Shown here piece after piece: positions 1 through 56,448 of a stretch of DNA of 56,448 bases. The stretch comes from Bacteroidia bacterium. Its GTDB lineage: Bacteria > Bacteroidota > Bacteroidia > Bacteroidales > JAPLDU01. The notes beneath the pieces are model-generated. The model worked only from the letters and a program-made list of their open reading frames with translations. It was not told the origin of the DNA and ran no database searches. A program made the translations under genes and the position numbers. Numbering within the stretch: the first letter of the stretch is position 1; every line of letters starts with the position of its first letter. The stretch covers positions 8,907 through 65,354 of the forward strand of contig JAPLDU010000044.1 of the NCBI GenBank assembly GCA_026391255.1, given 5' to 3'.

Positions 1-360
1 TCACTTGCAGCTTTCAGTTCAGGACTTAACAAAAAAGGCACATTGGCAAATGAATTGACAACAGATACGGTAGTCTTTAATACCGTTAAAGCTTCCGTTT
101 TACAATTGAAGCAAATTGCAGATACAGCATCAGCGTTTATCAGCAACCTCAAACAGGCAGGCAGTAATCCGAATACAACAATTGGCATGATGCTTCATGA
201 TAAAGAATCGGGTACCCGTTTAAAAGAAATTATTAAAAACTTAGAGAGCAGTTCTGTAAAATTAAATGAAGACCTTGAGGCGGCACAACACAATTTTTTA
301 CTGAGAGGTTATTTTAAAAAGAAAACAAAAGCCGGTAAAATTAATTCATCTGAAAAATAG
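1..360 (+). CDS. MlaD/MCE-family lipid transport protein, C-terminal part only
   Basis: The reading frame is open from the first base, so the start lies outside the window and only about 119 C-terminal residues are visible. MCE/MlaD proteins are periplasmic or outer-membrane-facing lipid-binding subunits of ABC systems that move phospholipids between the membranes. What is seen is the helical tail: amphipathic helices with repeated hydrophobic spacing (SVLQLKQIADTASAFISNL), a stretch like GTTIGMMLHD of related proteins, and the ending NFLLRGYFKKKTK, which closely resembles the C-terminus of Bacteroidota MlaD-like proteins. The MCE beta-barrel domain itself is not visible. The permease and ATPase genes would be expected upstream. 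The family call is an inference from the tail alone. Confidence 0.7.
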   Translation, partial: SLAAFSSGLNKKGTLANELTTDTVVFNTVKASVLQLKQIADTASAFISNLKQAGSNPNTTIGMMLHDKESGTRLKEIIKNLESSSVKLNEDLEAAQHNFLLRGYFKKKTKAGKINSSEK

Positions 361-1036
361 CAGATCCCTTTATTCTGATGAATATTGAAGTATAATTAAT
401 TTCTGTCTTTAAAGTCAATGATAATGATTTAAGATTTGAGAATATCATTTTAAAAACTGTTTTGAATTTATTCCTCATGATTTACTGCTTTTTTTTCTTT
501 ATACTTTTTGTCGTCACAAAAAGTATGCAAAAAAGACTTAACTAATTGAACTCGTTCCGTCTCGTTCCTCGACTTCACTCAAACAGCAATTCGTTGATAT
601 GGAATTTTTTATTTTATGCTTCGCACCCAATTATTAGAAATAATATTTGAAAAAATGATTTTCCCTTATTCATTTTACGTGAATGTGACCATGAAAGCCC
701 TGTGCGTTGGACGTCCACGAACTTAGCGAAGCGGTCTCACGAACCCCGACAAGTCGGGGTGAGTAACTTTCGGTGTGGAATACAACATGCACAGACCAGA
801 TAGGGTTGGCCTGTGCGAAAGTGCATGTTGTATTCTCGTTCGTGGTGCCCTTTTGCTTTTGGGCATGCAAAAGAAGTTGAATATGAATTATGTAACAGAA
901 ATAATTAAAATTCAAAACACTTTCTTAATGTGAAGATAAATTTGAATTTTTTAATAATGATGAAACTTATTTACCGAAAATTCAATTTGAATGATTTAAT
1001 AGAACATTGGTGGGACTTTATTTATTATTTTCCAAG
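361..1036. other. Repeat-rich intergenic region, no credible gene
   Basis: No convincing gene lies here. A copy of a dispersed repeat starts near 401. A perfect hairpin sits at 501-526 (11-bp stem beginning ATACTTTTTGT, 4-nt loop). A 7-bp hairpin CCCCGAC-aa-GTCGGGG sits at 744-759. A 15-bp perfect inverted repeat (GAATACAACATGCAC) occupies 778-792 and 821-835. Short reading frames on the minus strand have no protein-like composition. The block from about 480 to 880 looks like one composite extragenic element. Confidence 0.6.
401..460 (+). repeat. Dispersed intergenic repeat, copy 1 (partial)
   Basis: It begins TCTGTCTTTAAAGTCA, which is identical to the start of the copy left of the helicase gene (read on the minus strand from about 1638). 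It continues ATGATAATGATTTA, which matches the copy right of the helicase near 2980. The shared mosaic shows that all three belong to one repeat family. Confidence 0.55.
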
Positions 1037-1435
1037 ATGATGGTAAAATTCATATTTATTATATTCATTTTTAATAATCTCTGGAAAATTTTATTTTCTC
1101 AAGTTGATGATAATACTGATTATATTGGATTTGATATTCCTGATGTAAAACCTGTCTTTCGTGGTGATTTATCAGAATTTATTAAAATTCATACTAATTA
1201 TCCAGATTCAGCCTTATCTGATTCTATAATTGGGAATGTGCTTGTTTCCTTCATTATCGATATCAATGGAAATACACTAAATCATAAAATTGTAAAAGGA
1301 TTAGGAAAATATTTTGATAATGAAGCATTAAGAGTTGCAAAATTAATTAAGTATGAAAAACCTGCAATGTTAAGAGGAAGAAAAATCCAATTGCCTGAAT
1401 ATGTGATTATTAAATTTAAGCCTCCCAAACAATAG
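1037..1435 (+). CDS. TonB C-terminal domain protein (small, secreted or anchored)
   Basis: About 132 residues. An N-terminal hydrophobic stretch of about 20 residues (KFIFIIFIFNNLWKILFSQ) looks like a signal peptide or anchor. The rest fits a TonB C-terminal domain: a YP motif (TNYPDSAL), the strand-turn-strand GNVLVSFIIDINGNT, KIVKGLGKYFDNEALRVAK and the final strand LPEYVIIKFKP. TonB domains contact TonB boxes of outer-membrane receptors; in Bacteroidota many stand-alone TonB_C proteins of unknown partner exist. The tandem ATG at 1037/1040 directly precedes the signal-like stretch and is preferred to a TTG at 1007. No ExbB or ExbD is nearby, so a role as the main energy transducer is not supported. 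Confidence 0.7.
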   Translation: MMVKFIFIIFIFNNLWKILFSQVDDNTDYIGFDIPDVKPVFRGDLSEFIKIHTNYPDSALSDSIIGNVLVSFIIDINGNTLNHKIVKGLGKYFDNEALRVAKLIKYEKPAMLRGRKIQLPEYVIIKFKPPKQ

Positions 1436-1479
1436 TTTCTAGTCAGTTTATATACATATACTGATACAAAACGATTTAA

Positions 1480-1643
1480 GATTAGGGATTACTCACAAGA
1501 ATATTAATTTTTATAAGGTGTTCGTGAAATCACTGTAGTGAGCTAATAATATTACATTTCAGATTATCAGTTACATCTATAATCAGAAATCGTTGATCCT
1601 TGTTCTTTAGTCAAATAAGAATGACTTTAAAGACAGACACCAA
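1480..1643 (-). repeat. Dispersed intergenic repeat, copy 2 (left of helicase)
   Basis: Read on the minus strand from about 1643 it starts GGTGTCTGTCTTTAAAGTCA and contains AAGGATCAACGATTTC (1586-1601). The same 16 bases occur on the plus strand near 2998-3013 to the right of the helicase. The two copies therefore lie in inverted orientation and bracket the helicase gene. Confidence 0.6.
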
Positions 1644-1650
1644 TTACTTT

Positions 1651-2883
1651 CTACTTTGAAGTATTAGAATAATTAACCCTTTTTCCCCGAAAATTATTTC
1701 CGGCAGGTTTTGTAACCGTCTGACCGGGATTTCGCTTTCTTTGTTGTTGTACCGGTGCTTTAACAGGATTGTTATCTATCAGTGGAAACGGATGGTTGTC
1801 AATAACGGTAATTTTCTTGGCAATCAGTTTTTCTATATCATTCAGGTATGCTTTTTCTTCTGCATCACAAAACGAAAAAGCCGTCCCCTTTGCTCCTGCC
1901 CTTCCCGTTCTTCCAATCCGGTGAACATAAGTTTCCGGCACATTAGAAATTTCATAATTGATCACATATTCCAGATCATCTACCAATACACGAGTGGTTT
2001 GTGCCTTAAAATTTGACAGTGCACGCTGCCTTGCATTCTGTGCTTTATTACCATGAATAGCCTCAGCCTGGATATTTTGCCTCAACAGAAATTTCACAAC
2101 TTTATCCGCACCATGCTTTGTACGGGTAAATACCAGGGCAGTTTTTACAGCTTTGTCTTTTAGTATTTCCGTAAGTAAGGCACTTTTATTTCCTTTATCA
2201 ACAAAGTAGACAAATTGTTTAATAATATCTACTGTCAATGAATCGGGTGAAACAGAAACCTTCGCAGGTTTTTGAAGTATGGTTCCTGCAAGTTTGATAA
2301 TTTCTGGCAGCAATGTTGCTGAAAAGAACAGTGATTGCCTTTTTTTCGGAAGCACGGCAATTATTTTTTTCACATCGTGAATAAAACCCATGTCGAGCAT
2401 ACGATCTGCTTCATCAAGAACAAAGATTTCCACATCACGTAAATTCAGAAATCCCTGGCTCATGAGATCCAACAACCGGCCAGGAGTTGCGATCACAATA
2501 TCTACTCCACTCCGTAATGCCGATGTCTGAGGGTTCTGATTAACACCACCATAAATTACGGTATATGTTAATCTTGTGTGTCTTCCATAAGCTTTAAAAC
2601 TTTCACCGATTTGAATGGCCAACTCCCGTGTTGGCGTAACGACAAGGCTCCTTACTTTTCTTATTTTATCAAAAGTTCTTCTGGTACTTAATAATTGAAG
2701 AATAGGAATGGCAAATGCGGCCGTTTTCCCCGTTCCGGTTTGCGCACAGCCAAGCAAATCGGTGCCTTGTAAAACAATAGGAATTGATTGCACCTGAATG
2801 GGTGTCGGGGTTGTATAACCTTCTTCTTCTACTGCTTTTAAAATAGGTTCTATGATGTCTAAATTCCGGAATTGCATAATCAT
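1651..2883 (-). CDS. DEAD-box RNA helicase (RhlE-like) lacking motif V
   Basis: ATP-dependent RNA helicases of this family remodel RNA duplexes, for example in ribosome assembly and cold adaptation. Seen in order: Q motif (TPTPIQVQSIP), motif I AQTGTGKT, Ia TPTRELA, GG, Ib TPGRLLD, motif II DEAD, motif III SAT, IV (ALVFTRTKHGA), and motif VI HRIGRTGRAG, then a basic tail rich in Lys, Arg and Asn. Between IV and VI the text reads TTRVLVDDLEYVINYE. Family members normally have about 11 more residues here, of the type ATDIAARGIDV, which form motif V. The frame is preserved, so this looks like a clean deletion of about 33 bases. Motif V couples ATP hydrolysis to RNA binding, so the product is probably inactive as a helicase unless the gap is an assembly error. 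The 410-residue length is otherwise normal. Confidence 0.88.
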   Translation of the reverse strand: MIMQFRNLDIIEPILKAVEEEGYTTPTPIQVQSIPIVLQGTDLLGCAQTGTGKTAAFAIPILQLLSTRRTFDKIRKVRSLVVTPTRELAIQIGESFKAYGRHTRLTYTVIYGGVNQNPQTSALRSGVDIVIATPGRLLDLMSQGFLNLRDVEIFVLDEADRMLDMGFIHDVKKIIAVLPKKRQSLFFSATLLPEIIKLAGTILQKPAKVSVSPDSLTVDIIKQFVYFVDKGNKSALLTEILKDKAVKTALVFTRTKHGADKVVKFLLRQNIQAEAIHGNKAQNARQRALSNFKAQTTRVLVDDLEYVINYEISNVPETYVHRIGRTGRAGAKGTAFSFCDAEEKAYLNDIEKLIAKKITVIDNHPFPLIDNNPVKAPVQQQRKRNPGQTVTKPAGNNFRGKRVNYSNTSK

Positions 2884-2960
2884 TTTAATTATGAGAAAAA
2901 ATTTTAATGCTTAAATCATTATCTGTTAATGAATCATAAAAAACAGCAGAAATTAACCAG

Positions 2961-3090
2961 AGTCCGTCTCAAAAATCTATGATAATGATTTATGAATAAG
3001 GATCAACGATTTCAGATTTATGATGTATGTGTAATTATCTGATTTAATGATATCATTAAAAAATCTAAAATCTTTAATCGATATTCGTCA
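2961..3090 (+). repeat. Dispersed intergenic repeat, copy 3 (right of helicase)
   Basis: It starts AGTCCGTCTCAAAAATCTATG and contains AAGGATCAACGATTTC, then GATTTATGATGTATGTG and ATCTGATTTAATGATATC. It is homologous to the inverted copy at 1480-1643 and fills most of the gap between the helicase and the transporter gene. Confidence 0.6.
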
Positions 3091-3173
3091 ATCAAAATCA
3101 GGAATACTGCTGTTCGTAATGGTCATATGTTTCATTACAACGTAATAAATGAATTAATGTTCTATGACCCGCA

Positions 3174-4094
3174 TTATTCCCTGTAAGGCCTCTTCGACCA
3201 GAACCAGGCCAGACAAACACCTGAAAACATATGCCAGATGCCCCACCAGGCGGCAATAAAAGCCATTCCGCCCAAACCATTGAACAGCCTGGGGTTGAAG
3301 ATCAGTACCAAAGCAAGTCCTGAGTTTTTGATTCCGGTTTCTATAGATACAGACCTTACATCCCGGCCCGGAAGTTTCATCAATCTTGCGAACGCCCAGC
3401 CAATGAACAGTGCTAGGGAGTCCTGCAGAAAAACAAAAAGAAAAACAAATCCGATGTACTTTTTAAAGTACTCAAAATTAGACAAAAGGGCGACCAAAAT
3501 ATAACAGGCAAATATAATCAATGAAATAAGTCTAACAGGTTTTAATATCCTGCATGTAGTACCCGGGAATCTTTGTGCAAAAGCCTTTCCAAGCAACAAT
3601 GGTACTCCAAGTAATATCACCACTGTTTTAAAAAGTTCAAACGGACTGACTTCTATGGGCATAATAATGGAGGAAGCCTCGCGGTAAAGGTTTCCGTAAA
3701 ATGAAAAATTAAAAGGAGTCATGAACAGGGCCAGTACAAGACCGATGGCAGTGAGGCTTACCGATAACTCAACATTTCCTTTGGCCAGTGCAGAAATAAA
3801 GTTGGAAATATTTCCGCTCGGACAGGCGGCTACCAGAATCATTCCCAATGCAACGCTCGGAGTGGGATGCAAAATACAGACCAGCACGAATGACAAGGCA
3901 GGCAACAGGACAAACTGGGAACCCAAACCTACTAAGGTTGATTTTGGATGTGCAATGATCCTTTTAAAGTTTTCGGTCTTGATTTCGAGCGCAAGTCCGA
4001 ACATGATGAAAGCAAGCGTGAAATTAAGCAATAGCAGGCTTCCACCAGAAAAATTCAATCTAACATTATCCAGAATTTTCAAAGATTCATTCAT
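3174..4094 (-). CDS. BASS-family sodium-dependent transporter
   Basis: About 306 residues with some nine to ten hydrophobic segments. The bile acid:Na+ symporter (BASS) fold is recognised from the early segment FTLAFIMFGLALEIK, the motif ACPSGNISNFISALAKGN (crossover region) and the C-terminal ETGIKNSGLALVL, all characteristic of the family. Such proteins import organic anions with sodium; in bacteria substrates include keto acids and bile-acid-like compounds. The substrate cannot be told from sequence. The ATG at 4094 gives MNESLKIL and is preferred to the upstream TTG at 4103. Neighbours give no functional hint. Confidence 0.85.
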   Translation of the reverse strand: MNESLKILDNVRLNFSGGSLLLLNFTLAFIMFGLALEIKTENFKRIIAHPKSTLVGLGSQFVLLPALSFVLVCILHPTPSVALGMILVAACPSGNISNFISALAKGNVELSVSLTAIGLVLALFMTPFNFSFYGNLYREASSIIMPIEVSPFELFKTVVILLGVPLLLGKAFAQRFPGTTCRILKPVRLISLIIFACYILVALLSNFEYFKKYIGFVFLFVFLQDSLALFIGWAFARLMKLPGRDVRSVSIETGIKNSGLALVLIFNPRLFNGLGGMAFIAAWWGIWHMFSGVCLAWFWSKRPYRE

Positions 4095-4195
4095 TAATAC
4101 CAATTATTTTTACTTGTTTCATTATAAGTATTTATCATTTTGAAAATCCTTGAAAAACCAAAGATGCAAAATTTTGGAATTTGAAGATTTGAAAA

Positions 4196-4259
4196 TGTGA
4201 TAATGTGATAATGTGATAATGTGATGATGTGATGATGTGATGATGTGATGATGTGATGA
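4196..4259 (+). repeat. 8-bp tandem array (TGTGATAA/TGTGATGA, 8 units)
   Basis: Three perfect units of TGTGATAA are followed by five perfect units of TGTGATGA in the same register. The switch at the fourth unit suggests spread of a single A-to-G change by slippage or recombination. It lies between the BASS gene and the tRNA-His promoter. Related TGTGATAA-like words recur near 6520-6555 and 32812-32840. Confidence 0.95.
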
Positions 4260-4330
4260 AATGATAATCAAATTGACTCGTGACTCTTGACTTTTGTATT
4301 TTATTTGTTCGATTGTTCGTAGTTCAATAA

Positions 4331-4361
4331 TTTGTGCATATTAAAATAATGACTATTTTTG
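4331..4361 (+). promoter_or_regulatory. Bacteroidota-type promoter of tRNA-His
   Basis: TTTG at 4331-4334 and TATTTTTG at 4354-4361 match the Bacteroidota -33 (TTTG) and -7 (TAnnTTTG) consensus with 19 bases between them. The tRNA starts 11 bases downstream of the -7 box, a suitable place for transcription initiation. Confidence 0.75.
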
Positions 4362-4371
4362 CCGCTTATAC

Positions 4372-4446
4372 GGTGGATGTAGCTCAGCTGGTTAGAGTAC
4401 CGGATTGTGGTTCCGAGGGTCGTGGGTTCGAATCCCATCTTCCACC
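4372..4446 (+). tRNA. tRNA-His (anticodon GTG)
   Basis: A cloverleaf is visible: acceptor GTGGATG with CTTCCAC, D arm GCTC...GAGT, anticodon loop TTGTGGT with anticodon GTG, T arm GTGGG-TTCGAAT-CCCAT. The extra 5' G at 4372 opposite C73 (4446) is the His identity pair. Two stem pairs are imperfect: a T-T mismatch at 6-67 in the acceptor stem and C-A at 27-43 in the anticodon stem, plus a G-T wobble closing the D stem. A complete CCA does not appear to be encoded (CA follows). The gene has its own promoter and terminator. Confidence 0.92.
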
Positions 4447-4452
4447 CATTTG

Positions 4453-4490
4453 ACTCCCAACTTGCTTATAACCAGCATGTTGAGTTTTTT
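4453..4490 (+). terminator. Rho-independent terminator after tRNA-His
   Basis: AACTTGCT (4459-4466) pairs with AGCATGTT (4474-4481) with one mismatch, extended by ACTC (4453-4456) with GAGT (4482-4485) across a 2-base bulge. It runs straight into a T-rich stretch (4485-4490). Confidence 0.6.
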
Positions 4491-4861
4491 AATGATGCAT
4501 TTGCGTCACTTTTTGCGTCACTTGGCATATTTTTACTTACAATTCATTCCCTCCTTTTCATTCATCTTAAATACATAAAAATATCTATTTTCCTGTTGAC
4601 TGGGTTTGATTTTAAATGATTTGAATTTCCGTATTATTCTTTCTCTTTGCTGATAAAATGTACTGACAGGTCGCGACCTGTCAGTACATATTCCTAAATA
4701 GATTAAATACTTGTTGTCAAAATTTTCCGTTAATAGTTGTCAATAAATAGCAGAATGCGAAAAGCCAGTCTGGAATGCGGCATAAAAATGTTCCTGGATC
4801 GTTATCATGCTTCAATTCATGAATACATAAGTTTGAAAGATGCTGCTTATACTAATCGGAC
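4491..4861. other. Gap between tRNA-His and O-antigen ligase, holds a perfect palindrome
   Basis: No gene is supported. Near 4498-4524 the words TTTGCGTCAC and TTTTTGCGTCAC form a close direct repeat just downstream of the tRNA. A perfect palindrome occupies 4659-4688. The rest is AT-rich without recognisable coding sequence. Confidence 0.6.
4659..4688. repeat. Perfect 30-bp palindrome
   Basis: The half site TGTACTGACAGGTCG (4659-4673) is followed with no spacer by its exact reverse complement (4674-4688), centred on TCG|CGA. It could extrude a cruciform, bind a dimeric protein, or be a REP-like extragenic element. No T-run follows, so it is not a typical terminator. Confidence 0.97.
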
Positions 4862-6466
4862 ATGTTAAATAACAGGATTTTTAACCACCGGAATATTTAC
4901 ATTTTTGGGCTTGTCATGCTGGCCTCAAGTCTTCCTGTTTCGCTTTTCATGATGAGTGTTTCGCAATTTATTCTTGTTATTAACTGGATTCTCGAAGGCA
5001 ACTTTAAACACAAATTACAGCTTCTAAAAGAAAGGAAAAGTATTCTACTATTTGTATCAATATATTTTGTTCACATCATTGGGCTTATTTATACAAGTTA
5101 TCCCGAAGGATTTTTTGGGCAAAGTTATAATGCATTGAAAGATCTCAGGATAAAACTTCCTCTCCTACTCCTGCCTGTTGTTATCGGTACATCTGAAGGG
5201 TTAAGCCTTAAACAACTCAAAATACTGTTGCAGTTCTTTTTTGCATCAATCATAGTGAGCAGCCTGATAAGCACAGCCATCTTACTGGGACTCACTCATC
5301 ACAAAGTAAATGATATCCGTAATATTTCATCCTTTATTTCTCACATCAGATTTGCTTTGCTTATTGATATTGCTATATTCTCCGCAGGTTATATTTTATT
5401 TTCAAAAAAGTATTTTCCAACAATAGCTGAGAAAGTACTTTATCCCGTAATTATAATCTGGCTTGCATTTTTTTTATTTTTACTTCAGTCAATGACCGGA
5501 ATTACAATACTTGTAATCATGGTACTGGTAATTACTGGTTATTGGGCGTTCATGCTGAAAAACAAACTGTTACGTATTTTACTTATGGCGATGGCAGTTA
5601 CAGTTATACTCCTGATTTCAGATTATATCCGTCTTTCAGTTGTCAGATATTATACCAAGGACATCATTGATCTGTCGAAAATTGAAAAAAATACCAGACT
5701 TGGCAATCCATATGTAAACGATATTATGTCCGGTGAAACCGAGAACGGGCATTATTTAGGTTTGTACCAATGTGAAAAAGAACTGCGCGAAGAATGGAAC
5801 AAAATAAGTTCACGAAAATATGACAGCTTCGATCAAAAGGGACAGGGACTGAAATATACTTTAATGCGTTATCTTACGTCGAAAGGACTCAGAAAAGATG
5901 CATCAGGTGTTGCACAACTCAGTAAGAATGACATTGAACTGATTGAAAAAGGATATGCAAACTGTATTTATACCCAACGATGCAGCTTATATCCCCGGAT
6001 TTACGAAATTATCTGGGAGCTCGACAGGTACTTTAACGGAGGTAATCCAAGCGGTCATTCTATATCTCAAAGAATTGAATATCTGAAAGCAGGCATACAA
6101 ATTATTAAAGATAATATCTGGTTTGGAATCGGAACAGGTGATGCACAAAATGCTTTTAACCGGCAATATAATAAAATGAACTCCTCACTCAGCAAAGATT
6201 CCCGCCTGCGTGCACATAACCAGTTTGTAACGTTATTAATTACTTTTGGAATAACCGGGTTCTTGTGGATTATGTTTGCCATGTTTTACCCGATTTTCAT
6301 GGAACATAAATCAAAAGACTATTTATTTATCATATTTTTTATTATCGCCTGCATTTCCATGCTTGACGAGGACACATGGGAAACTCAGGCGGGTATTACT
6401 TTTTTTGTGTACTTTTATGTGTTGTTTCTTTTTGGCAGAGCGCCGATAGAACAGTTGAACATTTGA
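4862..6466 (+). CDS. O-antigen ligase family protein (Wzy_C/WaaL-like)
   Basis: 534 residues with roughly ten to twelve hydrophobic segments and a large extracytoplasmic loop (about residues 275-420), the architecture of O-antigen ligases and polymerases. These integral inner-membrane enzymes transfer undecaprenol-linked glycans onto lipid A-core or another acceptor on the periplasmic side. Family-like features are NIWFGIGTGD before the last membrane helices, then RAHNQFVTLLITFGITGF (the conserved RxHN region with the functionally important His) and the late LDEDTWETQAG segment. The adjacent convergent gene is an FkbM methyltransferase, consistent with surface glycan work. The last codons (EQLNI and stop) lie inside a word-repeat array, so the natural C-terminus may have been changed. 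Confidence 0.8.
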   Translation: MLNNRIFNHRNIYIFGLVMLASSLPVSLFMMSVSQFILVINWILEGNFKHKLQLLKERKSILLFVSIYFVHIIGLIYTSYPEGFFGQSYNALKDLRIKLPLLLLPVVIGTSEGLSLKQLKILLQFFFASIIVSSLISTAILLGLTHHKVNDIRNISSFISHIRFALLIDIAIFSAGYILFSKKYFPTIAEKVLYPVIIIWLAFFLFLLQSMTGITILVIMVLVITGYWAFMLKNKLLRILLMAMAVTVILLISDYIRLSVVRYYTKDIIDLSKIEKNTRLGNPYVNDIMSGETENGHYLGLYQCEKELREEWNKISSRKYDSFDQKGQGLKYTLMRYLTSKGLRKDASGVAQLSKNDIELIEKGYANCIYTQRCSLYPRIYEIIWELDRYFNGGNPSGHSISQRIEYLKAGIQIIKDNIWFGIGTGDAQNAFNRQYNKMNSSLSKDSRLRAHNQFVTLLITFGITGFLWIMFAMFYPIFMEHKSKDYLFIIFFIIACISMLDEDTWETQAGITFFVYFYVLFLFGRAPIEQLNI

Positions 6467-6555
6467 ACATTCGAATAATTGAACAATCGAATAAACAAAT
6501 AATCAAATAAACAAATAAACATTATCACATTACCACATTACCAAATTATCACATC
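6449..6555. repeat. Degenerate 8-9-bp word array between two convergent genes
   Basis: Words such as TTGAACATT, TGAACATT, CGAATAAT, TGAACAAT and AAATAAAC are followed by ATTATCACATTACCACATTA. The left edge supplies the stop codon of the O-antigen ligase and the right edge that of the FkbM gene on the other strand. Confidence 0.8.
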
Positions 6556-7268
6556 TTCCTTCGTGAATAATGATTTAATTGTAACATCCGTTTCAGTACC
6601 TTTTTAGATTTCAACAGGCAAATGGAAATATTCTTTAATTTTAATTGAAATTGCTCAATGAGACTGATAATAAATACACCTTTTTTAATAAATACTGTAT
6701 CACTTTCGTCTTTGTACCAGCTGATATAACCATTGCTTTTTGTCCAGGACATTATTTCTTTGATATTCGGATTCGTATAATATTTCCCGTGGGTTTCGAC
6801 CGATAATATTTCAGGTCTGCTTATCATATGTTTAATCACATACCATTCGGCGCCTTCAATATCAATACTGATCAGATCAAATTTACCCTCATCTATTTCA
6901 TCGAATAATAATGAATCTGCCATAAATTTATCCGGATCGTTTATCTGATAATTGTCGTTAATCATCGCCGGGCTTGCTTCAAGCTGACTGATAAATGTAG
7001 AAGATTCCCGTCGGCATAATTCTATTTTACCATGATAGTCGAATATTGCTGCCTCTATTATTTTAACATTTTTACGGTCTGAAAAATAATTTCTGATTTT
7101 TTTTATATATTCAGGATCAGCTTCTACTAAAGTGGTATCAATATCATCTTTAATAAACCCGAGAAGGTTGGATTCTTCAGGAAGATATACTCCAACCTCA
7201 CAAATACATCCAGGTTTAAAATTCTTCTTTTTTAGTTTGAAATATAACCTTATTGCTCCTTTGTTCAT
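6549..7268 (-). CDS. FkbM-family SAM-dependent methyltransferase
   Basis: 239 residues. FkbM-type enzymes O-methylate sugars or polyketides using SAM. Seen: the nucleotide-binding start CICEVGVYLPEESNLLG (motif I region), VEADPEY (acidic residue expected to bind ribose), NVKIIEAAIFD, and the family hallmark LISIDIEGAEWYVIKHM, followed by EILSVETHGKYY. The position opposite the O-antigen ligase suggests methylation of a surface polysaccharide, which is inference. The C-terminal 50 residues are basic and not obviously part of the fold. The final codons and stop (KM, TGA) fall in a TGTGATAA-type array. Confidence 0.85.
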   Translation of the reverse strand: MNKGAIRLYFKLKKKNFKPGCICEVGVYLPEESNLLGFIKDDIDTTLVEADPEYIKKIRNYFSDRKNVKIIEAAIFDYHGKIELCRRESSTFISQLEASPAMINDNYQINDPDKFMADSLLFDEIDEGKFDLISIDIEGAEWYVIKHMISRPEILSVETHGKYYTNPNIKEIMSWTKSNGYISWYKDESDTVFIKKGVFIISLIEQFQLKLKNISICLLKSKKVLKRMLQLNHYSRRKM

Positions 7269-7445
7269 TTTATTGAATTTGCTGACCTGAAACTTTTTTA
7301 AGGTATTTAGACTATAGACTGTCAGACATTTTGAATTTCAAAGATACTAATTTTTTGAGTATGTAAGGAAAAGCAATAAAATAAAGTTAAATTCTGATAA
7401 TAATAAATTTATTTTTTACCTTTCGGAAATTTATATGATCAAATT

Positions 7446-9236
7446 ATGGCAATGAAATATATAATATGCATCATTATTTGTACATTTCTAATCATGTACG
7501 AACAGACTGTCAAGGCACAAACAGTTACGGTAAATGGTAATGTGTTTCTGACTGATCAGACAAGTTTTGATAATATCAAAATCAATTTTAATCGGGTAGC
7601 CCCGACAACAATACATGATTCCACATATACTACTTTAGATGGTTCCTTTTCAAAAGTGATAGCGACAGGCATTTATAATATCATTTATTCCAAATCTGGA
7701 TATTCAACAGATTCCATCATTGAACAGCCCATATATTCAAATACTACATTGTCTGACACAACCCTGGTGCCGGGTTTTCAGGGAAATTTATCCGGGATAA
7801 TCCTTCCCGGTACATATGTTATTTCAGGGTTAACTCATATTTTTAGCTCCGATACATTGGTGATACAACCCGGAGTAATCCTGCTATTTAAGCCAGGAAG
7901 TCAACTTAATATTGATGGCTTACTATTAGCCGTTGGTACTGTTACTGATAGCATTATTTTCACACATTCAGGAACCGGAACTTACTGGCGTGGATTGAGT
8001 TTTAATTTAGGATCAGATCATAATAGCAGGTTGTCTTATTGCAGGGTCGAATACAGCAATAATTCAGGAATTCAAATTTATTATTGCAATCCGAAAATAA
8101 ACCATTCATTAATCAGATATAATACTATGCTGACAGGAAATGAAGGGGGAGGTATTTATATGGAAGGTTCAAGTTCTGATATTGATAGCGTAATTGTTTG
8201 TAATAACAAATCTTATTCTGGTGGTGGTATAAATATTATTTATGGATATAATCCGATAATTTCCAATACAGCTATTTATAATAATCATGCAAATAGTTCA
8301 GGAGGTGGAATTTACTCTGATGGTTATGGTACATACACATTATTAAATGCAAAGATTTATAATAATTATTCATCTGATGAAGCAGGAGCAATATTTTGTG
8401 GTTCCGGTTCAGTTTTTTTTAATAACATAATTTATAATAATCATGCATCATACTGTCCTGGTATTGTTTTCGCAAATAATGGCTGCATTTCCAGGATAAT
8501 AAATACCATCATTGATGGTAATGTTTCAACAACCGAATCCAATGGAGTATATTTTTACAGCCTGCCTGATATCACTTATTTTACCAATTGCATCATTTCC
8601 AATCATAGCGGATTTGGAGTCGCTTGCACTACTATTAATGTTTCCCCTCATGTGCATATGATTAATTCCTTGTTATATCATAATTTCAGTGGTAATTTTA
8701 ATTTTAATGATAACTGGTTAGGGCATAATATCACTGTAAATGCAAACAGTGATTCATGCGATGCCTATATGAATATTCAGAGGGATCCTTTGTTTGTTAA
8801 CTTATTAAATCATGATTATCGGTTAAATACCGGTAGTCCTTGTATTGATGCCGGTTTAAACGATTCCGTCGGTTACTCGTTCGATATTGCAGGGCAATTA
8901 AGATTATGGGATGGCAACAATGATGGTGATACCGTTGTCGATATTGGTGCTTATGAATATCATGGTCCTGTGGAAACCATAGTAACGCCTGTGACTGATC
9001 GTAATATCATTTTTCCAAATCCATGTTGGGATTACTTTAATATAGAACTTGACCAGGGCGATTACCAGTTAAAAATCATTAATTATTTAGGCCAGGTAGA
9101 GTTGATTAAACCGATACATTCGTATTCATATAATCAGGTTGAAAAAATTGATTTTAAAAATCACTCACCGGGTATCTATTACATTTTATTAGATAATAGC
9201 CGGCACCGGATTGTTAAAAAATTAATGGTACTATAA
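7446..9236 (+). CDS. Secreted right-handed beta-helix protein with T9SS sorting tail
   Basis: 596 residues. An N-terminal signal peptide (about 1-24, ending VKAQ) is followed by a carboxypeptidase-regulatory-like beta-sandwich (about 25-100), then a parallel beta-helix with repeated Asn-rich rungs such as NNKSYSGGGINIIYG, NNHANSSGGGIYSD and NNYSSDEAGAIFCG. A segment RDPLFVN...YRLNTGSPCIDAG (about 450-475) is typical of choice-of-anchor-Q/polysaccharide-lyase-like helices. The end IIFPNPCWDYFNIEL...GIYYILLDN...RIVKKLMVL is a type A T9SS sorting domain, so the protein is likely exported through the outer membrane and surface-attached or released. Beta-helices often bind or cleave polysaccharides, but no catalytic residues are recognisable. 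A near-consensus -7 box (TACCTTTC, 7418-7425) lies upstream. Confidence 0.82.
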   Translation: MAMKYIICIIICTFLIMYEQTVKAQTVTVNGNVFLTDQTSFDNIKINFNRVAPTTIHDSTYTTLDGSFSKVIATGIYNIIYSKSGYSTDSIIEQPIYSNTTLSDTTLVPGFQGNLSGIILPGTYVISGLTHIFSSDTLVIQPGVILLFKPGSQLNIDGLLLAVGTVTDSIIFTHSGTGTYWRGLSFNLGSDHNSRLSYCRVEYSNNSGIQIYYCNPKINHSLIRYNTMLTGNEGGGIYMEGSSSDIDSVIVCNNKSYSGGGINIIYGYNPIISNTAIYNNHANSSGGGIYSDGYGTYTLLNAKIYNNYSSDEAGAIFCGSGSVFFNNIIYNNHASYCPGIVFANNGCISRIINTIIDGNVSTTESNGVYFYSLPDITYFTNCIISNHSGFGVACTTINVSPHVHMINSLLYHNFSGNFNFNDNWLGHNITVNANSDSCDAYMNIQRDPLFVNLLNHDYRLNTGSPCIDAGLNDSVGYSFDIAGQLRLWDGNNDGDTVVDIGAYEYHGPVETIVTPVTDRNIIFPNPCWDYFNIELDQGDYQLKIINYLGQVELIKPIHSYSYNQVEKIDFKNHSPGIYYILLDNSRHRIVKKLMVL

Positions 9237-9267
9237 GCCTGAATTTAAAGTCTACTCAGAATTTTCA

Positions 9268-9275
9268 TACATTTG
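9268..9275 (+). promoter_or_regulatory. Putative -7 box upstream of the M6 protease gene
   Basis: TACATTTG fits TAnnTTTG and lies 43 bases before the start codon at 9319. A clear -33 TTTG is not seen at the right distance (TTTA near 9244), so the call is tentative. Confidence 0.4.
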
Positions 9276-9318
9276 GGCGTTTTTTCCTTTCGGGATAAAA
9301 GATAAAAATAAATTTTAT

Positions 9319-12300
9319 ATGAAAAATTACAGACTTTTTACATTTTGCTTTCTGTTATTCGTTTTTGCAATTACAGGAACAGATGCTTATTCGCAAAAAT
9401 TACAGTCCGTTTCAGGAAGTATGCCTTCATTTCCTTATCCAATAAGCTATATGCAACCTGACGGATCATATGTCAATATATATTTAAAAGGTGATGAATT
9501 TTTGAACTGGGCAAAAACATCTGATGAGTATACATTAATAAAAAATAAACAAAATGGATATGAATATGCAATAATTGATGTAAGCGGGAATCTTGTTCCT
9601 TCAGGGGTATTAGCAAATGATCCCGGTAAAAGAAATAATAATGAAGAAACATTTTTAAAATCCATATCTAAAAATTTACAGTTTAATAGAGACCAGATTT
9701 TGAAAGCAAGATCAAAAAGAGATAAACCGACAAAAAATATTAACGCATTTCCCTCCACAGGAACAGGTAAATATCTCATGATCCTTGTAAATTTTAATAA
9801 TACAACTACAACTTATACACAAACAAATTTTTCGAATTATATGAACCAGACAGGTTATAATTTCCATGGAGCTACCGGAAGTTTCAAAGATTATTACCTT
9901 GATAATTCATTTAATCAGTTATCTATAACCACAATAGTTACAGAATGGGTTACTGTAAATCATCCTCATGATTATTACGGACCTTCTTCAAATTGGGCTC
10001 AGTTAGCTTATGATGCAGTTGTTGCTGCACATATTGCTGATCCGTCATTGGATTTCTCCCAATTTGATAACGACGGCGATGGCGCTGTTGATGGTATAGC
10101 AATAATGCACCAGGGCCCGGGACAGGAAGCCACGGGAAATTCAAATGATGTATGGTCTCATTCAGGAGATATAAGCTCAGGTAATTTAAATTATAATGGC
10201 GTTGATATCGGTCGTTATACTATGGAACCTGAGATTACCGGATCTTATATGTCTACAGTTGGTGTTATTTGTCATGAATTTGCTCATAACTTAGGTCTGC
10301 CTGATTTGTATGATGTTGATTACAGTTCGAACGGAATGGGAAACTGGGATATAATGGCAGGTGGTTCATGGCTTAACTCAGGCAAAACACCTTCAAATCA
10401 TAATTGCTGGTCAAAATATGTATTACACTGGATTACTCCCACTACTATCAGCTCGGCAAATAATGATACTCTGTACAACGCATCACAAAACCAGGATTGT
10501 TATAAAATAACCACACCGACTTCAAACGAATACTTTTTACTTGAAAACCGGCAGCACATAGGATGGGATGCATATTTGCCCGGTCATGGTATGTTGATTT
10601 TGCATATTGATGGCAATTTAATTAATTCCACATTATCTAATAACACTGTAAATGATAATCCATCTCATCAGGGAGTCGATATCGTTGAGGCCGACAATAC
10701 CTTAACAACGAATAATTCAGGTGACGGAGGAGATCCTTTTCCCGGAACAAGTCATAAAACCGTATTTACTGATGGAACTACCCCTGATTCACACACATGG
10801 GCCGGCGCCAGCATCAACAAACCAATAACAAATATTGCAGAAAATAATTCCACTCATGTGATTACTTTTGGTTTTATGGGTGGTGCACCCGGACCATTAA
10901 ACGCTGATTTTTATGCTGACAATACTACTATTTTTGCAGGAAGTACCGCTGTTTTTACAAGTTTTTCAGTGACTCCTGCCGGAACCACAATTACTGATTA
11001 TCAATGGACTTTTACGGGAGGAAATCCTTCATCATATTCCGGACAAAACCCTCCTGCCATTACTTATGACAATACAGGTAATTATACTGTCAGCCTTACA
11101 ATTACTAACTCTATCAACAGCAGTGATACGGAAACAAAAACTAATTATATTACCGTAAATCCAGCACCAACCTGTAACTGGATTATTCAGGCAAGCCATT
11201 TTACCACTGCCTCAACAGGTGTGGCATTTTTGTCAATTGTTGATCCAAGTACTGCATGGGGTGTTGGTCTTAATGGACAGACAGGAGCAGTTTTAACACA
11301 ATATACCAGAACCTCTGATGGAACAACCTGGCATGCAGGTACTATGTCAGGGGTAACTTCCGGTGATGTGCCTTCATGTATTGCAGGAGTGAGTTCTACT
11401 GTAGCGTATATTACTGCTTATAATACAACTACACCATCTTATGGAGGTGTATTTGTGACTACTAACGGAGGAACAAGCTGGACAAAACAAACTACCGCTG
11501 CCTTTTCAGGATCTGCCGCTTTTCCTGATATAATTCATTTTTTTAATTCAAATGAAGGTCTATGTATGGGTGATCCTAATGGAGGGTATTTTGAAATTTA
11601 TACAACTACAAATGGAGGTACAACCTGGTCAAGAGTTCCACAGGCAAATATACCGGCAAATCAGTCAGGAGAATACGGATACACCAACTTGTACGATGCA
11701 GTTGGCGATACCATTTGGTATGGTACAAATAAGGGCAGGGTATTTAAATCAGCTGATAAAGGCATACACTGGTCAGTATATGCTGTGAGCGGGTTTTCTG
11801 ATATGTCACATCTTACTTTTAATGATGCGAACAATGGATTAGCTCAGCAGATAAATTATAATACTTCTACTGGTGCAATCACCTCTGTTGTAATGAGGGT
11901 AACTCATGATGGTGGTCAAACCTGGTCAGTTCTTGCACCTGGTTCAGGAATATTTTATTCAGATATTGATGGCGTTCCCGGTGTTGCAGGAAAATATATA
12001 TCAGTTGGCAGAGATATCTCAGGTAATTATGGTTCTTCATTCTCGGACGACTATGGTACATCGTGGACTAATATTGACGGGGGAACACAATACATATCGA
12101 CAAAATTTTATAATACAAATACCGGTTGGGCAGGTGGTTTTAATACCAACTATTCGACCAGGGGAATTTATAAATATAATTCTTTACTTAATATCGATGA
12201 GGGAATTACAAATAACAGAGAAGAAGCTGTTATTTATCCGAATCCGGTTTCGGATAGGTTAAATATTCAATTACACGGAGCTCAACAACAACTGGTAAAA

Positions 12301-12468
12301 ATTAGGATTTACAATTTGCTTGGAGAACTTATTCATGAGACTGATGAATATAATGTGAATGAAAATTATTATTCTTCAGTTGACGTATCTTCTTATACAA
12401 AAGGAGTTTACCTTGCAATAATAGAAACACATAAACAAATATTTAAACAGAAAATTATTATAGAATAA
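9319..12468 (+). CDS. Secreted M6-family metalloprotease with PKD, BNR-like and T9SS domains
   Basis: 1049 residues. Signal peptide about 1-25. The catalytic domain (about 140-510) carries VICHEFAHNLGLPDLYD, a HExxHxxGxxD zinc site with His319, Glu320 and His323, and the GxGNWDIMAGGSW segment of the immune-inhibitor-A/M6 group. A PKD domain (about 530-615; DYQWTFTGGNPSS...YTVSLTITN) follows, then a beta-propeller-like region with repeated WTKQ/TTNGGTTWSRV motifs (BNR/YCF48-like, about 620-960). The tail IYPNPVSDRLNIQL...GVYLAIIET...FKQKIIIE is a type A T9SS sorting signal. The enzyme is therefore likely a secreted or surface protease for external proteins. Length and domain order are normal for Bacteroidota M6 enzymes. 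It sits 82 bases after another T9SS cargo gene and may be transcribed separately. Confidence 0.9.
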   Translation: MKNYRLFTFCFLLFVFAITGTDAYSQKLQSVSGSMPSFPYPISYMQPDGSYVNIYLKGDEFLNWAKTSDEYTLIKNKQNGYEYAIIDVSGNLVPSGVLANDPGKRNNNEETFLKSISKNLQFNRDQILKARSKRDKPTKNINAFPSTGTGKYLMILVNFNNTTTTYTQTNFSNYMNQTGYNFHGATGSFKDYYLDNSFNQLSITTIVTEWVTVNHPHDYYGPSSNWAQLAYDAVVAAHIADPSLDFSQFDNDGDGAVDGIAIMHQGPGQEATGNSNDVWSHSGDISSGNLNYNGVDIGRYTMEPEITGSYMSTVGVICHEFAHNLGLPDLYDVDYSSNGMGNWDIMAGGSWLNSGKTPSNHNCWSKYVLHWITPTTISSANNDTLYNASQNQDCYKITTPTSNEYFLLENRQHIGWDAYLPGHGMLILHIDGNLINSTLSNNTVNDNPSHQGVDIVEADNTLTTNNSGDGGDPFPGTSHKTVFTDGTTPDSHTWAGASINKPITNIAENNSTHVITFGFMGGAPGPLNADFYADNTTIFAGSTAVFTSFSVTPAGTTITDYQWTFTGGNPSSYSGQNPPAITYDNTGNYTVSLTITNSINSSDTETKTNYITVNPAPTCNWIIQASHFTTASTGVAFLSIVDPSTAWGVGLNGQTGAVLTQYTRTSDGTTWHAGTMSGVTSGDVPSCIAGVSSTVAYITAYNTTTPSYGGVFVTTNGGTSWTKQTTAAFSGSAAFPDIIHFFNSNEGLCMGDPNGGYFEIYTTTNGGTTWSRVPQANIPANQSGEYGYTNLYDAVGDTIWYGTNKGRVFKSADKGIHWSVYAVSGFSDMSHLTFNDANNGLAQQINYNTSTGAITSVVMRVTHDGGQTWSVLAPGSGIFYSDIDGVPGVAGKYISVGRDISGNYGSSFSDDYGTSWTNIDGGTQYISTKFYNTNTGWAGGFNTNYSTRGIYKYNSLLNIDEGITNNREEAVIYPNPVSDRLNIQLHGAQQQLVKIRIYNLLGELIHETDEYNVNENYYSSVDVSSYTKGVYLAIIETHKQIFKQKIIIE

Positions 12469-12481
12469 AATGGTATTATAA

Positions 12482-13422
12482 TTAAACTCCGGCAATTTTT
12501 CCGTTCAGAAACTGTATTATATTCCCTTCTATCCTGCCCTCAACATCTATAATGTCGCTTTTCCGGAAGCTTTCACCGGTAATGATTTCATAAAGTTCGA
12601 TATAACGCTCTGAAACCTGTTCAATAAATTCTTCAGGCATTTCAGGTAACTGCTGCCCTTTTTTTCCCTGGAAACCACGTTCCATCAGCCATTCTCTTAC
12701 AAACTCCTTTGATAACTGTTTCTGCTGTTCTCCACTTGCCATTCTTTCCTCATAGCCGCGGCTGTAAAAATACCGCGATGAATCCGGTGTGTGAATTTCA
12801 TCTATCAGCATGATTTTCCCGTCTTTCTTACCAAATTCATATTTTGTAGCTTATCAGCAATCTCTGTTCCGCGTTGGAACAAGCGATAGGTGTAATCTTC
12901 AAGGATTGAATAATCTGATTCTGAAACAAGTCCGGAACTGATGATCTCTTCTTTCGAAATATCCTCATCATGGCCGATCAGCGCTTTGGTTGTGGGAGTA
13001 ATGATTGGTTTGCCGAACTTTTCGTTTTCTTTCATCCCTTCCGGTATCGGAATACCGCATAACATCCGTTTGCCGGATTTATACTCCCGCCAGGCATGAC
13101 CGGTAAGATATCCGCGGATGACCATCTCCACTTTAAAAGGTTCTGCAAAATGTCCCGCAGTGACCATAGGGTCGGGAACTTCTATTTTCCAGTTCGGAAC
13201 GATATCGGATGTGAGGTCAAGGAATCTTGCAGCAATCTGGTTAAGAACCTGTCCTTTGTAAGGTATTCCTGATGGCAGTACCACGTCAAATGCCGAAATA
13301 CGGTCGGTGACGATCATTATCATAATTTTGCCGCCGATGTGATATACATCGCGGACTTTCCCCTTATAAAATCCGCTCTGGCCGGCAAAGGAGAAATGAG
13401 TTTCCGTGATTGCTCTTTTCAT
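12482..13422 (-). pseudogene. purC: SAICAR synthetase (purC), interrupted by a short deletion and frameshift
   Basis: PurC joins aspartate to CAIR in purine biosynthesis. The N-terminal frame (12805-13422) shows [26 protein letters not shown] and [16 protein letters not shown], then runs through TEIADK and ends after a short unrelated tail. The C-terminal frame (12482-12811 and some bases before) gives [27 protein letters not shown]. In intact enzymes a segment like RGLILVDT sits between ADK and KYEFG (SAICAR synthetase signature 2). Here only five bases separate the two codons instead of about 24, so roughly 19 bases are missing and the frame shifts. The downstream frame is otherwise clean, arguing for a recent lesion or an assembly error. 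The start codon overlaps the stop codon of phoH by one base. Confidence 0.88.
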
Positions 13423-14435
13423 TACTTATCGATATTTTGTTGATTATCCGGGTTCAATACTTTTTCCAGGCTTGATTCATTTTCATTTTTCCTATCCAGT
13501 TTATCATAAGCCTCCACAATCTGTTTAACTAATTTATGACGGGAAATATCACCGGTATTGAATTCGATAATAGAAATTCCTTCAATATTCTGAAGAATCC
13601 TGAGCGCCAGCAGCAGGCCTGACGATTGTTTCCGGGGCAGGTCAATCTGGGTAATATCTCCCGTGATGATGAATTTTGAGTTGGTTCCCATCCGGGTGAC
13701 AAACATTTTAAACTGGTTAAGCGTGGCATTCTGCGCCTCATCAAGGATTACAAATGCATTGTCGAGAGTTCGCCCCCTCATATAAGCCAGCGGTGCTATC
13801 TGAACCACATTATCGTGCATGTAATCATCAAGACGCTTGGGAGGAATCATGTCATAAAGGGCATCGTATAAGGGCTGGAGATAAGGATCAATTTTTTCTT
13901 TCATGTCTCCCGGCAGGAAGCCGAGGCTTTCACCGGTTTCTACGGCAGGGCGGCTGAGCACTATTCGTTTTACTTCCCTGTTCTTAAGTGCCCTGACAGC
14001 AAGTGCTATAGCAGTATAAGTCTTGCCGGTACCTGCCGGTCCTATTGCAAATATGAGATCATTTGACTGGTATTTTTCGATCATCAGCATCTGGTTGGGA
14101 GTCAGAGCTTTAATTGGTTTGCCACTGGTTCCGTAAATGATAATGTCAGGTGATTCGTAGCTGCCGCTGCCCTTAAACCCGTTCTCGACAATAATTTTCT
14201 CAAAATCGTTATTAGTCAGATAATTATATTTTTCAAGATGGGTAATTAACTGGCCGATTTTTTCCTCAAATTTCAGAATTTCAGTTTCTTCTCCATTAGC
14301 TTTCAGCTCATTACCACGACCAACGATTTTGAGTTTAGGAAAAAACCCTTTCATTTTTTCCAGTCTGGTATCATTTACGCCGTATATATCAACCGGGTCA
14401 ATCCCTTCGAGAATGATCAGCTTTTCCATCATCAT
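13422..14435 (-). CDS. phoH: PhoH-family ATPase
   Basis: 337 residues, normal for PhoH/PhoL proteins, cytoplasmic ATPases of the helicase superfamily linked to RNA metabolism and ribosome maturation. Seen: an N-terminal KH-like region (about 1-95), the Walker A motif [11 protein letters not shown], the highly conserved [40 protein letters not shown] (Walker B DEAQ), [20 protein letters not shown], and [13 protein letters not shown] near the end. The C-terminal 25 residues are charged and low-complexity. The gene overlaps purC by one base and is divergent from the SAM hydrolase gene at 14518. Confidence 0.95.
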
Positions 14436-14517
14436 AAGTCAATAATAATCCCTAATTTTGCGGCTGCAAAGTAATTATTTTGTAGTAATAAACCGAAACA
14501 AAAGCCTGTAAATTTCT

Positions 14518-15279
14518 ATGCCTGTAATTACACTGACCTGTGACTGGAAAAATACCGATTATTATTCCGCAGCATTGAAAGGAAAGATCCTGTCCGGTTG
14601 CCGGGATGCCAAAATCATTGATATATCAAACGATATTATACCTTTTAATAAAGGGCAGGCCGGGTATATCCTGAAATGCTGTTACCGGTACTTTCCTGCA
14701 GGAACCATTCATATTTGCGGAATAGGTGATGCAAATGATCGTGCCCTGATCGTTTTTGCTAACAAGCAGTACTTTATCGCACGGGATAATGGTTTATTAT
14801 CCCTGGTCATTCCTGAAGAAGAGGTGGATACCATAGTCAGCATCAGTGAAGATTCCCACGTTACATTTCCCGAATCAGACATTTTTGCTGAACTGGCCTG
14901 CAGTGTTGCTAGTGGTAAAGATATCAGAAGCCTGGGAACAGTTGTGTCCTCTTTCAAAAAGGAACTGGGATTGCAACCGGTATATGACAAATCATCTGTT
15001 ACCGGCAATTTTGTTCACTTTGATTCTTATGGCAACGGGATCACAAATATATCAGAGGATCTGTTCAGCAAAATTGCTTCAGGCCGAAGGTTTGCAGTGT
15101 GTTTTGGAGAGTTCCGTGTTGAAATGATTCATCATGATTATTTTCATATTTCTGACTATGAACCTTTTGCAGTATTCAATTCTCTTGGTTTTCTTGAAAC
15201 CGGGATAAAATATGCAAACCTGAAAGAAAATTCAGGACTTGGGCTTAATGCAATCATCAGGATATTGTTTTACGATTAA
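14518..15279 (+). CDS. SAM hydrolase / S-adenosyl-L-methionine hydroxide adenosyltransferase (DUF62)
   Basis: 253 residues. This family splits SAM into adenosine and methionine using water; fluorinases and chlorinases are related. The visible family features are VITLTCDW at the N-terminus (the conserved Asp that binds SAM ribose), DYYSAALKGKIL, DISNDIIPFN, GTIHICGIGD, YFIARDNGLLSLV and the C-terminal-domain segment NFVHFDSYGNGITNI. The loop after IHICGI is shorter than in many relatives. The halogenase-specific insertion cannot be confirmed, and hydrolase activity is more likely. The gene is followed 15 bases later by mazG. Confidence 0.85.
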   Translation: MPVITLTCDWKNTDYYSAALKGKILSGCRDAKIIDISNDIIPFNKGQAGYILKCCYRYFPAGTIHICGIGDANDRALIVFANKQYFIARDNGLLSLVIPEEEVDTIVSISEDSHVTFPESDIFAELACSVASGKDIRSLGTVVSSFKKELGLQPVYDKSSVTGNFVHFDSYGNGITNISEDLFSKIASGRRFAVCFGEFRVEMIHHDYFHISDYEPFAVFNSLGFLETGIKYANLKENSGLGLNAIIRILFYD

Positions 15280-15294
15280 TACAATGCGGTATTT

Positions 15295-16074
15295 ATGGAA
15301 GAAAAACTCAGAGCCTTCGGGCGGTTGTTACAAATCATGGACGATTTGCGTGCACAGTGTCCCTGGGATAAAAAACAGACTTTTGAGAGCCTTAGAACGC
15401 TTACCATAGAAGAAGTATATGAGTTAGCCGATGCAATTACCAAAAAGGAAAATCAGGAAATCAAAAAAGAGCTTGGTGATATCCTGCTGCATATTGTGTT
15501 TTATGCTAAGATTGGTTCTGAAACAAACGAATTTGATATTTCTGATGTGATCAATTCCTTGTGTGATAAGCTGGTTTACAGGCATCCTCATATTTACGGT
15601 GATGTGAAAGTAAATAATGATGTGGATGTTGCCGATAACTGGGAAAAACTCAAACTTGACGAAGGTGAATCGGGTGAAAAAACCGTGCTCGGAGGTGTGC
15701 CGGATAATCTTCCTGCATTGATCAAAGCCTACCGTATACAGGATAAAGCCAGGGGAGTCGGATTTGACTGGGACGTGAAAGAGCAGATATGGGAAAAGGT
15801 GAATGAAGAGATTGGCGAATTGAAACACGAGATCGACCAGATGGATCAGGATAAAACTGAAAAGGAATTCGGCGATCTGTTTTTCTCTCTGATCAATGCA
15901 TCCCGCCTGTATGGTGTAAACCCCGAAAATGCTCTTGAACAAACCAACCAGAAATTCATCAACAGGTTCAATTACCTTGAAAGCCAGACCATCCGGCAAG
16001 GACGATCACTCAGGGATATGAACCTCGATGAAATGAATGTAATATGGGAAGAGGCTAAAAAACTGGACAAATGA
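15295..16074 (+). CDS. mazG: Nucleoside triphosphate pyrophosphohydrolase MazG
   Basis: 259 residues with two MazG domains. The enzyme hydrolyses NTPs and dNTPs to monophosphates and pyrophosphate, cleaning the nucleotide pool. The first domain shows LRAQCPWDKKQTFESLRTL, the EExxE-type helix TIEEVYELADAI and KKELGDILLHIVFYAKI. The second shows VKEQIWEKVNEEIGELKHEI and KEFGDLFFSLINASRLYGVNPENAL. Both metal-binding helices are intact. The gene is probably co-transcribed with the SAM hydrolase gene. A word-repeat array begins right at its stop codon. Confidence 0.94.
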   Translation: MEEKLRAFGRLLQIMDDLRAQCPWDKKQTFESLRTLTIEEVYELADAITKKENQEIKKELGDILLHIVFYAKIGSETNEFDISDVINSLCDKLVYRHPHIYGDVKVNNDVDVADNWEKLKLDEGESGEKTVLGGVPDNLPALIKAYRIQDKARGVGFDWDVKEQIWEKVNEEIGELKHEIDQMDQDKTEKEFGDLFFSLINASRLYGVNPENALEQTNQKFINRFNYLESQTIRQGRSLRDMNLDEMNVIWEEAKKLDK

Positions 16075-16165
16075 ACATTCGAACTCCGCCTCCGGCGGAC
16101 GAACGATCTTCGTTGAACTCCGAATATTGAACCCCGAACGTTGAACTCCGAACATTGAACCATTG
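16075..16165. repeat. Word array with GCCTCCGGC hairpin (GTTGAACTCCGAA type)
   Basis: Units related to GTTGAACTCCGAA repeat about every 14 bases. A small hairpin CCGCCTCCGGCGG sits at 16087-16099. The same hairpin in the same word context recurs near 21448 and 32118. Confidence 0.75.
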
Positions 16166-16190
16166 GTTACATCAACTGCATAATAACCGG

Positions 16191-16673
16191 CTATCCTTCG
16201 GTTGCCGGAGTTTCTGCTTCAGGGATGATTGCTGAAGTTTCTGTTTCAGGAATTGCAGCCGGAATCTCTTCAGAAGCAGGTTTTTCTTCCTCAAATATAA
16301 GCATATCATTCTTTAACAGAATATTATACCAGGTGAGTACTTTTTTAATATCTGAAATATAAACTTTTTCCCTGTCAAAATCAGGCAGAACTTCAGCAAA
16401 GTACTTCTTTAATATGTCGATGTCAGATTTGGGGTCTAAAGTTGCAGCCCCGTTTTCTTTGGCAAAAATATTTTTAAAAACCTTTGTAATGGGTACATCT
16501 TCACCCGAGGTGAATATGGCAATATCTTCCAGTGCAGATATCCTGGTTGCAGCATATACAGGCATTCTCTTCTTATCTTCCAGTGATTCGGCAACAATCC
16601 CGTTTTTTATCTGGGAAATTTTCCGGTAAAGTCCCGGATGACCTGAAATGGAAAGTATGTCTTTTAAATCCAT
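16191..16673 (-). CDS. DUF5606 protein
   Basis: About 160 residues starting at MDLKDILSISG (16673), preferred to an in-frame start 21 bases upstream because this is the conserved beginning of the family. DUF5606 proteins are small cytoplasmic Bacteroidota proteins of unknown function. Seen: GLYRKISQIKNGIVAESLEDKKR, AATRISALEDIAIFT, and a helix-rich second half ending KVLTWYNILLKN. The last 35 residues are a Pro/Glu/Ala/Thr-rich tail (IPETETSAIIPEAETPATEG) that looks disordered. No partner is evident; the next gene encodes a J-domain protein. Confidence 0.82.
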   Translation of the reverse strand: MDLKDILSISGHPGLYRKISQIKNGIVAESLEDKKRMPVYAATRISALEDIAIFTSGEDVPITKVFKNIFAKENGAATLDPKSDIDILKKYFAEVLPDFDREKVYISDIKKVLTWYNILLKNDMLIFEEEKPASEEIPAAIPETETSAIIPEAETPATEG

Positions 16674-16706
16674 GTTTTTATATTTTTTATGCAAATATAA
16701 TACTTT

Positions 16707-17426
16707 TCAGGCCATGCTTCTTTCTTTCCTTATCTTTTCGTACGCTTCATTCACTTTTTTGAATTTCTCCATGGCAGCTTTCTGAATATCTTCACCGAGG
16801 TAACTCACTTTGTCAGGATGGTATTTTTTTGCCATGCTTCGATAAGCAGCTTTTACTTCTTCATTGGTTGAACCTATTTCAATTTCAAGTACTTTGTAAG
16901 ACGAGTCAGTGAGGTCGACAAACATAGATTTTATGGAATCAAAATCCATCTTTCCGATTCCAAGGTAACCAGAGATATTTTCGATCAACCTGAGCTCAGA
17001 TGCTACAATTTCACCGTCAGATTTTGAAATTCCAAACAGGAAATGAAGCAACTCAAGCCTTGATGAATAATCCATGTGAGCTTTTATCTGGAAACAAACT
17101 TCATATACAGGTATATCTTTTTTGATAATCTCTCCAAGTATTTTCACCAGTTGAGTGGCAGAACTAATACCGAAAGACTGGATAAAATAATTTTTCACAT
17201 AATCCAGTTCAGAGCGCAGAACTTTTCCATCGGCTTTCATTACTGCAGCTACAAGTACCAGAAGGCTAACGGTAAAATCGCCTGAAGTGGCCGGTGAACC
17301 GGCAATCATCACAGGTTCATTCCCTCCATCAAAAAAGGATCCCAGACCAAAGCCAATGATGGCTCCAATTGGACCTCCCAGCACGAAACCCAGTCCGCCT
17401 CCTATCCATTTTCCAAATTTTGCCAT
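16707..17426 (-). CDS. TerB-like and DnaJ-domain protein (DjlA-type)
   Basis: 239 residues. The glycine-rich N-terminus (KWIGGGLGFVLGGPIGAIIGFGLG) could insert in or touch the membrane. A TerB-like helical domain (about 45-155) carries LVLVAAVMKADGKVLRSELDYV and ISKSDGEIVASELRLIE, with paired acidic residues. A J domain (about 172-238) has the diagnostic HPD in MAKKYHPDKVSYLG and VNEAYEKIRKER. The layout matches DjlA co-chaperones, which recruit DnaK. It is in tandem with the DUF5606 gene. Confidence 0.88.
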   Translation of the reverse strand: MAKFGKWIGGGLGFVLGGPIGAIIGFGLGSFFDGGNEPVMIAGSPATSGDFTVSLLVLVAAVMKADGKVLRSELDYVKNYFIQSFGISSATQLVKILGEIIKKDIPVYEVCFQIKAHMDYSSRLELLHFLFGISKSDGEIVASELRLIENISGYLGIGKMDFDSIKSMFVDLTDSSYKVLEIEIGSTNEEVKAAYRSMAKKYHPDKVSYLGEDIQKAAMEKFKKVNEAYEKIRKERSMA

Positions 17427-17429
17427 TGA

Positions 17430-17590
17430 TGAAAAGTTGTAAAGTTCTTAAAGTTCTTAAAGTTTATAAAGTTTATAAAGTTTATAAAGTTCATAAAGTT
17501 ATTTATATTACCAATTCACCATTCACCATTCACCACTCACCATTCACTACTCACCATTCACTACTCACCACTCACCATTCACTACTCACC
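17430..17590. repeat. 9-bp (AAAGTTTAT) then 7-bp (ACCATTC) tandem arrays
   Basis: Seven degenerate 9-bp units of AAAGTTCTT/AAAGTTTAT run from about 17440 to 17500. About eleven degenerate heptamers (ACCATTC, ACCACTC, ACTACTC) run from about 17513 to 17590. The second array overlaps the last six codons and stop of coaE on the minus strand. Confidence 0.93.
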
Positions 17591-18168
17591 AATTTGTTAT
17601 GAATATCAAGAATTACGGGTAGAATCAAATGTTTGCCATCGTTAATCAGAATAAACTGAGAGAACTTTTTCCTTGTTTCATCATCAGTCTGTTGCTTAAT
17701 CCTGGCCAATACCAATAACTCACTTGTTCCGTCACGTTTCATTACACGACTTGTCCTGGTATTCTCAGGTGCAATAACTGAAATGGTCATGTCCAGCCTG
17801 GTATACAAACGGCTCTCGATCAGCAATGCAGCCTCAATGATGGTATATGGTACAAATTGCCTGGCAGTATGCCACTGAATGTATTCCTGTTCAATGACCG
17901 GATGAATAAAGCCATTGATAAAGGCAAGTTCTGCCGGACTGTTAAAAATAATACCGGCAAGCATAGTCTTGTCAACTGAGCCATCCTGAGTTATTATCTG
18001 CTGTCCATATCGTAAAACCAGGTTTTTCCTGACAGTCAAATTGGTAGCATACAGATTTTTTACCTCCTGATCGGCTTTGAACACAGGAATTCCGAGCTTG
18101 CTGAATACTTCACAGGCCAGTGATTTTCCACTACCAATACCACCCGTAACTCCTACTTTTAAAGACAT
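17572..18168 (-). CDS. coaE: Dephospho-CoA kinase
   Basis: 198 residues, normal length. CoaE phosphorylates the 3'-hydroxyl of dephospho-CoA, the last step of CoA synthesis. Seen: the P-loop VGVTGGIGSGKSLACEVF, IPVFKADQEVKNLY (substrate-binding Asp), FINGFIHPVIEQEY, VPYTIIEAALLIES and IKQQTDDE near the lid. The last residues LVSSEW and the stop codon are encoded by the adjoining heptamer array. This is permissible because the extreme C-terminus is not conserved. The gene lies downstream of a shortened ybbR in the common Bacteroidota order yajC-ybbR-coaE. Confidence 0.93.
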   Translation of the reverse strand: MSLKVGVTGGIGSGKSLACEVFSKLGIPVFKADQEVKNLYATNLTVRKNLVLRYGQQIITQDGSVDKTMLAGIIFNSPAELAFINGFIHPVIEQEYIQWHTARQFVPYTIIEAALLIESRLYTRLDMTISVIAPENTRTSRVMKRDGTSELLVLARIKQQTDDETRKKFSQFILINDGKHLILPVILDIHNKLVSSEW

Positions 18169-18195
18169 AACTAATTTATCATCAGTATGCTGAAC

Positions 18196-18681
18196 TCAAC
18201 GCAACGGTTTTATGGTTATTGCCCTTCCGGATGCCCCTGATAAATCAAAAAAAACCGTGTCTGGCTGTATTTCAATAATGTTCAGGTCTTTGTGAAGTTG
18301 GTTTACGATACTTGAATTCAGGTACTTTGAAAGAAAATAGTAAATTGAAGAACGGTTTCCCGTTGAATGCAACCTGTATTTTACTGCATCGATGGTAACC
18401 GGGTCAAGAACAGATTCCAACCGGCATTTCAATAATGTATAACCCGAGGCTTTGACTTTTAACTTTAAATTCTGGCGGGAACTATTCGGTACTCCTTTTC
18501 CAACCGGCAGGTTTATGTATGTGACAGGACATTTTAAATCAGTCACGTATTCATTATTCAGTTTATCGAGAAGCCAGAAAACGGACGATATGAACACGAA
18601 AAAAAGATAAATAAGCATTCTCTTTTGCCGGTTATCTTTTCCATGCCCGAATATATTTTTTATTTTTAGTATGAAAGTCAC
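18196..18681 (-). CDS. YbbR/CdaR-like protein, apparently C-terminally truncated
   Basis: 161 residues from a GTG start. An N-terminal membrane helix (RMLIYLFFVFISSVFWLLDKL, about 21-42) is followed by a beta-rich extracytoplasmic region (NEYVTDLKCPVTYINLP, LKLKVKASGYTLL, IEIQPDTVFFDLSG). YbbR-domain proteins of Bacteroidota at this locus usually have about 300 or more residues with two or more YbbR repeats. This one stops after ITIKPLR, near where a second repeat would begin, and coaE starts 27 bases later. No continuation is visible in other frames. YbbR proteins regulate diadenylate cyclase in Firmicutes; the role here is unknown. Confidence 0.7.
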   Translation of the reverse strand: MTFILKIKNIFGHGKDNRQKRMLIYLFFVFISSVFWLLDKLNNEYVTDLKCPVTYINLPVGKGVPNSSRQNLKLKVKASGYTLLKCRLESVLDPVTIDAVKYRLHSTGNRSSIYYFLSKYLNSSIVNQLHKDLNIIEIQPDTVFFDLSGASGRAITIKPLR

Positions 18682-19155
18682 TAAATTAATTTGAAAATTT
18701 GATCCGCCTGAGGCGGATGTGCAAATTTGATTCGCCTGAGGCGGATTAAATTCGTTTCACGGGAATAAGATTAGCGACAACATGTTGGTAAGTTTTGTTT
18801 CCTAAGCGTCTAAATTTTTCACATGAGAAAAAGCCTTCGGGGAAATAAAATTTACGATTTACGATCCGCCTGAGGCGGAACGATTTACGAATCAGAAGAC
18901 AATAAATAAACGAACAACATGTTGGTAAGTTTGCTGTATTAAGCGTATAAATAAAAAGTAAATTTTCAGGTTGTTTTGGCTAAAGAAGGAAGTCGTCAGA
19001 GTTAGTCTTAAATATACTGCCTACTGCCTGTTGCCTTATTATTTTTAAAAATCAGGCATCGGCTTCTTTTCCGCTTTTTACCGGAAATCATGCCAATGCT
19101 CCGTAAATAATGCCGTACAGTACCTGATTAAAAAGTCAGTTCCCTGAATATCTGT
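18682..19155. repeat. Repeat-filled gap: GCCTGAGGC hairpins and a direct repeat
   Basis: No gene is supported. TCCGCCTGAGGCGGA-type hairpins occur at about 18702-18718, 18731-18747 and 18863-18878. ACAACATGTTGGTAAGTTT occurs at 18778-18796 and 18916-18934, each followed by a diverged TTAAGCGT-type tail. The block 18731-18783 reappears near 40346-40398. A TACTGCC heptamer run lies near 19016-19036. Confidence 0.75.
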
Positions 19156-19476
19156 TTATTTAGATTCCTGAATATCAGTAGGATCTTTAACAACTGCTCC
19201 TTTATCAACCTTAATCAACACATTATCTGAGATTTCAACAGTAAGGGTCTGTTCTTTCACATCCATGATCTTTCCATAGATACCACCATTAGTAATGATC
19301 TTGTCGCCCTTTTTCAATGTTTCGCGGAAATTCTTCAGTTCTTTCTGTCGTTTCATTTGCGGACGGATCATAAAAAAGTAAAAAACAACAACGATCAGCA
19401 CCAGGAAGATTATGGATGAAAATCCACTCTGGCCGGAACCACCTTGCGGCGCCATTAATAAAATCTGATTTAACAT
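19156..19476 (-). CDS. yajC: Preprotein translocase subunit YajC
   Basis: 106 residues. YajC is a small inner-membrane protein that associates with SecDF and assists protein export. Seen: a Gln/Gly-rich N-terminus, one membrane helix (FSSIIFLVLIVVVFYFFMIRPQ, about 19-40), the characteristic RPQMKRQKELKNFRETLKKGDKI and NGGIYGKIMDVKEQTLTVEI, and the end KVDKGAVVKD. It lies downstream of the DUF1573 gene in the usual Bacteroidota order. Confidence 0.95.
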   Translation of the reverse strand: MLNQILLMAPQGGSGQSGFSSIIFLVLIVVVFYFFMIRPQMKRQKELKNFRETLKKGDKIITNGGIYGKIMDVKEQTLTVEISDNVLIKVDKGAVVKDPTDIQESK

Positions 19477-19553
19477 TTTATTTGTTTATTAATTATCAAT
19501 TATGTTCAATTCGATTCAGAATAAGTCATTATTCTTTGAAGATAAATCCAGTC

Positions 19554-20024
19554 TCACTTACCCGGAGTCACAACGTTTGCAGTAAATGAAAGTTCATATC
19601 GGTTGGGCTGAGTATTTGCAAGTACAGTAACAGTTTTGTGCTGCATTCCCTCCCTGTTCTCACTGTTAAAAACCACTTCAATTTCTCCGTGTCCCTTGGG
19701 AGGAACCGGTTTGGTCTCGTATTTTGGTACTGTACAACCACATGATGCAGAAGCTGAACTTATCACCAGGTCAGATTTCCCGGTGTTTGTAAATTTAAAG
19801 GTGTGTGACACTTTTTCACCCTGGATGATCATTCCGAAATCGAAAACCTGTGATTCAAATTTGAATACGGGCAGATTTCCAGAATTGGTAATATCGTTTG
19901 CAGTAACCGGATTTTCAATGTTATTCGCAGATACCTTATTTTTTCCATTGCCTGGATGCCTGCACGAAACGGCCATCAGTAACGTAATGATAAATAATGT
20001 GTAATAAAAAATTTTTGTATTCAT
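19554..20024 (-). CDS. DUF1573 lipoprotein
   Basis: About 156 residues from MNTKIFYYTL (20024). The signal peptide ends in a lipobox-like LLMAVSC, so the protein is probably lipid-anchored. The conserved core is FDFGMIIQGEKVSHTFKFTN, SDLVISSASASCGCTVP and KGHGEIEVVFNSENREG, which is the DUF1573 immunoglobulin-like domain with its conserved CGC. Function is unknown. The family is found next to yajC in many Bacteroidota. Upstream starts inside the same frame add only a short basic stretch and are less likely. Confidence 0.88.
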   Translation of the reverse strand: MNTKIFYYTLFIITLLMAVSCRHPGNGKNKVSANNIENPVTANDITNSGNLPVFKFESQVFDFGMIIQGEKVSHTFKFTNTGKSDLVISSASASCGCTVPKYETKPVPPKGHGEIEVVFNSENREGMQHKTVTVLANTQPNRYELSFTANVVTPGK

Positions 20025-20086
20025 ATCAACCTTGAAAAATCGCCGCAAAATAAATAAAATTTCCGAGAATTGTCAATTCTGAGTTG

Positions 20087-20248
20087 TAAGTTCATAAAGT
20101 TTGTAAAGTTCATAAAGTTATTGTCTACTGCTTTATGCCTGATGCCATATGACTATTGACTATTGACTATTGACTATTGACTATTGACTATTGACTATTG
20201 ACTATTGACTATTGACTATTGACTATTGACTATTGACTATTGACTATT
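20087..20248. repeat. GACTATT heptamer array (14 perfect units) with flanking degenerate words
   Basis: Fourteen consecutive perfect GACTATT units run from 20151 to 20248. Before them come degenerate heptamers (CTACTGC, TTTATGC, CTGATGC, CATATGA) and 9-bp AAAGTTCAT units (20090-20120). The array overlaps the last six codons of galK on the minus strand, including the TAG stop at 20230-20232. Confidence 0.97.
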
Positions 20249-21405
20249 ATTTCATGCACACCATCTGAAGGAATTGCCTGGTAGAATTCAGGTTTTAAAC
20301 CTGTTTTATTTTCATATTGCCGGTAAACCTCCGTCATGAAATGATCAGCAGAATCTTTGTGAACAAGGCTGATGGTACATCCGCCAAATCCCGCTCCTGT
20401 CATACGGCTTCCGGCAACACCCGGTATTTTCAGAGATTCCTCTACCAGTGTATCTAATTCAAAACCAGTGACTTCATAATCAGTTTTCAGCGATATATGT
20501 GATTCTGTCATGAGTTTCCCCAGTGTCAAAAGATCATTTGATTCGATACATTTCACAGCGTTTTTAACACGTTGGTTTTCGGTAATCACGTGCCTGGCTC
20601 TTTTTTTTGAAATCTCATTTTTTATTAAAGTTGATAATTTTTCAAATTCATTGAAATTCAATTCGCTGAGATTATTGATTTTACGATGATTGCATATAGC
20701 TGATACGGCTTCATTACATTCAATTACGCGTTGATTGTAGGCGGATGAAATCAATTCCCTGGGTTTATTGGTATTTGCGATAATTATATGGTAGCGTCCG
20801 GTAAAAAATGGAATGGTTTGATAACTGATGCTTGTACAATTTATGAAGAGTGCATGATCTTTTTTGCTCAGTGCAACGGCCATCTGGTCCATAATGCCGC
20901 AATTCATTCCGACAAAATCATTTTCCGCATGCCTGCACATGTTGACTAATTGCATTATTTCCAACCCTGATCGTGACAATGAATTCAGTGCAAATGCCGT
21001 CACCATTTCAATGGAAGCTGAAGAAGATAATCCGGCACCATTGGGAATGTCGCCGTAAAATAAGAGGTCATAACCGCTTAATTCAAGATTAAGCAAGTCA
21101 AATTCATTGATCACACCAAGAGGATAATTGATCCAGGGTACAGGTGATTTTGTACTCACCTCATTAACAGGCACTGAGGCACAAACATCGATATTAACTG
21201 AAGTTAATCTGAAAATATTTTCAGGGTTTTTGCGGATCAAAAGAAATGTACCGGTTTTAATTGCGAAAGGGAGCACAAAACCTCCGTTATAATCAGTGTG
21301 CTCACCAATAAGATTGACCCTGCCGGGAGAAAAGAAAATACGGACATTTTCCGAAGAATCGCCATATCTTAAAAGAAATTCAGATTTCAGTTTATCAATA
21401 TCCAA
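20230..21405 (-). CDS. galK: Galactokinase
   Basis: 391 residues, normal length. GalK phosphorylates alpha-D-galactose at C1 in the Leloir pathway. The GHMP-kinase signatures are visible: PGRVNLIGEHTDYNGG near residue 28, the glycine/serine loop GDIPNGAGLSSSASIEM near 120, MDQMAVALS, and MTGAGFGGCTISLV near 345. The catalytic Asp falls in the GIMDQ motif. The C-terminal residues IVNSQ and the stop codon are supplied by the GACTATT heptamer array. No other galactose genes lie nearby. Confidence 0.94.
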   Translation of the reverse strand: MDIDKLKSEFLLRYGDSSENVRIFFSPGRVNLIGEHTDYNGGFVLPFAIKTGTFLLIRKNPENIFRLTSVNIDVCASVPVNEVSTKSPVPWINYPLGVINEFDLLNLELSGYDLLFYGDIPNGAGLSSSASIEMVTAFALNSLSRSGLEIMQLVNMCRHAENDFVGMNCGIMDQMAVALSKKDHALFINCTSISYQTIPFFTGRYHIIIANTNKPRELISSAYNQRVIECNEAVSAICNHRKINNLSELNFNEFEKLSTLIKNEISKKRARHVITENQRVKNAVKCIESNDLLTLGKLMTESHISLKTDYEVTGFELDTLVEESLKIPGVAGSRMTGAGFGGCTISLVHKDSADHFMTEVYRQYENKTGLKPEFYQAIPSDGVHEIIVNSQ

Positions 21406-21560
21406 TGTAATTATGTTTATAAAAATTCATTTGTTCCAACAATTGAACTCCGCCTCCGGCAGACGAACATACGAATTATTGAATAATCGGGTTCAAACTA
21501 TAGGATTTTAATCACTGAAAAACAGAAGAATGGGATATCCAATTGAAAAAAGAAAAAACA

Positions 21561-22277
21561 TCAGAAAGGGTTCAGGTTAATATCCCATCGTTGATACACA
21601 TTACGGTGAGTTCTCAGAGTAAATCGTACACCTGCATTGATTGAAAAAAACATAGAATTTTCAATGGGATATTGGTAATCGAGATAATTATCAGTTGGAA
21701 TAGATATTATCCCTTCAACAAATAAAGAACTGTGCCTGAGTGAATATTTTGCACCAAAACCTGCATTTACAAGAATTTCAGTGGAAATATGCACTGCATT
21801 GTCAATAAACTTAGGAGATGGAAAATAGTTTTGATCATATGTGGAAAGCTTGTTTGTCTGTGAATAATTCAAAGCAGTAACACCAAGAATACCATAAAAT
21901 CCTGATTTTTCCTCAGGAATACCCTTAAAGAAATATTGGCAGTTCAGAAACAACTGCCAGCTCTGACCGGTAACAGAATTATATATCGGAACCGTGAAGA
22001 AATCGTAACCAGGGTCACCTGGTTTTAATGTGCTTAAATGGCCCAGGGTACGGACTGTTGAGATTACTTTGTCATAAATGCTGAACCCTGCATCGAACAA
22101 AATCTGGTGAGTATCATAAGAAAGTCTGAGATTAGCTCCGTAATGAAGATTATTATCCTTGGACGACAGAAAATAATAAGTGGTGGGGCCAAAGCCGGCC
22201 ATTATCTGAGCCCGGGAAGCTGTCCCGGCCATAAGCAGCAATAATAATAACGGTAAACAAAAAGTCCTTTTTTTCAT
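21561..22277 (-). CDS. Outer-membrane beta-barrel-like protein, function unknown
   Basis: About 238 residues from MKKRTFCLPLL (22277), chosen because it begins a clear signal peptide (LLLLLLMAGTASRAQ). The mature part alternates polar and aromatic residues in short strands: MAGFGPTTYYFLS, YGANLRLSYDTHQILFDAGFS, SWQLFLNCQYFF, SSLFVEGIISIP, SMFFSINAGVRFTL. This resembles small outer-membrane beta-barrel proteins of Bacteroidota. No specific family is recognised. The convergent gene is galK and the next gene on the same strand upstream is kdsB. Confidence 0.65.
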   Translation of the reverse strand: MKKRTFCLPLLLLLLMAGTASRAQIMAGFGPTTYYFLSSKDNNLHYGANLRLSYDTHQILFDAGFSIYDKVISTVRTLGHLSTLKPGDPGYDFFTVPIYNSVTGQSWQLFLNCQYFFKGIPEEKSGFYGILGVTALNYSQTNKLSTYDQNYFPSPKFIDNAVHISTEILVNAGFGAKYSLRHSSLFVEGIISIPTDNYLDYQYPIENSMFFSINAGVRFTLRTHRNVYQRWDINLNPF

Positions 22278-22368
22278 TGACAAAAAATAGCCAGTAATTA
22301 CACGGCTAAAATAGTAAATTATTTTATTCTGAATCAACATACCACAATTGTGTTGCACGACAGATAAA

Positions 22369-23124
22369 TCATAACAAACCTTTCTTTGAAGCTATCAGTT
22401 TTTTCAGATCATCAGGAGTATCAATGGCAATATTTTCATTGAGACTCAGCGCAGTTTTAATCCGGTAACCGTTTTCGATCCAGCGGAGCTGTTCAAGTGA
22501 TTCGGCCTTTTCGAGGGATGAAGGATTTAATTTCGAGATTTCATCAAGGATATCGGCCCTGAACGCATACATTCCAATATGGCCATAGTAGGTGTGAAGT
22601 TCAAGCCAGTCATTACTTTCAGCATTCCTTAAGTATGGAATAGGTGCACGGCTGAAATACATAGCTTCCTTTTCAGAATTCACAACGACTTTGGGGAGGT
22701 TTGGGCTGAAAAGATCTTCCAAATTATTGATGGGCCTTATTAAAGTGGCAATCTGAGTTTTATGATCATGAAAGCAACTCATAATAAGTTGTAATTGTTC
22801 CTGGTCAAGAAAAGGTTCATCTCCCTGTATGTTTATGACAATATCAAAAATTGCCAAACCTGAATCCCGAATAATACGGGCAGCCTCCGCACATCTGTCA
22901 GTACCGCTCCGGTGTTGGACTGATGTCATGATAACATTACCACCGAAAGCATGTACTGCATCCTTAATTCTGACATCATCTGTTGCAACAGTAACATAAT
23001 CAAATGCTGATAATGAGTTCTCATAAACCCTTCTGATCATTGATTTTCCAAAAATATCAACCAGCGGTTTGCCCGGAAATCGCGTGGAAGCATACCTTGC
23101 AGGAATAATACCTATGAATTTCAT
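22369..23124 (-). CDS. kdsB: 3-deoxy-manno-octulosonate cytidylyltransferase
   Basis: 251 residues. KdsB makes CMP-Kdo from Kdo and CTP for lipopolysaccharide core synthesis. Seen: the nucleotide-binding start IGIIPARYASTRFPGKPLV, VTVATDDVRI, the conserved TSVQHRSGTDRCAEAA, VINIQGDEPFL, MYFSRAPIPYLR, HIGMYAFRADIL and EKAESLEQLRWIENGY. All the usual motifs are present and the length is typical. This supports a Kdo-containing outer membrane. Confidence 0.96.
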   Translation of the reverse strand: MKFIGIIPARYASTRFPGKPLVDIFGKSMIRRVYENSLSAFDYVTVATDDVRIKDAVHAFGGNVIMTSVQHRSGTDRCAEAARIIRDSGLAIFDIVINIQGDEPFLDQEQLQLIMSCFHDHKTQIATLIRPINNLEDLFSPNLPKVVVNSEKEAMYFSRAPIPYLRNAESNDWLELHTYYGHIGMYAFRADILDEISKLNPSSLEKAESLEQLRWIENGYRIKTALSLNENIAIDTPDDLKKLIASKKGLL

Positions 23125-23152
23125 TATAATATGAAAAATGTTATATTTTAAA

Positions 23153-23230
23153 AGTCGTTAGTCGTTAGTCGTTAGTCATCTAATCCTTATTTCTTATTTC
23201 TTATTTCTTATTTCTTATTGCCTATTACCT
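23153..23230. repeat. Heptamer arrays TTAGTCG and TTATTTC
   Basis: Three units of GTTAGTC run from about 23156. Four to five units of TTATTTC follow near 23188-23218, and a degenerate tail TTGCCTATTACCTG ends the block. Confidence 0.9.
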
Positions 23231-23381
23231 GTTTTTTGCAAATTAAAGCAGTTTTGAATTAAAAAATGAAAAAATATTAACAGTTACAGCAACTATAGAG
23301 AACCGGATTACGTCTTCAATCATAAATGAAATATTGTTAATTATTATTACTCAATTTATTCGGAAATAATAAAGCTTGAAT

Positions 23382-23389
23382 TATCTTTG
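23382..23389 (+). promoter_or_regulatory. -7 box of the lysyl-endopeptidase-like gene
   Basis: TATCTTTG matches TAnnTTTG exactly and lies 22 bases before the ATG at 23412. The -33 element is not clear (TTTATTCG near 23356). Confidence 0.5.
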
Positions 23390-23411
23390 CATAATTAATT
23401 CATTATTGAAA

Positions 23412-26162
23412 ATGAAAAGACTTTTACTTGCGACCATTTTCCTGGCGGCATCAGGAATATTCTTATCATTTCCTGTACACAGCCAGATCAGCCAGGGAGG
23501 ATTACCTCTAAGTTATTATTATATACTACCAGGTAAAGGCGAAATTGTTTCAGTACCACCGCTATCTTCAGCTCAGATACAATCAGATATTGAATCAACG
23601 GAGAAGGATGGTAGTTTTTACAAGTACGGAAGAATAATCCCCGTTGATTTTTCTGCTGAAACAGCAGGAAAATGGGAGGAAACACCTGATGGAAGCCGTG
23701 TCTGGCGTTTAACACTGCAATCGGTCGGCGCTCTTGCTTTAACAGTTCATTTCTCAGATTTTCATCTGCCCTCAACCGGGAAATTATTTTTGTATAATCA
23801 GGATAAAAAGCAGGTGATCGGCGCTTTTACCCAGTTCAATAATAGTCTGTCAGGGATTTTTACTACAGAACTGATCGAGGGTGAAATGGTTACAATTGAA
23901 TATAATGAAGATGAAGGGACTAATGATGATGTGAATCTTCATATTACCGGACTAGGCTATGCTTTCCGTTCCGTTTATTTTAAAGATGTAAATGATTTTG
24001 GAGGATCAGGCAGTTGTGAAGTCAATGTAAATTGTTCACCGGAAGGAACAAACTGGCAGGATCAGAAAAGAGGAGTTGTCAGGGTTGGAGTGGTTGAAGG
24101 ATCATCTCAGGGCTGGTGTTCAGGTTCACTTATCAATAATACGAATGAAGACTGCACACCTTATATACTTACTGCTGATCATTGCGGTGGAACGGCATCT
24201 CCCAGTGATTTTGCGCAGTGGACATTTTATTTTGATTATGAGTCACCTTCATGTTCAAATCCTGCCAATGAAGGATCTCTTGCCACTCACACAATAACGG
24301 GTTGCAGTTTATGCGCTCATGGCGGTACCGGTGGATCTACCGGTTCTGATTTTCTCCTGCTCCTGCTGTCTTCATCTGTTCCTGATAACTTTAATCCCTA
24401 TTATAACGGATGGAGCAGGGATACTATTCCTTCTGTAAACGGAGTTGGAATCCATCATCCTGCAGGCGATATCAAAAAAATATCTGTCTACTCTGCTGCT
24501 CTTATTTCGTCCGACTGGAATGGCAGCGGATTACCATCACACTGGAAAGTTACATGGGTGGCTACTACCAATGGACACGGAGTTACCGAAGGAGGATCAT
24601 CGGGTTCTCCATTGTTTAATCCGGTTGGCCAGATAGTAGGTCAGCTTACCGGTGGCAGTTCTTATTGCAGTTCACCACAGGAACCGGATTTTTACGGCAA
24701 GTTTTATTATTCCTGGATTACCAACGGAACTTCAAGCGGTGCACAGTTAAAACCATGGTTGGATCCGGGAAATACAAACACCATGACATTGCAGGGTAAG
24801 AATTCTTGTGCCAGTGGTGGTTTGTATGCAAATTTCACATATTCACCGACGATCATTGTAGCCGGCAATTCTGTTAATTTCACCGATGCCTCGACGGGCG
24901 GTCCAACAAGCTGGAACTGGACATTTAACGGTGGAATTCCTGCAACATCATCACAACATAATCCGACAGGGATTTTATACAGTACACCCGGAACTTATAC
25001 TGCAACACTCGTTATTTCAAACGGACTTGCCAATGCTAACAGGGTAAAAGATATCACTGTTATTGCTCCGGGACCACCTGTTGCTGATTTTACAGTAAAC
25101 AACCAGTCAGTAGTAACAGGTCATAGCGTGAATGTCTATGACCTTACCACCGGCGGACCTACACAATGGACCTGGACTTTTGTCGGTGGTACTCCGGGTT
25201 CATCAAATCTGCAAAATCCTTCTAATATTACCTATAATTATCCGGGAACCTACAATGTGTCACTCAGTGTTTCAAATCCTTACGGAAATAATTACAAAAT
25301 TAAAGTGGGATATATCACGGTGACTAACCAACCACCTGTTGTAAACTACTGCGATACTTTGACAAACATGCTGCCCATGGACTCGCTGATGATATTGCCT
25401 GTTGCACCATGGGGTTACATCCCGGGCCACAATGCATATTATGCAAATGAATATGCTGACCGTTATATAAACACTTTGTATGATACGATCAGCGGATTGA
25501 TAGTTCCTGTTAATCTGTCGAGTTCTACTTTATCGAGTGCTATGGTTGAATTTAAGGTATGGGGCGGCGATACTGTTCCGACTGGAGTACTGGGAAGTAA
25601 ATCAGTTCCCATTTTAAACCTTATACCAAATTTCCAGAATATTGTTATGTTTGATCAACCAGTAGCCATTTCAGGTAATTTCTTCGTTGGTTACAAGATC
25701 ACTTATTACCCGGGAGACAACTATCAGGGCGCCAATAATTTTGCTGTCAATATGGCAAAAAACAGAGGTAAAGGTCAGTTTGCGACATTATTTTTAAAAA
25801 TCAGCGGACAATGGAATAAATTATCCAACCTGGCACTGTTCGACAGCACATGCAGTTCATTGTCCATTAAGCCTATCACTTGTTATTACGCTGGAATTCA
25901 CGAAACTAATGAAAATAATAAAATCATAATCTATCCGAATCCGGCGGGTGATGTTATACATGTTAACTTTGGAAGGAGCCTTGCCGACCGGTCATTAGTT
26001 GAAGTTTTTGATATGATTGGAAACCTTCTGCCGGCAAATGTTCAGAAAGAAGCTGAAAACCAGGTACAGCTTGATCTTTCATCAGAAGTTTCCGGAATAT
26101 ATTTTATTAAAGTTCATGTGAATAACTTCGTGATTACAAAAAAAGTAATTATAGTTAAATAA
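23412..26162 (+). CDS. Secreted S1-family lysyl-endopeptidase-like protease with two PKD domains and T9SS tail
   Basis: About 916 residues from MKRLLLATIFL (23412), with a signal peptide ending PVHSQ. The protease domain resembles lysyl endopeptidases: CSGSLINN, TPYILTADHCGG (His257), GSTGSDFLLLLL (Asp313), GIHHPAGDIKKIS and GVTEGGSSGSPLFN (Ser397), so the catalytic triad is complete. Paired cysteines (CSLCAHGG, SSYCSS) fit the family. Two PKD domains follow (about 470-555 and 560-640), then a beta-sandwich module (VNYCDTLTNMLPMDSLM...) and the T9SS sorting tail IIIYPNPAGDVIHVNF...GIYFIKVHV. It is a likely exported, Lys-preferring protease. The PKD-PKD-sandwich-tail half is paralogous to the next gene. 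Confidence 0.9.
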   Translation: MKRLLLATIFLAASGIFLSFPVHSQISQGGLPLSYYYILPGKGEIVSVPPLSSAQIQSDIESTEKDGSFYKYGRIIPVDFSAETAGKWEETPDGSRVWRLTLQSVGALALTVHFSDFHLPSTGKLFLYNQDKKQVIGAFTQFNNSLSGIFTTELIEGEMVTIEYNEDEGTNDDVNLHITGLGYAFRSVYFKDVNDFGGSGSCEVNVNCSPEGTNWQDQKRGVVRVGVVEGSSQGWCSGSLINNTNEDCTPYILTADHCGGTASPSDFAQWTFYFDYESPSCSNPANEGSLATHTITGCSLCAHGGTGGSTGSDFLLLLLSSSVPDNFNPYYNGWSRDTIPSVNGVGIHHPAGDIKKISVYSAALISSDWNGSGLPSHWKVTWVATTNGHGVTEGGSSGSPLFNPVGQIVGQLTGGSSYCSSPQEPDFYGKFYYSWITNGTSSGAQLKPWLDPGNTNTMTLQGKNSCASGGLYANFTYSPTIIVAGNSVNFTDASTGGPTSWNWTFNGGIPATSSQHNPTGILYSTPGTYTATLVISNGLANANRVKDITVIAPGPPVADFTVNNQSVVTGHSVNVYDLTTGGPTQWTWTFVGGTPGSSNLQNPSNITYNYPGTYNVSLSVSNPYGNNYKIKVGYITVTNQPPVVNYCDTLTNMLPMDSLMILPVAPWGYIPGHNAYYANEYADRYINTLYDTISGLIVPVNLSSSTLSSAMVEFKVWGGDTVPTGVLGSKSVPILNLIPNFQNIVMFDQPVAISGNFFVGYKITYYPGDNYQGANNFAVNMAKNRGKGQFATLFLKISGQWNKLSNLALFDSTCSSLSIKPITCYYAGIHETNENNKIIIYPNPAGDVIHVNFGRSLADRSLVEVFDMIGNLLPANVQKEAENQVQLDLSSEVSGIYFIKVHVNNFVITKKVIIVK

Positions 26163-26182
26163 TTAAAGACCAATATATTTAA

Positions 26183-26220
26183 AATGACACCGTTAATAAT
26201 GTAGTGGTGTCATTTTTTTT
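26183..26220 (+). terminator. Rho-independent terminator after the protease gene
   Basis: AATGACACC (26183-26191) pairs perfectly with GGTGTCATT (26206-26214) across a 14-base loop and runs into a stretch of T (to 26220). It separates the protease gene from its paralog. Confidence 0.85.
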
Positions 26221-26234
26221 ATAAGCAAGCTCAG

Positions 26235-28091
26235 ATGCAGTTTAACCGAAATATATACAGGTTACTAATTTTCATTATCCTGATTGTAACGGAAATATCA
26301 GGGAGAACGCAGACACCACTCACGGCTGCTGTTGATTTTACAGTCACTGATATAAATGGTAATAATTTTAACCTTTTTTCAATTCTTACAACTGGTAAAT
26401 TAGTTGTGATTGATTTTTTTTCTGCAGGAAGCCCGTCATCACAACAGGCATCACCTTTAATCAATCAATCCTATCAGGATTTCGGATGCAATTCGGGTAA
26501 TGTAATTTTTATCGGCGTTGATCAGGGAGGTACAAATAATGAGACCGGTGAGTTTGCCGACATTTACGGAATTGATTTTCCTGTTGCAAGCGGGTTGGAA
26601 GGCGGTGGCAATGCAGCCAGTACTGCTTTCCAGATCATCAATTTTCCAAGTATTGTGTTGATCGCTTCCGATCATTCAATATTAAACCCGAACCTCACCC
26701 CTTACTATATGATTACCAGTCTTATTCAGTTGGATGGGGGAATACTTCATAATTGCGCTGCGACCGTTTTAGCTGACTTTTCTTATACACCTCAAACCGT
26801 TATTGCAGGTAATTCGGTTGATTTTACTGATATATCGACTGGTAATCCTGCTATTTGGATCTGGACCCTTGATGGCGGTTTACTCCTTACATCTACTGTA
26901 CAAAACCCAACTGGCGTAGTATACAGCACAACAGGTGTATATCCGGCTACTTTGCTGGTTTCAAACGGTATTACATCAGATTCAAAAACCAGGTATATTC
27001 ATGTTGTGGCCCCTGGTATTCCATATCCTGATTTTGTGGCGTCAAGCACTAATATCAATGTATATGATACCATTTCTTTTTCTGATCTGACAGTTGGTAA
27101 TCCTACTGAATGGTACTGGACATTTGTGGGAGGAGATCCGGTTCATGCCGTTGTTCAGAACCCGACAGGCATAATATATTATTATCCGGGTGTGTACACA
27201 GTATCTCTTACGGCAGGAAATTCCTTCGGGTCGGGCTACTTCACCCATTATTTCTACATCAGGGTTAACCCTCAGCAACCACCTGTTGATTATTGTGATA
27301 CGCTTACAAACCTGCTGCCCTACGATTCCCTCATGGTCATGCAGGTTAGCCCGTGGGGTGTTGTTCCCGGTCATAATTCATATAGTATTAATCAATATGC
27401 TGACCTGTTCTCTGATACTACTTATGCAGTTGTCAGCGGCCTGATTGTACCGGTAGCAATCGCCAGCAGCCCGTCGGGGTTATCAGTGGTAAGGTTTAAA
27501 GTTTGGGATGGTGGTTTAACACCCGGTGCTGTTCTTGGATATAAAGATATCACGATTAACAGTATGACTCCAAATTTTTTCACGATTGTGATGTTTGATG
27601 AGCCCATTCATATTACCGGAAAATTCTTTGCGGGTTTCCAGATTAACTATAATGGAGGCGATAATTTTGCCGTTAGCATGGCCAAAAACAGGGGACCGCA
27701 AGGTTCAAGTACTTTATTTCTGACTTTTAATAATGTATGGATGAATATTGCAGATGTTGGTGTTTTAGGTAATATTACCACTTCAATGGGAATACTACCG
27801 ATTGCCTGCAACCCTAACAATGTTAATGAACCGGATAAGGGCAGCCCGGATATTCAGTTGTGGCCCAACCCTTCTGCCTCAAAGATATTTCTGACTTCGA
27901 CGGTTTCAGATATGTCTAAAGCAATCATCAAAATGTACAATATTATCGGTGAAGAAATCCCCATAACCGTCGGGCAAACTACTCCCGGGCTTATCATTAT
28001 AAACCCAGGAACAATTTCAAAAGGACTTTATTTCGTCAGAATTCTGTCTTCAGGTTTTTTTATTTCCAAAAAAGTAATTATCAGCAAATAA
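26235..28091 (+). CDS. Secreted redoxin-like protein lacking the CxxC, with PKD domains and T9SS tail
   Basis: 618 residues with a signal peptide (about 1-28). Residues 30-175 look like an AhpC/TSA-redoxin fold: VDFTVTDINGNNFNLF, LVVIDFFSAGSPSSQQASPLINQ, VIFIGVDQGG, FQIINFPSIVLIASD with the cis-Pro-type FPS. Where thioredoxin-like enzymes have CxxC this protein has GSPSSQ, so classical redox chemistry is unlikely. Two PKD domains and a VDYCDTLTNLLPYDSLM module follow, closely matching the C-terminal half of the preceding protease. The end IQLWPNPSASKIFL...GLYFVRIL...SKKVIISK is a T9SS sorting domain. The role may be binding or scaffolding at the surface. Confidence 0.8.
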   Translation: MQFNRNIYRLLIFIILIVTEISGRTQTPLTAAVDFTVTDINGNNFNLFSILTTGKLVVIDFFSAGSPSSQQASPLINQSYQDFGCNSGNVIFIGVDQGGTNNETGEFADIYGIDFPVASGLEGGGNAASTAFQIINFPSIVLIASDHSILNPNLTPYYMITSLIQLDGGILHNCAATVLADFSYTPQTVIAGNSVDFTDISTGNPAIWIWTLDGGLLLTSTVQNPTGVVYSTTGVYPATLLVSNGITSDSKTRYIHVVAPGIPYPDFVASSTNINVYDTISFSDLTVGNPTEWYWTFVGGDPVHAVVQNPTGIIYYYPGVYTVSLTAGNSFGSGYFTHYFYIRVNPQQPPVDYCDTLTNLLPYDSLMVMQVSPWGVVPGHNSYSINQYADLFSDTTYAVVSGLIVPVAIASSPSGLSVVRFKVWDGGLTPGAVLGYKDITINSMTPNFFTIVMFDEPIHITGKFFAGFQINYNGGDNFAVSMAKNRGPQGSSTLFLTFNNVWMNIADVGVLGNITTSMGILPIACNPNNVNEPDKGSPDIQLWPNPSASKIFLTSTVSDMSKAIIKMYNIIGEEIPITVGQTTPGLIIINPGTISKGLYFVRILSSGFFISKKVIISK

Positions 28092-28118
28092 ACACAAATT
28101 ATTTTTTGTCGACAGCCC

Positions 28119-29294
28119 ATGAAGGACAGGTGTCAAATACCGGATATGATCCTGGTAACTTTGCTGATATTTTTACTGTCTGCCTGCCATCAGCCGGGAA
28201 ATAAAAATAATATTTTTTCATTCATATATCATTCCGGTGATGCCCCTGCTTTGGTCAGCTATGCCAGGGGATTCGATATATCATATCAAAAAGGATATAG
28301 AATAGTGAGTGTTTACAATCCCTGGCAGGGAGCCACTGATGTGATTGAACGCTATTACCTGGTGGATAAAAATTCTTCCATTCCCGATAACCTGAAAAAT
28401 AAAACAGTGATCGGTACACCGGTTTCAAGGGTCGTCTGCCTATCTACTACTCACATTGCCCTGGTTGATTTTATCGGGAAGACAAATACCATTGTGGGAA
28501 TTTCAGGGGGTTCTTTTGTGAATAATGAAAAGCTCAGGAAATTGATCAATGAAAAAAAAATAGCTGATGTTGGTTATGACAAAAATCTTAATATTGAATT
28601 ACTTATCAGTCTTCATCCGGATTTGGTGGTTGCCTATGGTGTCGAGAGTAATATTACGGGAATATTATCCAGGCTCAGAGATCTTGGGATACCTGTGGTG
28701 ATCAATGCTGAGTACCTGGAGGAAACACCCCTTGGAAAGGCCGAATGGGTGAAGTTCATTGCTGCATTTTATAATGAAGAGGCACTGGCAGAGAAAAAAT
28801 TTGTTCAGATCAGGGATGATTATTTAAAGCTGACAGAAATGGCAGCAAAAGTAATATCAAAACCAAAAGTTCTTACCGGTTTGCCATGGAATAATACCTG
28901 GTATGTACCGGGTGGCAGGTCATATGCAGCACAATTGATCAGTGATGCCGGCGGAACATATCTCTGGAATGAAGACCAATCCCGTGAAAGCATTGCCCTT
29001 AGCATTGAATCAGCTTATGAAAAGGGAAAATATGCCGATGTCTGGATCAATAATGGAGATGCAAATTCCCTCAGGGATATCCTGAATAATGATGAAAGAC
29101 TAAGCATGTTGCCGGCTTTTAAAAATGCCGCTCTTTATAATAATAATGCCCGCCTGAACATTGCAGGAGGAAATGATTACTGGGAATCCGGAATAGTTAG
29201 TCCACAGGTGATATTGAAAGATTTAATTGCTATTTTTCATCCCACATTATTTCCCGGTTATCATTTGATTTATTACAAAAAACTCACATATTAA
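28119..29294 (+). CDS. Iron/cobalamin-type ABC importer, substrate-binding lipoprotein
   Basis: 391 residues. A lipoprotein signal is visible (LLIFLLSAC). The periplasmic-binding fold of the BtuF/FecB class is indicated by TPVSRVVCLSTTHIALVDFIGKTNTIVGISGG, KIADVGYDKNLNIELLISLHPDLVVAYG, a central rigid helix, and VLTGLPWNNTWYVPGGRSYAAQLISDAGG. It delivers a metal chelate such as an iron siderophore, heme or cobalamin to the permease encoded two genes downstream. The ligand cannot be decided. The genes for binding protein, permease and ATPase follow in order, separated by an acylphosphatase gene and a repeat array. No cobalamin riboswitch is visible in the 27-base upstream gap. Confidence 0.88.
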   Translation: MKDRCQIPDMILVTLLIFLLSACHQPGNKNNIFSFIYHSGDAPALVSYARGFDISYQKGYRIVSVYNPWQGATDVIERYYLVDKNSSIPDNLKNKTVIGTPVSRVVCLSTTHIALVDFIGKTNTIVGISGGSFVNNEKLRKLINEKKIADVGYDKNLNIELLISLHPDLVVAYGVESNITGILSRLRDLGIPVVINAEYLEETPLGKAEWVKFIAAFYNEEALAEKKFVQIRDDYLKLTEMAAKVISKPKVLTGLPWNNTWYVPGGRSYAAQLISDAGGTYLWNEDQSRESIALSIESAYEKGKYADVWINNGDANSLRDILNNDERLSMLPAFKNAALYNNNARLNIAGGNDYWESGIVSPQVILKDLIAIFHPTLFPGYHLIYYKKLTY

Positions 29295-29329
29295 AAGGCT
29301 AATAATCTGCCTGTTGTATTTAATTTTTA

Positions 29330-29641
29330 ATGAAAAAACATTTAACTATTATCGTTAAAGGAAAGGTACAGGGAGTTGGTTTCCGATATCATGCCAAACG
29401 GATGGCTGAAAATATCGGAATTAAAGGTTTCGTGTCTAATATGGAGGATAGCTCCGTGTATATTGAAGCCGAAGGGGATGATGACCAGTTGAATTTGTTC
29501 AGGGAATGGTGTGGAAGGGGTCCGGCAGCAGCAATGGTAAGCGAAATGACAATTGAAAAGGATGAGATGAAAGATTTTTCTCAGTTTGTCATCGAGTTTA
29601 GTACTGTTACAAACAAAGGAAAACAGGCAGACAAAAAATGA
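29330..29641 (+). CDS. Acylphosphatase
   Basis: 103 residues. Acylphosphatases hydrolyse carboxyl-phosphate bonds such as acetyl phosphate or 1,3-bisphosphoglycerate. The active-site loop is VKGKVQGVGFRYHAKRMA, containing the phosphate-binding Arg, and GIKGFVSNMEDSSVYIEAEGD contains the catalytic Asn. WCGRGPAAAMV matches the third conserved block. The C-terminus has about ten extra charged residues. Its stop overlaps the permease start (ATGA), so the two are translationally coupled inside the ABC-importer operon. Confidence 0.93.
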   Translation: MKKHLTIIVKGKVQGVGFRYHAKRMAENIGIKGFVSNMEDSSVYIEAEGDDDQLNLFREWCGRGPAAAMVSEMTIEKDEMKDFSQFVIEFSTVTNKGKQADKK

Positions 29642-30696
29642 ATGATGCAGCTTACAGAAATTACCAGGCGAATAAAGCAGGGAAAATTACTTTATTGTTT
29701 GTTATATTGTCAGTCATTTGTATCATTCTTTTCTTTTCTGACCTTTTAATTGGCCCGGTTTCAATTCCCATTAAAGAAACTTTCAGAATCCTTTTTTACC
29801 ACGAATCAAGCAGTAATGACTGGTTATCAATAGTCCTCGAATTCAGGCTTCCCCGGGTACTGGCAGCTATGTTTGCAGGTGCAGCGCTGTCTGTCAGCGG
29901 ATTAAAAATGCAAACTTTTTTCCGCAATCCTCTGGCAGGACCCGATGTGCTTGGAATCAGCGCAGGTGCAAGTTTCGGAGTTGCCCTGCTGATCCTCGGT
30001 ATACCGGCATTTCTTCCTTTAGATTTCTTCTCATCCGCAGGCAGATGGTCAGTAGTAACGGCATCATGGTTAGGCTCAGGGTCAGTTCTTTTCTTCTTAT
30101 TATTTGTCTCGCTACGGGTCAGGGATATACGCACAATCCTGATTCTGGGCATACTATTCAGCAGTTCTGTTTATGCCATTGTCAGCCTTCTGCAGTATTT
30201 TTCAGGTGAATCCATGCTTAAATCATTTGTGGTCTGGACAATGGGCAGTTTAGGCAATGTGACCTCTAACCAGTTATTTGTGATGATTCCCTCAATTACT
30301 TCCGGGTTGCTGATTTCGTATTTTCTATCGAAATATTTGGATGTCATTCAATTAGGTGATAACTATTCCAGCACACTTGGGTTGAACCTGAAATGGATAC
30401 GACTGCTTATTTTTGCTTCAACAAGTATTCTTACCGGTACAGTCACGGCCTTTTGCGGACCGATCGGATTTGTCGGTATTGCAGTTCCCCATATTTCACG
30501 GGCATTGTTCAGAACATCCGGACATAGCATCCTGATACCCGGCACTGCATTAGCGGGCGCTGTGATATTACTTACCGGAGATATAATTACAAAGCTTCCA
30601 GGTTCGGAAAATAATCTGCCTATCAATGCAGTTACGGCTTTGCTGGGAATACCGGTTGTCATTTGGGTGATCATTAAAAACAGGAAATTTGGATAG
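29638..30696 (+). CDS. FecCD/BtuC-family ABC transporter permease
   Basis: 352 residues with about ten membrane segments, the normal size for the family. Seen: LPRVLAAMFAGAALSVSGLKMQTFFRNPLAGPDVLGISAGASFG, the highly characteristic FecCD block, then TAFCGPIGFVGIAVPHISRAL (contact with the ATPase) and the end LPINAVTALLGIPVVIWVII. It forms the inner-membrane channel of the importer with the downstream ATPase. The start overlaps the acylphosphatase stop. Confidence 0.95.
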   Translation: MNDAAYRNYQANKAGKITLLFVILSVICIILFFSDLLIGPVSIPIKETFRILFYHESSSNDWLSIVLEFRLPRVLAAMFAGAALSVSGLKMQTFFRNPLAGPDVLGISAGASFGVALLILGIPAFLPLDFFSSAGRWSVVTASWLGSGSVLFFLLFVSLRVRDIRTILILGILFSSSVYAIVSLLQYFSGESMLKSFVVWTMGSLGNVTSNQLFVMIPSITSGLLISYFLSKYLDVIQLGDNYSSTLGLNLKWIRLLIFASTSILTGTVTAFCGPIGFVGIAVPHISRALFRTSGHSILIPGTALAGAVILLTGDIITKLPGSENNLPINAVTALLGIPVVIWVIIKNRKFG

Positions 30697-30830
30697 GTGT
30701 TGAGTGGTGAATTGTGAATAGTGAATGGTGAATAGTGAATGGTGAATAGTGAGTAGTGAGTAGTAAAAAGTTTACAATAGTGTCAACTTTATGAACTTTA
30801 CAAACTTTATGAACTTTATAAACTTTTAAC
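30697..30830. repeat. GTGAATA heptamer array plus 9-bp ACTTTATGA array inside an operon
   Basis: About eight degenerate heptamers (GTGAATA, GTGAATG, GTGAGTA) run from about 30715 to 30765. Four to five 9-bp units (ACTTTATGA, ACTTTACAA, ACTTTATAA) run from 30786 to 30829. They separate the permease gene from its ATPase gene and are reverse complements of the arrays near 17430-17590. Confidence 0.9.
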
Positions 30831-30846
30831 TGACGATTTCTGAAGT

Positions 30847-31875
30847 ATGGGACTTCCATCTGAAATACTGAGTATTCGGGATCTGAGTATTGGTTTTATA
30901 ACCGGACGGAAAAGACAGGTCATTTTCAGCGGACTTAATCTATCAGCATTTGAAGGGGAACTTGTTGCATTGGCTGGCCCTAACGGGATGGGTAAAAGTA
31001 CCCTGTTAAGGACTATCAGCAGGTTGCAAACGATACTTTCAGGCGAAATACTGATTGACGGCAGACTAATTAATTCAATGGACTCTTTTGGGTTTTCCAG
31101 GTTAGTGAGTTTTGTTTCAACTGAAATGATACAGGTTGAAAGAATGACGGTATATGATCTTGTCTCCCTGGGCAGGTTTCCATATACAAACTGGATTGGA
31201 AAATTGGGAAAAGCTGACCGTCAGATGGTTGAGCATTCTTTGGAAATAACCGGTCTTAAACCACTGTCAGGAAATTACATCACCGAACTCAGCGACGGGG
31301 AAAGACAAAAAGCGATGATCGCCAGGGCCATAGCTCAGGATACAAAAATTATCCTGCTTGATGAGCCCACTGCATTTCTTGATATTGAAAATAAATCAGT
31401 GATCATTAGTATTTTACAGCAGTTGACGAGGGAAAAGAATAAAACCATCATATTTTCTGTACATGATATTAATATGGCCATACATGCAGCCGACAGGTTC
31501 TGGCTGTTAGGCCGGAATTCTCATTTTGAAGGCGCTCCGGAGGATATGATCCTTGCAGGCGCTTTCAGTTCATTGTTCGACAAGGAGAAGGTGAAATTCA
31601 ATGAGATGAGCGGTGAATTTGGTACCAGGTATGATGTACCATCAGGCATTACGGTGGAAGGTCAGGGATTGCCATATTTCTGGACTGTGAATGCTCTTTC
31701 AAGGCTTGGATTACAACCGGACGAAATAAATGACAGAGTGCTTATCAGGATTGAGCAGTTGAATGGAAAGTCAACCTGGATTGCCCTGACCAGTCAAACC
31801 GAAAAACGATTTAATTCAATATACGAATTGTGTAATTTTATCAGTTTGAATATAAAAATTTATAAAAATGGATAA
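30847..31875 (+). CDS. ABC importer ATP-binding protein with C-terminal extension
   Basis: 342 residues. The ATPase core (about 1-245) shows Walker A AGPNGMGKSTLL, Q-loop FVSTEM, signature ELSDGERQKAMIARA (LSDGE instead of LSGGQ), Walker B IILLDEPTAFLD and the H-loop VHDINMA. It energises import through the FecCD permease encoded upstream. About 95 further residues (LAGAFSSLFDKEKVKFNEMSGEF onward) form an extension that includes a small alpha/beta segment (LPYFWTVNALSRLGLQ). Its job is unknown. The stop overlaps the next small gene by eight bases. Confidence 0.92.
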   Translation: MGLPSEILSIRDLSIGFITGRKRQVIFSGLNLSAFEGELVALAGPNGMGKSTLLRTISRLQTILSGEILIDGRLINSMDSFGFSRLVSFVSTEMIQVERMTVYDLVSLGRFPYTNWIGKLGKADRQMVEHSLEITGLKPLSGNYITELSDGERQKAMIARAIAQDTKIILLDEPTAFLDIENKSVIISILQQLTREKNKTIIFSVHDINMAIHAADRFWLLGRNSHFEGAPEDMILAGAFSSLFDKEKVKFNEMSGEFGTRYDVPSGITVEGQGLPYFWTVNALSRLGLQPDEINDRVLIRIEQLNGKSTWIALTSQTEKRFNSIYELCNFISLNIKIYKNG

Positions 31876-32083
31876 AAGAATAAAAAAAATCGCTTCCTAT
31901 GTTTTAGTGTTCATGGTACTGATCATAGCTGTTATTTCCATTCTTTCAATCTGGAATGTAATCAGTATTGAAATTGATGTATGGAAAGTCCTCAGTTCCT
32001 TATTTGTTATTTTTGTTTCAGCCGTTATCATTCTTTTCATATTTGCAGTACTGATCAAAGAAAACGGAAGGAACATTCCCTGA
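31868..32083 (+). CDS. Small two-helix membrane protein, unknown function
   Basis: 71 residues starting with ATG inside the end of the ATPase gene. There are two hydrophobic segments (IASYVLVFMVLIIAVISILSI and LSSLFVIFVSAVIILFIFAVL), a basic start MDKRIKKI and a short polar tail KENGRNIP. The overlap and the good topology suggest a real, coupled gene, perhaps an accessory of the ABC importer. No family is recognised. Confidence 0.6.
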   Translation: MDKRIKKIASYVLVFMVLIIAVISILSIWNVISIEIDVWKVLSSLFVIFVSAVIILFIFAVLIKENGRNIP

Positions 32084-32099
32084 TCCGATGTTGACAGGA

Positions 32100-32240
32100 C
32101 CAAATTGAACAATCGAACTCCGCCTCCGGCGGACGAACAATCGAATAATCGATCATCCGCCGTTGGCGGAGAACAATCAAATTTATTAGCAATTTTTCAA
32201 ATTATCAGACTTTATGAACTCGGAACTTTATAAACTTTTA
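32100..32240. repeat. Word array with CCGCCTCCGGCGG and CCGCCGTTGGCGG hairpins
   Basis: GAACAATCGAA-type words surround a hairpin at about 32118-32132 and a second, related one at about 32156-32170. ACTTTATAAAC-type 9-mers follow near 32210-32240. A spurious upstream start for the next gene lies in these 9-mers. Confidence 0.75.
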
Positions 32241-32264
32241 ACAAATAATTCTTCAGTAACAAGG

Positions 32265-32807
32265 ATGAAGATATCTCTAATAGGCTGGTTACCTGCTTTT
32301 ATTTTGTACCTGATGGTATCCTTTGATGTAAGCGGACAGAAACCCGATAGCCTGGTAACAGGTCATGAAATCGGGAATATTGCCCCGGAAATAAGGCTAT
32401 TTGATACAACGAACAAAGAACATAAGCTATCCGAACTGAGGGGAAAACTGGTGCTTATCCATTTCTGGAGTTCAGTTTGTAATCATTGTAAAATTGAAAA
32501 TCCAAAATTGGTGGGTATTTATAACAGGTACAAAGATAAATCATTTACCACTGGTGAAACATTTGATATTTTCAGTGTATCTATTGATGTAGCAGCTGAT
32601 CAGTGGAAAAATGCCATTGTTCGCGACCACATGCCCTGGAAATACCAACTTTGTTCGAGGATGGGATGGCAATCGGAAGTTGTCAAGCTTTATGATTTTC
32701 ATATAACTCCGTCAACTTTTCTTATTGACAAAGACGGGATCATTATTGCCAAGAACCTTTGGGGAGAAGAGCTTGAAAAGAAACTCAGTGAGTTGGTGAA
32801 AAAATAA
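32265..32807 (+). CDS. TlpA-like thioredoxin-family lipid-free secreted protein
   Basis: About 180 residues from MKISLIGWLPAF (32265); an earlier in-frame ATG lies in repeat DNA and is rejected. The N-terminal hydrophobic segment is a signal peptide or anchor. The redoxin domain shows EIGNIAPEIRLFD, KLVLIHFWSSVCNHCKIENPKL with the active CNHC pair, FSVSIDVAADQWKNAI and the cis-Pro segment HITPSTFLIDKDGIIIAKNLWG. TlpA/ResA-like proteins reduce disulfides of extracytoplasmic proteins, for example in cytochrome c maturation. No electron donor gene is adjacent. Confidence 0.9.
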   Translation: MKISLIGWLPAFILYLMVSFDVSGQKPDSLVTGHEIGNIAPEIRLFDTTNKEHKLSELRGKLVLIHFWSSVCNHCKIENPKLVGIYNRYKDKSFTTGETFDIFSVSIDVAADQWKNAIVRDHMPWKYQLCSRMGWQSEVVKLYDFHITPSTFLIDKDGIIIAKNLWGEELEKKLSELVKK

Positions 32808-32809
32808 TG

Positions 32810-32887
32810 AGAAAATGTGGTAATGTGATAATGTGATATTAACTTATTATCGACAATTCATCATTCATCACTCATCACTCATAATTC
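32810..32887. repeat. TGTGATAA-type and CATCACT heptamer arrays
   Basis: Degenerate 8-mers (AATGTGGT, AATGTGAT) begin right at the TlpA gene stop. CATCATT/CATCACT heptamers (about 32860-32885) abut the stop of queE on the other strand. Confidence 0.8.
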
Positions 32888-33526
32888 CTAAGGTATATTC
32901 ATAAATTTATGCGCCTGCATTGAGATACTCCAGGAAGGGTGAAGTTTTACATATTCCACAATCGACGGAAGAATAGCACGTAATTTACTCCATTCAGGCT
33001 GCAGGTATAAACGGCAAAGTTCATTGACTTTTGCTGCGTTTTCTTCGGCCCATAAAATATCTTCATAATTCTGGATGATTACTTTAAGTTCACTGGCTTT
33101 ACTGAAATATTCCCTGAGAGGTGGATTTTGCATCTTAGGTGAAAGACATATCCAGTCCCATATCCCGGTAAGCGGAAAGGCACCTGAAGTTTCAATGAAT
33201 GTTGCTATACCATTACTTTTGAGACCTGATGTAAGATAATCCAATGGGTATTGAGAAGGTTCGCCGCCAGTGACCACCACAGCCCTTGCAGGTGTGTTAT
33301 TCGCTTTTTCAATGATATCCCTTACATCAGCCAATCTGTGAACATTGTAAGTCCAGGAATATTTTGTATCGCACCAACTACATCCGATATCACATCCGCC
33401 AACCCTGATGAAATAGGCTGGTCTGCCACTGTGAAACCCCTCACCTTGTATGGTATAGAACTCTTCAATCACAGGTAAAAGCCTGCCATTTTGAAAAATA
33501 TCTTTTACTTCCTGTTCTATAATCAA
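32888..33526 (-). CDS. queE: 7-carboxy-7-deazaguanine synthase (radical SAM)
   Basis: 212 residues. QueE converts 6-carboxytetrahydropterin to CDG in queuosine/7-deazaguanine synthesis. Seen: EEFYTIQGEGFHSGRPAYFIRVGGCDIGCSWCD with the CxxxCxxC cluster site, VVVTGGEPSQYPL, FIETSGAFPL, LSPKMQNPP and the end SMQAHKFMNIP. The most upstream plausible start is TTG at 33526; no ATG occurs before the conserved core. Other queuosine genes are not in the window. Confidence 0.94.
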   Translation of the reverse strand: MIIEQEVKDIFQNGRLLPVIEEFYTIQGEGFHSGRPAYFIRVGGCDIGCSWCDTKYSWTYNVHRLADVRDIIEKANNTPARAVVVTGGEPSQYPLDYLTSGLKSNGIATFIETSGAFPLTGIWDWICLSPKMQNPPLREYFSKASELKVIIQNYEDILWAEENAAKVNELCRLYLQPEWSKLRAILPSIVEYVKLHPSWSISMQAHKFMNIP

Positions 33527-33571
33527 TTTATGAAAAATTAATTGAAAAATATGCTAAAAACCACTCATTGA

Positions 33572-33913
33572 TTATTGATTCATTTTTTCAACAGGAGTAA
33601 ATCCGGTATCTTTGATTACGCTCATAATTTTTTCTTTAGTGATCAAAGAAACATCGTATTCAACAAATACAACCGTGTCAGTCCAGCAGGCAAAATTCCG
33701 GCTTATGCCTTCAGTTTTTGAGAGTGCATCCTGAACCTTGTTAATGCTGATAGAATCCATTCCAATCACTTTAAATGTAATATCAACCAGGTTAGGGTTT
33801 TCGGCAGGTATTAACATGGTAGAATTAATGTTATTCTTATGAATTTTACATGATAAAAAAACAGTGACCAGGCTGACAACTATAAAAAAAGCTATGATTC
33901 GGAATCTTTTCAT
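33572..33913 (-). CDS. HMA-fold lipoprotein without the metal-binding CxxC
   Basis: About 113 residues from MKRFRIIAFF (33913). A lipobox (VTVFLSC) marks it as a probable lipoprotein. The C-terminal 65 residues resemble a heavy-metal-associated domain: VDITFKVIGMDSISINKVQDALSKTEGI and VFVEYDVSLITKEKIMSVIKDTGF. Where HMA domains carry GMTCxxC this one has GMDSISIN, so metal binding through that site is unlikely. One Cys (NFACWTD) remains near the middle. Function is unknown. Confidence 0.65.
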   Translation of the reverse strand: MKRFRIIAFFIVVSLVTVFLSCKIHKNNINSTMLIPAENPNLVDITFKVIGMDSISINKVQDALSKTEGISRNFACWTDTVVFVEYDVSLITKEKIMSVIKDTGFTPVEKMNQ

Positions 33914-33939
33914 ATGTGACATATTATTTATTAATTATC

Positions 33940-34075
33940 AGGTATCAGGTATTAATTTTCAGACATTTATTGGTACTATTATTCGACTGTACGTATGTTC
34001 AATTATTCGTATGTTCAATTGTTCGTATGTTCGATTGTTCGTATGTTCGATTATTCGTATATTCAATTGATATCA
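33940..34075. repeat. 8-bp array GTTCGTAT/GTTCGATT
   Basis: About ten degenerate octamers (GTTCAATT, GTTCGTAT, GTTCGATT, ATTCGTAT) alternate in an A-B-A-B pattern, mainly from about 33998 to 34070. They abut the 3' end of the next gene on the minus strand. Confidence 0.92.
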
Positions 34076-34783
34076 AAACCTGCCGGGATCTTTGGAAAAA
34101 TCAGGACATTTCCCTTTGACTTTCCTGGTTTTAGTTTGTTTACGTGAACTATCTACTGGTAGTTGATCTTCATAAAAGCGAAACAAATCTGGTTGTAAAG
34201 AATCATTATTTTCCTTCTCCGATTTGATTTTACTCAACCTGTACTTTGTAATATCGTCGCGTTTCTGGTAAATGGCAGAAGGTTTATTTGACTTACTATC
34301 GCTATAATATATTATTATTCCATGAAAGAATTTTCTTGCTTCCATGTCGGTCAGGCAATCGGTCTGCACAACCATTCTGAATTTTATTCTATTATCATTT
34401 AATGATGGATCAATTTTAAACAAAGCTTTGAGACGGTCAGCCAGAAGCTGGTAGTAGTTAGTCAGCCAGTCTTCTTTTTTCAGCGGGTAACGGGTAAAAA
34501 CAATATCGACAGAACTGACAGTTCTGCCTTCAACAGAAGGTTTCCAAGCTTCAGGATTAATAATTTCAGCGCTGGCATAGCTATTTTTCAGAAGTACTGC
34601 ATTACCAGTCATCACATTCCTGAATTGCCCTGTTTCAGTATAACTGATCAGTGAATTAAACTCAGCAGCATATTTCCTGGGGTTATTTAAAAGCTCCTCA
34701 TGGAACCAGGATTGAGGAACTTTGACCTGGCAGATAACTGCTTCATAAACAACTATTAATATAAACGTCAACAGGAATTTCAT
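34073..34783 (-). CDS. Secreted hypothetical protein
   Basis: About 236 residues from MKFLLTFILIVVYEAVICQ (34783), which is a clear signal peptide. The mature protein (QVKVPQSWFHEELLNNPRKYAAEFNSLISY...) has no family I recognise. It has a mixed alpha/beta composition, two cysteines (VVQTDCLTD and GKCPDF) and a basic charged tail (SSRKQTKTRKVKGKCPDFSK). It lies between the HMA-like lipoprotein gene and tRNA-Lys. Confidence 0.7.
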   Translation of the reverse strand: MKFLLTFILIVVYEAVICQVKVPQSWFHEELLNNPRKYAAEFNSLISYTETGQFRNVMTGNAVLLKNSYASAEIINPEAWKPSVEGRTVSSVDIVFTRYPLKKEDWLTNYYQLLADRLKALFKIDPSLNDNRIKFRMVVQTDCLTDMEARKFFHGIIIYYSDSKSNKPSAIYQKRDDITKYRLSKIKSEKENNDSLQPDLFRFYEDQLPVDSSRKQTKTRKVKGKCPDFSKDPGRF

Positions 34784-34809
34784 GATATTATTAATGGGAC
34801 AAAGATAGT

Positions 34810-34880
34810 TAACAAGTAGCAAGTATCAAGTAGCAAGTATCAAGTATCAGGTATCAGGTATCAGGATATGAGTTATCAGC
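34810..34880. repeat. CAAGTAT/CAGGTAT heptamer array
   Basis: About eight degenerate heptamers (CAAGTAG, CAAGTAT, CAGGTAT) run from about 34816 to 34866. The same motif in reverse complement occurs at the right end of the window (56392-56425). Confidence 0.92.
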
Positions 34881-34994
34881 AAAGTGTTATGAGTTATAAA
34901 TTCCACATTAGTATTTTTACCCTTCCACCTTTCCATAATACAAGGTTCCACTTTTACACTTTTTCACCTTGTCAAAAGAAGCAAATAGGTATAG

Positions 34995-35024
34995 TTTGTA
35001 AATAAGCCGGAATTACTATTTTTG
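34995..35024 (+). promoter_or_regulatory. Bacteroidota-type promoter of tRNA-Lys
   Basis: TTTG at 34995-34998 and TATTTTTG at 35017-35024 are separated by 18 bases. The -7 box is identical to that of tRNA-His. The tRNA starts 18 bases downstream. Confidence 0.75.
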
Positions 35025-35042
35025 CACTGTTTTTTAAAGATC

Positions 35043-35115
35043 CGGTCTGTAGCTCAGCTGGCAGAGCACGTGACTCTTAATCATGGGGTCGAGGGTTCGA
35101 TTCCCTCCAGACCGA
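35043..35115 (+). tRNA. tRNA-Lys (anticodon CTT)
   Basis: A full cloverleaf is visible: acceptor CGGTCTG with CAGACCG (7 pairs), D arm GCTC/GAGC, anticodon stem CGTGA/TCATG (one G-T wobble) with loop CTCTTAA, variable GGGTC, T arm GAGGG-TTCGATT-CCCTC, discriminator A. The 3' CCA is not encoded. Confidence 0.96.
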
Positions 35116-35127
35116 CAAGAAAATCAG

Positions 35128-35159
35128 CCACTTACGAAGATGAAATGTAAGTGGTTTTG
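35128..35159 (+). terminator. Rho-independent terminator after tRNA-Lys
   Basis: CCACTTAC (35128-35135) pairs perfectly with GTAAGTGG (35147-35154) over an 11-base loop and is followed by TTTTGT. Confidence 0.8.
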
Positions 35160-35745
35160 TAAGACATAAAAAAGAACAAACTAGTTCAAGAACTATCATG
35201 AAACAATAACAATAATGCACCAGCATTTCCTCAGGCTCACCATAGAAATTCGAAATTGACAATTTCCACTTCCCTGCCCTGCTTGAGTGGTTACTCTTCG
35301 TTTATATCTTGTCATGCTAACAATAAATACTGGTTCTTACTTTCTTTACCAACCTCGTAAAGATAATCTGCGCTTCATTGATCTGGATAAGGTTAGCTTA
35401 ATATCGGCTGCCATGTTATCATTTTGATTTTTTTTAAGCGTTCATTAGCGTTCCGTCTATTTTTTTAAATCCCTGAAAATTTAATTTAATAAAATTTCAA
35501 TATACTGAATATCTGTTAATTATAAATATTCATCCGTCTCTTTCTTGTCAAAACTGAAAATTTCAAATTTAAATCACGGTCAACTAAAATTCTTAGGAAT
35601 CTTCGTAATATCAATCATTTAAAAAAACATAAATTAAAATCGTTGCAACGCTGGTGTTAAGCGTTTGAATAAATTTATTAGGTTTGCAACTTCAGAAGTT
35701 TTCTCATTAAGAATAATTGATTGTTGAATTTAAATTTTTTTTACA
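35160..35745. promoter_or_regulatory. Long leader/upstream region of the leucine-type operon
   Basis: No gene is supported over about 590 bases. Near the end, TAGGTTTG (35679-35686) matches the -7 box TAnnTTTG and lies 60 bases before the start codon of the carboxyltransferase gene; TTTG at 35664-35667 is too close to be its -33 box. TAAGCGTTCATTAGCGTTCCG near 35435-35455 contains a short AGCGTTC direct repeat. No operator could be assigned. Confidence 0.4.
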
Positions 35746-37353
35746 TTGTTTAAGTTAGAATCGAGGATCAACACAAAATCAGAGGAATTTCAGCAGAACA
35801 GAAACGAATTCCTCAATCTCCTTGACAAATACAAGGAAATTCACAAAGTAGTAACCCGGGGCGGTTCAGAAAGCACGATCAGAAAACACAAAGAACGTGG
35901 GAAGCTCCTTGCCAGGGAAAGAATTGACAAACTGGTTGATCCTAACACTCCATTTCTTGAGTTATCCCCTTTGGCAGCCTATGATTTATACAATAATGAA
36001 TTTCCTTCGGCTGGAATCGTAACAGGGATCGGGCTGATCCATGGCAGGGAGGCAGTGATTATTGCCAACGATGCGACGGTGAAAGGTGGCACTTACATGC
36101 AATATACCATTAAAAAGCATTTAAGGGCACAGGAAATTGCCATGGAGAACCATCTGCCCTGCGTTTATCTTGTAGATTCGGGAGGTGCATTTTTACCCGA
36201 GCAGGATCGCGTATTTCCCGACCGGGATCATTTCGGGCGATTCTTTTACAACCAGGCAAGGCTATCTGCGATGGGCATTCCCCAGATTTCCATTGTAATG
36301 GGCTCATGTACTGCAGGTGGAGCTTATGTCCCTGCCATGAGCGATGAAGCCATCATCATCAAAAAACAAGGTACTATTTTTCTTGGAGGACCACCACTGG
36401 TGAAGGGAGCAACGGGCGAGATCGTAACTCCTGAGGAGCTCGGCGGTGCTGATGTTCATACTTCCATTTCGGGTGTTGCCGACCATTTTGCAGAAAATGA
36501 CCTTCATTCCATTCAGATTTGCAGGAACATTTTCGAATCAATGGAAAAAAGACAAAAACAACTCCTCGATATTGCTCCCATTGAAGAACCTGGTTACGAC
36601 CCTGAAGAATTGTATGGTATTGCCCCGATGGATTTCCGGAAAATGGTCGACCCCCGCGAAATCATTATGCGGGTTGTAGATGGCAGCAAATTTCATGAAT
36701 TCAAGGAAAGATACGGACCTACCTTAGTTACAGGCTTTGCCCGGATCATGGGTTACCCGGTTGGTATACTGGCGAACAACGGAGTGTTGTTTTCCGAATC
36801 AGCATTAAAAGGCACCCACTTTATCGAACTTTGCACTTCGAGAAAAATTCCGCTGTTATTTCTCCAGAACATAACAGGGTTTATTGTCGGTAAGGATTAT
36901 GAAAGAAAAGGCATTGCCAAGGATGGAGCTAAATTGGTACATGCCGTGGCAAATACAAATGTTCCAAAATTTACAGTCATTTTTGGTGGTTCCTTTGGCG
37001 CAGGGAATTATGGCATGGCTGGCAGGGCATTTGGCCCCAGACTTCTGTTTATGTGGCCTAACGGGAAAATATCCGTTATGGGAGGTATGCAGGCTGCTAC
37101 CGTATTAATCACGGTCAAACAGGATCAGATGAAATTGGATGGTAAAGATATGCCTCCGGAAGATGTCGAGAAGATGCGTAAAAGTATTATCGACAAATAT
37201 GATTTCGAAGGCTCTTCATTTTACAGCACTGCAAGACTCTGGGACGACGGTATTATCGACCCGGTTGATACCCGCAAAGTAATCGCTATGGGAATTGCCA
37301 TGTCGCTTAATAAGCAATATCCGGAAAAACAGGACGGAGTATTCAGAATGTAA
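35746..37353 (+). CDS. Acyl-CoA carboxyltransferase, methylcrotonyl-CoA carboxylase beta-like (12S-like)
   Basis: 535 residues, the usual size for MccB. This subunit moves the carboxyl group from biotin to an acyl-CoA, most likely 3-methylcrotonyl-CoA in leucine breakdown. Seen: [15 protein letters not shown], the N-lobe [13 protein letters not shown] with [22 protein letters not shown] (typical of MCC beta), [29 protein letters not shown], and the C-lobe [28 protein letters not shown] and [17 protein letters not shown]. The start is a TTG (35746); no in-frame ATG lies before the conserved N-terminus. It begins the operon and is followed 17 bases later by the hydratase gene. No biotin carboxylase partner is encoded in the window. 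Confidence 0.93.
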
Positions 37354-37370
37354 TTTAACAGTTTCTTTTT

Positions 37371-38159
37371 ATGATGAATTATCAGACCATTGCATTTGAA
37401 GAAAACAACGGGATAGGAACGGTATCACTTAACCGTCCTGATGTTCACAATGCACTGAATCAGCAGATGATTGCTGAAGTAATTGATTGTTTTACCGCAG
37501 TTAATAAGGAACCCGGTGTCAGGATCGTTGTTTTAAGGGGGAAAGGAAAATCATTCTGTGCCGGAGCCGATCTGAATTATATGAAAGGTATTGCTGGATT
37601 TGGTTTTGAAGAAAATTACCAGGACAGCCTGAATCTGGCTAAATGCTTTTATACTATTTATACCTGTAAAAAACCCACCATTGCTGTTGTTCAGGGGGCA
37701 GCCATCGGAGGAGCAAACGGTTTGCTTGCCTCCTGTGATTTTGTTTTCTGCGCCGATGATACAAAATTTGCATTCAGCGAAGTGAAGCTCGGAATTGCTC
37801 CTGCTACTATTTCACCTTATGTCACAAAGCGAATTGGTGAGTTTGGCTCACGCGACCTGATGCTAACCGGAAGACGTTTTACCGGAAAGGAAGCAGAAAA
37901 TTACCACCTTGTCAATAAATCGCTCCCCGCTGATGAACTGGATGCTTATGTCAATTCAGTCATGGATTCACTGATGTCAAGCGGTCCGGATGCCATGGCA
38001 GCCTGTAAAAACCTGATCTTTGATATTTGCAATAAACTCAGCTTTGAAGAATCACGTGATTATACGGCCAGGCTGATTGCAGAATTAAGAGCATCGGCCG
38101 AAGGACAGGAAGGAATGGCCTCATTCCTCGAAAAACGAAAACCAAATTGGGTCAATTAA
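37371..38159 (+). CDS. Enoyl-CoA hydratase, likely methylglutaconyl-CoA hydratase
   Basis: 262 residues of the crotonase fold. The oxyanion-hole segments are KSFCAGADLNYMKG and AVVQGAAIGGANGLLASCDFVFC. The following EVKLGIAPATISPYVTKRIG contains a Glu expected in hydratases and matches the APATISPYV pattern of methylglutaconyl-CoA hydratases. In the leucine route it would hydrate 3-methylglutaconyl-CoA to HMG-CoA, right between the carboxylation and lyase steps encoded by its neighbours. It is tightly spaced behind the carboxyltransferase gene. Confidence 0.9.
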   Translation: MMNYQTIAFEENNGIGTVSLNRPDVHNALNQQMIAEVIDCFTAVNKEPGVRIVVLRGKGKSFCAGADLNYMKGIAGFGFEENYQDSLNLAKCFYTIYTCKKPTIAVVQGAAIGGANGLLASCDFVFCADDTKFAFSEVKLGIAPATISPYVTKRIGEFGSRDLMLTGRRFTGKEAENYHLVNKSLPADELDAYVNSVMDSLMSSGPDAMAACKNLIFDICNKLSFEESRDYTARLIAELRASAEGQEGMASFLEKRKPNWVN

Positions 38160-38212
38160 TTGTTTATACAATACAACATTCTTTGGCCTGAACCAAAAAG
38201 CATGAATTACAC

Positions 38213-40312
38213 ATGAAAAGACAAATCAAGTTTAGCCTGATATACAGAGATATGTGGCAATCATCCGGGAAATATGTTCCCCGGGTTGACCAGTTGAAGA
38301 AAATCGCACCTGTGATTATTGATATGGGTTGCTTTGCCCGGATTGAAACCAATGGTGGCGCTTTTGAACAGGTGAACCTGCTGTATGGTGAAAATCCCAA
38401 TGTGGCAGTCAGGGAATGGACCAGGCCTTTCAATGAGGCAGGCATTCAGACCCATATGCTTGAAAGGGCGCTGAATGGAATTCGTATGTTCCCCGTTCCT
38501 GCCGATGTGAGAAGGCTGATGTACAAGGTCAAAAAAGCACAGGGGGTGGATATTGCCCGTTCGTTCTGCGGGTTAAATGACCATCGCAACCTTGAGCTGT
38601 CCATAAAGTACGCAAAGGAAGCCGGTATGATCTCACAGGCTGCCTTAAGCATTACCCATTCCAGGGTTCATACGGTTGATTATTATATGGGCGTGGTGGA
38701 TAAAGCAATTGAATACGGTGCCGATGAAATATGCCTGAAAGATATGGCCGGCATAGGCAGGCCTGTTACCCTTGGCAAGCTCGTATTAGCTATTAAAAAG
38801 AAATACCCCGGAATTATAGTCCAGTATCATGGTCATTCGGGTCCTGGTTTTTCAGTTGCTTCCATGCCCATCAGGGAAATGCTTACCGACGCAGGCTTTG
38901 ATGTTCCTGAAATCAATATGAATGCATATATGGAAACCAGGGCGCTGACACAATCCTTTATCGATGACTTCCTTGGCTATTTTATTGATCCAAAGAACAG
39001 GTACGTATCCTCCCTGCTCATCCAGTCAGGCCTTCCGGGTGGTATGATGGGCAGTCTCATGGCCGACCTCAAAGGAGTGCACGATGTAATTAATTCAAGC
39101 CTGAAATCTCAGGGCAAACGTGAATTGAATGCCGATGAATTGCTTGTTGAGTTGTTTAAAGAGGTCTCTTATATCTGGCCCAGGCTGGGTTATCCTCCCC
39201 TCGTTACACCTTTCAGCCAGTACGTGAAAAACGTTGCTTTGCTCAATATTCTTCAGCTGGTAAAAGGCGAAGAAAGATATTCGATGATGGATGGCAATAC
39301 CTGGGATATGATTCTTGGCAAATCAGGCAAGCTGCCCGGCGAACTCGCTCCCGAAATTATTGAACTGGCAAAGATACAGGGCAGGGAATTCTATACGGGT
39401 ATCCCCCAGGACGGATATCCCGATGTGCTCGATAAGTTCAGAAAAGAAATGAACGATAACAACTGGGATACTGGGCCTGATGATGAAGAGCTGTTTGAAT
39501 TTGCCATGCACGAAACACAGTACAGGGACTATAAATCAGGAATAGCAAAAAAAAGATTTGAAGAAGAAATTGAGAAAATGAAAACATCATCAGCAGATAT
39601 TAAAACAATGGTTCCTATGAAAGAAAAACAAACGCCAAACCGGAGTTCCTATTCAAAAGAAAAAGCAACGCCTGCTGAGGCTATGGCTGCATTTATTGTT
39701 TATACACTTACTTCTGCACAAACTGATGATCAAAAATTCACGAAACAGGAACACAATATTTGGAATTCAATAGGTTACTGGAGAAACCTGATGAAAATCA
39801 CCCTCAATTACGAAAACAGGGAACACGATGTTTACCTGAAAACCAGGAATGGAATTACCGAACTTGATTTTAATGGTGAAAAATACCTCGTAAAGCTTGA
39901 ATTCATTAATAAAGGAGAAATTGACGTTAAAATCAGCAATAAGAATATTCATGCAGTAATTGCAAAAATGTCGGATGGTCGTTCAAAGGTACTGATCAAC
40001 GAACAGGAATACATTATGTCAAGGAATGACCTCCTTGACGGTGAAATGGAACAAGTGGCCGAGGATCCCCGGTCGGGAGCAAATATTTCAAATACCTTGC
40101 TGTCACCTATTCCCGGAAGGATATTTAAAATAAACGTAAAAGAAGGGGATTCAGTTAAGAAAGGCGATATAGTACTTGTTGTTGATGCCATGAAGATGGA
40201 AAATAATATTGTCATTAAAAAAGATGCACTGATCAAAAAAATCCACGTTTCTCTGGATGAAATGGTAGAAGGCAATTCAGTCCTGGTGGAAATTGAAGAT
40301 ATCAGAAACTGA
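38213..40312 (+). CDS. 5S/oxaloacetate-decarboxylase-type carboxyltransferase fused to a biotin carrier domain
   Basis: 699 residues. Residues about 1-470 match the pyruvate carboxylase/OadA/transcarboxylase-5S carboxyltransferase: YRDMWQS (Asp13 as metal ligand), EICLKDMAG (Lys176, the carbamylated Lys of the family), YHGHSG (His206 and His208), SGLPGGMMGSL, GYPPLVTPFSQYV and TGPDDEELFEFAM. Residues about 485-605 resemble the BT-type linker domain of acyl-CoA carboxylase alpha chains (NSIGYWRNLMKITLNY...). Residues about 620-699 are a biotinyl domain with VVDAMKMENN (biotin on Lys661). There is no ATP-grasp biotin carboxylase domain. The substrate loops differ from pyruvate carboxylase (RDMWQS for RDAHQS, ETNGGA for EVWGGA). 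With the MccB-like gene upstream, it may act as the oxaloacetate-side and carrier part of a transcarboxylase. No OadB or OadG is nearby. Confidence 0.9.
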   Translation: MKRQIKFSLIYRDMWQSSGKYVPRVDQLKKIAPVIIDMGCFARIETNGGAFEQVNLLYGENPNVAVREWTRPFNEAGIQTHMLERALNGIRMFPVPADVRRLMYKVKKAQGVDIARSFCGLNDHRNLELSIKYAKEAGMISQAALSITHSRVHTVDYYMGVVDKAIEYGADEICLKDMAGIGRPVTLGKLVLAIKKKYPGIIVQYHGHSGPGFSVASMPIREMLTDAGFDVPEINMNAYMETRALTQSFIDDFLGYFIDPKNRYVSSLLIQSGLPGGMMGSLMADLKGVHDVINSSLKSQGKRELNADELLVELFKEVSYIWPRLGYPPLVTPFSQYVKNVALLNILQLVKGEERYSMMDGNTWDMILGKSGKLPGELAPEIIELAKIQGREFYTGIPQDGYPDVLDKFRKEMNDNNWDTGPDDEELFEFAMHETQYRDYKSGIAKKRFEEEIEKMKTSSADIKTMVPMKEKQTPNRSSYSKEKATPAEAMAAFIVYTLTSAQTDDQKFTKQEHNIWNSIGYWRNLMKITLNYENREHDVYLKTRNGITELDFNGEKYLVKLEFINKGEIDVKISNKNIHAVIAKMSDGRSKVLINEQEYIMSRNDLLDGEMEQVAEDPRSGANISNTLLSPIPGRIFKINVKEGDSVKKGDIVLVVDAMKMENNIVIKKDALIKKIHVSLDEMVEGNSVLVEIEDIRN

Positions 40313-40345
40313 ATTAATTTGAAAATTTGAAAATGTGCAAATTAT

Positions 40346-40398
40346 ATCCGCCTGAGGCGGATTAATTCCTTTTCACGGGAACAAGATTCTGACAACAT
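40346..40398 (+). repeat. GCCTGAGGC hairpin repeat, second copy of the 18731-18783 block
   Basis: A hairpin with ATCCGCCTGAGGCGGAT is followed by TAATTCCTTTTCACGGGAA, AAGATT and GACAACAT. The block 18731-18783 has the same order with few changes. The rest of the gap to 40600 consists of AAATAACAAA-like words and holds no gene. Confidence 0.85.
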
Positions 40399-40600
40399 AA
40401 AAACAAAGAACAACAAACAAGAAATAACAAATCTTAAAATACAAATAACAAATAAATTTCAATCAACAAAATGATAAATTCAAAGTAGTTCGTTTCGTAT
40501 TTAAAATTTTGATATTGTTTATTATTTGTTTTTTGTGATTTGTTTTTTGGAATTTTTTGCCAAAAAGCGCCAAGATTTCAGAAATAAGATACTATATAAT

Positions 40601-41293
40601 ATGCAGAAAGTTGTTAATAATGCTTATGAAGCAATAAAGGGTATTGGCGACAATATGACATTGATGCTTGGGGGCTTTGGATTGTGTGGAATTCCTGAAA
40701 ACACAATTAATGCTCTTTTTGAATCAGGGATAAAAGGATTGACCTGCATTTCAAATAATGCAGGTGTAGACGACTGGGGTCTGGGTCTGTTACTTAGGAA
40801 GCACCAGATTAAGAAAATGATCGCTTCATATGTCGGAGAAAATAAAGAATTTGAAAGACAATTACTTTCAGGCGAACTGGAAGTGGAACTGATCCCGCAG
40901 GGTACCCTGGCAGAAAGGATCAGGGCCGGCGGAGCCGGTATTCCTGCATTCTACGTTCCCGCTGGTTATGGTACAGAAGTACAGGGTGATAAAGAAGTCC
41001 GGGAATTCAATGGAAAAATGCACCTGCTGGAAAAAGCACTGACTGCTGATTTTGCTGTAGTAAAAGCATGGAAGGGCGATACCAAGGGCAATCTCATATA
41101 CAGGAATACAGCATCAAATTTTAATAATATGATGGCCGCTGCGGGAAGAATAACCATTGCTGAGGTCGAAATCCTTGTCCCCGCCGGAGAACTTGACCCG
41201 AACCAGGTGCATACCCAGGGAATTTTTGTAAAGAGAATTTTCCAGGGAACTGATTATAAGAAGAGAATTGAATTTGCAACAACTATATCATAA
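40601..41293 (+). CDS. 3-oxoacid CoA-transferase subunit A
   Basis: 230 residues from [15 protein letters not shown] (40601); an earlier in-frame start lies in repeat-like DNA and adds no conserved residues. The A subunit binds CoA. Seen: [70 protein letters not shown] and [17 protein letters not shown]. It pairs with the B subunit at 41589. In the leucine route it would convert the acetoacetate released by HMG-CoA lyase into acetoacetyl-CoA, using succinyl-CoA or another donor. Confidence 0.94.
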
Positions 41294-41588
41294 AATTGTG
41301 ACGAAGTGACAGGGCGAATTAAGCGAACTAAGCGACAGGGCGAACGAAGCGACTGAGAAATTAAGAGATATTTGTAATTTATAAACTGGAATTTTAATTT
41401 GTAATTCAATGTAGATTAATTAAGAATGGAACGCAGATAACGCTGATAAATATGATAAAAACTGATAATAATAGACATTCAATAAATCTTAAATAATCAT
41501 AACAATCTGCGTCATGAGCGTTCTATTTAATATTTGTTAACTTTAAGACATAGATTCGTAAATCGTAATTCGTAACTCGTAATTCAAT
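41294..41588. other. Operon-internal gap filled with word repeats
   Basis: No gene. GACGAAGTGACAGGGCGAA-like words repeat from 41299 to 41357, then AT-rich text, then TCGTAAT/TCGTAAC heptamers at about 41553-41587 that run up to the start codon of the B subunit. A 295-base spacer between two subunits of one enzyme is unusual and suggests that the array DNA was inserted or expanded. Confidence 0.7.
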
Positions 41589-42251
41589 ATGGCTTTAGAT
41601 AAAAACAGCATTGCAAAAAGGATCGCACAGGAACTTAAGGATGGCTATTATGTAAATCTCGGGATTGGCATTCCCACTCTTGTAGCCAATTATATACCAG
41701 AGGGTATAGAGGTTGTTTTGCATTCCGAAAACGGCCTGCTTGGAATCGGCCCCTTTCCGAGAAAGGAAGACATCGATCCTGACCTTATCAATGCAGGAAA
41801 ACAAACCATTACTGCCATACCTGGCGCTGCCTTTTTTGATTCGGCAGAAAGCTTTGGCATGATTCGTGGCGGACATATTGACCTTACCGTGCTCGGTGCC
41901 TTTGAAGTATCTGAAAAAGGAGATATAGCCAGTTGGAAGGTACCCGGTAAACTGGTCAAAGGAATGGGTGGCGCAATGGACCTTGTTGCTTCTGCAAAGT
42001 ATATCATCGTTGCTATGCAACATGTCGATAAGGAGGGCAATTCAAAACTGCTGAAGGAATGTACATTGCCGCTTACAGGTGTCAGATGTGTAAAAAGGAT
42101 AGTTTCCGACCTTGCTGTGATCGATGTTACCCCGCAAGGATTTAAACTGATGGAAAGGGCACCGGGCATAAGCGTCGATGAAATCAGGGCTGCCACTGAA
42201 GGAAAACTGATCATTGAAGGAGAAATACCTGAAATGAATTTAGGTATATAG
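41589..42251 (+). CDS. 3-oxoacid CoA-transferase subunit B
   Basis: 220 residues. The B subunit carries the catalytic Glu in [16 protein letters not shown] (SENG motif). Other family blocks: [66 protein letters not shown] and [21 protein letters not shown]. It acts with the A subunit to form acetoacetyl-CoA. A heptamer array (TAGTAAG, TCATATC) follows the stop codon and fills the 88-base gap to the next gene. Confidence 0.95.
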
Positions 42252-42339
42252 ACTGTAGACTATTAGGTAGTAAGTAGTAGGTAGTAGGCAGTAAATCATA
42301 TCTCATATCTCATAAATTATAACTCATAACTCTAAAAAA
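42252..42339. repeat. TAGTAGG and TCATATC heptamer arrays inside the operon
   Basis: Units TAAGTAG, TAGGTAG and TAGGCAG (about 42269-42293) are followed by TCATATC, TCATAAA and TCATAAC (about 42298-42334). Confidence 0.9.
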
Positions 42340-43347
42340 ATGAATTATCCAAAGAAAGTAACCATCGGCGATATTACCGTCAGAGATGGTTTTCAGCATG
42401 AAGAAAATTTCATTCCTACAGATGCCAAACTATGGCTTGCTGAACAGCTTTTACTGGCTGGTTTCAAACATATTGAGACCACAAATCTGGGTAATCCTAT
42501 AGGAATGCCTCAGTTCAAAGATGCTGATGAACTTATGAAGCGCTTGCGTTCAAGTAAAAAGGTCGCTCATCTGATCAAAGATGTTTCGATAACAGCCATT
42601 ACCATCAGGGAAAAGGCTATTGAACGGGCCATTGAAGCCAGAAAAGAGGGCTTTGGACCCGACAGGATATTGCTGATGGTATCAACCAGCGAATCACATC
42701 ATCGGAAAAACTCCGGCCTTTCGCTTGATGAATATTGGAAAATGGCCGAGAAATATATTCCACTGGCACACGATGCCGGGATTAAAGTGAATGGCACTGT
42801 AAGCACTATCTGGGGCTGTCCCATTGAAGGCCCGACCGACATGAAAAAAGCCATAGATTTCTCAAAGCGCTGGTTCACCATTGGCGCCAACGACGTGGAA
42901 CATGCTGATCACGACGGTTCTGCATCTCCTGACCGGGTATACCGTTATTATTCCATGCTTCTTGATGCCATTCCAAGACCTGAAAAGCAGATCGTGCATT
43001 TCCATACAACCCGCGGTTGGGGACTCGCCAATGTTTTGGCAGCACTGCAAGCCGGCATGACCAACTATGAGTCTACCATGGGAGGAATGGGAGGTCAGCC
43101 TGCGAATTTTGTCAGCGGCGTTCCTGTGGCAGGTACAGGATCTTATTATTACAAAGACCCGAATCTGGTAGGCCTTGTTTCAACTGAAGATATGGTGGTG
43201 ATGATGGACGAAATGGGTATCGATACCGGCCTGGATGTCGACATGGTATTGGAAACAGGCCAGATGGTCGAACGGATCGTTGGTCGCCGTCTGCGCTCTG
43301 AAGCAATAAAGAATGGCAGGATACCCAAGACATTAACAGGAAGGTAA
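42340..43347 (+). CDS. HMG-CoA lyase-like (DRE-TIM) protein lacking the catalytic Cys
   Basis: 335 residues of the HMGL-like TIM-barrel superfamily. Metal-site residues are present: ITVRDGFQHEE (Arg15, Asp16) and VHFHTTRGWG (His220, His222). The loop that carries the catalytic Cys in HMG-CoA lyases (GGCP) reads MGGMGGQPANF here, with Gln253. The C-terminal 60 residues (YKDPNLVGLVSTEDMVVMMDEMGIDTGLDVD) resemble the HMG-CoA-lyase end. It may act on another 3-hydroxy-3-methyl acyl-CoA or be a partner of the next gene, which starts two bases after its stop codon and has the Cys. The reaction is not established. Confidence 0.85.
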   Translation: MNYPKKVTIGDITVRDGFQHEENFIPTDAKLWLAEQLLLAGFKHIETTNLGNPIGMPQFKDADELMKRLRSSKKVAHLIKDVSITAITIREKAIERAIEARKEGFGPDRILLMVSTSESHHRKNSGLSLDEYWKMAEKYIPLAHDAGIKVNGTVSTIWGCPIEGPTDMKKAIDFSKRWFTIGANDVEHADHDGSASPDRVYRYYSMLLDAIPRPEKQIVHFHTTRGWGLANVLAALQAGMTNYESTMGGMGGQPANFVSGVPVAGTGSYYYKDPNLVGLVSTEDMVVMMDEMGIDTGLDVDMVLETGQMVERIVGRRLRSEAIKNGRIPKTLTGR

Positions 43348-43349
43348 TC

Positions 43350-44195
43350 ATGATTATTGTTGAATCACCCAGAGAAGCTTTCCAGGCCTGGAAAAAATAC
43401 ATTACTTCGGAGAAAAAAACCAGATACATCAATGCCTTGCTGAAAGCAGGCTTTCATACCGTGGAAGCAGGCAGTATTGTCTCTCCGAAAGTAATCCCCC
43501 AGATGGCCGATACTTTTGATGTACTTTCCTCACTCGACAAACAGGAGAATTCGTCAGAGGTTATGGTCCTTGTAGTCAATAAAAAAGGAGCAGAACTGGC
43601 ATCCTCTTTAAGCCAGGTAAACAGCCTCGCCTTTCCGTTTTCCTTTTCTCCCATCTTTGTGAAAAAAAATCTGAATGCCACCATCACAGAAGCCCATAAA
43701 ATACTCGACGATATTCTTGATAGCAGCACCAAAACAGGCAAAAAGGCAGTGATATATATTTCCATGGCTTTCGGTAATCCTTACGGTGATGAATGGAGCA
43801 TTGACCTTCTAATGCACTGGATTGAACTGTTGGTAAACAAAGGTATTGATACCATCCCATTGTCTAATGTATCGGTCAATATAAGTCCTGATCTTATCAG
43901 GTCAGTATTCAGCCTTGTAACCAGTCATTTCCCGAAGGTAGAATTTGGTCTTCACCTGCATACCTCATCACTCGACTACTACGAAAAAGTGGAAGCAGCA
44001 TATAATAATGGTTGCCGTCGTTTCGACACAGTGATTAACGGCATGGGAGGCTGCCCAATGACAGGATCAGCATATATGGCTAACCTGAAAACACAGGATT
44101 TTATTTCTTTCCTTCAACAGGAAAACATCAGCCACAACCTGCATTCCGACAAGTTAGAGCAAGCCATCACCATCGCTTCAGAAGTATTTAACTAA
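43350..44195 (+). CDS. Hydroxymethylglutaryl-CoA lyase (short Bacteroidota type)
   Basis: 281 residues. HMG-CoA lyase splits HMG-CoA to acetyl-CoA and acetoacetate. Seen: GFHTVEAGSIVSPKVIPQMADT, LAFPFSFSPIF, YISMAFGNPYGDEW, FGLHLHTSS (His202, His204), CRRFDTVINGMGGCPM (Cys235). The N-terminal motif reads ESPREAFQAW; in relatives it is PRDAMQ, so the expected metal-binding Asp is Glu9. LSNVSVNISPD replaces the usual LSDTVGVATPE. The catalytic Cys is intact, so activity is plausible but the metal site is altered. It is translationally close to the Cys-less paralog upstream. Confidence 0.87.
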   Translation: MIIVESPREAFQAWKKYITSEKKTRYINALLKAGFHTVEAGSIVSPKVIPQMADTFDVLSSLDKQENSSEVMVLVVNKKGAELASSLSQVNSLAFPFSFSPIFVKKNLNATITEAHKILDDILDSSTKTGKKAVIYISMAFGNPYGDEWSIDLLMHWIELLVNKGIDTIPLSNVSVNISPDLIRSVFSLVTSHFPKVEFGLHLHTSSLDYYEKVEAAYNNGCRRFDTVINGMGGCPMTGSAYMANLKTQDFISFLQQENISHNLHSDKLEQAITIASEVFN

Positions 44196-44257
44196 GCATC
44201 GAATTCATTGATTTCAGACAATAAATTTAATATTGATAATTATAAAATATTCACATT

Positions 44258-45403
44258 ATGTACCTTACAGAAGAACACAATATGATTCGCAAAACGGTTC
44301 GGGATTTTGCCGAAAGGGAAATTAAACCTGTAGCCCGTGAACTGGACGAAAAAGCTGAGTTTTCCGTCGACCTGACACAGAAAATGGGGGAACTGGGATT
44401 ATTTGGCATACGTACTCCCCAGGAATTCGGCGGAATGGAAATGGATACGTTAGCTTATGTAATAGCAGTAGAGGAACTTGCACGAGTTGACAGCTCTCAG
44501 GCCGCTACGGTTGCCGCTCAGACATCCCTGGGAACCGGGCCTATCATGAGTTATGGAAACAAGGAACAAAAGGCAAAATACCTAACACTACTGTCATCCG
44601 GTAAGGCATTATGGGCATTCGGACTCACAGAACCCGAAGCCGGATCAGATTCCCGGAATACCAAGACCAACGCTCATCTTGAAGATGGTCATTGGATTAT
44701 CAATGGTTCCAAGATATTTATAACAAATGGAGCTTCTTCGATGAACATCGGAGCCACAGTTCAGGTGGTAACAGGTAATCATAACGGGAAAAAAGAATTC
44801 TCAACGATACTGGTGGATGCCGATACACCAGGTTTTAAAAGGGTTCCGATGCATAATAAAATGATGTGGCGCGCCTCAGATACTGCAGAATTGTTTTTCC
44901 AGGACTGCCGTGTACCTGAATCAAACCTGCTTGGAAAGAGAGGTGAAGGTTCGCGTATCATGCTCAGCACTTTGGACAGCGGAAGGCTTGCAATTGCGGC
45001 CATGGGGCTTGGTCTTGCCCAGGGAGCCTTCGAAATGGCGCTTAATTATGCCAGAAACAGAAAACAGTTCGGTAAACCCATTGCACAGTTCCAGATCAAC
45101 TCTTTTAAACTGGCCGATATGGCAACTAAGATAGAACTGGCCAGGAACCTGCTATATAAGGGTGCATGGCTCAAATCCAACAACCAGCCGTTTGAAAAAG
45201 AAGCTGCAATGGCAAAGTTATATTGCTCCGAAATAGCCAGGGAAGTAGCCGACGAAGCCGTCCAGATCCATGGTGGATATGGATTAATGAAAGAATATGA
45301 CATCGAAAGATTCTACCGCGATCAGCGTCTGCTGCAAATCGGCGAAGGAACATCAGAAATACAAAGGCTCGTGATATCAAGGTACATCGGTTGCTATGAC
45401 TGA
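44258..45403 (+). CDS. Acyl-CoA dehydrogenase, short/branched-chain type
   Basis: 381 residues, normal length. The FAD flavoprotein oxidises acyl-CoA to 2-enoyl-CoA. Seen: MIRKTVRDFAEREIKPVA, WAFGLTEPEAGSDSRNTKT (FAD/substrate), KIFITNGASS, RKQFGKPIAQFQ, VQIHGGYGLMKEYDIERFYRD and the end LLQIGEGTSEIQRLVISRYIG. The Glu in GEGTSE is the catalytic base position of the short- and short/branched-chain group; isovaleryl-CoA dehydrogenases typically lack it there. Context points to isovaleryl-CoA or 2-methyl-branched acyl-CoA, but sequence favours the general branched or butyryl type. It ends 38 bases from the convergent pyruvate kinase gene. Confidence 0.93.
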   Translation: MYLTEEHNMIRKTVRDFAEREIKPVARELDEKAEFSVDLTQKMGELGLFGIRTPQEFGGMEMDTLAYVIAVEELARVDSSQAATVAAQTSLGTGPIMSYGNKEQKAKYLTLLSSGKALWAFGLTEPEAGSDSRNTKTNAHLEDGHWIINGSKIFITNGASSMNIGATVQVVTGNHNGKKEFSTILVDADTPGFKRVPMHNKMMWRASDTAELFFQDCRVPESNLLGKRGEGSRIMLSTLDSGRLAIAAMGLGLAQGAFEMALNYARNRKQFGKPIAQFQINSFKLADMATKIELARNLLYKGAWLKSNNQPFEKEAAMAKLYCSEIAREVADEAVQIHGGYGLMKEYDIERFYRDQRLLQIGEGTSEIQRLVISRYIGCYD

Positions 45404-45441
45404 ACATCCTGATGAAATCAGATTCCATTTCAGGAACTCTC

Positions 45442-46869
45442 CTAAACATAACTGATCTTTAACATATTCGTTCTTCCATGAAGGTTAAGGGGAGTGCTGC
45501 CAACATGAATCACACAGTCTCCCTCTGTCAGCAGATTATTATTCTTTAACATTTCAATTGATTCCGGAATTGCCTTGTCCAATTGGTCGTAGGTACTTAA
45601 ATAAAATGGCCTGATTCCCCACACCAGCATAATTTTATGCAACAGCATTTTGTTATTTGTAAAGGCATAGATATTGGCTTCCGGTCTGTGGCTGGATATC
45701 TTTATAGGAGTATAACCGGAATGTGTAAATGTAATGATCGCTTTAGCTCCGGTTTGCTGGGCTAATTTCGATGCATTGTAACAAATGGAATCAGCCAGAT
45801 AAGTAAGAGTTCCCTCCAAAGGTACGTGCTGTTTATTATAAGGATTTCCTTTTTTTTCAGTATGATCAATAATCCTCTGCATACTCTTTATCGTTTCAAC
45901 AGGATATTTACCTACAGAAGTCTCACCACTTAGCATCAATGCATCCGCACCATCTAGCAAAGAATTAGCCACGTCATTGGCTTCTGCCCTGGTGGGCCTG
46001 AAATTTGTAATCATACTTTCCATCATCTGGGTTGCAATTATTACAGGTTTTGAACGGGTAATACATTTTTCCACAATTAATTTTTGTATTAACGGGACTT
46101 CATCAAAGGGAACCTCCACACCCAGATCACCACGTGCCACCATAATGCCATCAGCTAAATCAATAATATGATCTATTTCAAGCAGGGCTTCGGGTTTTTC
46201 TATTTTGGCAATCACACCAGCATGACCATTATTTTTCATAATAAGTTCTTTCAGGTCAATAATATCAGATGCTTTTCGGACAAAAGATAAAGCAATCCAA
46301 TCAACATCCTGATCCATGGCAAAAATGGCATTCAAAATATCTTCATCAGTAAGGCAGGGGAGAGAAATTCTGGTGTCAGGCAGGTTTACGCCTTTTTTTG
46401 AAGAGAGCACACCTCCATAAATCACCTTTGCTTTTACAATATCTTTTTTATTGGTTTCTGTCACTTCCAGTTTTATTTTGCCATCGTCAACCAGTATTAC
46501 TTCACCAAAATTAACATCCCGTGGAAATTCCTGGTAACTCATATAAATATGATCTTTGTTGCCTGTACATTTTTCTGTGACAAAAGTTATTATTTCACCT
46601 TCTGCCAGATTAATGTAGTTATTTTCAATTTCACCTATTCTGAGTTTCGGACCTTGTAAATCGGCCATGATGGCAATATTGGTTCCCAATTCCAGGTTTA
46701 ATTCTTTAATAAGATTTACCAACCGTAAAAATTCTTCCTTACTTGAATGCGAAAAATTTAACCTGAATAAATCAACACCCTCATAAATCATTTGACGGAG
46801 AATATCCTTAGAGGAGGATGCAGGACCTAAAGTCGCAATTATTTTAATGTGTGATTTAAATTGCTTCAT
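45442..46869 (-). CDS. pyk: Pyruvate kinase
   Basis: 475 residues from MKQFKSHIKIIATLGPAS (46869). The open frame continues upstream into the neighbouring gene, but that part is not pyruvate-kinase-like and is rejected. The enzyme transfers phosphate from PEP to ADP. Seen: IATLGPASSSKDIL, DLFRLNFSHSS, ADLQGPKLRIGE, VIAKIEKPEAL, ADGIMVARGDLGVEVP, KPVIIATQMMESMI, PTRAEANDVANSLLDGADALMLSGETSVGKYPVE. The C-terminal regulatory domain is complete. It lies downstream of the oxoacid decarboxylase cassette on the same strand, whose possible substrate pyruvate it makes. Confidence 0.96.
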   Translation of the reverse strand: MKQFKSHIKIIATLGPASSSKDILRQMIYEGVDLFRLNFSHSSKEEFLRLVNLIKELNLELGTNIAIMADLQGPKLRIGEIENNYINLAEGEIITFVTEKCTGNKDHIYMSYQEFPRDVNFGEVILVDDGKIKLEVTETNKKDIVKAKVIYGGVLSSKKGVNLPDTRISLPCLTDEDILNAIFAMDQDVDWIALSFVRKASDIIDLKELIMKNNGHAGVIAKIEKPEALLEIDHIIDLADGIMVARGDLGVEVPFDEVPLIQKLIVEKCITRSKPVIIATQMMESMITNFRPTRAEANDVANSLLDGADALMLSGETSVGKYPVETIKSMQRIIDHTEKKGNPYNKQHVPLEGTLTYLADSICYNASKLAQQTGAKAIITFTHSGYTPIKISSHRPEANIYAFTNNKMLLHKIMLVWGIRPFYLSTYDQLDKAIPESIEMLKNNNLLTEGDCVIHVGSTPLNLHGRTNMLKISYV

Positions 46870-46894
46870 TGTACCATATTTTGTTTGATTTAAA

Positions 46895-48286
46895 TTAAGC
46901 GATCCTAAAATAGTTAACGAGGCAGCAATGCAGGGGTCTGACGAAATGCGAGGGCTTGGTAATGCCGTCTCCGGTCGGGGTACCGATGGACATAGATGCG
47001 TAGCCTTCGCCCAGGCCCAGACCATAGAGGGTGGGAGCATTCTTGACAAAGATAGAACACTGCATGCGACGGCCCATTCGGGTCAGATTCCCGATATTGG
47101 TTGAGTACATTGCGGCGGAATGATGGTTGCATCCCTCTGCAAAATAGGCCAGTTCAATGGCTGAGTCTACATCTCCTGCGAAGGTAACAGGCAGGACTGG
47201 CATGAGTTGTTCTGTCCAGACGAAAGGGTGTTCGTTTGGTACCTCGCCCCACAACAGGCGAACTGAGGGAGTCACATCTAGTCCGATACCTTTGGCAATG
47301 ACCGCTGCATCGCGCCCCACAAATTCGCGGTTCATAATAGGGTCTTTGCAGGCCTTACCTCCCCTGATGATGACGAGTTTAGCCAGTTCATCCATCTGGG
47401 AAACCGAGAGTTCGAATGCCCGCTGATCCTTGCGTATACTCTCCAGAAACCGGTTCCTGGCTGCTTCGACCACGATGACTTCTTTTTCCGCGATGCACAA
47501 TACGTTATTGTCGAAGCTGGCACCAAAAATGATATCTTCGGCACAATTAGGAAATATGGCAGTTTCATCGACAACTACCGGTGGGTTGCCAGGCCCGGCA
47601 GCGATGGTTTTACAGGTCTTGCCTGTGGTCATGGCGACCTTCACAATCTCAGGACCTCCGGTAACCATGTTGAGGTTAACTCCTGGATGGGACAAGAGAG
47701 ACCTGGTCATTACCTGTGTGGCAGGAGAGACCGTGGTGATCAAGCCCATTGGGCCTCCTGCCGAGACTACTGCTGAGGCCAAAGCACGCATGGTGTCATG
47801 ACTGACTTTTTCTGCAGCCGGATGGGGGGCGAAAACTACAGAATTGCCGGCGGCCAATATAGCAATGGCATTAGAGATGATGGTAGCAGCCGGATTGTTT
47901 GAAGGCGTGATGGCGGCTACTACACCAAAGGGGGCATACTCCACCAGGGTCAGTCCTTTGTCGCCGGTATAAGCATGTGACACCAGGTCCTCTACCGCCG
48001 GTGTTCGGGTGGCACAAAGGAGGTTCTTCTGAGTTTTATCTTCAGAACGTCCCATTTTTGTCTCTTCAACAGCCATATGGCCCCAACTTTCCGCATTAGC
48101 GATTGAAGTCTTTCGAATGGCTTTGATAACAGCCCTGCGCACTTCGAGACCAAGGTCCTGAAATACTCTCTGAGCCTGAGCCGCAACAGATACAGCTTCA
48201 TCCACAGTATCGAAGATTACCTGGTCGCCGCTGCCGGAAGATAAAAGCTTGTTTATCCGGTGATTGATATGGATTTCATTACTCAT
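46895..48286 (-). CDS. CoA-acylating aldehyde dehydrogenase (EutE/PduP-like)
   Basis: 463 residues. These enzymes oxidise an aldehyde to the acyl-CoA with NAD+ and CoA, or run in reverse. Seen: VEYAPFGVVAAITPSNNPAATIISNAI, MVTGGPEIVKVAM, AAGPGNPPVVVDETA, IFGASFDNNVLCIAEKEVIVV with the catalytic Cys, and LGEGYASMSIGTPTGDGITKP. No bacterial microcompartment shell gene is nearby and the N-terminus shows no obvious encapsulation helix, so it is probably cytosolic. Bases here look richer in G+C than in pyruvate kinase next door, suggesting acquisition of the cassette. It sits between the alcohol dehydrogenase gene and pyk. Confidence 0.92.
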   Translation of the reverse strand: MSNEIHINHRINKLLSSGSGDQVIFDTVDEAVSVAAQAQRVFQDLGLEVRRAVIKAIRKTSIANAESWGHMAVEETKMGRSEDKTQKNLLCATRTPAVEDLVSHAYTGDKGLTLVEYAPFGVVAAITPSNNPAATIISNAIAILAAGNSVVFAPHPAAEKVSHDTMRALASAVVSAGGPMGLITTVSPATQVMTRSLLSHPGVNLNMVTGGPEIVKVAMTTGKTCKTIAAGPGNPPVVVDETAIFPNCAEDIIFGASFDNNVLCIAEKEVIVVEAARNRFLESIRKDQRAFELSVSQMDELAKLVIIRGGKACKDPIMNREFVGRDAAVIAKGIGLDVTPSVRLLWGEVPNEHPFVWTEQLMPVLPVTFAGDVDSAIELAYFAEGCNHHSAAMYSTNIGNLTRMGRRMQCSIFVKNAPTLYGLGLGEGYASMSIGTPTGDGITKPSHFVRPLHCCLVNYFRIA

Positions 48287-48325
48287 TGTTTTTCTTTTAG
48301 ATATTTTCTTAAATAACTTATATGC

Positions 48326-49396
48326 TTAAGCCGGTAAATTGATCACCACCTTTAAAGCATGTTCCATTGCGGCATTTCCGAAGGTATTGTAAGCCTTCAT
48401 GATTTCCGGTAATCCGAAACGATGGCTGACAAGTTTTTTTGAATCCAGTCGACCCGATCTGACCATCCTCAGCAGCATTGCCGTTGTACCTCCATCGACC
48501 AGGTGTGTGGTGAGTGTGATGTTGGATGCCCATAGCTTTTCGAGGTGAAGCTCTGCTGATTTACCGTGGACGCCCACATTTGCAATATGACCACCCGGGG
48601 CAATGATCTCCTGGCAGATGTCAAAAGTGGCGGACAGGCCTACAGCCTCGATGGCTACATCTACTCCGGCGGCATGTGTCAGAGCCATGACCTGCTCTGT
48701 TGCCTTACCGTCCGAACTGTTTACGACCTGCGTTGCACCAAACGAGCGGGCAACCTCCAGCCGGTTGTCATCGATATCGATCATCACAATCTCAGCCGGA
48801 GAGTATAGTTGAGTGGTGAGCAGAGCGGCAAGTCCCACAGGACCGGCGCCAACGATCGCCACTATGTCGCCCGGTTTAACTTTTCCTTGCAGCGTACCGC
48901 ATTCCAGGCCGGTAGGGAGAATGCAACTGAGCATAACTATTGCTTCGTCATCTGCGTCAGGTGGCAGGAGGTACAAACCGTTATCGGCATAAGGTATTCT
49001 GACGTATTCTGCCTGGGTACCGTCAATACTGTTTCCAAGCAGCCATCCGCCATTAAGGCAATGCGAATACATCGCTTTCTTACAGAAACTGCACTTGCCA
49101 CAGGAAGTGATCAGGGAAATGAGAACTTTGTCTCCCACTTTAAGACCAAGTACCTCAGAACCCAACTCCCCGATAATGCCCACTCCTTCATGACCTAGAA
49201 TACGCCCGTCAGTGACTCTTGGCACGTCGCCCTTTAAAATGTGAAGATCTGTTCCGCAGATAGTGGTAGTTGTGATCCTCACAATTGCGTCTGTTGACTG
49301 TTTGATTGTTGGTTTTTGCTTATCCTCCAAAGCCAGGTTACCAGTACCATGGAAGACAAGTGCCTTCATCAGGTTGTTTTCTGTATTTTTCATCAT
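48326..49396 (-). CDS. Zinc-dependent alcohol dehydrogenase
   Basis: 356 residues (or about 347 from the internal Met at 49369, MKALVFHGTG). Medium-chain dehydrogenase fold. The catalytic zinc ligands are in TTTICGTDLHIL and ILGHEGVGIIGELG. The four structural-zinc Cys lie in CGKCSFCKKAMYSHC. The Rossmann motif is VAIVGAGPVGLAALL with MIDIDDNRLEVA, the Asp favouring NAD+. It probably interconverts the aldehyde made by the decarboxylase and the corresponding alcohol. The gene lies between the decarboxylase and the CoA-acylating aldehyde dehydrogenase genes, in one direction. Confidence 0.93.
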   Translation of the reverse strand: MMKNTENNLMKALVFHGTGNLALEDKQKPTIKQSTDAIVRITTTTICGTDLHILKGDVPRVTDGRILGHEGVGIIGELGSEVLGLKVGDKVLISLITSCGKCSFCKKAMYSHCLNGGWLLGNSIDGTQAEYVRIPYADNGLYLLPPDADDEAIVMLSCILPTGLECGTLQGKVKPGDIVAIVGAGPVGLAALLTTQLYSPAEIVMIDIDDNRLEVARSFGATQVVNSSDGKATEQVMALTHAAGVDVAIEAVGLSATFDICQEIIAPGGHIANVGVHGKSAELHLEKLWASNITLTTHLVDGGTTAMLLRMVRSGRLDSKKLVSHRFGLPEIMKAYNTFGNAAMEHALKVVINLPA

Positions 49397-49438
49397 AATT
49401 TATTCACTGTCAAGAGTAGTATTGAATAGATTATTTCA

Positions 49439-51106
49439 TCAGCTAATTTGATTTATTTTTGCCATCGACCGACCTGCACTGCGGAGGGAATCGGGACAAT
49501 CAAACCTCCCTGTGTGAATTTCAATGAATACGAGTTCTTCGGCCATGACGGCCTTTGCCAATGCTTCTTCAAGTTCTCCTTCGGTGCGAACATCAATTCC
49601 CGGACCTCCGCCAAATACTTCCACTAGTTTGTGATAGTGCCAGGGTTGGATATCATTGTAAGTATGGTCAGTGACTACCCGCTCGATCGTATATCCATCA
49701 TTATTGATGAGAAAAATCACGGGTTTAAGATTGTTCCGGATCATGGTTGAGAGATCCTGGCAAGTAACCTGAAAAGATCCATCCCCCACGAACAGAACTG
49801 TTCGACGTTCCCGGGCTGCCATGCTGGCGCCCAGGGTCGCCCCAATTGTATAACCAATTGATCCGTAAAAGGTTTGACCTATGAATGTTGCTCCTTCCGG
49901 CATAAGCATCTCTGCGGCGCTGAATAGTGATACTCCTGTTTCGGCAATAACAATTGAATTGTTTTCAATAAAATGACTCATCCGGTCGAAGAAACGTTTG
50001 ATAGTAAGTGGTTTTAGCGCATCAGGCAGGTATGGTTCTGTATGCCGGTGTACACAGTATTCAGAGGCACATCGGATATCCAGTGATGCGGGTTCCCTGT
50101 GTGTAAGCTTTTCCGTCAGACCAAGGATAAAATCATGGAGATGTACATTCTCATAATAATGATGCCTGATTTTCACAAAGCCTATATTAGCGCTGATAGT
50201 TTTTGAATCATCAAGGTTTGTTGTGAATCCGCCCGTATTAAAATCGGTCATTAATTCGCCAAGCTGAAGGATGCAATCAGCAGATCCGACCCGATTACGT
50301 ACATAATCCCGGCTGCGATCTCCTTCATACAGGCCTATGAATTGCTTATGGTGCTCTGAAAGGATGGTTTTACCCAACATCATGGTAGCATATGGGAATC
50401 CGGTTTTTGCGAGAAGACCGGCAAATTCCTTTTGCAGCCTGAACCGTATCAATTCCACGCCGCCTATTACAACTGGATTCTGTGCTTTATCAAGCATTTC
50501 TAGTGCTTCCCTGATTGCCTCACCAAGCGCATCCACGTCACTTACCGGGTGTGTTGGAAACAGGAAAGGACCCGGACGTTTACATTTCATCAAAACTACG
50601 TCCGAAGGAAGACTGATATATACCGGTTGCTGATGTGAAAGACATGCCGATAACACACGATCTATTTCGGCCGGGGCCGTATCTCCTGAACTAAGCTGTG
50701 TTGTGGCAACGGTAATTTTCTCATACATTTTTAATGGAATCTGATAATCACCTAAAGTATGGTGCAAAAGAGGACGTGTTCTGAATTGAATAGTCGCAGG
50801 CGAACCGGTGATGACCACCACAGGTACCCTTTCGGCGAATGATCCTGCTACGCCATTGATGGCGCTCAGTTCTCCTACTCCAAAAGTTGATGAAAATGCA
50901 CCTATGCCCCGGATACGTGCATAGCCGTCGGCGGCATAAGCAGCATTGAGTTCATTACATGTACCAACATATTTCAATTCGCTCTTTAATACCTGATTAA
51001 AAAAACCCAGGACAAAATCTCCGGGTACACCAAAGAGGTGATTTAGCCCGATTTCTTTTAACCTGATTAGCAGGTATTCAGCAACTGTGATTTCTGAATT
51101 TTTCAT
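49439..51106 (-). CDS. Thiamine-diphosphate 2-oxoacid decarboxylase (pyruvate/indolepyruvate decarboxylase family)
   Basis: 555 residues, the typical size. The enzyme removes CO2 from a 2-oxoacid to give an aldehyde. Residues equivalent to the known catalytic set are present: GVPGDFVLGFF (Asp30), TCNELNAAYAADGYAR (Glu52), PLLHHTLGDYQ (His115, His116), and the ThDP motif VGDGSFQVTCQDLSTMIRNNLKPVIFLINNDGYTIE with its terminal Glu. It belongs with pyruvate, indolepyruvate and branched-chain ketoacid decarboxylases; the substrate cannot be fixed by eye. Pyruvate decarboxylases are uncommon in bacteria. With the downstream alcohol and aldehyde dehydrogenase genes it makes a complete aldehyde-handling module. 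Confidence 0.93.
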   Translation of the reverse strand: MKNSEITVAEYLLIRLKEIGLNHLFGVPGDFVLGFFNQVLKSELKYVGTCNELNAAYAADGYARIRGIGAFSSTFGVGELSAINGVAGSFAERVPVVVITGSPATIQFRTRPLLHHTLGDYQIPLKMYEKITVATTQLSSGDTAPAEIDRVLSACLSHQQPVYISLPSDVVLMKCKRPGPFLFPTHPVSDVDALGEAIREALEMLDKAQNPVVIGGVELIRFRLQKEFAGLLAKTGFPYATMMLGKTILSEHHKQFIGLYEGDRSRDYVRNRVGSADCILQLGELMTDFNTGGFTTNLDDSKTISANIGFVKIRHHYYENVHLHDFILGLTEKLTHREPASLDIRCASEYCVHRHTEPYLPDALKPLTIKRFFDRMSHFIENNSIVIAETGVSLFSAAEMLMPEGATFIGQTFYGSIGYTIGATLGASMAARERRTVLFVGDGSFQVTCQDLSTMIRNNLKPVIFLINNDGYTIERVVTDHTYNDIQPWHYHKLVEVFGGGPGIDVRTEGELEEALAKAVMAEELVFIEIHTGRFDCPDSLRSAGRSMAKINQIS

Positions 51107-51599
51107 ATTTATGAAATGAGAAATGATTGCCTAAAGTAAGGTCAAATTGAAAGTTTATATGTTACATAACTTTTGATAAGATTTACATCATTCACACATT
51201 TATTGAATGATGAGTTTTGTAGAATAAATATACTGCTTATCCCTTTTAAAGAAGTTGATGAATACTAATTAAATTTGACATCTGTATTTACCACATAGAC
51301 ACAATAGATACATAGAAAAACACATAGCTATTTTACCTGAATTACTATTGCAATTAGTGGGTAAGTCTATGTGCAACCTATGTTTCTATGATACTATGTG
51401 GTAAAAAATACAAAAAGGAAATATTTATTAAAGAAATATTTTCTATGCTATTAATATTCTGATATCTTATTACTTGACCAAAGAGGATAAGCAGTTAAAT
51501 GATAATAGTATAGAACAACTCAGAAAAAACTACCTGTTAATCGTTGCAGGTGCCCCGCACCATATGTAAAGTGAGATTGTAAATGAAGAGAAACTATTA
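51107..51599. other. Intergenic region with a long nested inverted repeat
   Basis: No gene is supported. Three nested complementary pairs occur in order: TTACCACATAG (51288-51298) with 51394-51404, CATAGAAA (51311-51318) with 51383-51390, and CACATAG (51321-51327) with 51367-51373. The transcript could fold back over about 117 bases. CATAG-type words repeat within each arm. The remainder is AT-rich and featureless. Confidence 0.7.
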
Positions 51600-52664
51600 C
51601 TATGAAATAGCAAACAGTCCTAACAATCCTATTAAATAAACGATCATTACCAGGAATGAATCGACACCCATCCACAATAATTGCTTACGCGGACGGAACA
51701 TTAATCCGCATACGTAGATTATGGTAAGAAGGATGGCCAGGGCCGTAAGATAAATATCTGTTTTGTGTGCCTGAGGAAGAACTGATTTGCCTGAAAGAAC
51801 AGTGGCCACCATAAACAACACGGGTAAAAAAGCATTGCCTCCGAAAATATCACTCATTGCCATCTGATAGTCCTTCAATTTCATGGAAGCTAAACCTGTG
51901 GATATTTCTGGCAGGGCAGTAGCAGCAGCTAAAATAGTAGCACCGAATAACACGCCTGTCATTCCAATTTGATTGGCAATGGCATTACCGCTTATTTCTA
52001 ACCCCACACCAGCAATTAAAGTTATCAATGAACATAAAGAAAATACAATAATCACTGTATGAATGCTCACCCCTTTTTTTATTGCCATTTCATGCTTTTT
52101 TTTCATGCTGTGACCTCTCTTCTCTTTTTGACTATCCGGAAGAGCCCCTAATTGATGCCAGGGTAAATTGGTTCTTGCTTTTCCAATCATGTAAATACCT
52201 GCAAGCCAAACCAGGACAATTGTTGCATCAATCGGCGATATACCCAGATAAATAACAGAAGGTCTAAGTTGGTTCCCTACAACCACCAAGGTTAAAACAG
52301 TAATGACCATTAACCCTTCCAGCACTAAAACCAGTGATGCTGCACGATAAGTAAGCGGATCTTTTTTACCCAACCCGAATACATCCAGTACAACAAGCAC
52401 TACCGTTTGTATGGCAATACCGCCAAGAATATTTCCTATGGCAAGTTCAAGATTGTGTTGCAACGCTGCGCTCACTGTAATGGCAATTTCCGGAAGATTT
52501 GTCACAATTGCCAGCAGAATCAGACCTCCCAAAGCTTCACCCCAACCAAAGTGTGTGGCAAGAATGTCGGCAGTTTCGGATAATTTAATCCCGGCAAACC
52601 ATATTGCCACCGCACTCATGCAAAATATGAGCAGAAGAACAGGCAGTGAAAGTGATTCAATCAT
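51600..52664 (-). CDS. Calcium/cation antiporter of the CaCA family
   Basis: 354 residues with about ten membrane segments in two inverted halves. The alpha-1 repeat reads TNLPEIAITVSAALQHNLELAIGN and the alpha-2 repeat ATALPEISTGLASMKLKDYQMAMSD; both carry the conserved Pro-Glu of Na+/Ca2+ and H+/Ca2+ exchangers. A charged cytosolic loop (DSQKEKRGHSMKKKHEMAIKK, about 175-195) separates the halves. The coupling ion and substrate are not determined. It exports Ca2+ or a similar cation from the cytoplasm. Confidence 0.88.
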   Translation of the reverse strand: MIESLSLPVLLLIFCMSAVAIWFAGIKLSETADILATHFGWGEALGGLILLAIVTNLPEIAITVSAALQHNLELAIGNILGGIAIQTVVLVVLDVFGLGKKDPLTYRAASLVLVLEGLMVITVLTLVVVGNQLRPSVIYLGISPIDATIVLVWLAGIYMIGKARTNLPWHQLGALPDSQKEKRGHSMKKKHEMAIKKGVSIHTVIIVFSLCSLITLIAGVGLEISGNAIANQIGMTGVLFGATILAAATALPEISTGLASMKLKDYQMAMSDIFGGNAFLPVLFMVATVLSGKSVLPQAHKTDIYLTALAILLTIIYVCGLMFRPRKQLLWMGVDSFLVMIVYLIGLLGLFAIS

Positions 52665-52774
52665 GAAATATAATTTTAGTGAAAAATAAATAAAGTTAAG
52701 GAATAATTAAATGAAGAAGACCTTCCTAATTCGAATATCTGAAATGGTTAATTTTTTAATTTACCAATGCAAGG

Positions 52775-53626
52775 TCATTTTCCTGCAAATTTGACAAGTT
52801 CTGCATTAAACTTTTCTGTTTCTTCCAGAAACAAGCTATGACCGCTATGCTCAAAAGCTATTATGTACGAATCTGAAATTCCGGCTTTCATCTGTTCAGC
52901 AAGGTCAAAAGAACAAATTTTGTCTTTTTTGCCATGCATGATCAATGTTGGGATTTTTATTTTCTTCAGATCTTTTCTCAGGTCTGTATCGCGCAAAGCG
53001 ATTAAACACTGAGCCGTTGCATAAGACGAGGCACTTAAATTAATTCCATACAACCAGTTGCCAATTCCTTCATTTAATGCAGTTGCGGTAGCGGAGAATA
53101 TCTTTCCGAAATTGGATAAAAGCTTTGGCCGGTCTTTATAGTTTAATGAAATTAAGTCATCAACGGCACTTTTTGGAAGATTGTACTGAAAATCGCTGCG
53201 TTGTGTCCATATCGGGGCTGCTGCTCCGAACAAAGCCAGCTTAGAAACATGAGTTCCATTATCCTCTGATGCGAACCGGATCGCGATTGCTCCGCCCATG
53301 GAAAAGCCACCTAAAACCGCATCTTTTATTTCCAGTTTACTTAAAATCTTTTTTATATCTGATGCATGAACATCGTAATCATAGGCTCCGTATGGTTTAT
53401 CCGACTTGCCAAAACCTCTTAATGTTATTCCTATTACACGAAAATTTTTATTTATCAGATCGTTGTATTGATATTCATACATTTCATCACTCAGAGGCCA
53501 GCCAGGTATTAACACAACGGGTCTGCCTTCGCCTGCATCAGTAATATGAAGGCGTACATTGGGTTCAACTTCAATATATTCTGTTCTGGCCATTTCAACC
53601 TTGGTTTTTCCATGTAATTTTTCCAT
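52775..53626 (-). CDS. Alpha/beta-hydrolase
   Basis: About 283 residues from MEKLHGKTKVEM (53626). Fold and triad are visible: PVVLIPGWPLSDEMYEYQ (oxyanion-hole region), GFGKSDKPYGAYDYDVHASDI, GGFSMGGAIAIRFA (nucleophile Ser), LIMHGKKDKICSFDLAEQM (acid Asp), and EHSGHSLFLEET (His). The pattern matches the haloperoxidase/esterase-like subgroup (non-heme perhydrolase-type). There is no signal peptide. The neighbouring SDR and catalase genes suggest a stress- or detoxification-related context, but the substrate is unknown. Confidence 0.9.
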   Translation of the reverse strand: MEKLHGKTKVEMARTEYIEVEPNVRLHITDAGEGRPVVLIPGWPLSDEMYEYQYNDLINKNFRVIGITLRGFGKSDKPYGAYDYDVHASDIKKILSKLEIKDAVLGGFSMGGAIAIRFASEDNGTHVSKLALFGAAAPIWTQRSDFQYNLPKSAVDDLISLNYKDRPKLLSNFGKIFSATATALNEGIGNWLYGINLSASSYATAQCLIALRDTDLRKDLKKIKIPTLIMHGKKDKICSFDLAEQMKAGISDSYIIAFEHSGHSLFLEETEKFNAELVKFAGK

Positions 53627-53756
53627 TGCTTTAAATATCAAATAATTGGTAATTATTCAGTCTGTTTAAACCGAAGATAAAACTTTTATCTTTATTGTTT
53701 TCTTTCTCCAGCATATAGTTTATCTACTTTAAAAGTTTTCAGTGTTCCGTGTTTTC

Positions 53757-54518
53757 TTATTGTGCTAAATAGCCACCATCAATTTCAAGTGTTGTACCTG
53801 TCATAAATGAACTATCATCTGAAGCAAGAAAAATAAACCCTGAGGCAATCTCCTCTGATTTTCCCAATCGCTTCATGGGATGAAGATTTATGATATATTT
53901 TTGAATTTCGGTATTCTCAGTTATTCCTGCATTGGTAAGTAACGGAGTTTCAATAAACCCGGGACAAATAGCATTAATCCTGATTCCTTCGGCGGCATAT
54001 TCAAGTGCAGCAGTTTTAGTAAGACCGATAATGCCATGTTTTGCCGCAACATAATGTGAAGAACTGGGGAAACCTACTTTTCCCAAAATAGATGACATGT
54101 TGATGATGACCCCTTTCTTTTGTTTTGACATTTGAGTCAGCTCATGCTTCATGCAATAAAAAACACTATTCAGGTTTACATTAATTACTTTTAACCAGGC
54201 TTCTTCACTCATATCACCCACTTTATTTGCTTCGCCGCCAATTCCTGCGTTATTAAGTGCAACATCAAGTGAAGAGAATATTTTTATCGCTTGATGAATG
54301 GCTGATTCAACCTGCTTATATACAGACACATCACATTCAATAAAAACCGCTTTTGAGTTTTCCCGCTTTATCTCCTCTAATATTTTGCCGGAATATTCTG
54401 ATTTTAAATCCGCGATTGCAACATTAGCACCTTCTTTAGCAGCCGCAATAGCACAGGCTTTCCCAATGCCAGATAACCCTCCGGTTATAAACACTGCCTT
54501 GTTTTCAAGTTTTTTCAT
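53757..54518 (-). CDS. Short-chain dehydrogenase/reductase (SDR)
   Basis: 253 residues, classical SDR. Cofactor motif ITGGLSGIGKACAIAAA, DLKSEY (Asp after strand 2 favours NAD+), ECDVS, the structural NNAGIG, the active-site NMSSILGKVGFPSSSHYVAAKHG (Ser, Tyr, Lys of the YxxxK) and INAICPGFIETPLL. The C-terminal GTTLEIDGGYLAQ is typical. The substrate is unknown. The gene lies between the catalase and hydrolase genes on the same strand with gaps of about 90-130 bases, so they may be separate transcripts. Confidence 0.94.
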   Translation of the reverse strand: MKKLENKAVFITGGLSGIGKACAIAAAKEGANVAIADLKSEYSGKILEEIKRENSKAVFIECDVSVYKQVESAIHQAIKIFSSLDVALNNAGIGGEANKVGDMSEEAWLKVINVNLNSVFYCMKHELTQMSKQKKGVIINMSSILGKVGFPSSSHYVAAKHGIIGLTKTAALEYAAEGIRINAICPGFIETPLLTNAGITENTEIQKYIINLHPMKRLGKSEEIASGFIFLASDDSSFMTGTTLEIDGGYLAQ

Positions 54519-54609
54519 TTTATTATTGTACTAATTTGTATTTATTATTTATGAGTAATTGCCAATTCTTCAACGGGTATACTTGTTAAAATCTTTGTTA
54601 TTTTAATTT

Positions 54610-56094
54610 TTATGAATGATGAATCATTTTTTCATCAATTGCTACTCCCAATCCTTTTGCTACAGCCACTCCTAATTGGTGATCAGCGCGAAAGAAATGT
54701 TCCAACTGTCGATGAATGATTTCATCTTTCTTTTCTCCACAAATGCCACTCATAGAACTTATAATGTTGCTTACTAAATTTTTCCTGTCTTGCTCATTCA
54801 TAGCATTGCGATACAACAAGCCCGGCTGCGTGAAGTGGTCATCATCATTTTTATTTCTGTCAAACCAATCAGCAGTATTTGAATCCAATTGCATTGGGGG
54901 TTCTTTATAACTTTCGTCAGCGACAATATTATCAAAACTATTCGGGCGGTAATTAGGATTTGCTCCTCCATTATCGTCTGTCTGCATAAGACCGTCGCGC
55001 TGGTAATTTGTAACCGCGTAAGGACATTTGTTTACCGGAATTTGTTCGTAGTTAACACCTAAACGGTATCGCTGTGCATCAGGATATGAGAGCAAACGGC
55101 CCTGCAACACTTTGTCAGGCGATAATCCAATGCCATCCACAACATGAGCCGGAGCAAATGCAGATTGTTCTACATCTCGAAAATAATTTTCCGGGATTTT
55201 ATTCAGTTCCATTATTCCAACATCAATCAATGGAAAATCTTTGTGTAACCAAACTTTCGTGAGATCAAACGGATTCCATTTAAATGTCTTTGCCTGGTCA
55301 TCAGTCATTACCTGAATTTTTAAAGCCCATTTAGGAAAATCTGATTTCTCAATGGCTTCAACCATATCCCGTTGTGCCTGATCAAGGTCAATACCCTTCA
55401 TTTCATTGGCTTCTATTTCAGTGAAATTTTTTATTCCCTGCAATGTTATGAAGTGAAATTTCACCCAGACCCGTTCATTGTTTTTATTGATGAGGGAAAA
55501 AGTGTGGCTTCCAAAACCATGCATATGCCGGTAAGAATATGGAGTCCCCCGATCGCTGAACAGTATGATTACCTGATGCAGACTTTCAGGATTCAAACTG
55601 AAAAAATCCCACATCATCGTCGGACTTTTACAATTTGTTTTGGGGTCACGCTTTTGTGTGTGAATGAAGTGGGAAAACTTTTTCGGGTCTTTAATAAAGA
55701 ATACGGGGGTATTGTTACCTGCTAAATCCCAATTGCCGTCTTCGGTATAGAACTTAAGCGCAAAACCACGGGGATCCCTTTCACTGTCGGCACCTCCCTT
55801 TTCTCCTCCAACGATTGAGAAACGTGCAAACATTTTCGTTTGTTTGCCAATCTCAGAAAATATTTTTGCTTTGGTGTAACGGGTGATGTCATGTGTAACA
55901 GTAAAGGTTCCGAAAGCTCCCGTACCTTTTGCATGTACTACTCTTTCAGGGATACGTTCACGATTAAAGTGTGCCATATCTTCGTGCAGAAAATAATCCT
56001 GCAACAGGATTGGTCCCCGGTCCCCGACAGTCATGGAGTTATCAAACTCAGAATAAGGCCTGCCGCTTGCAGTTGTTAGTTTTTTCTTTATCAT
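54610..56094 (-). CDS. katA: Monofunctional heme catalase
   Basis: About 494 residues from MIKKKLTTASGRPYSEF (56094), a small-subunit (clade 3-like) catalase that turns hydrogen peroxide into water and oxygen. Seen: distal His in IPERVVHAKGTGAFGTFTVT, FSIVGGEKGGADSERDPRGFALKFY, the distal Asn in NWDLAGNNTPVFFIKDP, SYRHMHGFGSHTFSLIN, and the proximal Tyr in LLSYPDAQRYRLGVNY. The C-terminal domain is complete. There is no signal peptide. An upstream in-frame Met six codons earlier is possible. Confidence 0.96.
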   Translation of the reverse strand: MIKKKLTTASGRPYSEFDNSMTVGDRGPILLQDYFLHEDMAHFNRERIPERVVHAKGTGAFGTFTVTHDITRYTKAKIFSEIGKQTKMFARFSIVGGEKGGADSERDPRGFALKFYTEDGNWDLAGNNTPVFFIKDPKKFSHFIHTQKRDPKTNCKSPTMMWDFFSLNPESLHQVIILFSDRGTPYSYRHMHGFGSHTFSLINKNNERVWVKFHFITLQGIKNFTEIEANEMKGIDLDQAQRDMVEAIEKSDFPKWALKIQVMTDDQAKTFKWNPFDLTKVWLHKDFPLIDVGIMELNKIPENYFRDVEQSAFAPAHVVDGIGLSPDKVLQGRLLSYPDAQRYRLGVNYEQIPVNKCPYAVTNYQRDGLMQTDDNGGANPNYRPNSFDNIVADESYKEPPMQLDSNTADWFDRNKNDDDHFTQPGLLYRNAMNEQDRKNLVSNIISSMSGICGEKKDEIIHRQLEHFFRADHQLGVAVAKGLGVAIDEKMIHHS

Positions 56095-56448
56095 TTTATA
56101 TCGCTTTTTCAAATATGCATTTCTGATACATTAAATATTTGTTTCACATTTATTGACTATAAAGCATTTTCATATCTTCCGGCTACTTCTTCCCGGTTTA
56201 CCACATTCCGGAATATTCATGATTATCTGATCTCTTGTTCTGATACTTCAAATAATAAGCATGTTACTTTTCAATGTTAATTATGTTGTAACTATTCGGG
56301 TTATTTGGCTACAGACTGTAAGTCTTTTAGGCTGCAGACTATCAGTCATTTAGAAAATCAATTATTTAATCATAATAATTTTTCCCCCTGTTACTTGATA
56401 CTTGATACCTGATACTTGATACTTAAATTTAAATTCTAACAGTCTAAA
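56095..56448. other. Right-end intergenic region with heptamer arrays
   Basis: No gene is supported. CAGACTGTAAGTCTTTTAGG and GCAGACTATCAGTCATTTAG (about 56312-56352) form a degenerate direct repeat with internal dyads. A TACTTGA/TACCTGA heptamer array runs at about 56392-56425, the reverse complement of the array near 34816-34866. Confidence 0.8.

What the first reader, a model, noticed from the sequence alone, without database searches (positions are those of the whole stretch)
35746..40312. Possible methylcrotonyl-CoA transcarboxylase: 12S-like subunit plus a 5S-biotin-carrier fusion, with no biotin carboxylase
Seen: an MccB-type acyl-CoA carboxyltransferase gene, then a hydratase gene, then a 699-residue protein with an OadA/5S-type carboxyltransferase (Asp13, Lys176, His206, His208), a BT-like linker and a biotin domain (Lys661). 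No ATP-grasp biotin carboxylase is encoded in the window, and no OadB/OadG sodium pump subunit. Known: propionibacterial methylmalonyl-CoA carboxytransferase is built from 12S (acyl-CoA side), 5S (oxaloacetate/pyruvate side) and 1.3S (biotin carrier). Inference: here 5S and 1.3S are fused and the partner is an MccB-like subunit, so methylcrotonyl-CoA could be carboxylated with oxaloacetate as donor, giving pyruvate and needing no direct ATP. I know of no described leucine pathway of this kind.
Basis: partly seen in the sequence, partly recalled or inferred. Interest (0 to 1): 0.88.

Follow-up and report, generated by a model that had tools for sequence, protein, structure and literature searches.

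The report
Leucine-pathway carboxylase missing its ATP-using part
In a group of uncultured bacteria (Bacteroidales), the ATP-driven half of the leucine-degrading carboxylase seems to have been replaced by a part that looks able to take its carboxyl group from a keto acid such as oxaloacetate, so that this step may cost no ATP directly; genome comparisons support this well, no laboratory test exists, and the copy in this particular assembly carries a damaging gap.

Summary
In detail: window 35746-40312 encodes an MccB-type carboxyltransferase, a hydratase, and a 699-aa protein (here FUS) with a 5S/OadA-type carboxyltransferase, a BT-like linker and a biotin domain, inside a leucine/isovalerate gene cluster. 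FUS looks like MccA whose ATP-grasp biotin carboxylase (BC) domain is replaced by a 5S/OadA-type domain: it stands where MccA stands in liu operons, its model shows a BT-like helix plus eight strands, and it has a hook motif W-x5-W-R in 19 of 19 FUS and 4 of 4 MccA. Five of 32 fusion genomes (91-99% complete) have no detectable BC; three of these also lack OadB. The other 27, this one included, have one BC, beside BCCP and usually PccB, never MccB. Relatives include OadG-OadA-OadB operons, so this domain type belongs with carboxybiotin chemistry. Caveats: donor, direction and complex are inferred; BT homology is weak by sequence alone; and this window's FUS alone has an 84-bp in-frame deletion removing a barrel strand and active-site loop (assembly error or recent loss). 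A new variant of transcarboxylase; nine aimed literature searches listed no description.

The parts
35746..37353 (+). MccB-type acyl-CoA carboxyltransferase (535 aa)
   Evidence: Carboxyl_trans 492 bits; five best PDB relatives 680-720 bits, MCC beta / AccD1 type; 12S 261 bits
37371..38159 (+). enoyl-CoA hydratase, probably methylglutaconyl-CoA hydratase (262 aa)
   Evidence: best NCBIfam model gamma-carboxygeranoyl-CoA hydratase, 258 bits, under its cut-off of 426; same place as in liu operons
38213..40312 (+). FUS, 699 aa: 5S/OadA-type carboxyltransferase + PYC_OADA + BT-like linker + biotin domain; occupies the MccA position
38213..39559 (+). 5S/OadA-type carboxyltransferase and PYC_OADA region of FUS (D13, K176, H206, H208)
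   Evidence: model of relative L208: VIA Z 40.0 to 5S 1rqh, 40.9 to OadA 2nx9
38864..38869 (+). junction of an 84-bp (28-codon) in-frame deletion relative to the other FUS; the missing part holds a barrel strand and active-site loop
39671..40027 (+). BT-like domain (one helix, hook, eight strands in the model of relative L208; limits carried over by alignment)
   Evidence: topology; profile match running on into PCC/MCC alpha; Pfam ACCA_BT weakly in 6 of 19; no support from sequence when the biotin domain is cut off
39761..39784 (+). hook motif W-x5-W-R shared with MccA
40103..40294 (+). biotin carrier domain, biotinyl Lys661 (codon 40193-40195)
40526..41293 (+). 3-oxoacid CoA-transferase subunit A
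   Evidence: TIGR02429 248 bits over cut-off 128.5
41589..42251 (+). 3-oxoacid CoA-transferase subunit B
   Evidence: TIGR02428 333 bits over cut-off 243.6
42340..43347 (+). HMG-CoA lyase-like protein 1 (335 aa)
   Evidence: PRK05692 188 bits, under its cut-off of 246
43350..44195 (+). HMG-CoA lyase-like protein 2 (281 aa, diverged)
   Evidence: PRK05692 171 bits, under its cut-off of 246
44258..45403 (+). acyl-CoA dehydrogenase, probably isovaleryl-CoA dehydrogenase
   Evidence: role inferred from the cluster

Best explanation
MccB and FUS form a methylcrotonyl-CoA transcarboxylase that needs no biotin carboxylase. The 5S/OadA-type domain of FUS takes the carboxyl group of a 2-oxo acid, most likely oxaloacetate, onto the biotin of its own C-terminal domain; the BT-like domain with its MCC-type hook docks FUS on MccB; MccB transfers the carboxyl to 3-methylcrotonyl-CoA, giving 3-methylglutaconyl-CoA and pyruvate. 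Hydratase, HMG-CoA lyase and the 3-oxoacid CoA-transferase then finish leucine/isovalerate oxidation. Shown here by computation: domain make-up, conserved catalytic residues, operon position, hook motif, conservation of the gene set, no detectable BC in some genomes. Inferred: donor, direction, physical complex. The copy in this assembly may be defective.
For: MccB is in 15 of 17 named fusion loci (L067 starts at the hydratase; L062 has no MccB or hydratase in the 10 kb upstream held), hydratase 16 of 17, acyl-CoA dehydrogenase 16 of 17, AccC 0 of 17; 0 of 62 short-form loci have MccB (some contigs are short). Proteobacterial liu operons fetched as control: MccB-hydratase-MccA-HMG-CoA lyase in 4 of 4, so FUS stands where MccA stands. 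Hook W-x5-W-R: 19 of 19 FUS, 4 of 4 MccA, 0 of 67 short forms, 0 of 26 PCC-type BCCP N-terminal pieces, 6 of 1127 other ORFs; hook-to-biotin-Lys distance 142-148 in FUS, 139-144 in MccA. In MCC and GCC a hook Trp is buried in the beta subunit (PMC4673880, passages). BC absent by PF02785 and PF00289 in 5 of 32 fusion genomes: G482 98%, G406 99%, G538 96%, G427 95%, G676 91% complete; of these G482, G406 and G676 also lack OadB. G482 has the whole cluster, G538 has it with other genes between, G676 most of it across a contig break. In the other 27 there is one BC; in the 26 of these loci read besides the window's, it lies beside BCCP in 26 and PccB in 24, MccB in none. Carboxyltransferase residues 1-218 under strong constraint: pN 0.055-0.079, pS 0.79-0.88; BT-biotin part pN 0.32-0.33. 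Metal ligands D/K/H/H and Arg12, Gln16, Arg85 kept. OadB-linked relatives share the active-site variant. OadB is in 0 of 27 fusion loci and not in the window; where a fusion genome has OadB it is on another contig in 17 of 17.
Against: The pocket differs from PC, PycB, OadA and 5S: His to Trp15, Tyr to Met92, Asp to Cys119 in most, so the donor may not be oxaloacetate. The clade lies on a very long branch. BT homology is weak by sequence: nothing significant in the PDB once the biotin domain is cut off; hhalign to MccA E 0.006 but probability 6%. 27 of 32 fusion genomes have a BC that could serve in trans. Incompleteness alone would remove BC from about 2 of 32 (my sum of 1 minus completeness, figures); among the 18 at least 95% complete 0.5 are expected and 4 seen. 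In G427 no MccB or hydratase lies in the 4.3 kb upstream of FUS, and in G538 4.2 kb of other ORFs separate them; MccB was not searched elsewhere in G427 and G406. L062 has no MccB nearby. The window's own FUS lacks 28 barrel residues. No assay or complex prediction was run.
Confidence: 0.72

Rival explanations
1. Shared-BC model: the genome's single AccC carboxylates the biotin of FUS in trans, MccB uses it, and the 5S-like domain is a side branch (two-subunit pyruvate carboxylase-like) or regulatory.
For: 27 of 32 fusion genomes, this one included, have one BC. Two-subunit PC shows that a separate BC subunit can work with a CT-biotin subunit (PMC5059739, passages).
Against: 5 of 32 fusion genomes show no BC. 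In the 26 other BC loci read, BC sits with a BCCP, usually with PccB, never with MccB. The 5S-like domain is the best conserved part of FUS.
Confidence: 0.13
2. Reverse direction: methylglutaconyl-CoA + pyruvate to methylcrotonyl-CoA + oxaloacetate, as part of isovaleryl-CoA formation from HMG-CoA, with the acyl-CoA dehydrogenase acting as a reductase.
For: Transcarboxylation is reversible (recalled); the dehydrogenase scores best against an acryloyl-CoA reductase model, 422 bits, under its cut-off of 640.
Against: HMG-CoA lyase-like and 3-oxoacid CoA-transferase genes fit oxidation; the core order is that of liu operons, known as catabolic (recalled).
Confidence: 0.08
3. Na+-pump partner: FUS works with an OadB-type membrane subunit, as its Parabacteroides-type relatives seem to, either decarboxylating or, driven by the Na+ gradient, carboxylating biotin.
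For: Relatives L140, L142 and L246 lie in OadG-alpha-OadB operons; OadB occurs in 17 of 32 fusion genomes.
Against: 15 of 32 fusion genomes, this one included, have no OadB match; OadB is in 0 of 27 fusion loci and not in the window, and on another contig than FUS in 17 of 17 genomes that have it.
Confidence: 0.04
4. The window's FUS is a decaying or wrongly assembled gene, so that the family reading may not apply to this one genome (this can be true together with the best explanation for the family).
For: 84-bp in-frame deletion across a conserved barrel strand and active-site loop, unique among 19 FUS.
Against: The rest of the ORF is open and under constraint like its relatives, and the neighbouring genes are open. 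This fits an assembly error or a very recent event and says nothing against the family.
Confidence: 0.35

Closest known systems
Methylmalonyl-CoA carboxytransferase (transcarboxylase, EC 2.1.3.1) of Propionibacterium: 12S, 5S, 1.3S
   Same: Acyl-CoA carboxyltransferase + 2-oxoacid-type carboxyltransferase + biotin carrier; for the carboxyltransferase part alone 5S scores best (143 bits; OadA 133; PycB 125 - PycB's whole chain scores 180 because of its biotin domain).
   Different: Acyl-CoA side is MCC/AccD1-type, not 12S (680-720 against 261 bits); 5S-like part and carrier are one chain with a BT-like domain between; separate clade on a long branch.
3-Methylcrotonyl-CoA carboxylase (MCC, EC 6.4.1.4), liu/mcc operon
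   Same: MccB, hydratase, HMG-CoA lyase and acyl-CoA dehydrogenase genes; BT-like + biotin half with the hook motif; same place in the operon.
   Different: No ATP-grasp BC domain; a 5S/OadA-type domain in its stead.
Na+-translocating oxaloacetate decarboxylase alpha (OadA)
   Same: Fold (Z 40.9 to 2nx9); some close relatives lie with OadG and OadB.
   Different: FUS has a BT-like domain and MccB as neighbour; no OadB match in 15 of 32 fusion genomes.
Two-subunit pyruvate carboxylase beta (PycB, 5ks8)
   Same: Same domain order, carboxyltransferase then BT-like linker then BCCP (Z 42.9, rmsd 9.6 over 527).
   Different: No PycA/AccC gene in the fusion loci; an acyl-CoA carboxyltransferase gene instead.

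Membership tests
Transcarboxylase (EC 2.1.3.1 type) | 12S-type acyl-CoA carboxyltransferase subunit | tested here: not met
   Acyl-CoA subunit is MCC/AccD1-type: 680-720 bits against 261 for 12S
Transcarboxylase (EC 2.1.3.1 type) | 2-oxoacid carboxyltransferase with Asp/Lys/His/His metal site | tested here: met
   D13, K176, H206, H208 aligned with 5S, OadA, PycB, PC; this window's copy lacks a nearby strand
Transcarboxylase (EC 2.1.3.1 type) | biotin carrier with MKM motif | tested here: met
   19 of 19 FUS
Transcarboxylase (EC 2.1.3.1 type) | no biotin carboxylase required | tested here: inconclusive
   BC not found in 5 of 32 fusion genomes, present in 27; need not tested biochemically
Transcarboxylase (EC 2.1.3.1 type) | ATP-independent carboxyl transfer from or to oxaloacetate | not testable with these tools
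   needs an assay
MCC (EC 6.4.1.4) | MccB | tested here: met
   by sequence family, substrate not tested
MCC (EC 6.4.1.4) | alpha subunit with ATP-grasp BC domain | tested here: not met
   FUS has no BC domain; the genome's only BC is with BCCP and PccB on another contig
MCC (EC 6.4.1.4) | BT domain with hook Trp docking on MccB | tested here: inconclusive
   motif and topology present; sequence match weak; no complex predicted
Na+-translocating oxaloacetate decarboxylase | OadB partner | tested here: not met
   No PF03977 match in this genome nor in 14 other fusion genomes of 32; 0 of 27 fusion loci
Two-subunit pyruvate carboxylase | dedicated PycA (BC) partner beside PycB | tested here: not met
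   0 of 17 named fusion loci have AccC

The most novel reading that the evidence does not exclude
A lineage of Bacteroidales has swapped the ATP-grasp biotin carboxylase domain of MccA for a keto-acid-driven 5S/OadA-type domain, making a transcarboxylase for the branched acceptor methylcrotonyl-CoA, a kind not known to me; leucine oxidation there is charged from oxaloacetate (which PEP carboxykinase could refill while making ATP; that gene was not looked for) instead of ATP, and some members have dispensed with biotin carboxylase altogether.
Probability: 0.57. Interest if true: 0.88.

Novelty: new variant of a known kind. Interest (0 to 1): 0.8.

Why it matters
It would be a leucine-degradation step without direct ATP cost, useful for anaerobes on thin energy budgets; it would show that the BC module of acyl-CoA carboxylases can be exchanged for a keto-acid-fed module while the docking part is kept, a natural precedent for ATP-free carboxylases. 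It also bears on a puzzle met here: 150 of 393 sampled genomes of this order, among them a single-contig genome (G394), show no biotin carboxylase by PF02785. And it warns that annotators who see MccB beside a biotin protein may wrongly call a complete MCC.

Tried and rejected
Plain 12S/5S/1.3S transcarboxylase: rejected as a family name because the acyl-CoA subunit is MCC/AccD1-type. Membership in 5S proper: the tree puts FUS and its Bacteroidales relatives apart from 5S, OadA, PycB and PC; the root is midpoint and several reference rows are long, so their own order is not used. BT homology by sequence alone failed (only unrelated hits at E 0.08 and above); hhalign to MccA E 0.006 but probability 6%; hhalign to the N-terminal part of PCC-operon BCCPs, the genome's own included, probability 88%, E 3.5e-6 over 64 columns. 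The first structure model was poor (pLDDT 67, pTM 0.48); a deeper alignment gave 83 and 0.67. That alignment held one odd row, the genome's BCCP (22% identity). Both models are of relative L208, not of the window's protein. A one-residue test of MccB against GCC substrate choice (Phe191 of PMC4673880) was tried and is not used, because I could not fix the numbering of the equivalent residue. No near relative was held to settle the deletion (no other genome of family f1 among 60).

Rows dropped: in the order-wide count, 11 single weak matches (E about 1e-31 to 1e-36: G410 G441 G457 G460 G498 G597 G640 G654 G734 G742 G779) were set aside as not of the family without being read. In the 26 BC loci, L144 and L164 show no PccB in the stretch held and L144 has only a partial BCCP hit. 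L104 (contig starts inside FUS) is not among the 17. G676's fusion was counted from two contig-edge halves. The long/short split of the 131 genomes was made by me from match ranges and frame lengths.

Association of short forms with missing BC: 57 of 99 short-form-only genomes against 88 of 262 without any member lack BC (Fisher p 4e-5), but genomes of one lineage are not independent, so this is a lead only.

Literature: ten searches. Nine were aimed at prior descriptions, one at the BT domain. No title or abstract start in the listings describes a methylcrotonyl-CoA transcarboxylase; only open-licence PMC papers are held. Passages, not whole texts, were read of PMC3199775, PMC8865466, PMC7382037 (isovalerate by 'carboxylation + lyase', 'transcarboxylation for propionate'), PMC4673880, PMC5059739 and PMC12631010 (an uncharacterised 'putative transcarboxylase' in Proteiniphilum; its sequence was not examined).
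Full report
WHAT IS THERE. The window holds a compact leucine/isovalerate cluster on the + strand: MccB (35746-37353), an enoyl-CoA hydratase (37371-38159), the 699-aa protein here called FUS (38213-40312), CoA-transferase A and B, two HMG-CoA lyase-like proteins and an acyl-CoA dehydrogenase (to 45403). FUS contains a divergent HMGL-type barrel, PYC_OADA and a biotin domain. MccB scores 680-720 bits against the five best PDB chains, two of them deposited as MCC beta (8j4z, 3u9r); the top chain is deposited as a propionyl-CoA carboxylase beta subunit (9tps), the second as AccD1; transcarboxylase 12S scores 261.

GENOME CONTEXT. The genome (4.08 Mb, 161 contigs, 97.5% complete) has one biotin carboxylase by PF02785, at C120, in an AccC-BCCP-PccB-type operon, no OadB match, and FUS as its only PYC_OADA match. 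A further CT on C6 (MmdA-like, split over two frames) has a 104-aa biotin protein beside it.

FAMILY. Matches at E 1e-30 or better were found in 142 of 393 genomes of the order, of which I set aside 11 weak single ones, and, at 1e-40, in 5 of 395 genomes drawn from the phylum, all five of this order. Two forms exist. The long form (FUS) is in 32 genomes of the order sample, this one included; the short form (about 580-640 aa) alone in 99. A maximum-likelihood tree of 55 rows puts all 44 Bacteroidales rows apart from 5S, OadA, PycB and PC (100/100, branch 5.4), with the 19 FUS rows as one clade (100/94) inside the short forms. L140 and L142 (genomes G238, G347) and Parabacteroides distasonis L246 stand in OadG-alpha-OadB operons; L140 and L142 keep an AMKTY biotin-type motif. 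Of 67 short-form loci only these two have OadB next to the gene; L100, L108 and L111 have one some 4-6 kb away, beside PccB-type and biotin genes on the other strand. The biotin-type lysine motif is missing from 16 of the 18 short C-termini displayed.

FUS AND MccB GO TOGETHER. In 17 named fusion loci with flanks up to 10 kb, MccB is present in 15, hydratase in 16, acyl-CoA dehydrogenase in 16, AccC in none; in 62 short-form loci MccB is in none (some contigs are short). The two without MccB are L067, whose contig begins at the hydratase, and L062, which has neither gene in the 10 kb upstream held. As a control, four plasmid-borne MccB loci of Proteobacteria read MccB-hydratase-MccA-HMG-CoA lyase. 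FUS thus stands where MccA stands.

MccA WITHOUT ITS BC DOMAIN. The C-terminal half of FUS in the model of relative L208 (mean pLDDT 83, pTM 0.67) is a helix (515-529), a loop, and eight strands (555-633), then the biotin domain. The GCC paper describes the BT domain as one helix in an eight-stranded barrel with a 'hook' between helix and first strand; a hook Trp, mostly conserved in MCC and GCC, is buried in the beta subunit (PMC4673880, passages). FUS has W-x5-W-R in that loop in 19 of 19 sequences; 4 of 4 MccA have the same motif; 0 of 67 short forms, 0 of 26 N-terminal pieces of PCC-type BCCP and 6 of 1127 other stop-to-stop ORFs of at least 200 aa do. The distance from the motif to the biotinyl lysine is 142-148 residues in FUS and 139-144 in MccA. 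By sequence the BT match is weak: a profile match of the biotin domain that runs on into the BT region of PCC and MCC alpha, Pfam ACCA_BT in 6 of 19 at best E 0.0016, nothing against the PDB when the biotin domain is cut off, hhalign to MccA E 0.006 at probability 6%. Which of the two Trp corresponds to the buried one is not settled.

CARBOXYLTRANSFERASE HALF. The model of L208 matches PycB 5ks8 (Z 42.9, rmsd 9.6, 527 aligned), OadA 2nx9 (Z 40.9, 2.4, 442) and 5S 1rqh (Z 40.0, 2.8, 448). Arg12, Asp13, Gln16, Arg85, Lys176, His206 and His208 are kept in the rows compared; three positions differ from the known enzymes (His to Trp15, Tyr to Met92, Asp to Cys119, the last in most). So the chemistry of making carboxybiotin from a 2-oxo acid is likely, but the donor could be another acid than oxaloacetate. 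The OadB-linked relatives share these variants, which puts this active-site type in a carboxybiotin setting. The domain is the best conserved part of FUS: pN 0.055-0.079 against pS 0.79-0.88 over residues 1-218, 0.11-0.14 after the deletion site, while the BT-biotin part has pN 0.32-0.33.

IS A BC NEEDED? Of 32 fusion genomes 27 have exactly one BC match and 5 have none: G482 (98% complete), G406 (99%), G538 (96%), G427 (95%), G676 (91%); PF00289 is missing in the same five and present in the six BC-bearing genomes tried. G538 and G427 are of one genus. G482 keeps the whole cluster; G538 keeps it with 4.2 kb of other ORFs between hydratase and FUS and further ones after it; G676 has MccB, hydratase, both lyases, FUS and dehydrogenase across a contig break; the G406 contig shows hydratase and FUS only; the 6.7-kb G427 contig shows FUS only, without MccB or hydratase in 4.3 kb upstream. 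MccB was not searched elsewhere in G406 and G427. G482, G406 and G676 also lack OadB. From the completeness figures I expect about two BC misses among all 32 and about 0.5 among the 18 at least 95% complete, where four are seen; the five misses are not in the least complete genomes. In the 26 other BC loci read (about 2.3-3.3 kb each), AccC lies beside BCCP in 26 and PccB in 24, MccB in none. OadB is in 0 of 27 fusion loci read and not in the window, and in the 17 fusion genomes that have it, it is on another contig.

THE DELETION. Against 18 other FUS and the 26 short forms displayed, the window's FUS lacks 28 residues after Met218 (nt 38866/38867). They hold a barrel strand and the loop after it, nearly invariant elsewhere. 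The reading frame continues, and the rest of the domain is as constrained as in relatives. It is either an assembly error or a recent loss; no closer genome was held. The mechanism argued here is therefore for the family, and for this organism only if the segment is really present.

HOW IT MOST LIKELY WORKS. Oxaloacetate (or another 2-oxo acid) + FUS-biotin gives pyruvate + FUS-carboxybiotin; the carrier swings to MccB; methylcrotonyl-CoA gives methylglutaconyl-CoA; hydratase and lyase give acetyl-CoA and acetoacetate, which the CoA-transferase activates. Shown by computation: parts, conservation, genome distribution. Inferred: donor, direction, complex. From recalled knowledge, oxaloacetate decarboxylation is exergonic enough to drive such a transfer, as in propionibacterial transcarboxylase.

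COMPARISON. It works like a transcarboxylase, but it is not a member of the 12S/5S/1.3S family by its acyl-CoA subunit (tested, not met), nor an MCC, for want of BC (tested, not met), nor an OAD, for want of OadB (tested, not met). I class it as a new variant of the transcarboxylase kind. Nine aimed literature searches listed no description (see Tried and rejected); the library holds only open-licence papers.

Noticed in passing
L073-L136 (short forms), e.g. L073:10001-11740; L245:3998-5776: 5S/OadA-like proteins of Bacteroidales without MccB, and in most loci without OadB, with a C-terminal biotin-like domain whose lysine motif is mostly lost (16 of 18 displayed); annotated 'hypothetical protein' in one Bacteroides finegoldii record. 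Genomes with only this form lack BC more often (57 of 99 against 88 of 262).
   Followed up: partly
L246:4686-8161; L140:7059-10525; L142:8044-11509: OadG - divergent OadA-like - OadB operons in Parabacteroides and relatives; the alpha subunit of L246 is annotated only as 'biotin/lipoyl-containing protein'.
   Followed up: partly
order sample: 150 of 393 Bacteroidales genomes, including single-contig G394, have no biotin carboxylase by PF02785 (G394 also none by PF00289); how they make malonyl-CoA is unclear.
   Followed up: no
window 42340-44195: Two HMG-CoA lyase-like genes side by side; in relatives the first is about 76-88% identical to the window's, the second only about 40-46%, so the second may have another role.
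   Followed up: no
L138:6367-8601: MmdA-like carboxyltransferase split into two overlapping frames beside a 104-aa biotin protein: frameshift or assembly error.
   Followed up: no
L242:3138-6449, L243:2958-6431, L244:3171-6455, L249:2747-6446: Plasmid-borne sets of BC, biotin protein(s) and a 5S-like carboxyltransferase without an acyl-CoA carboxyltransferase annotated beside them (Pseudomonas putida YC-AE1, Rhodococcus oxybenzonivorans, Sphingomonas bisphenolicum, Sulfitobacter dubius); substrate unknown.
   Followed up: no
   Followed up: no
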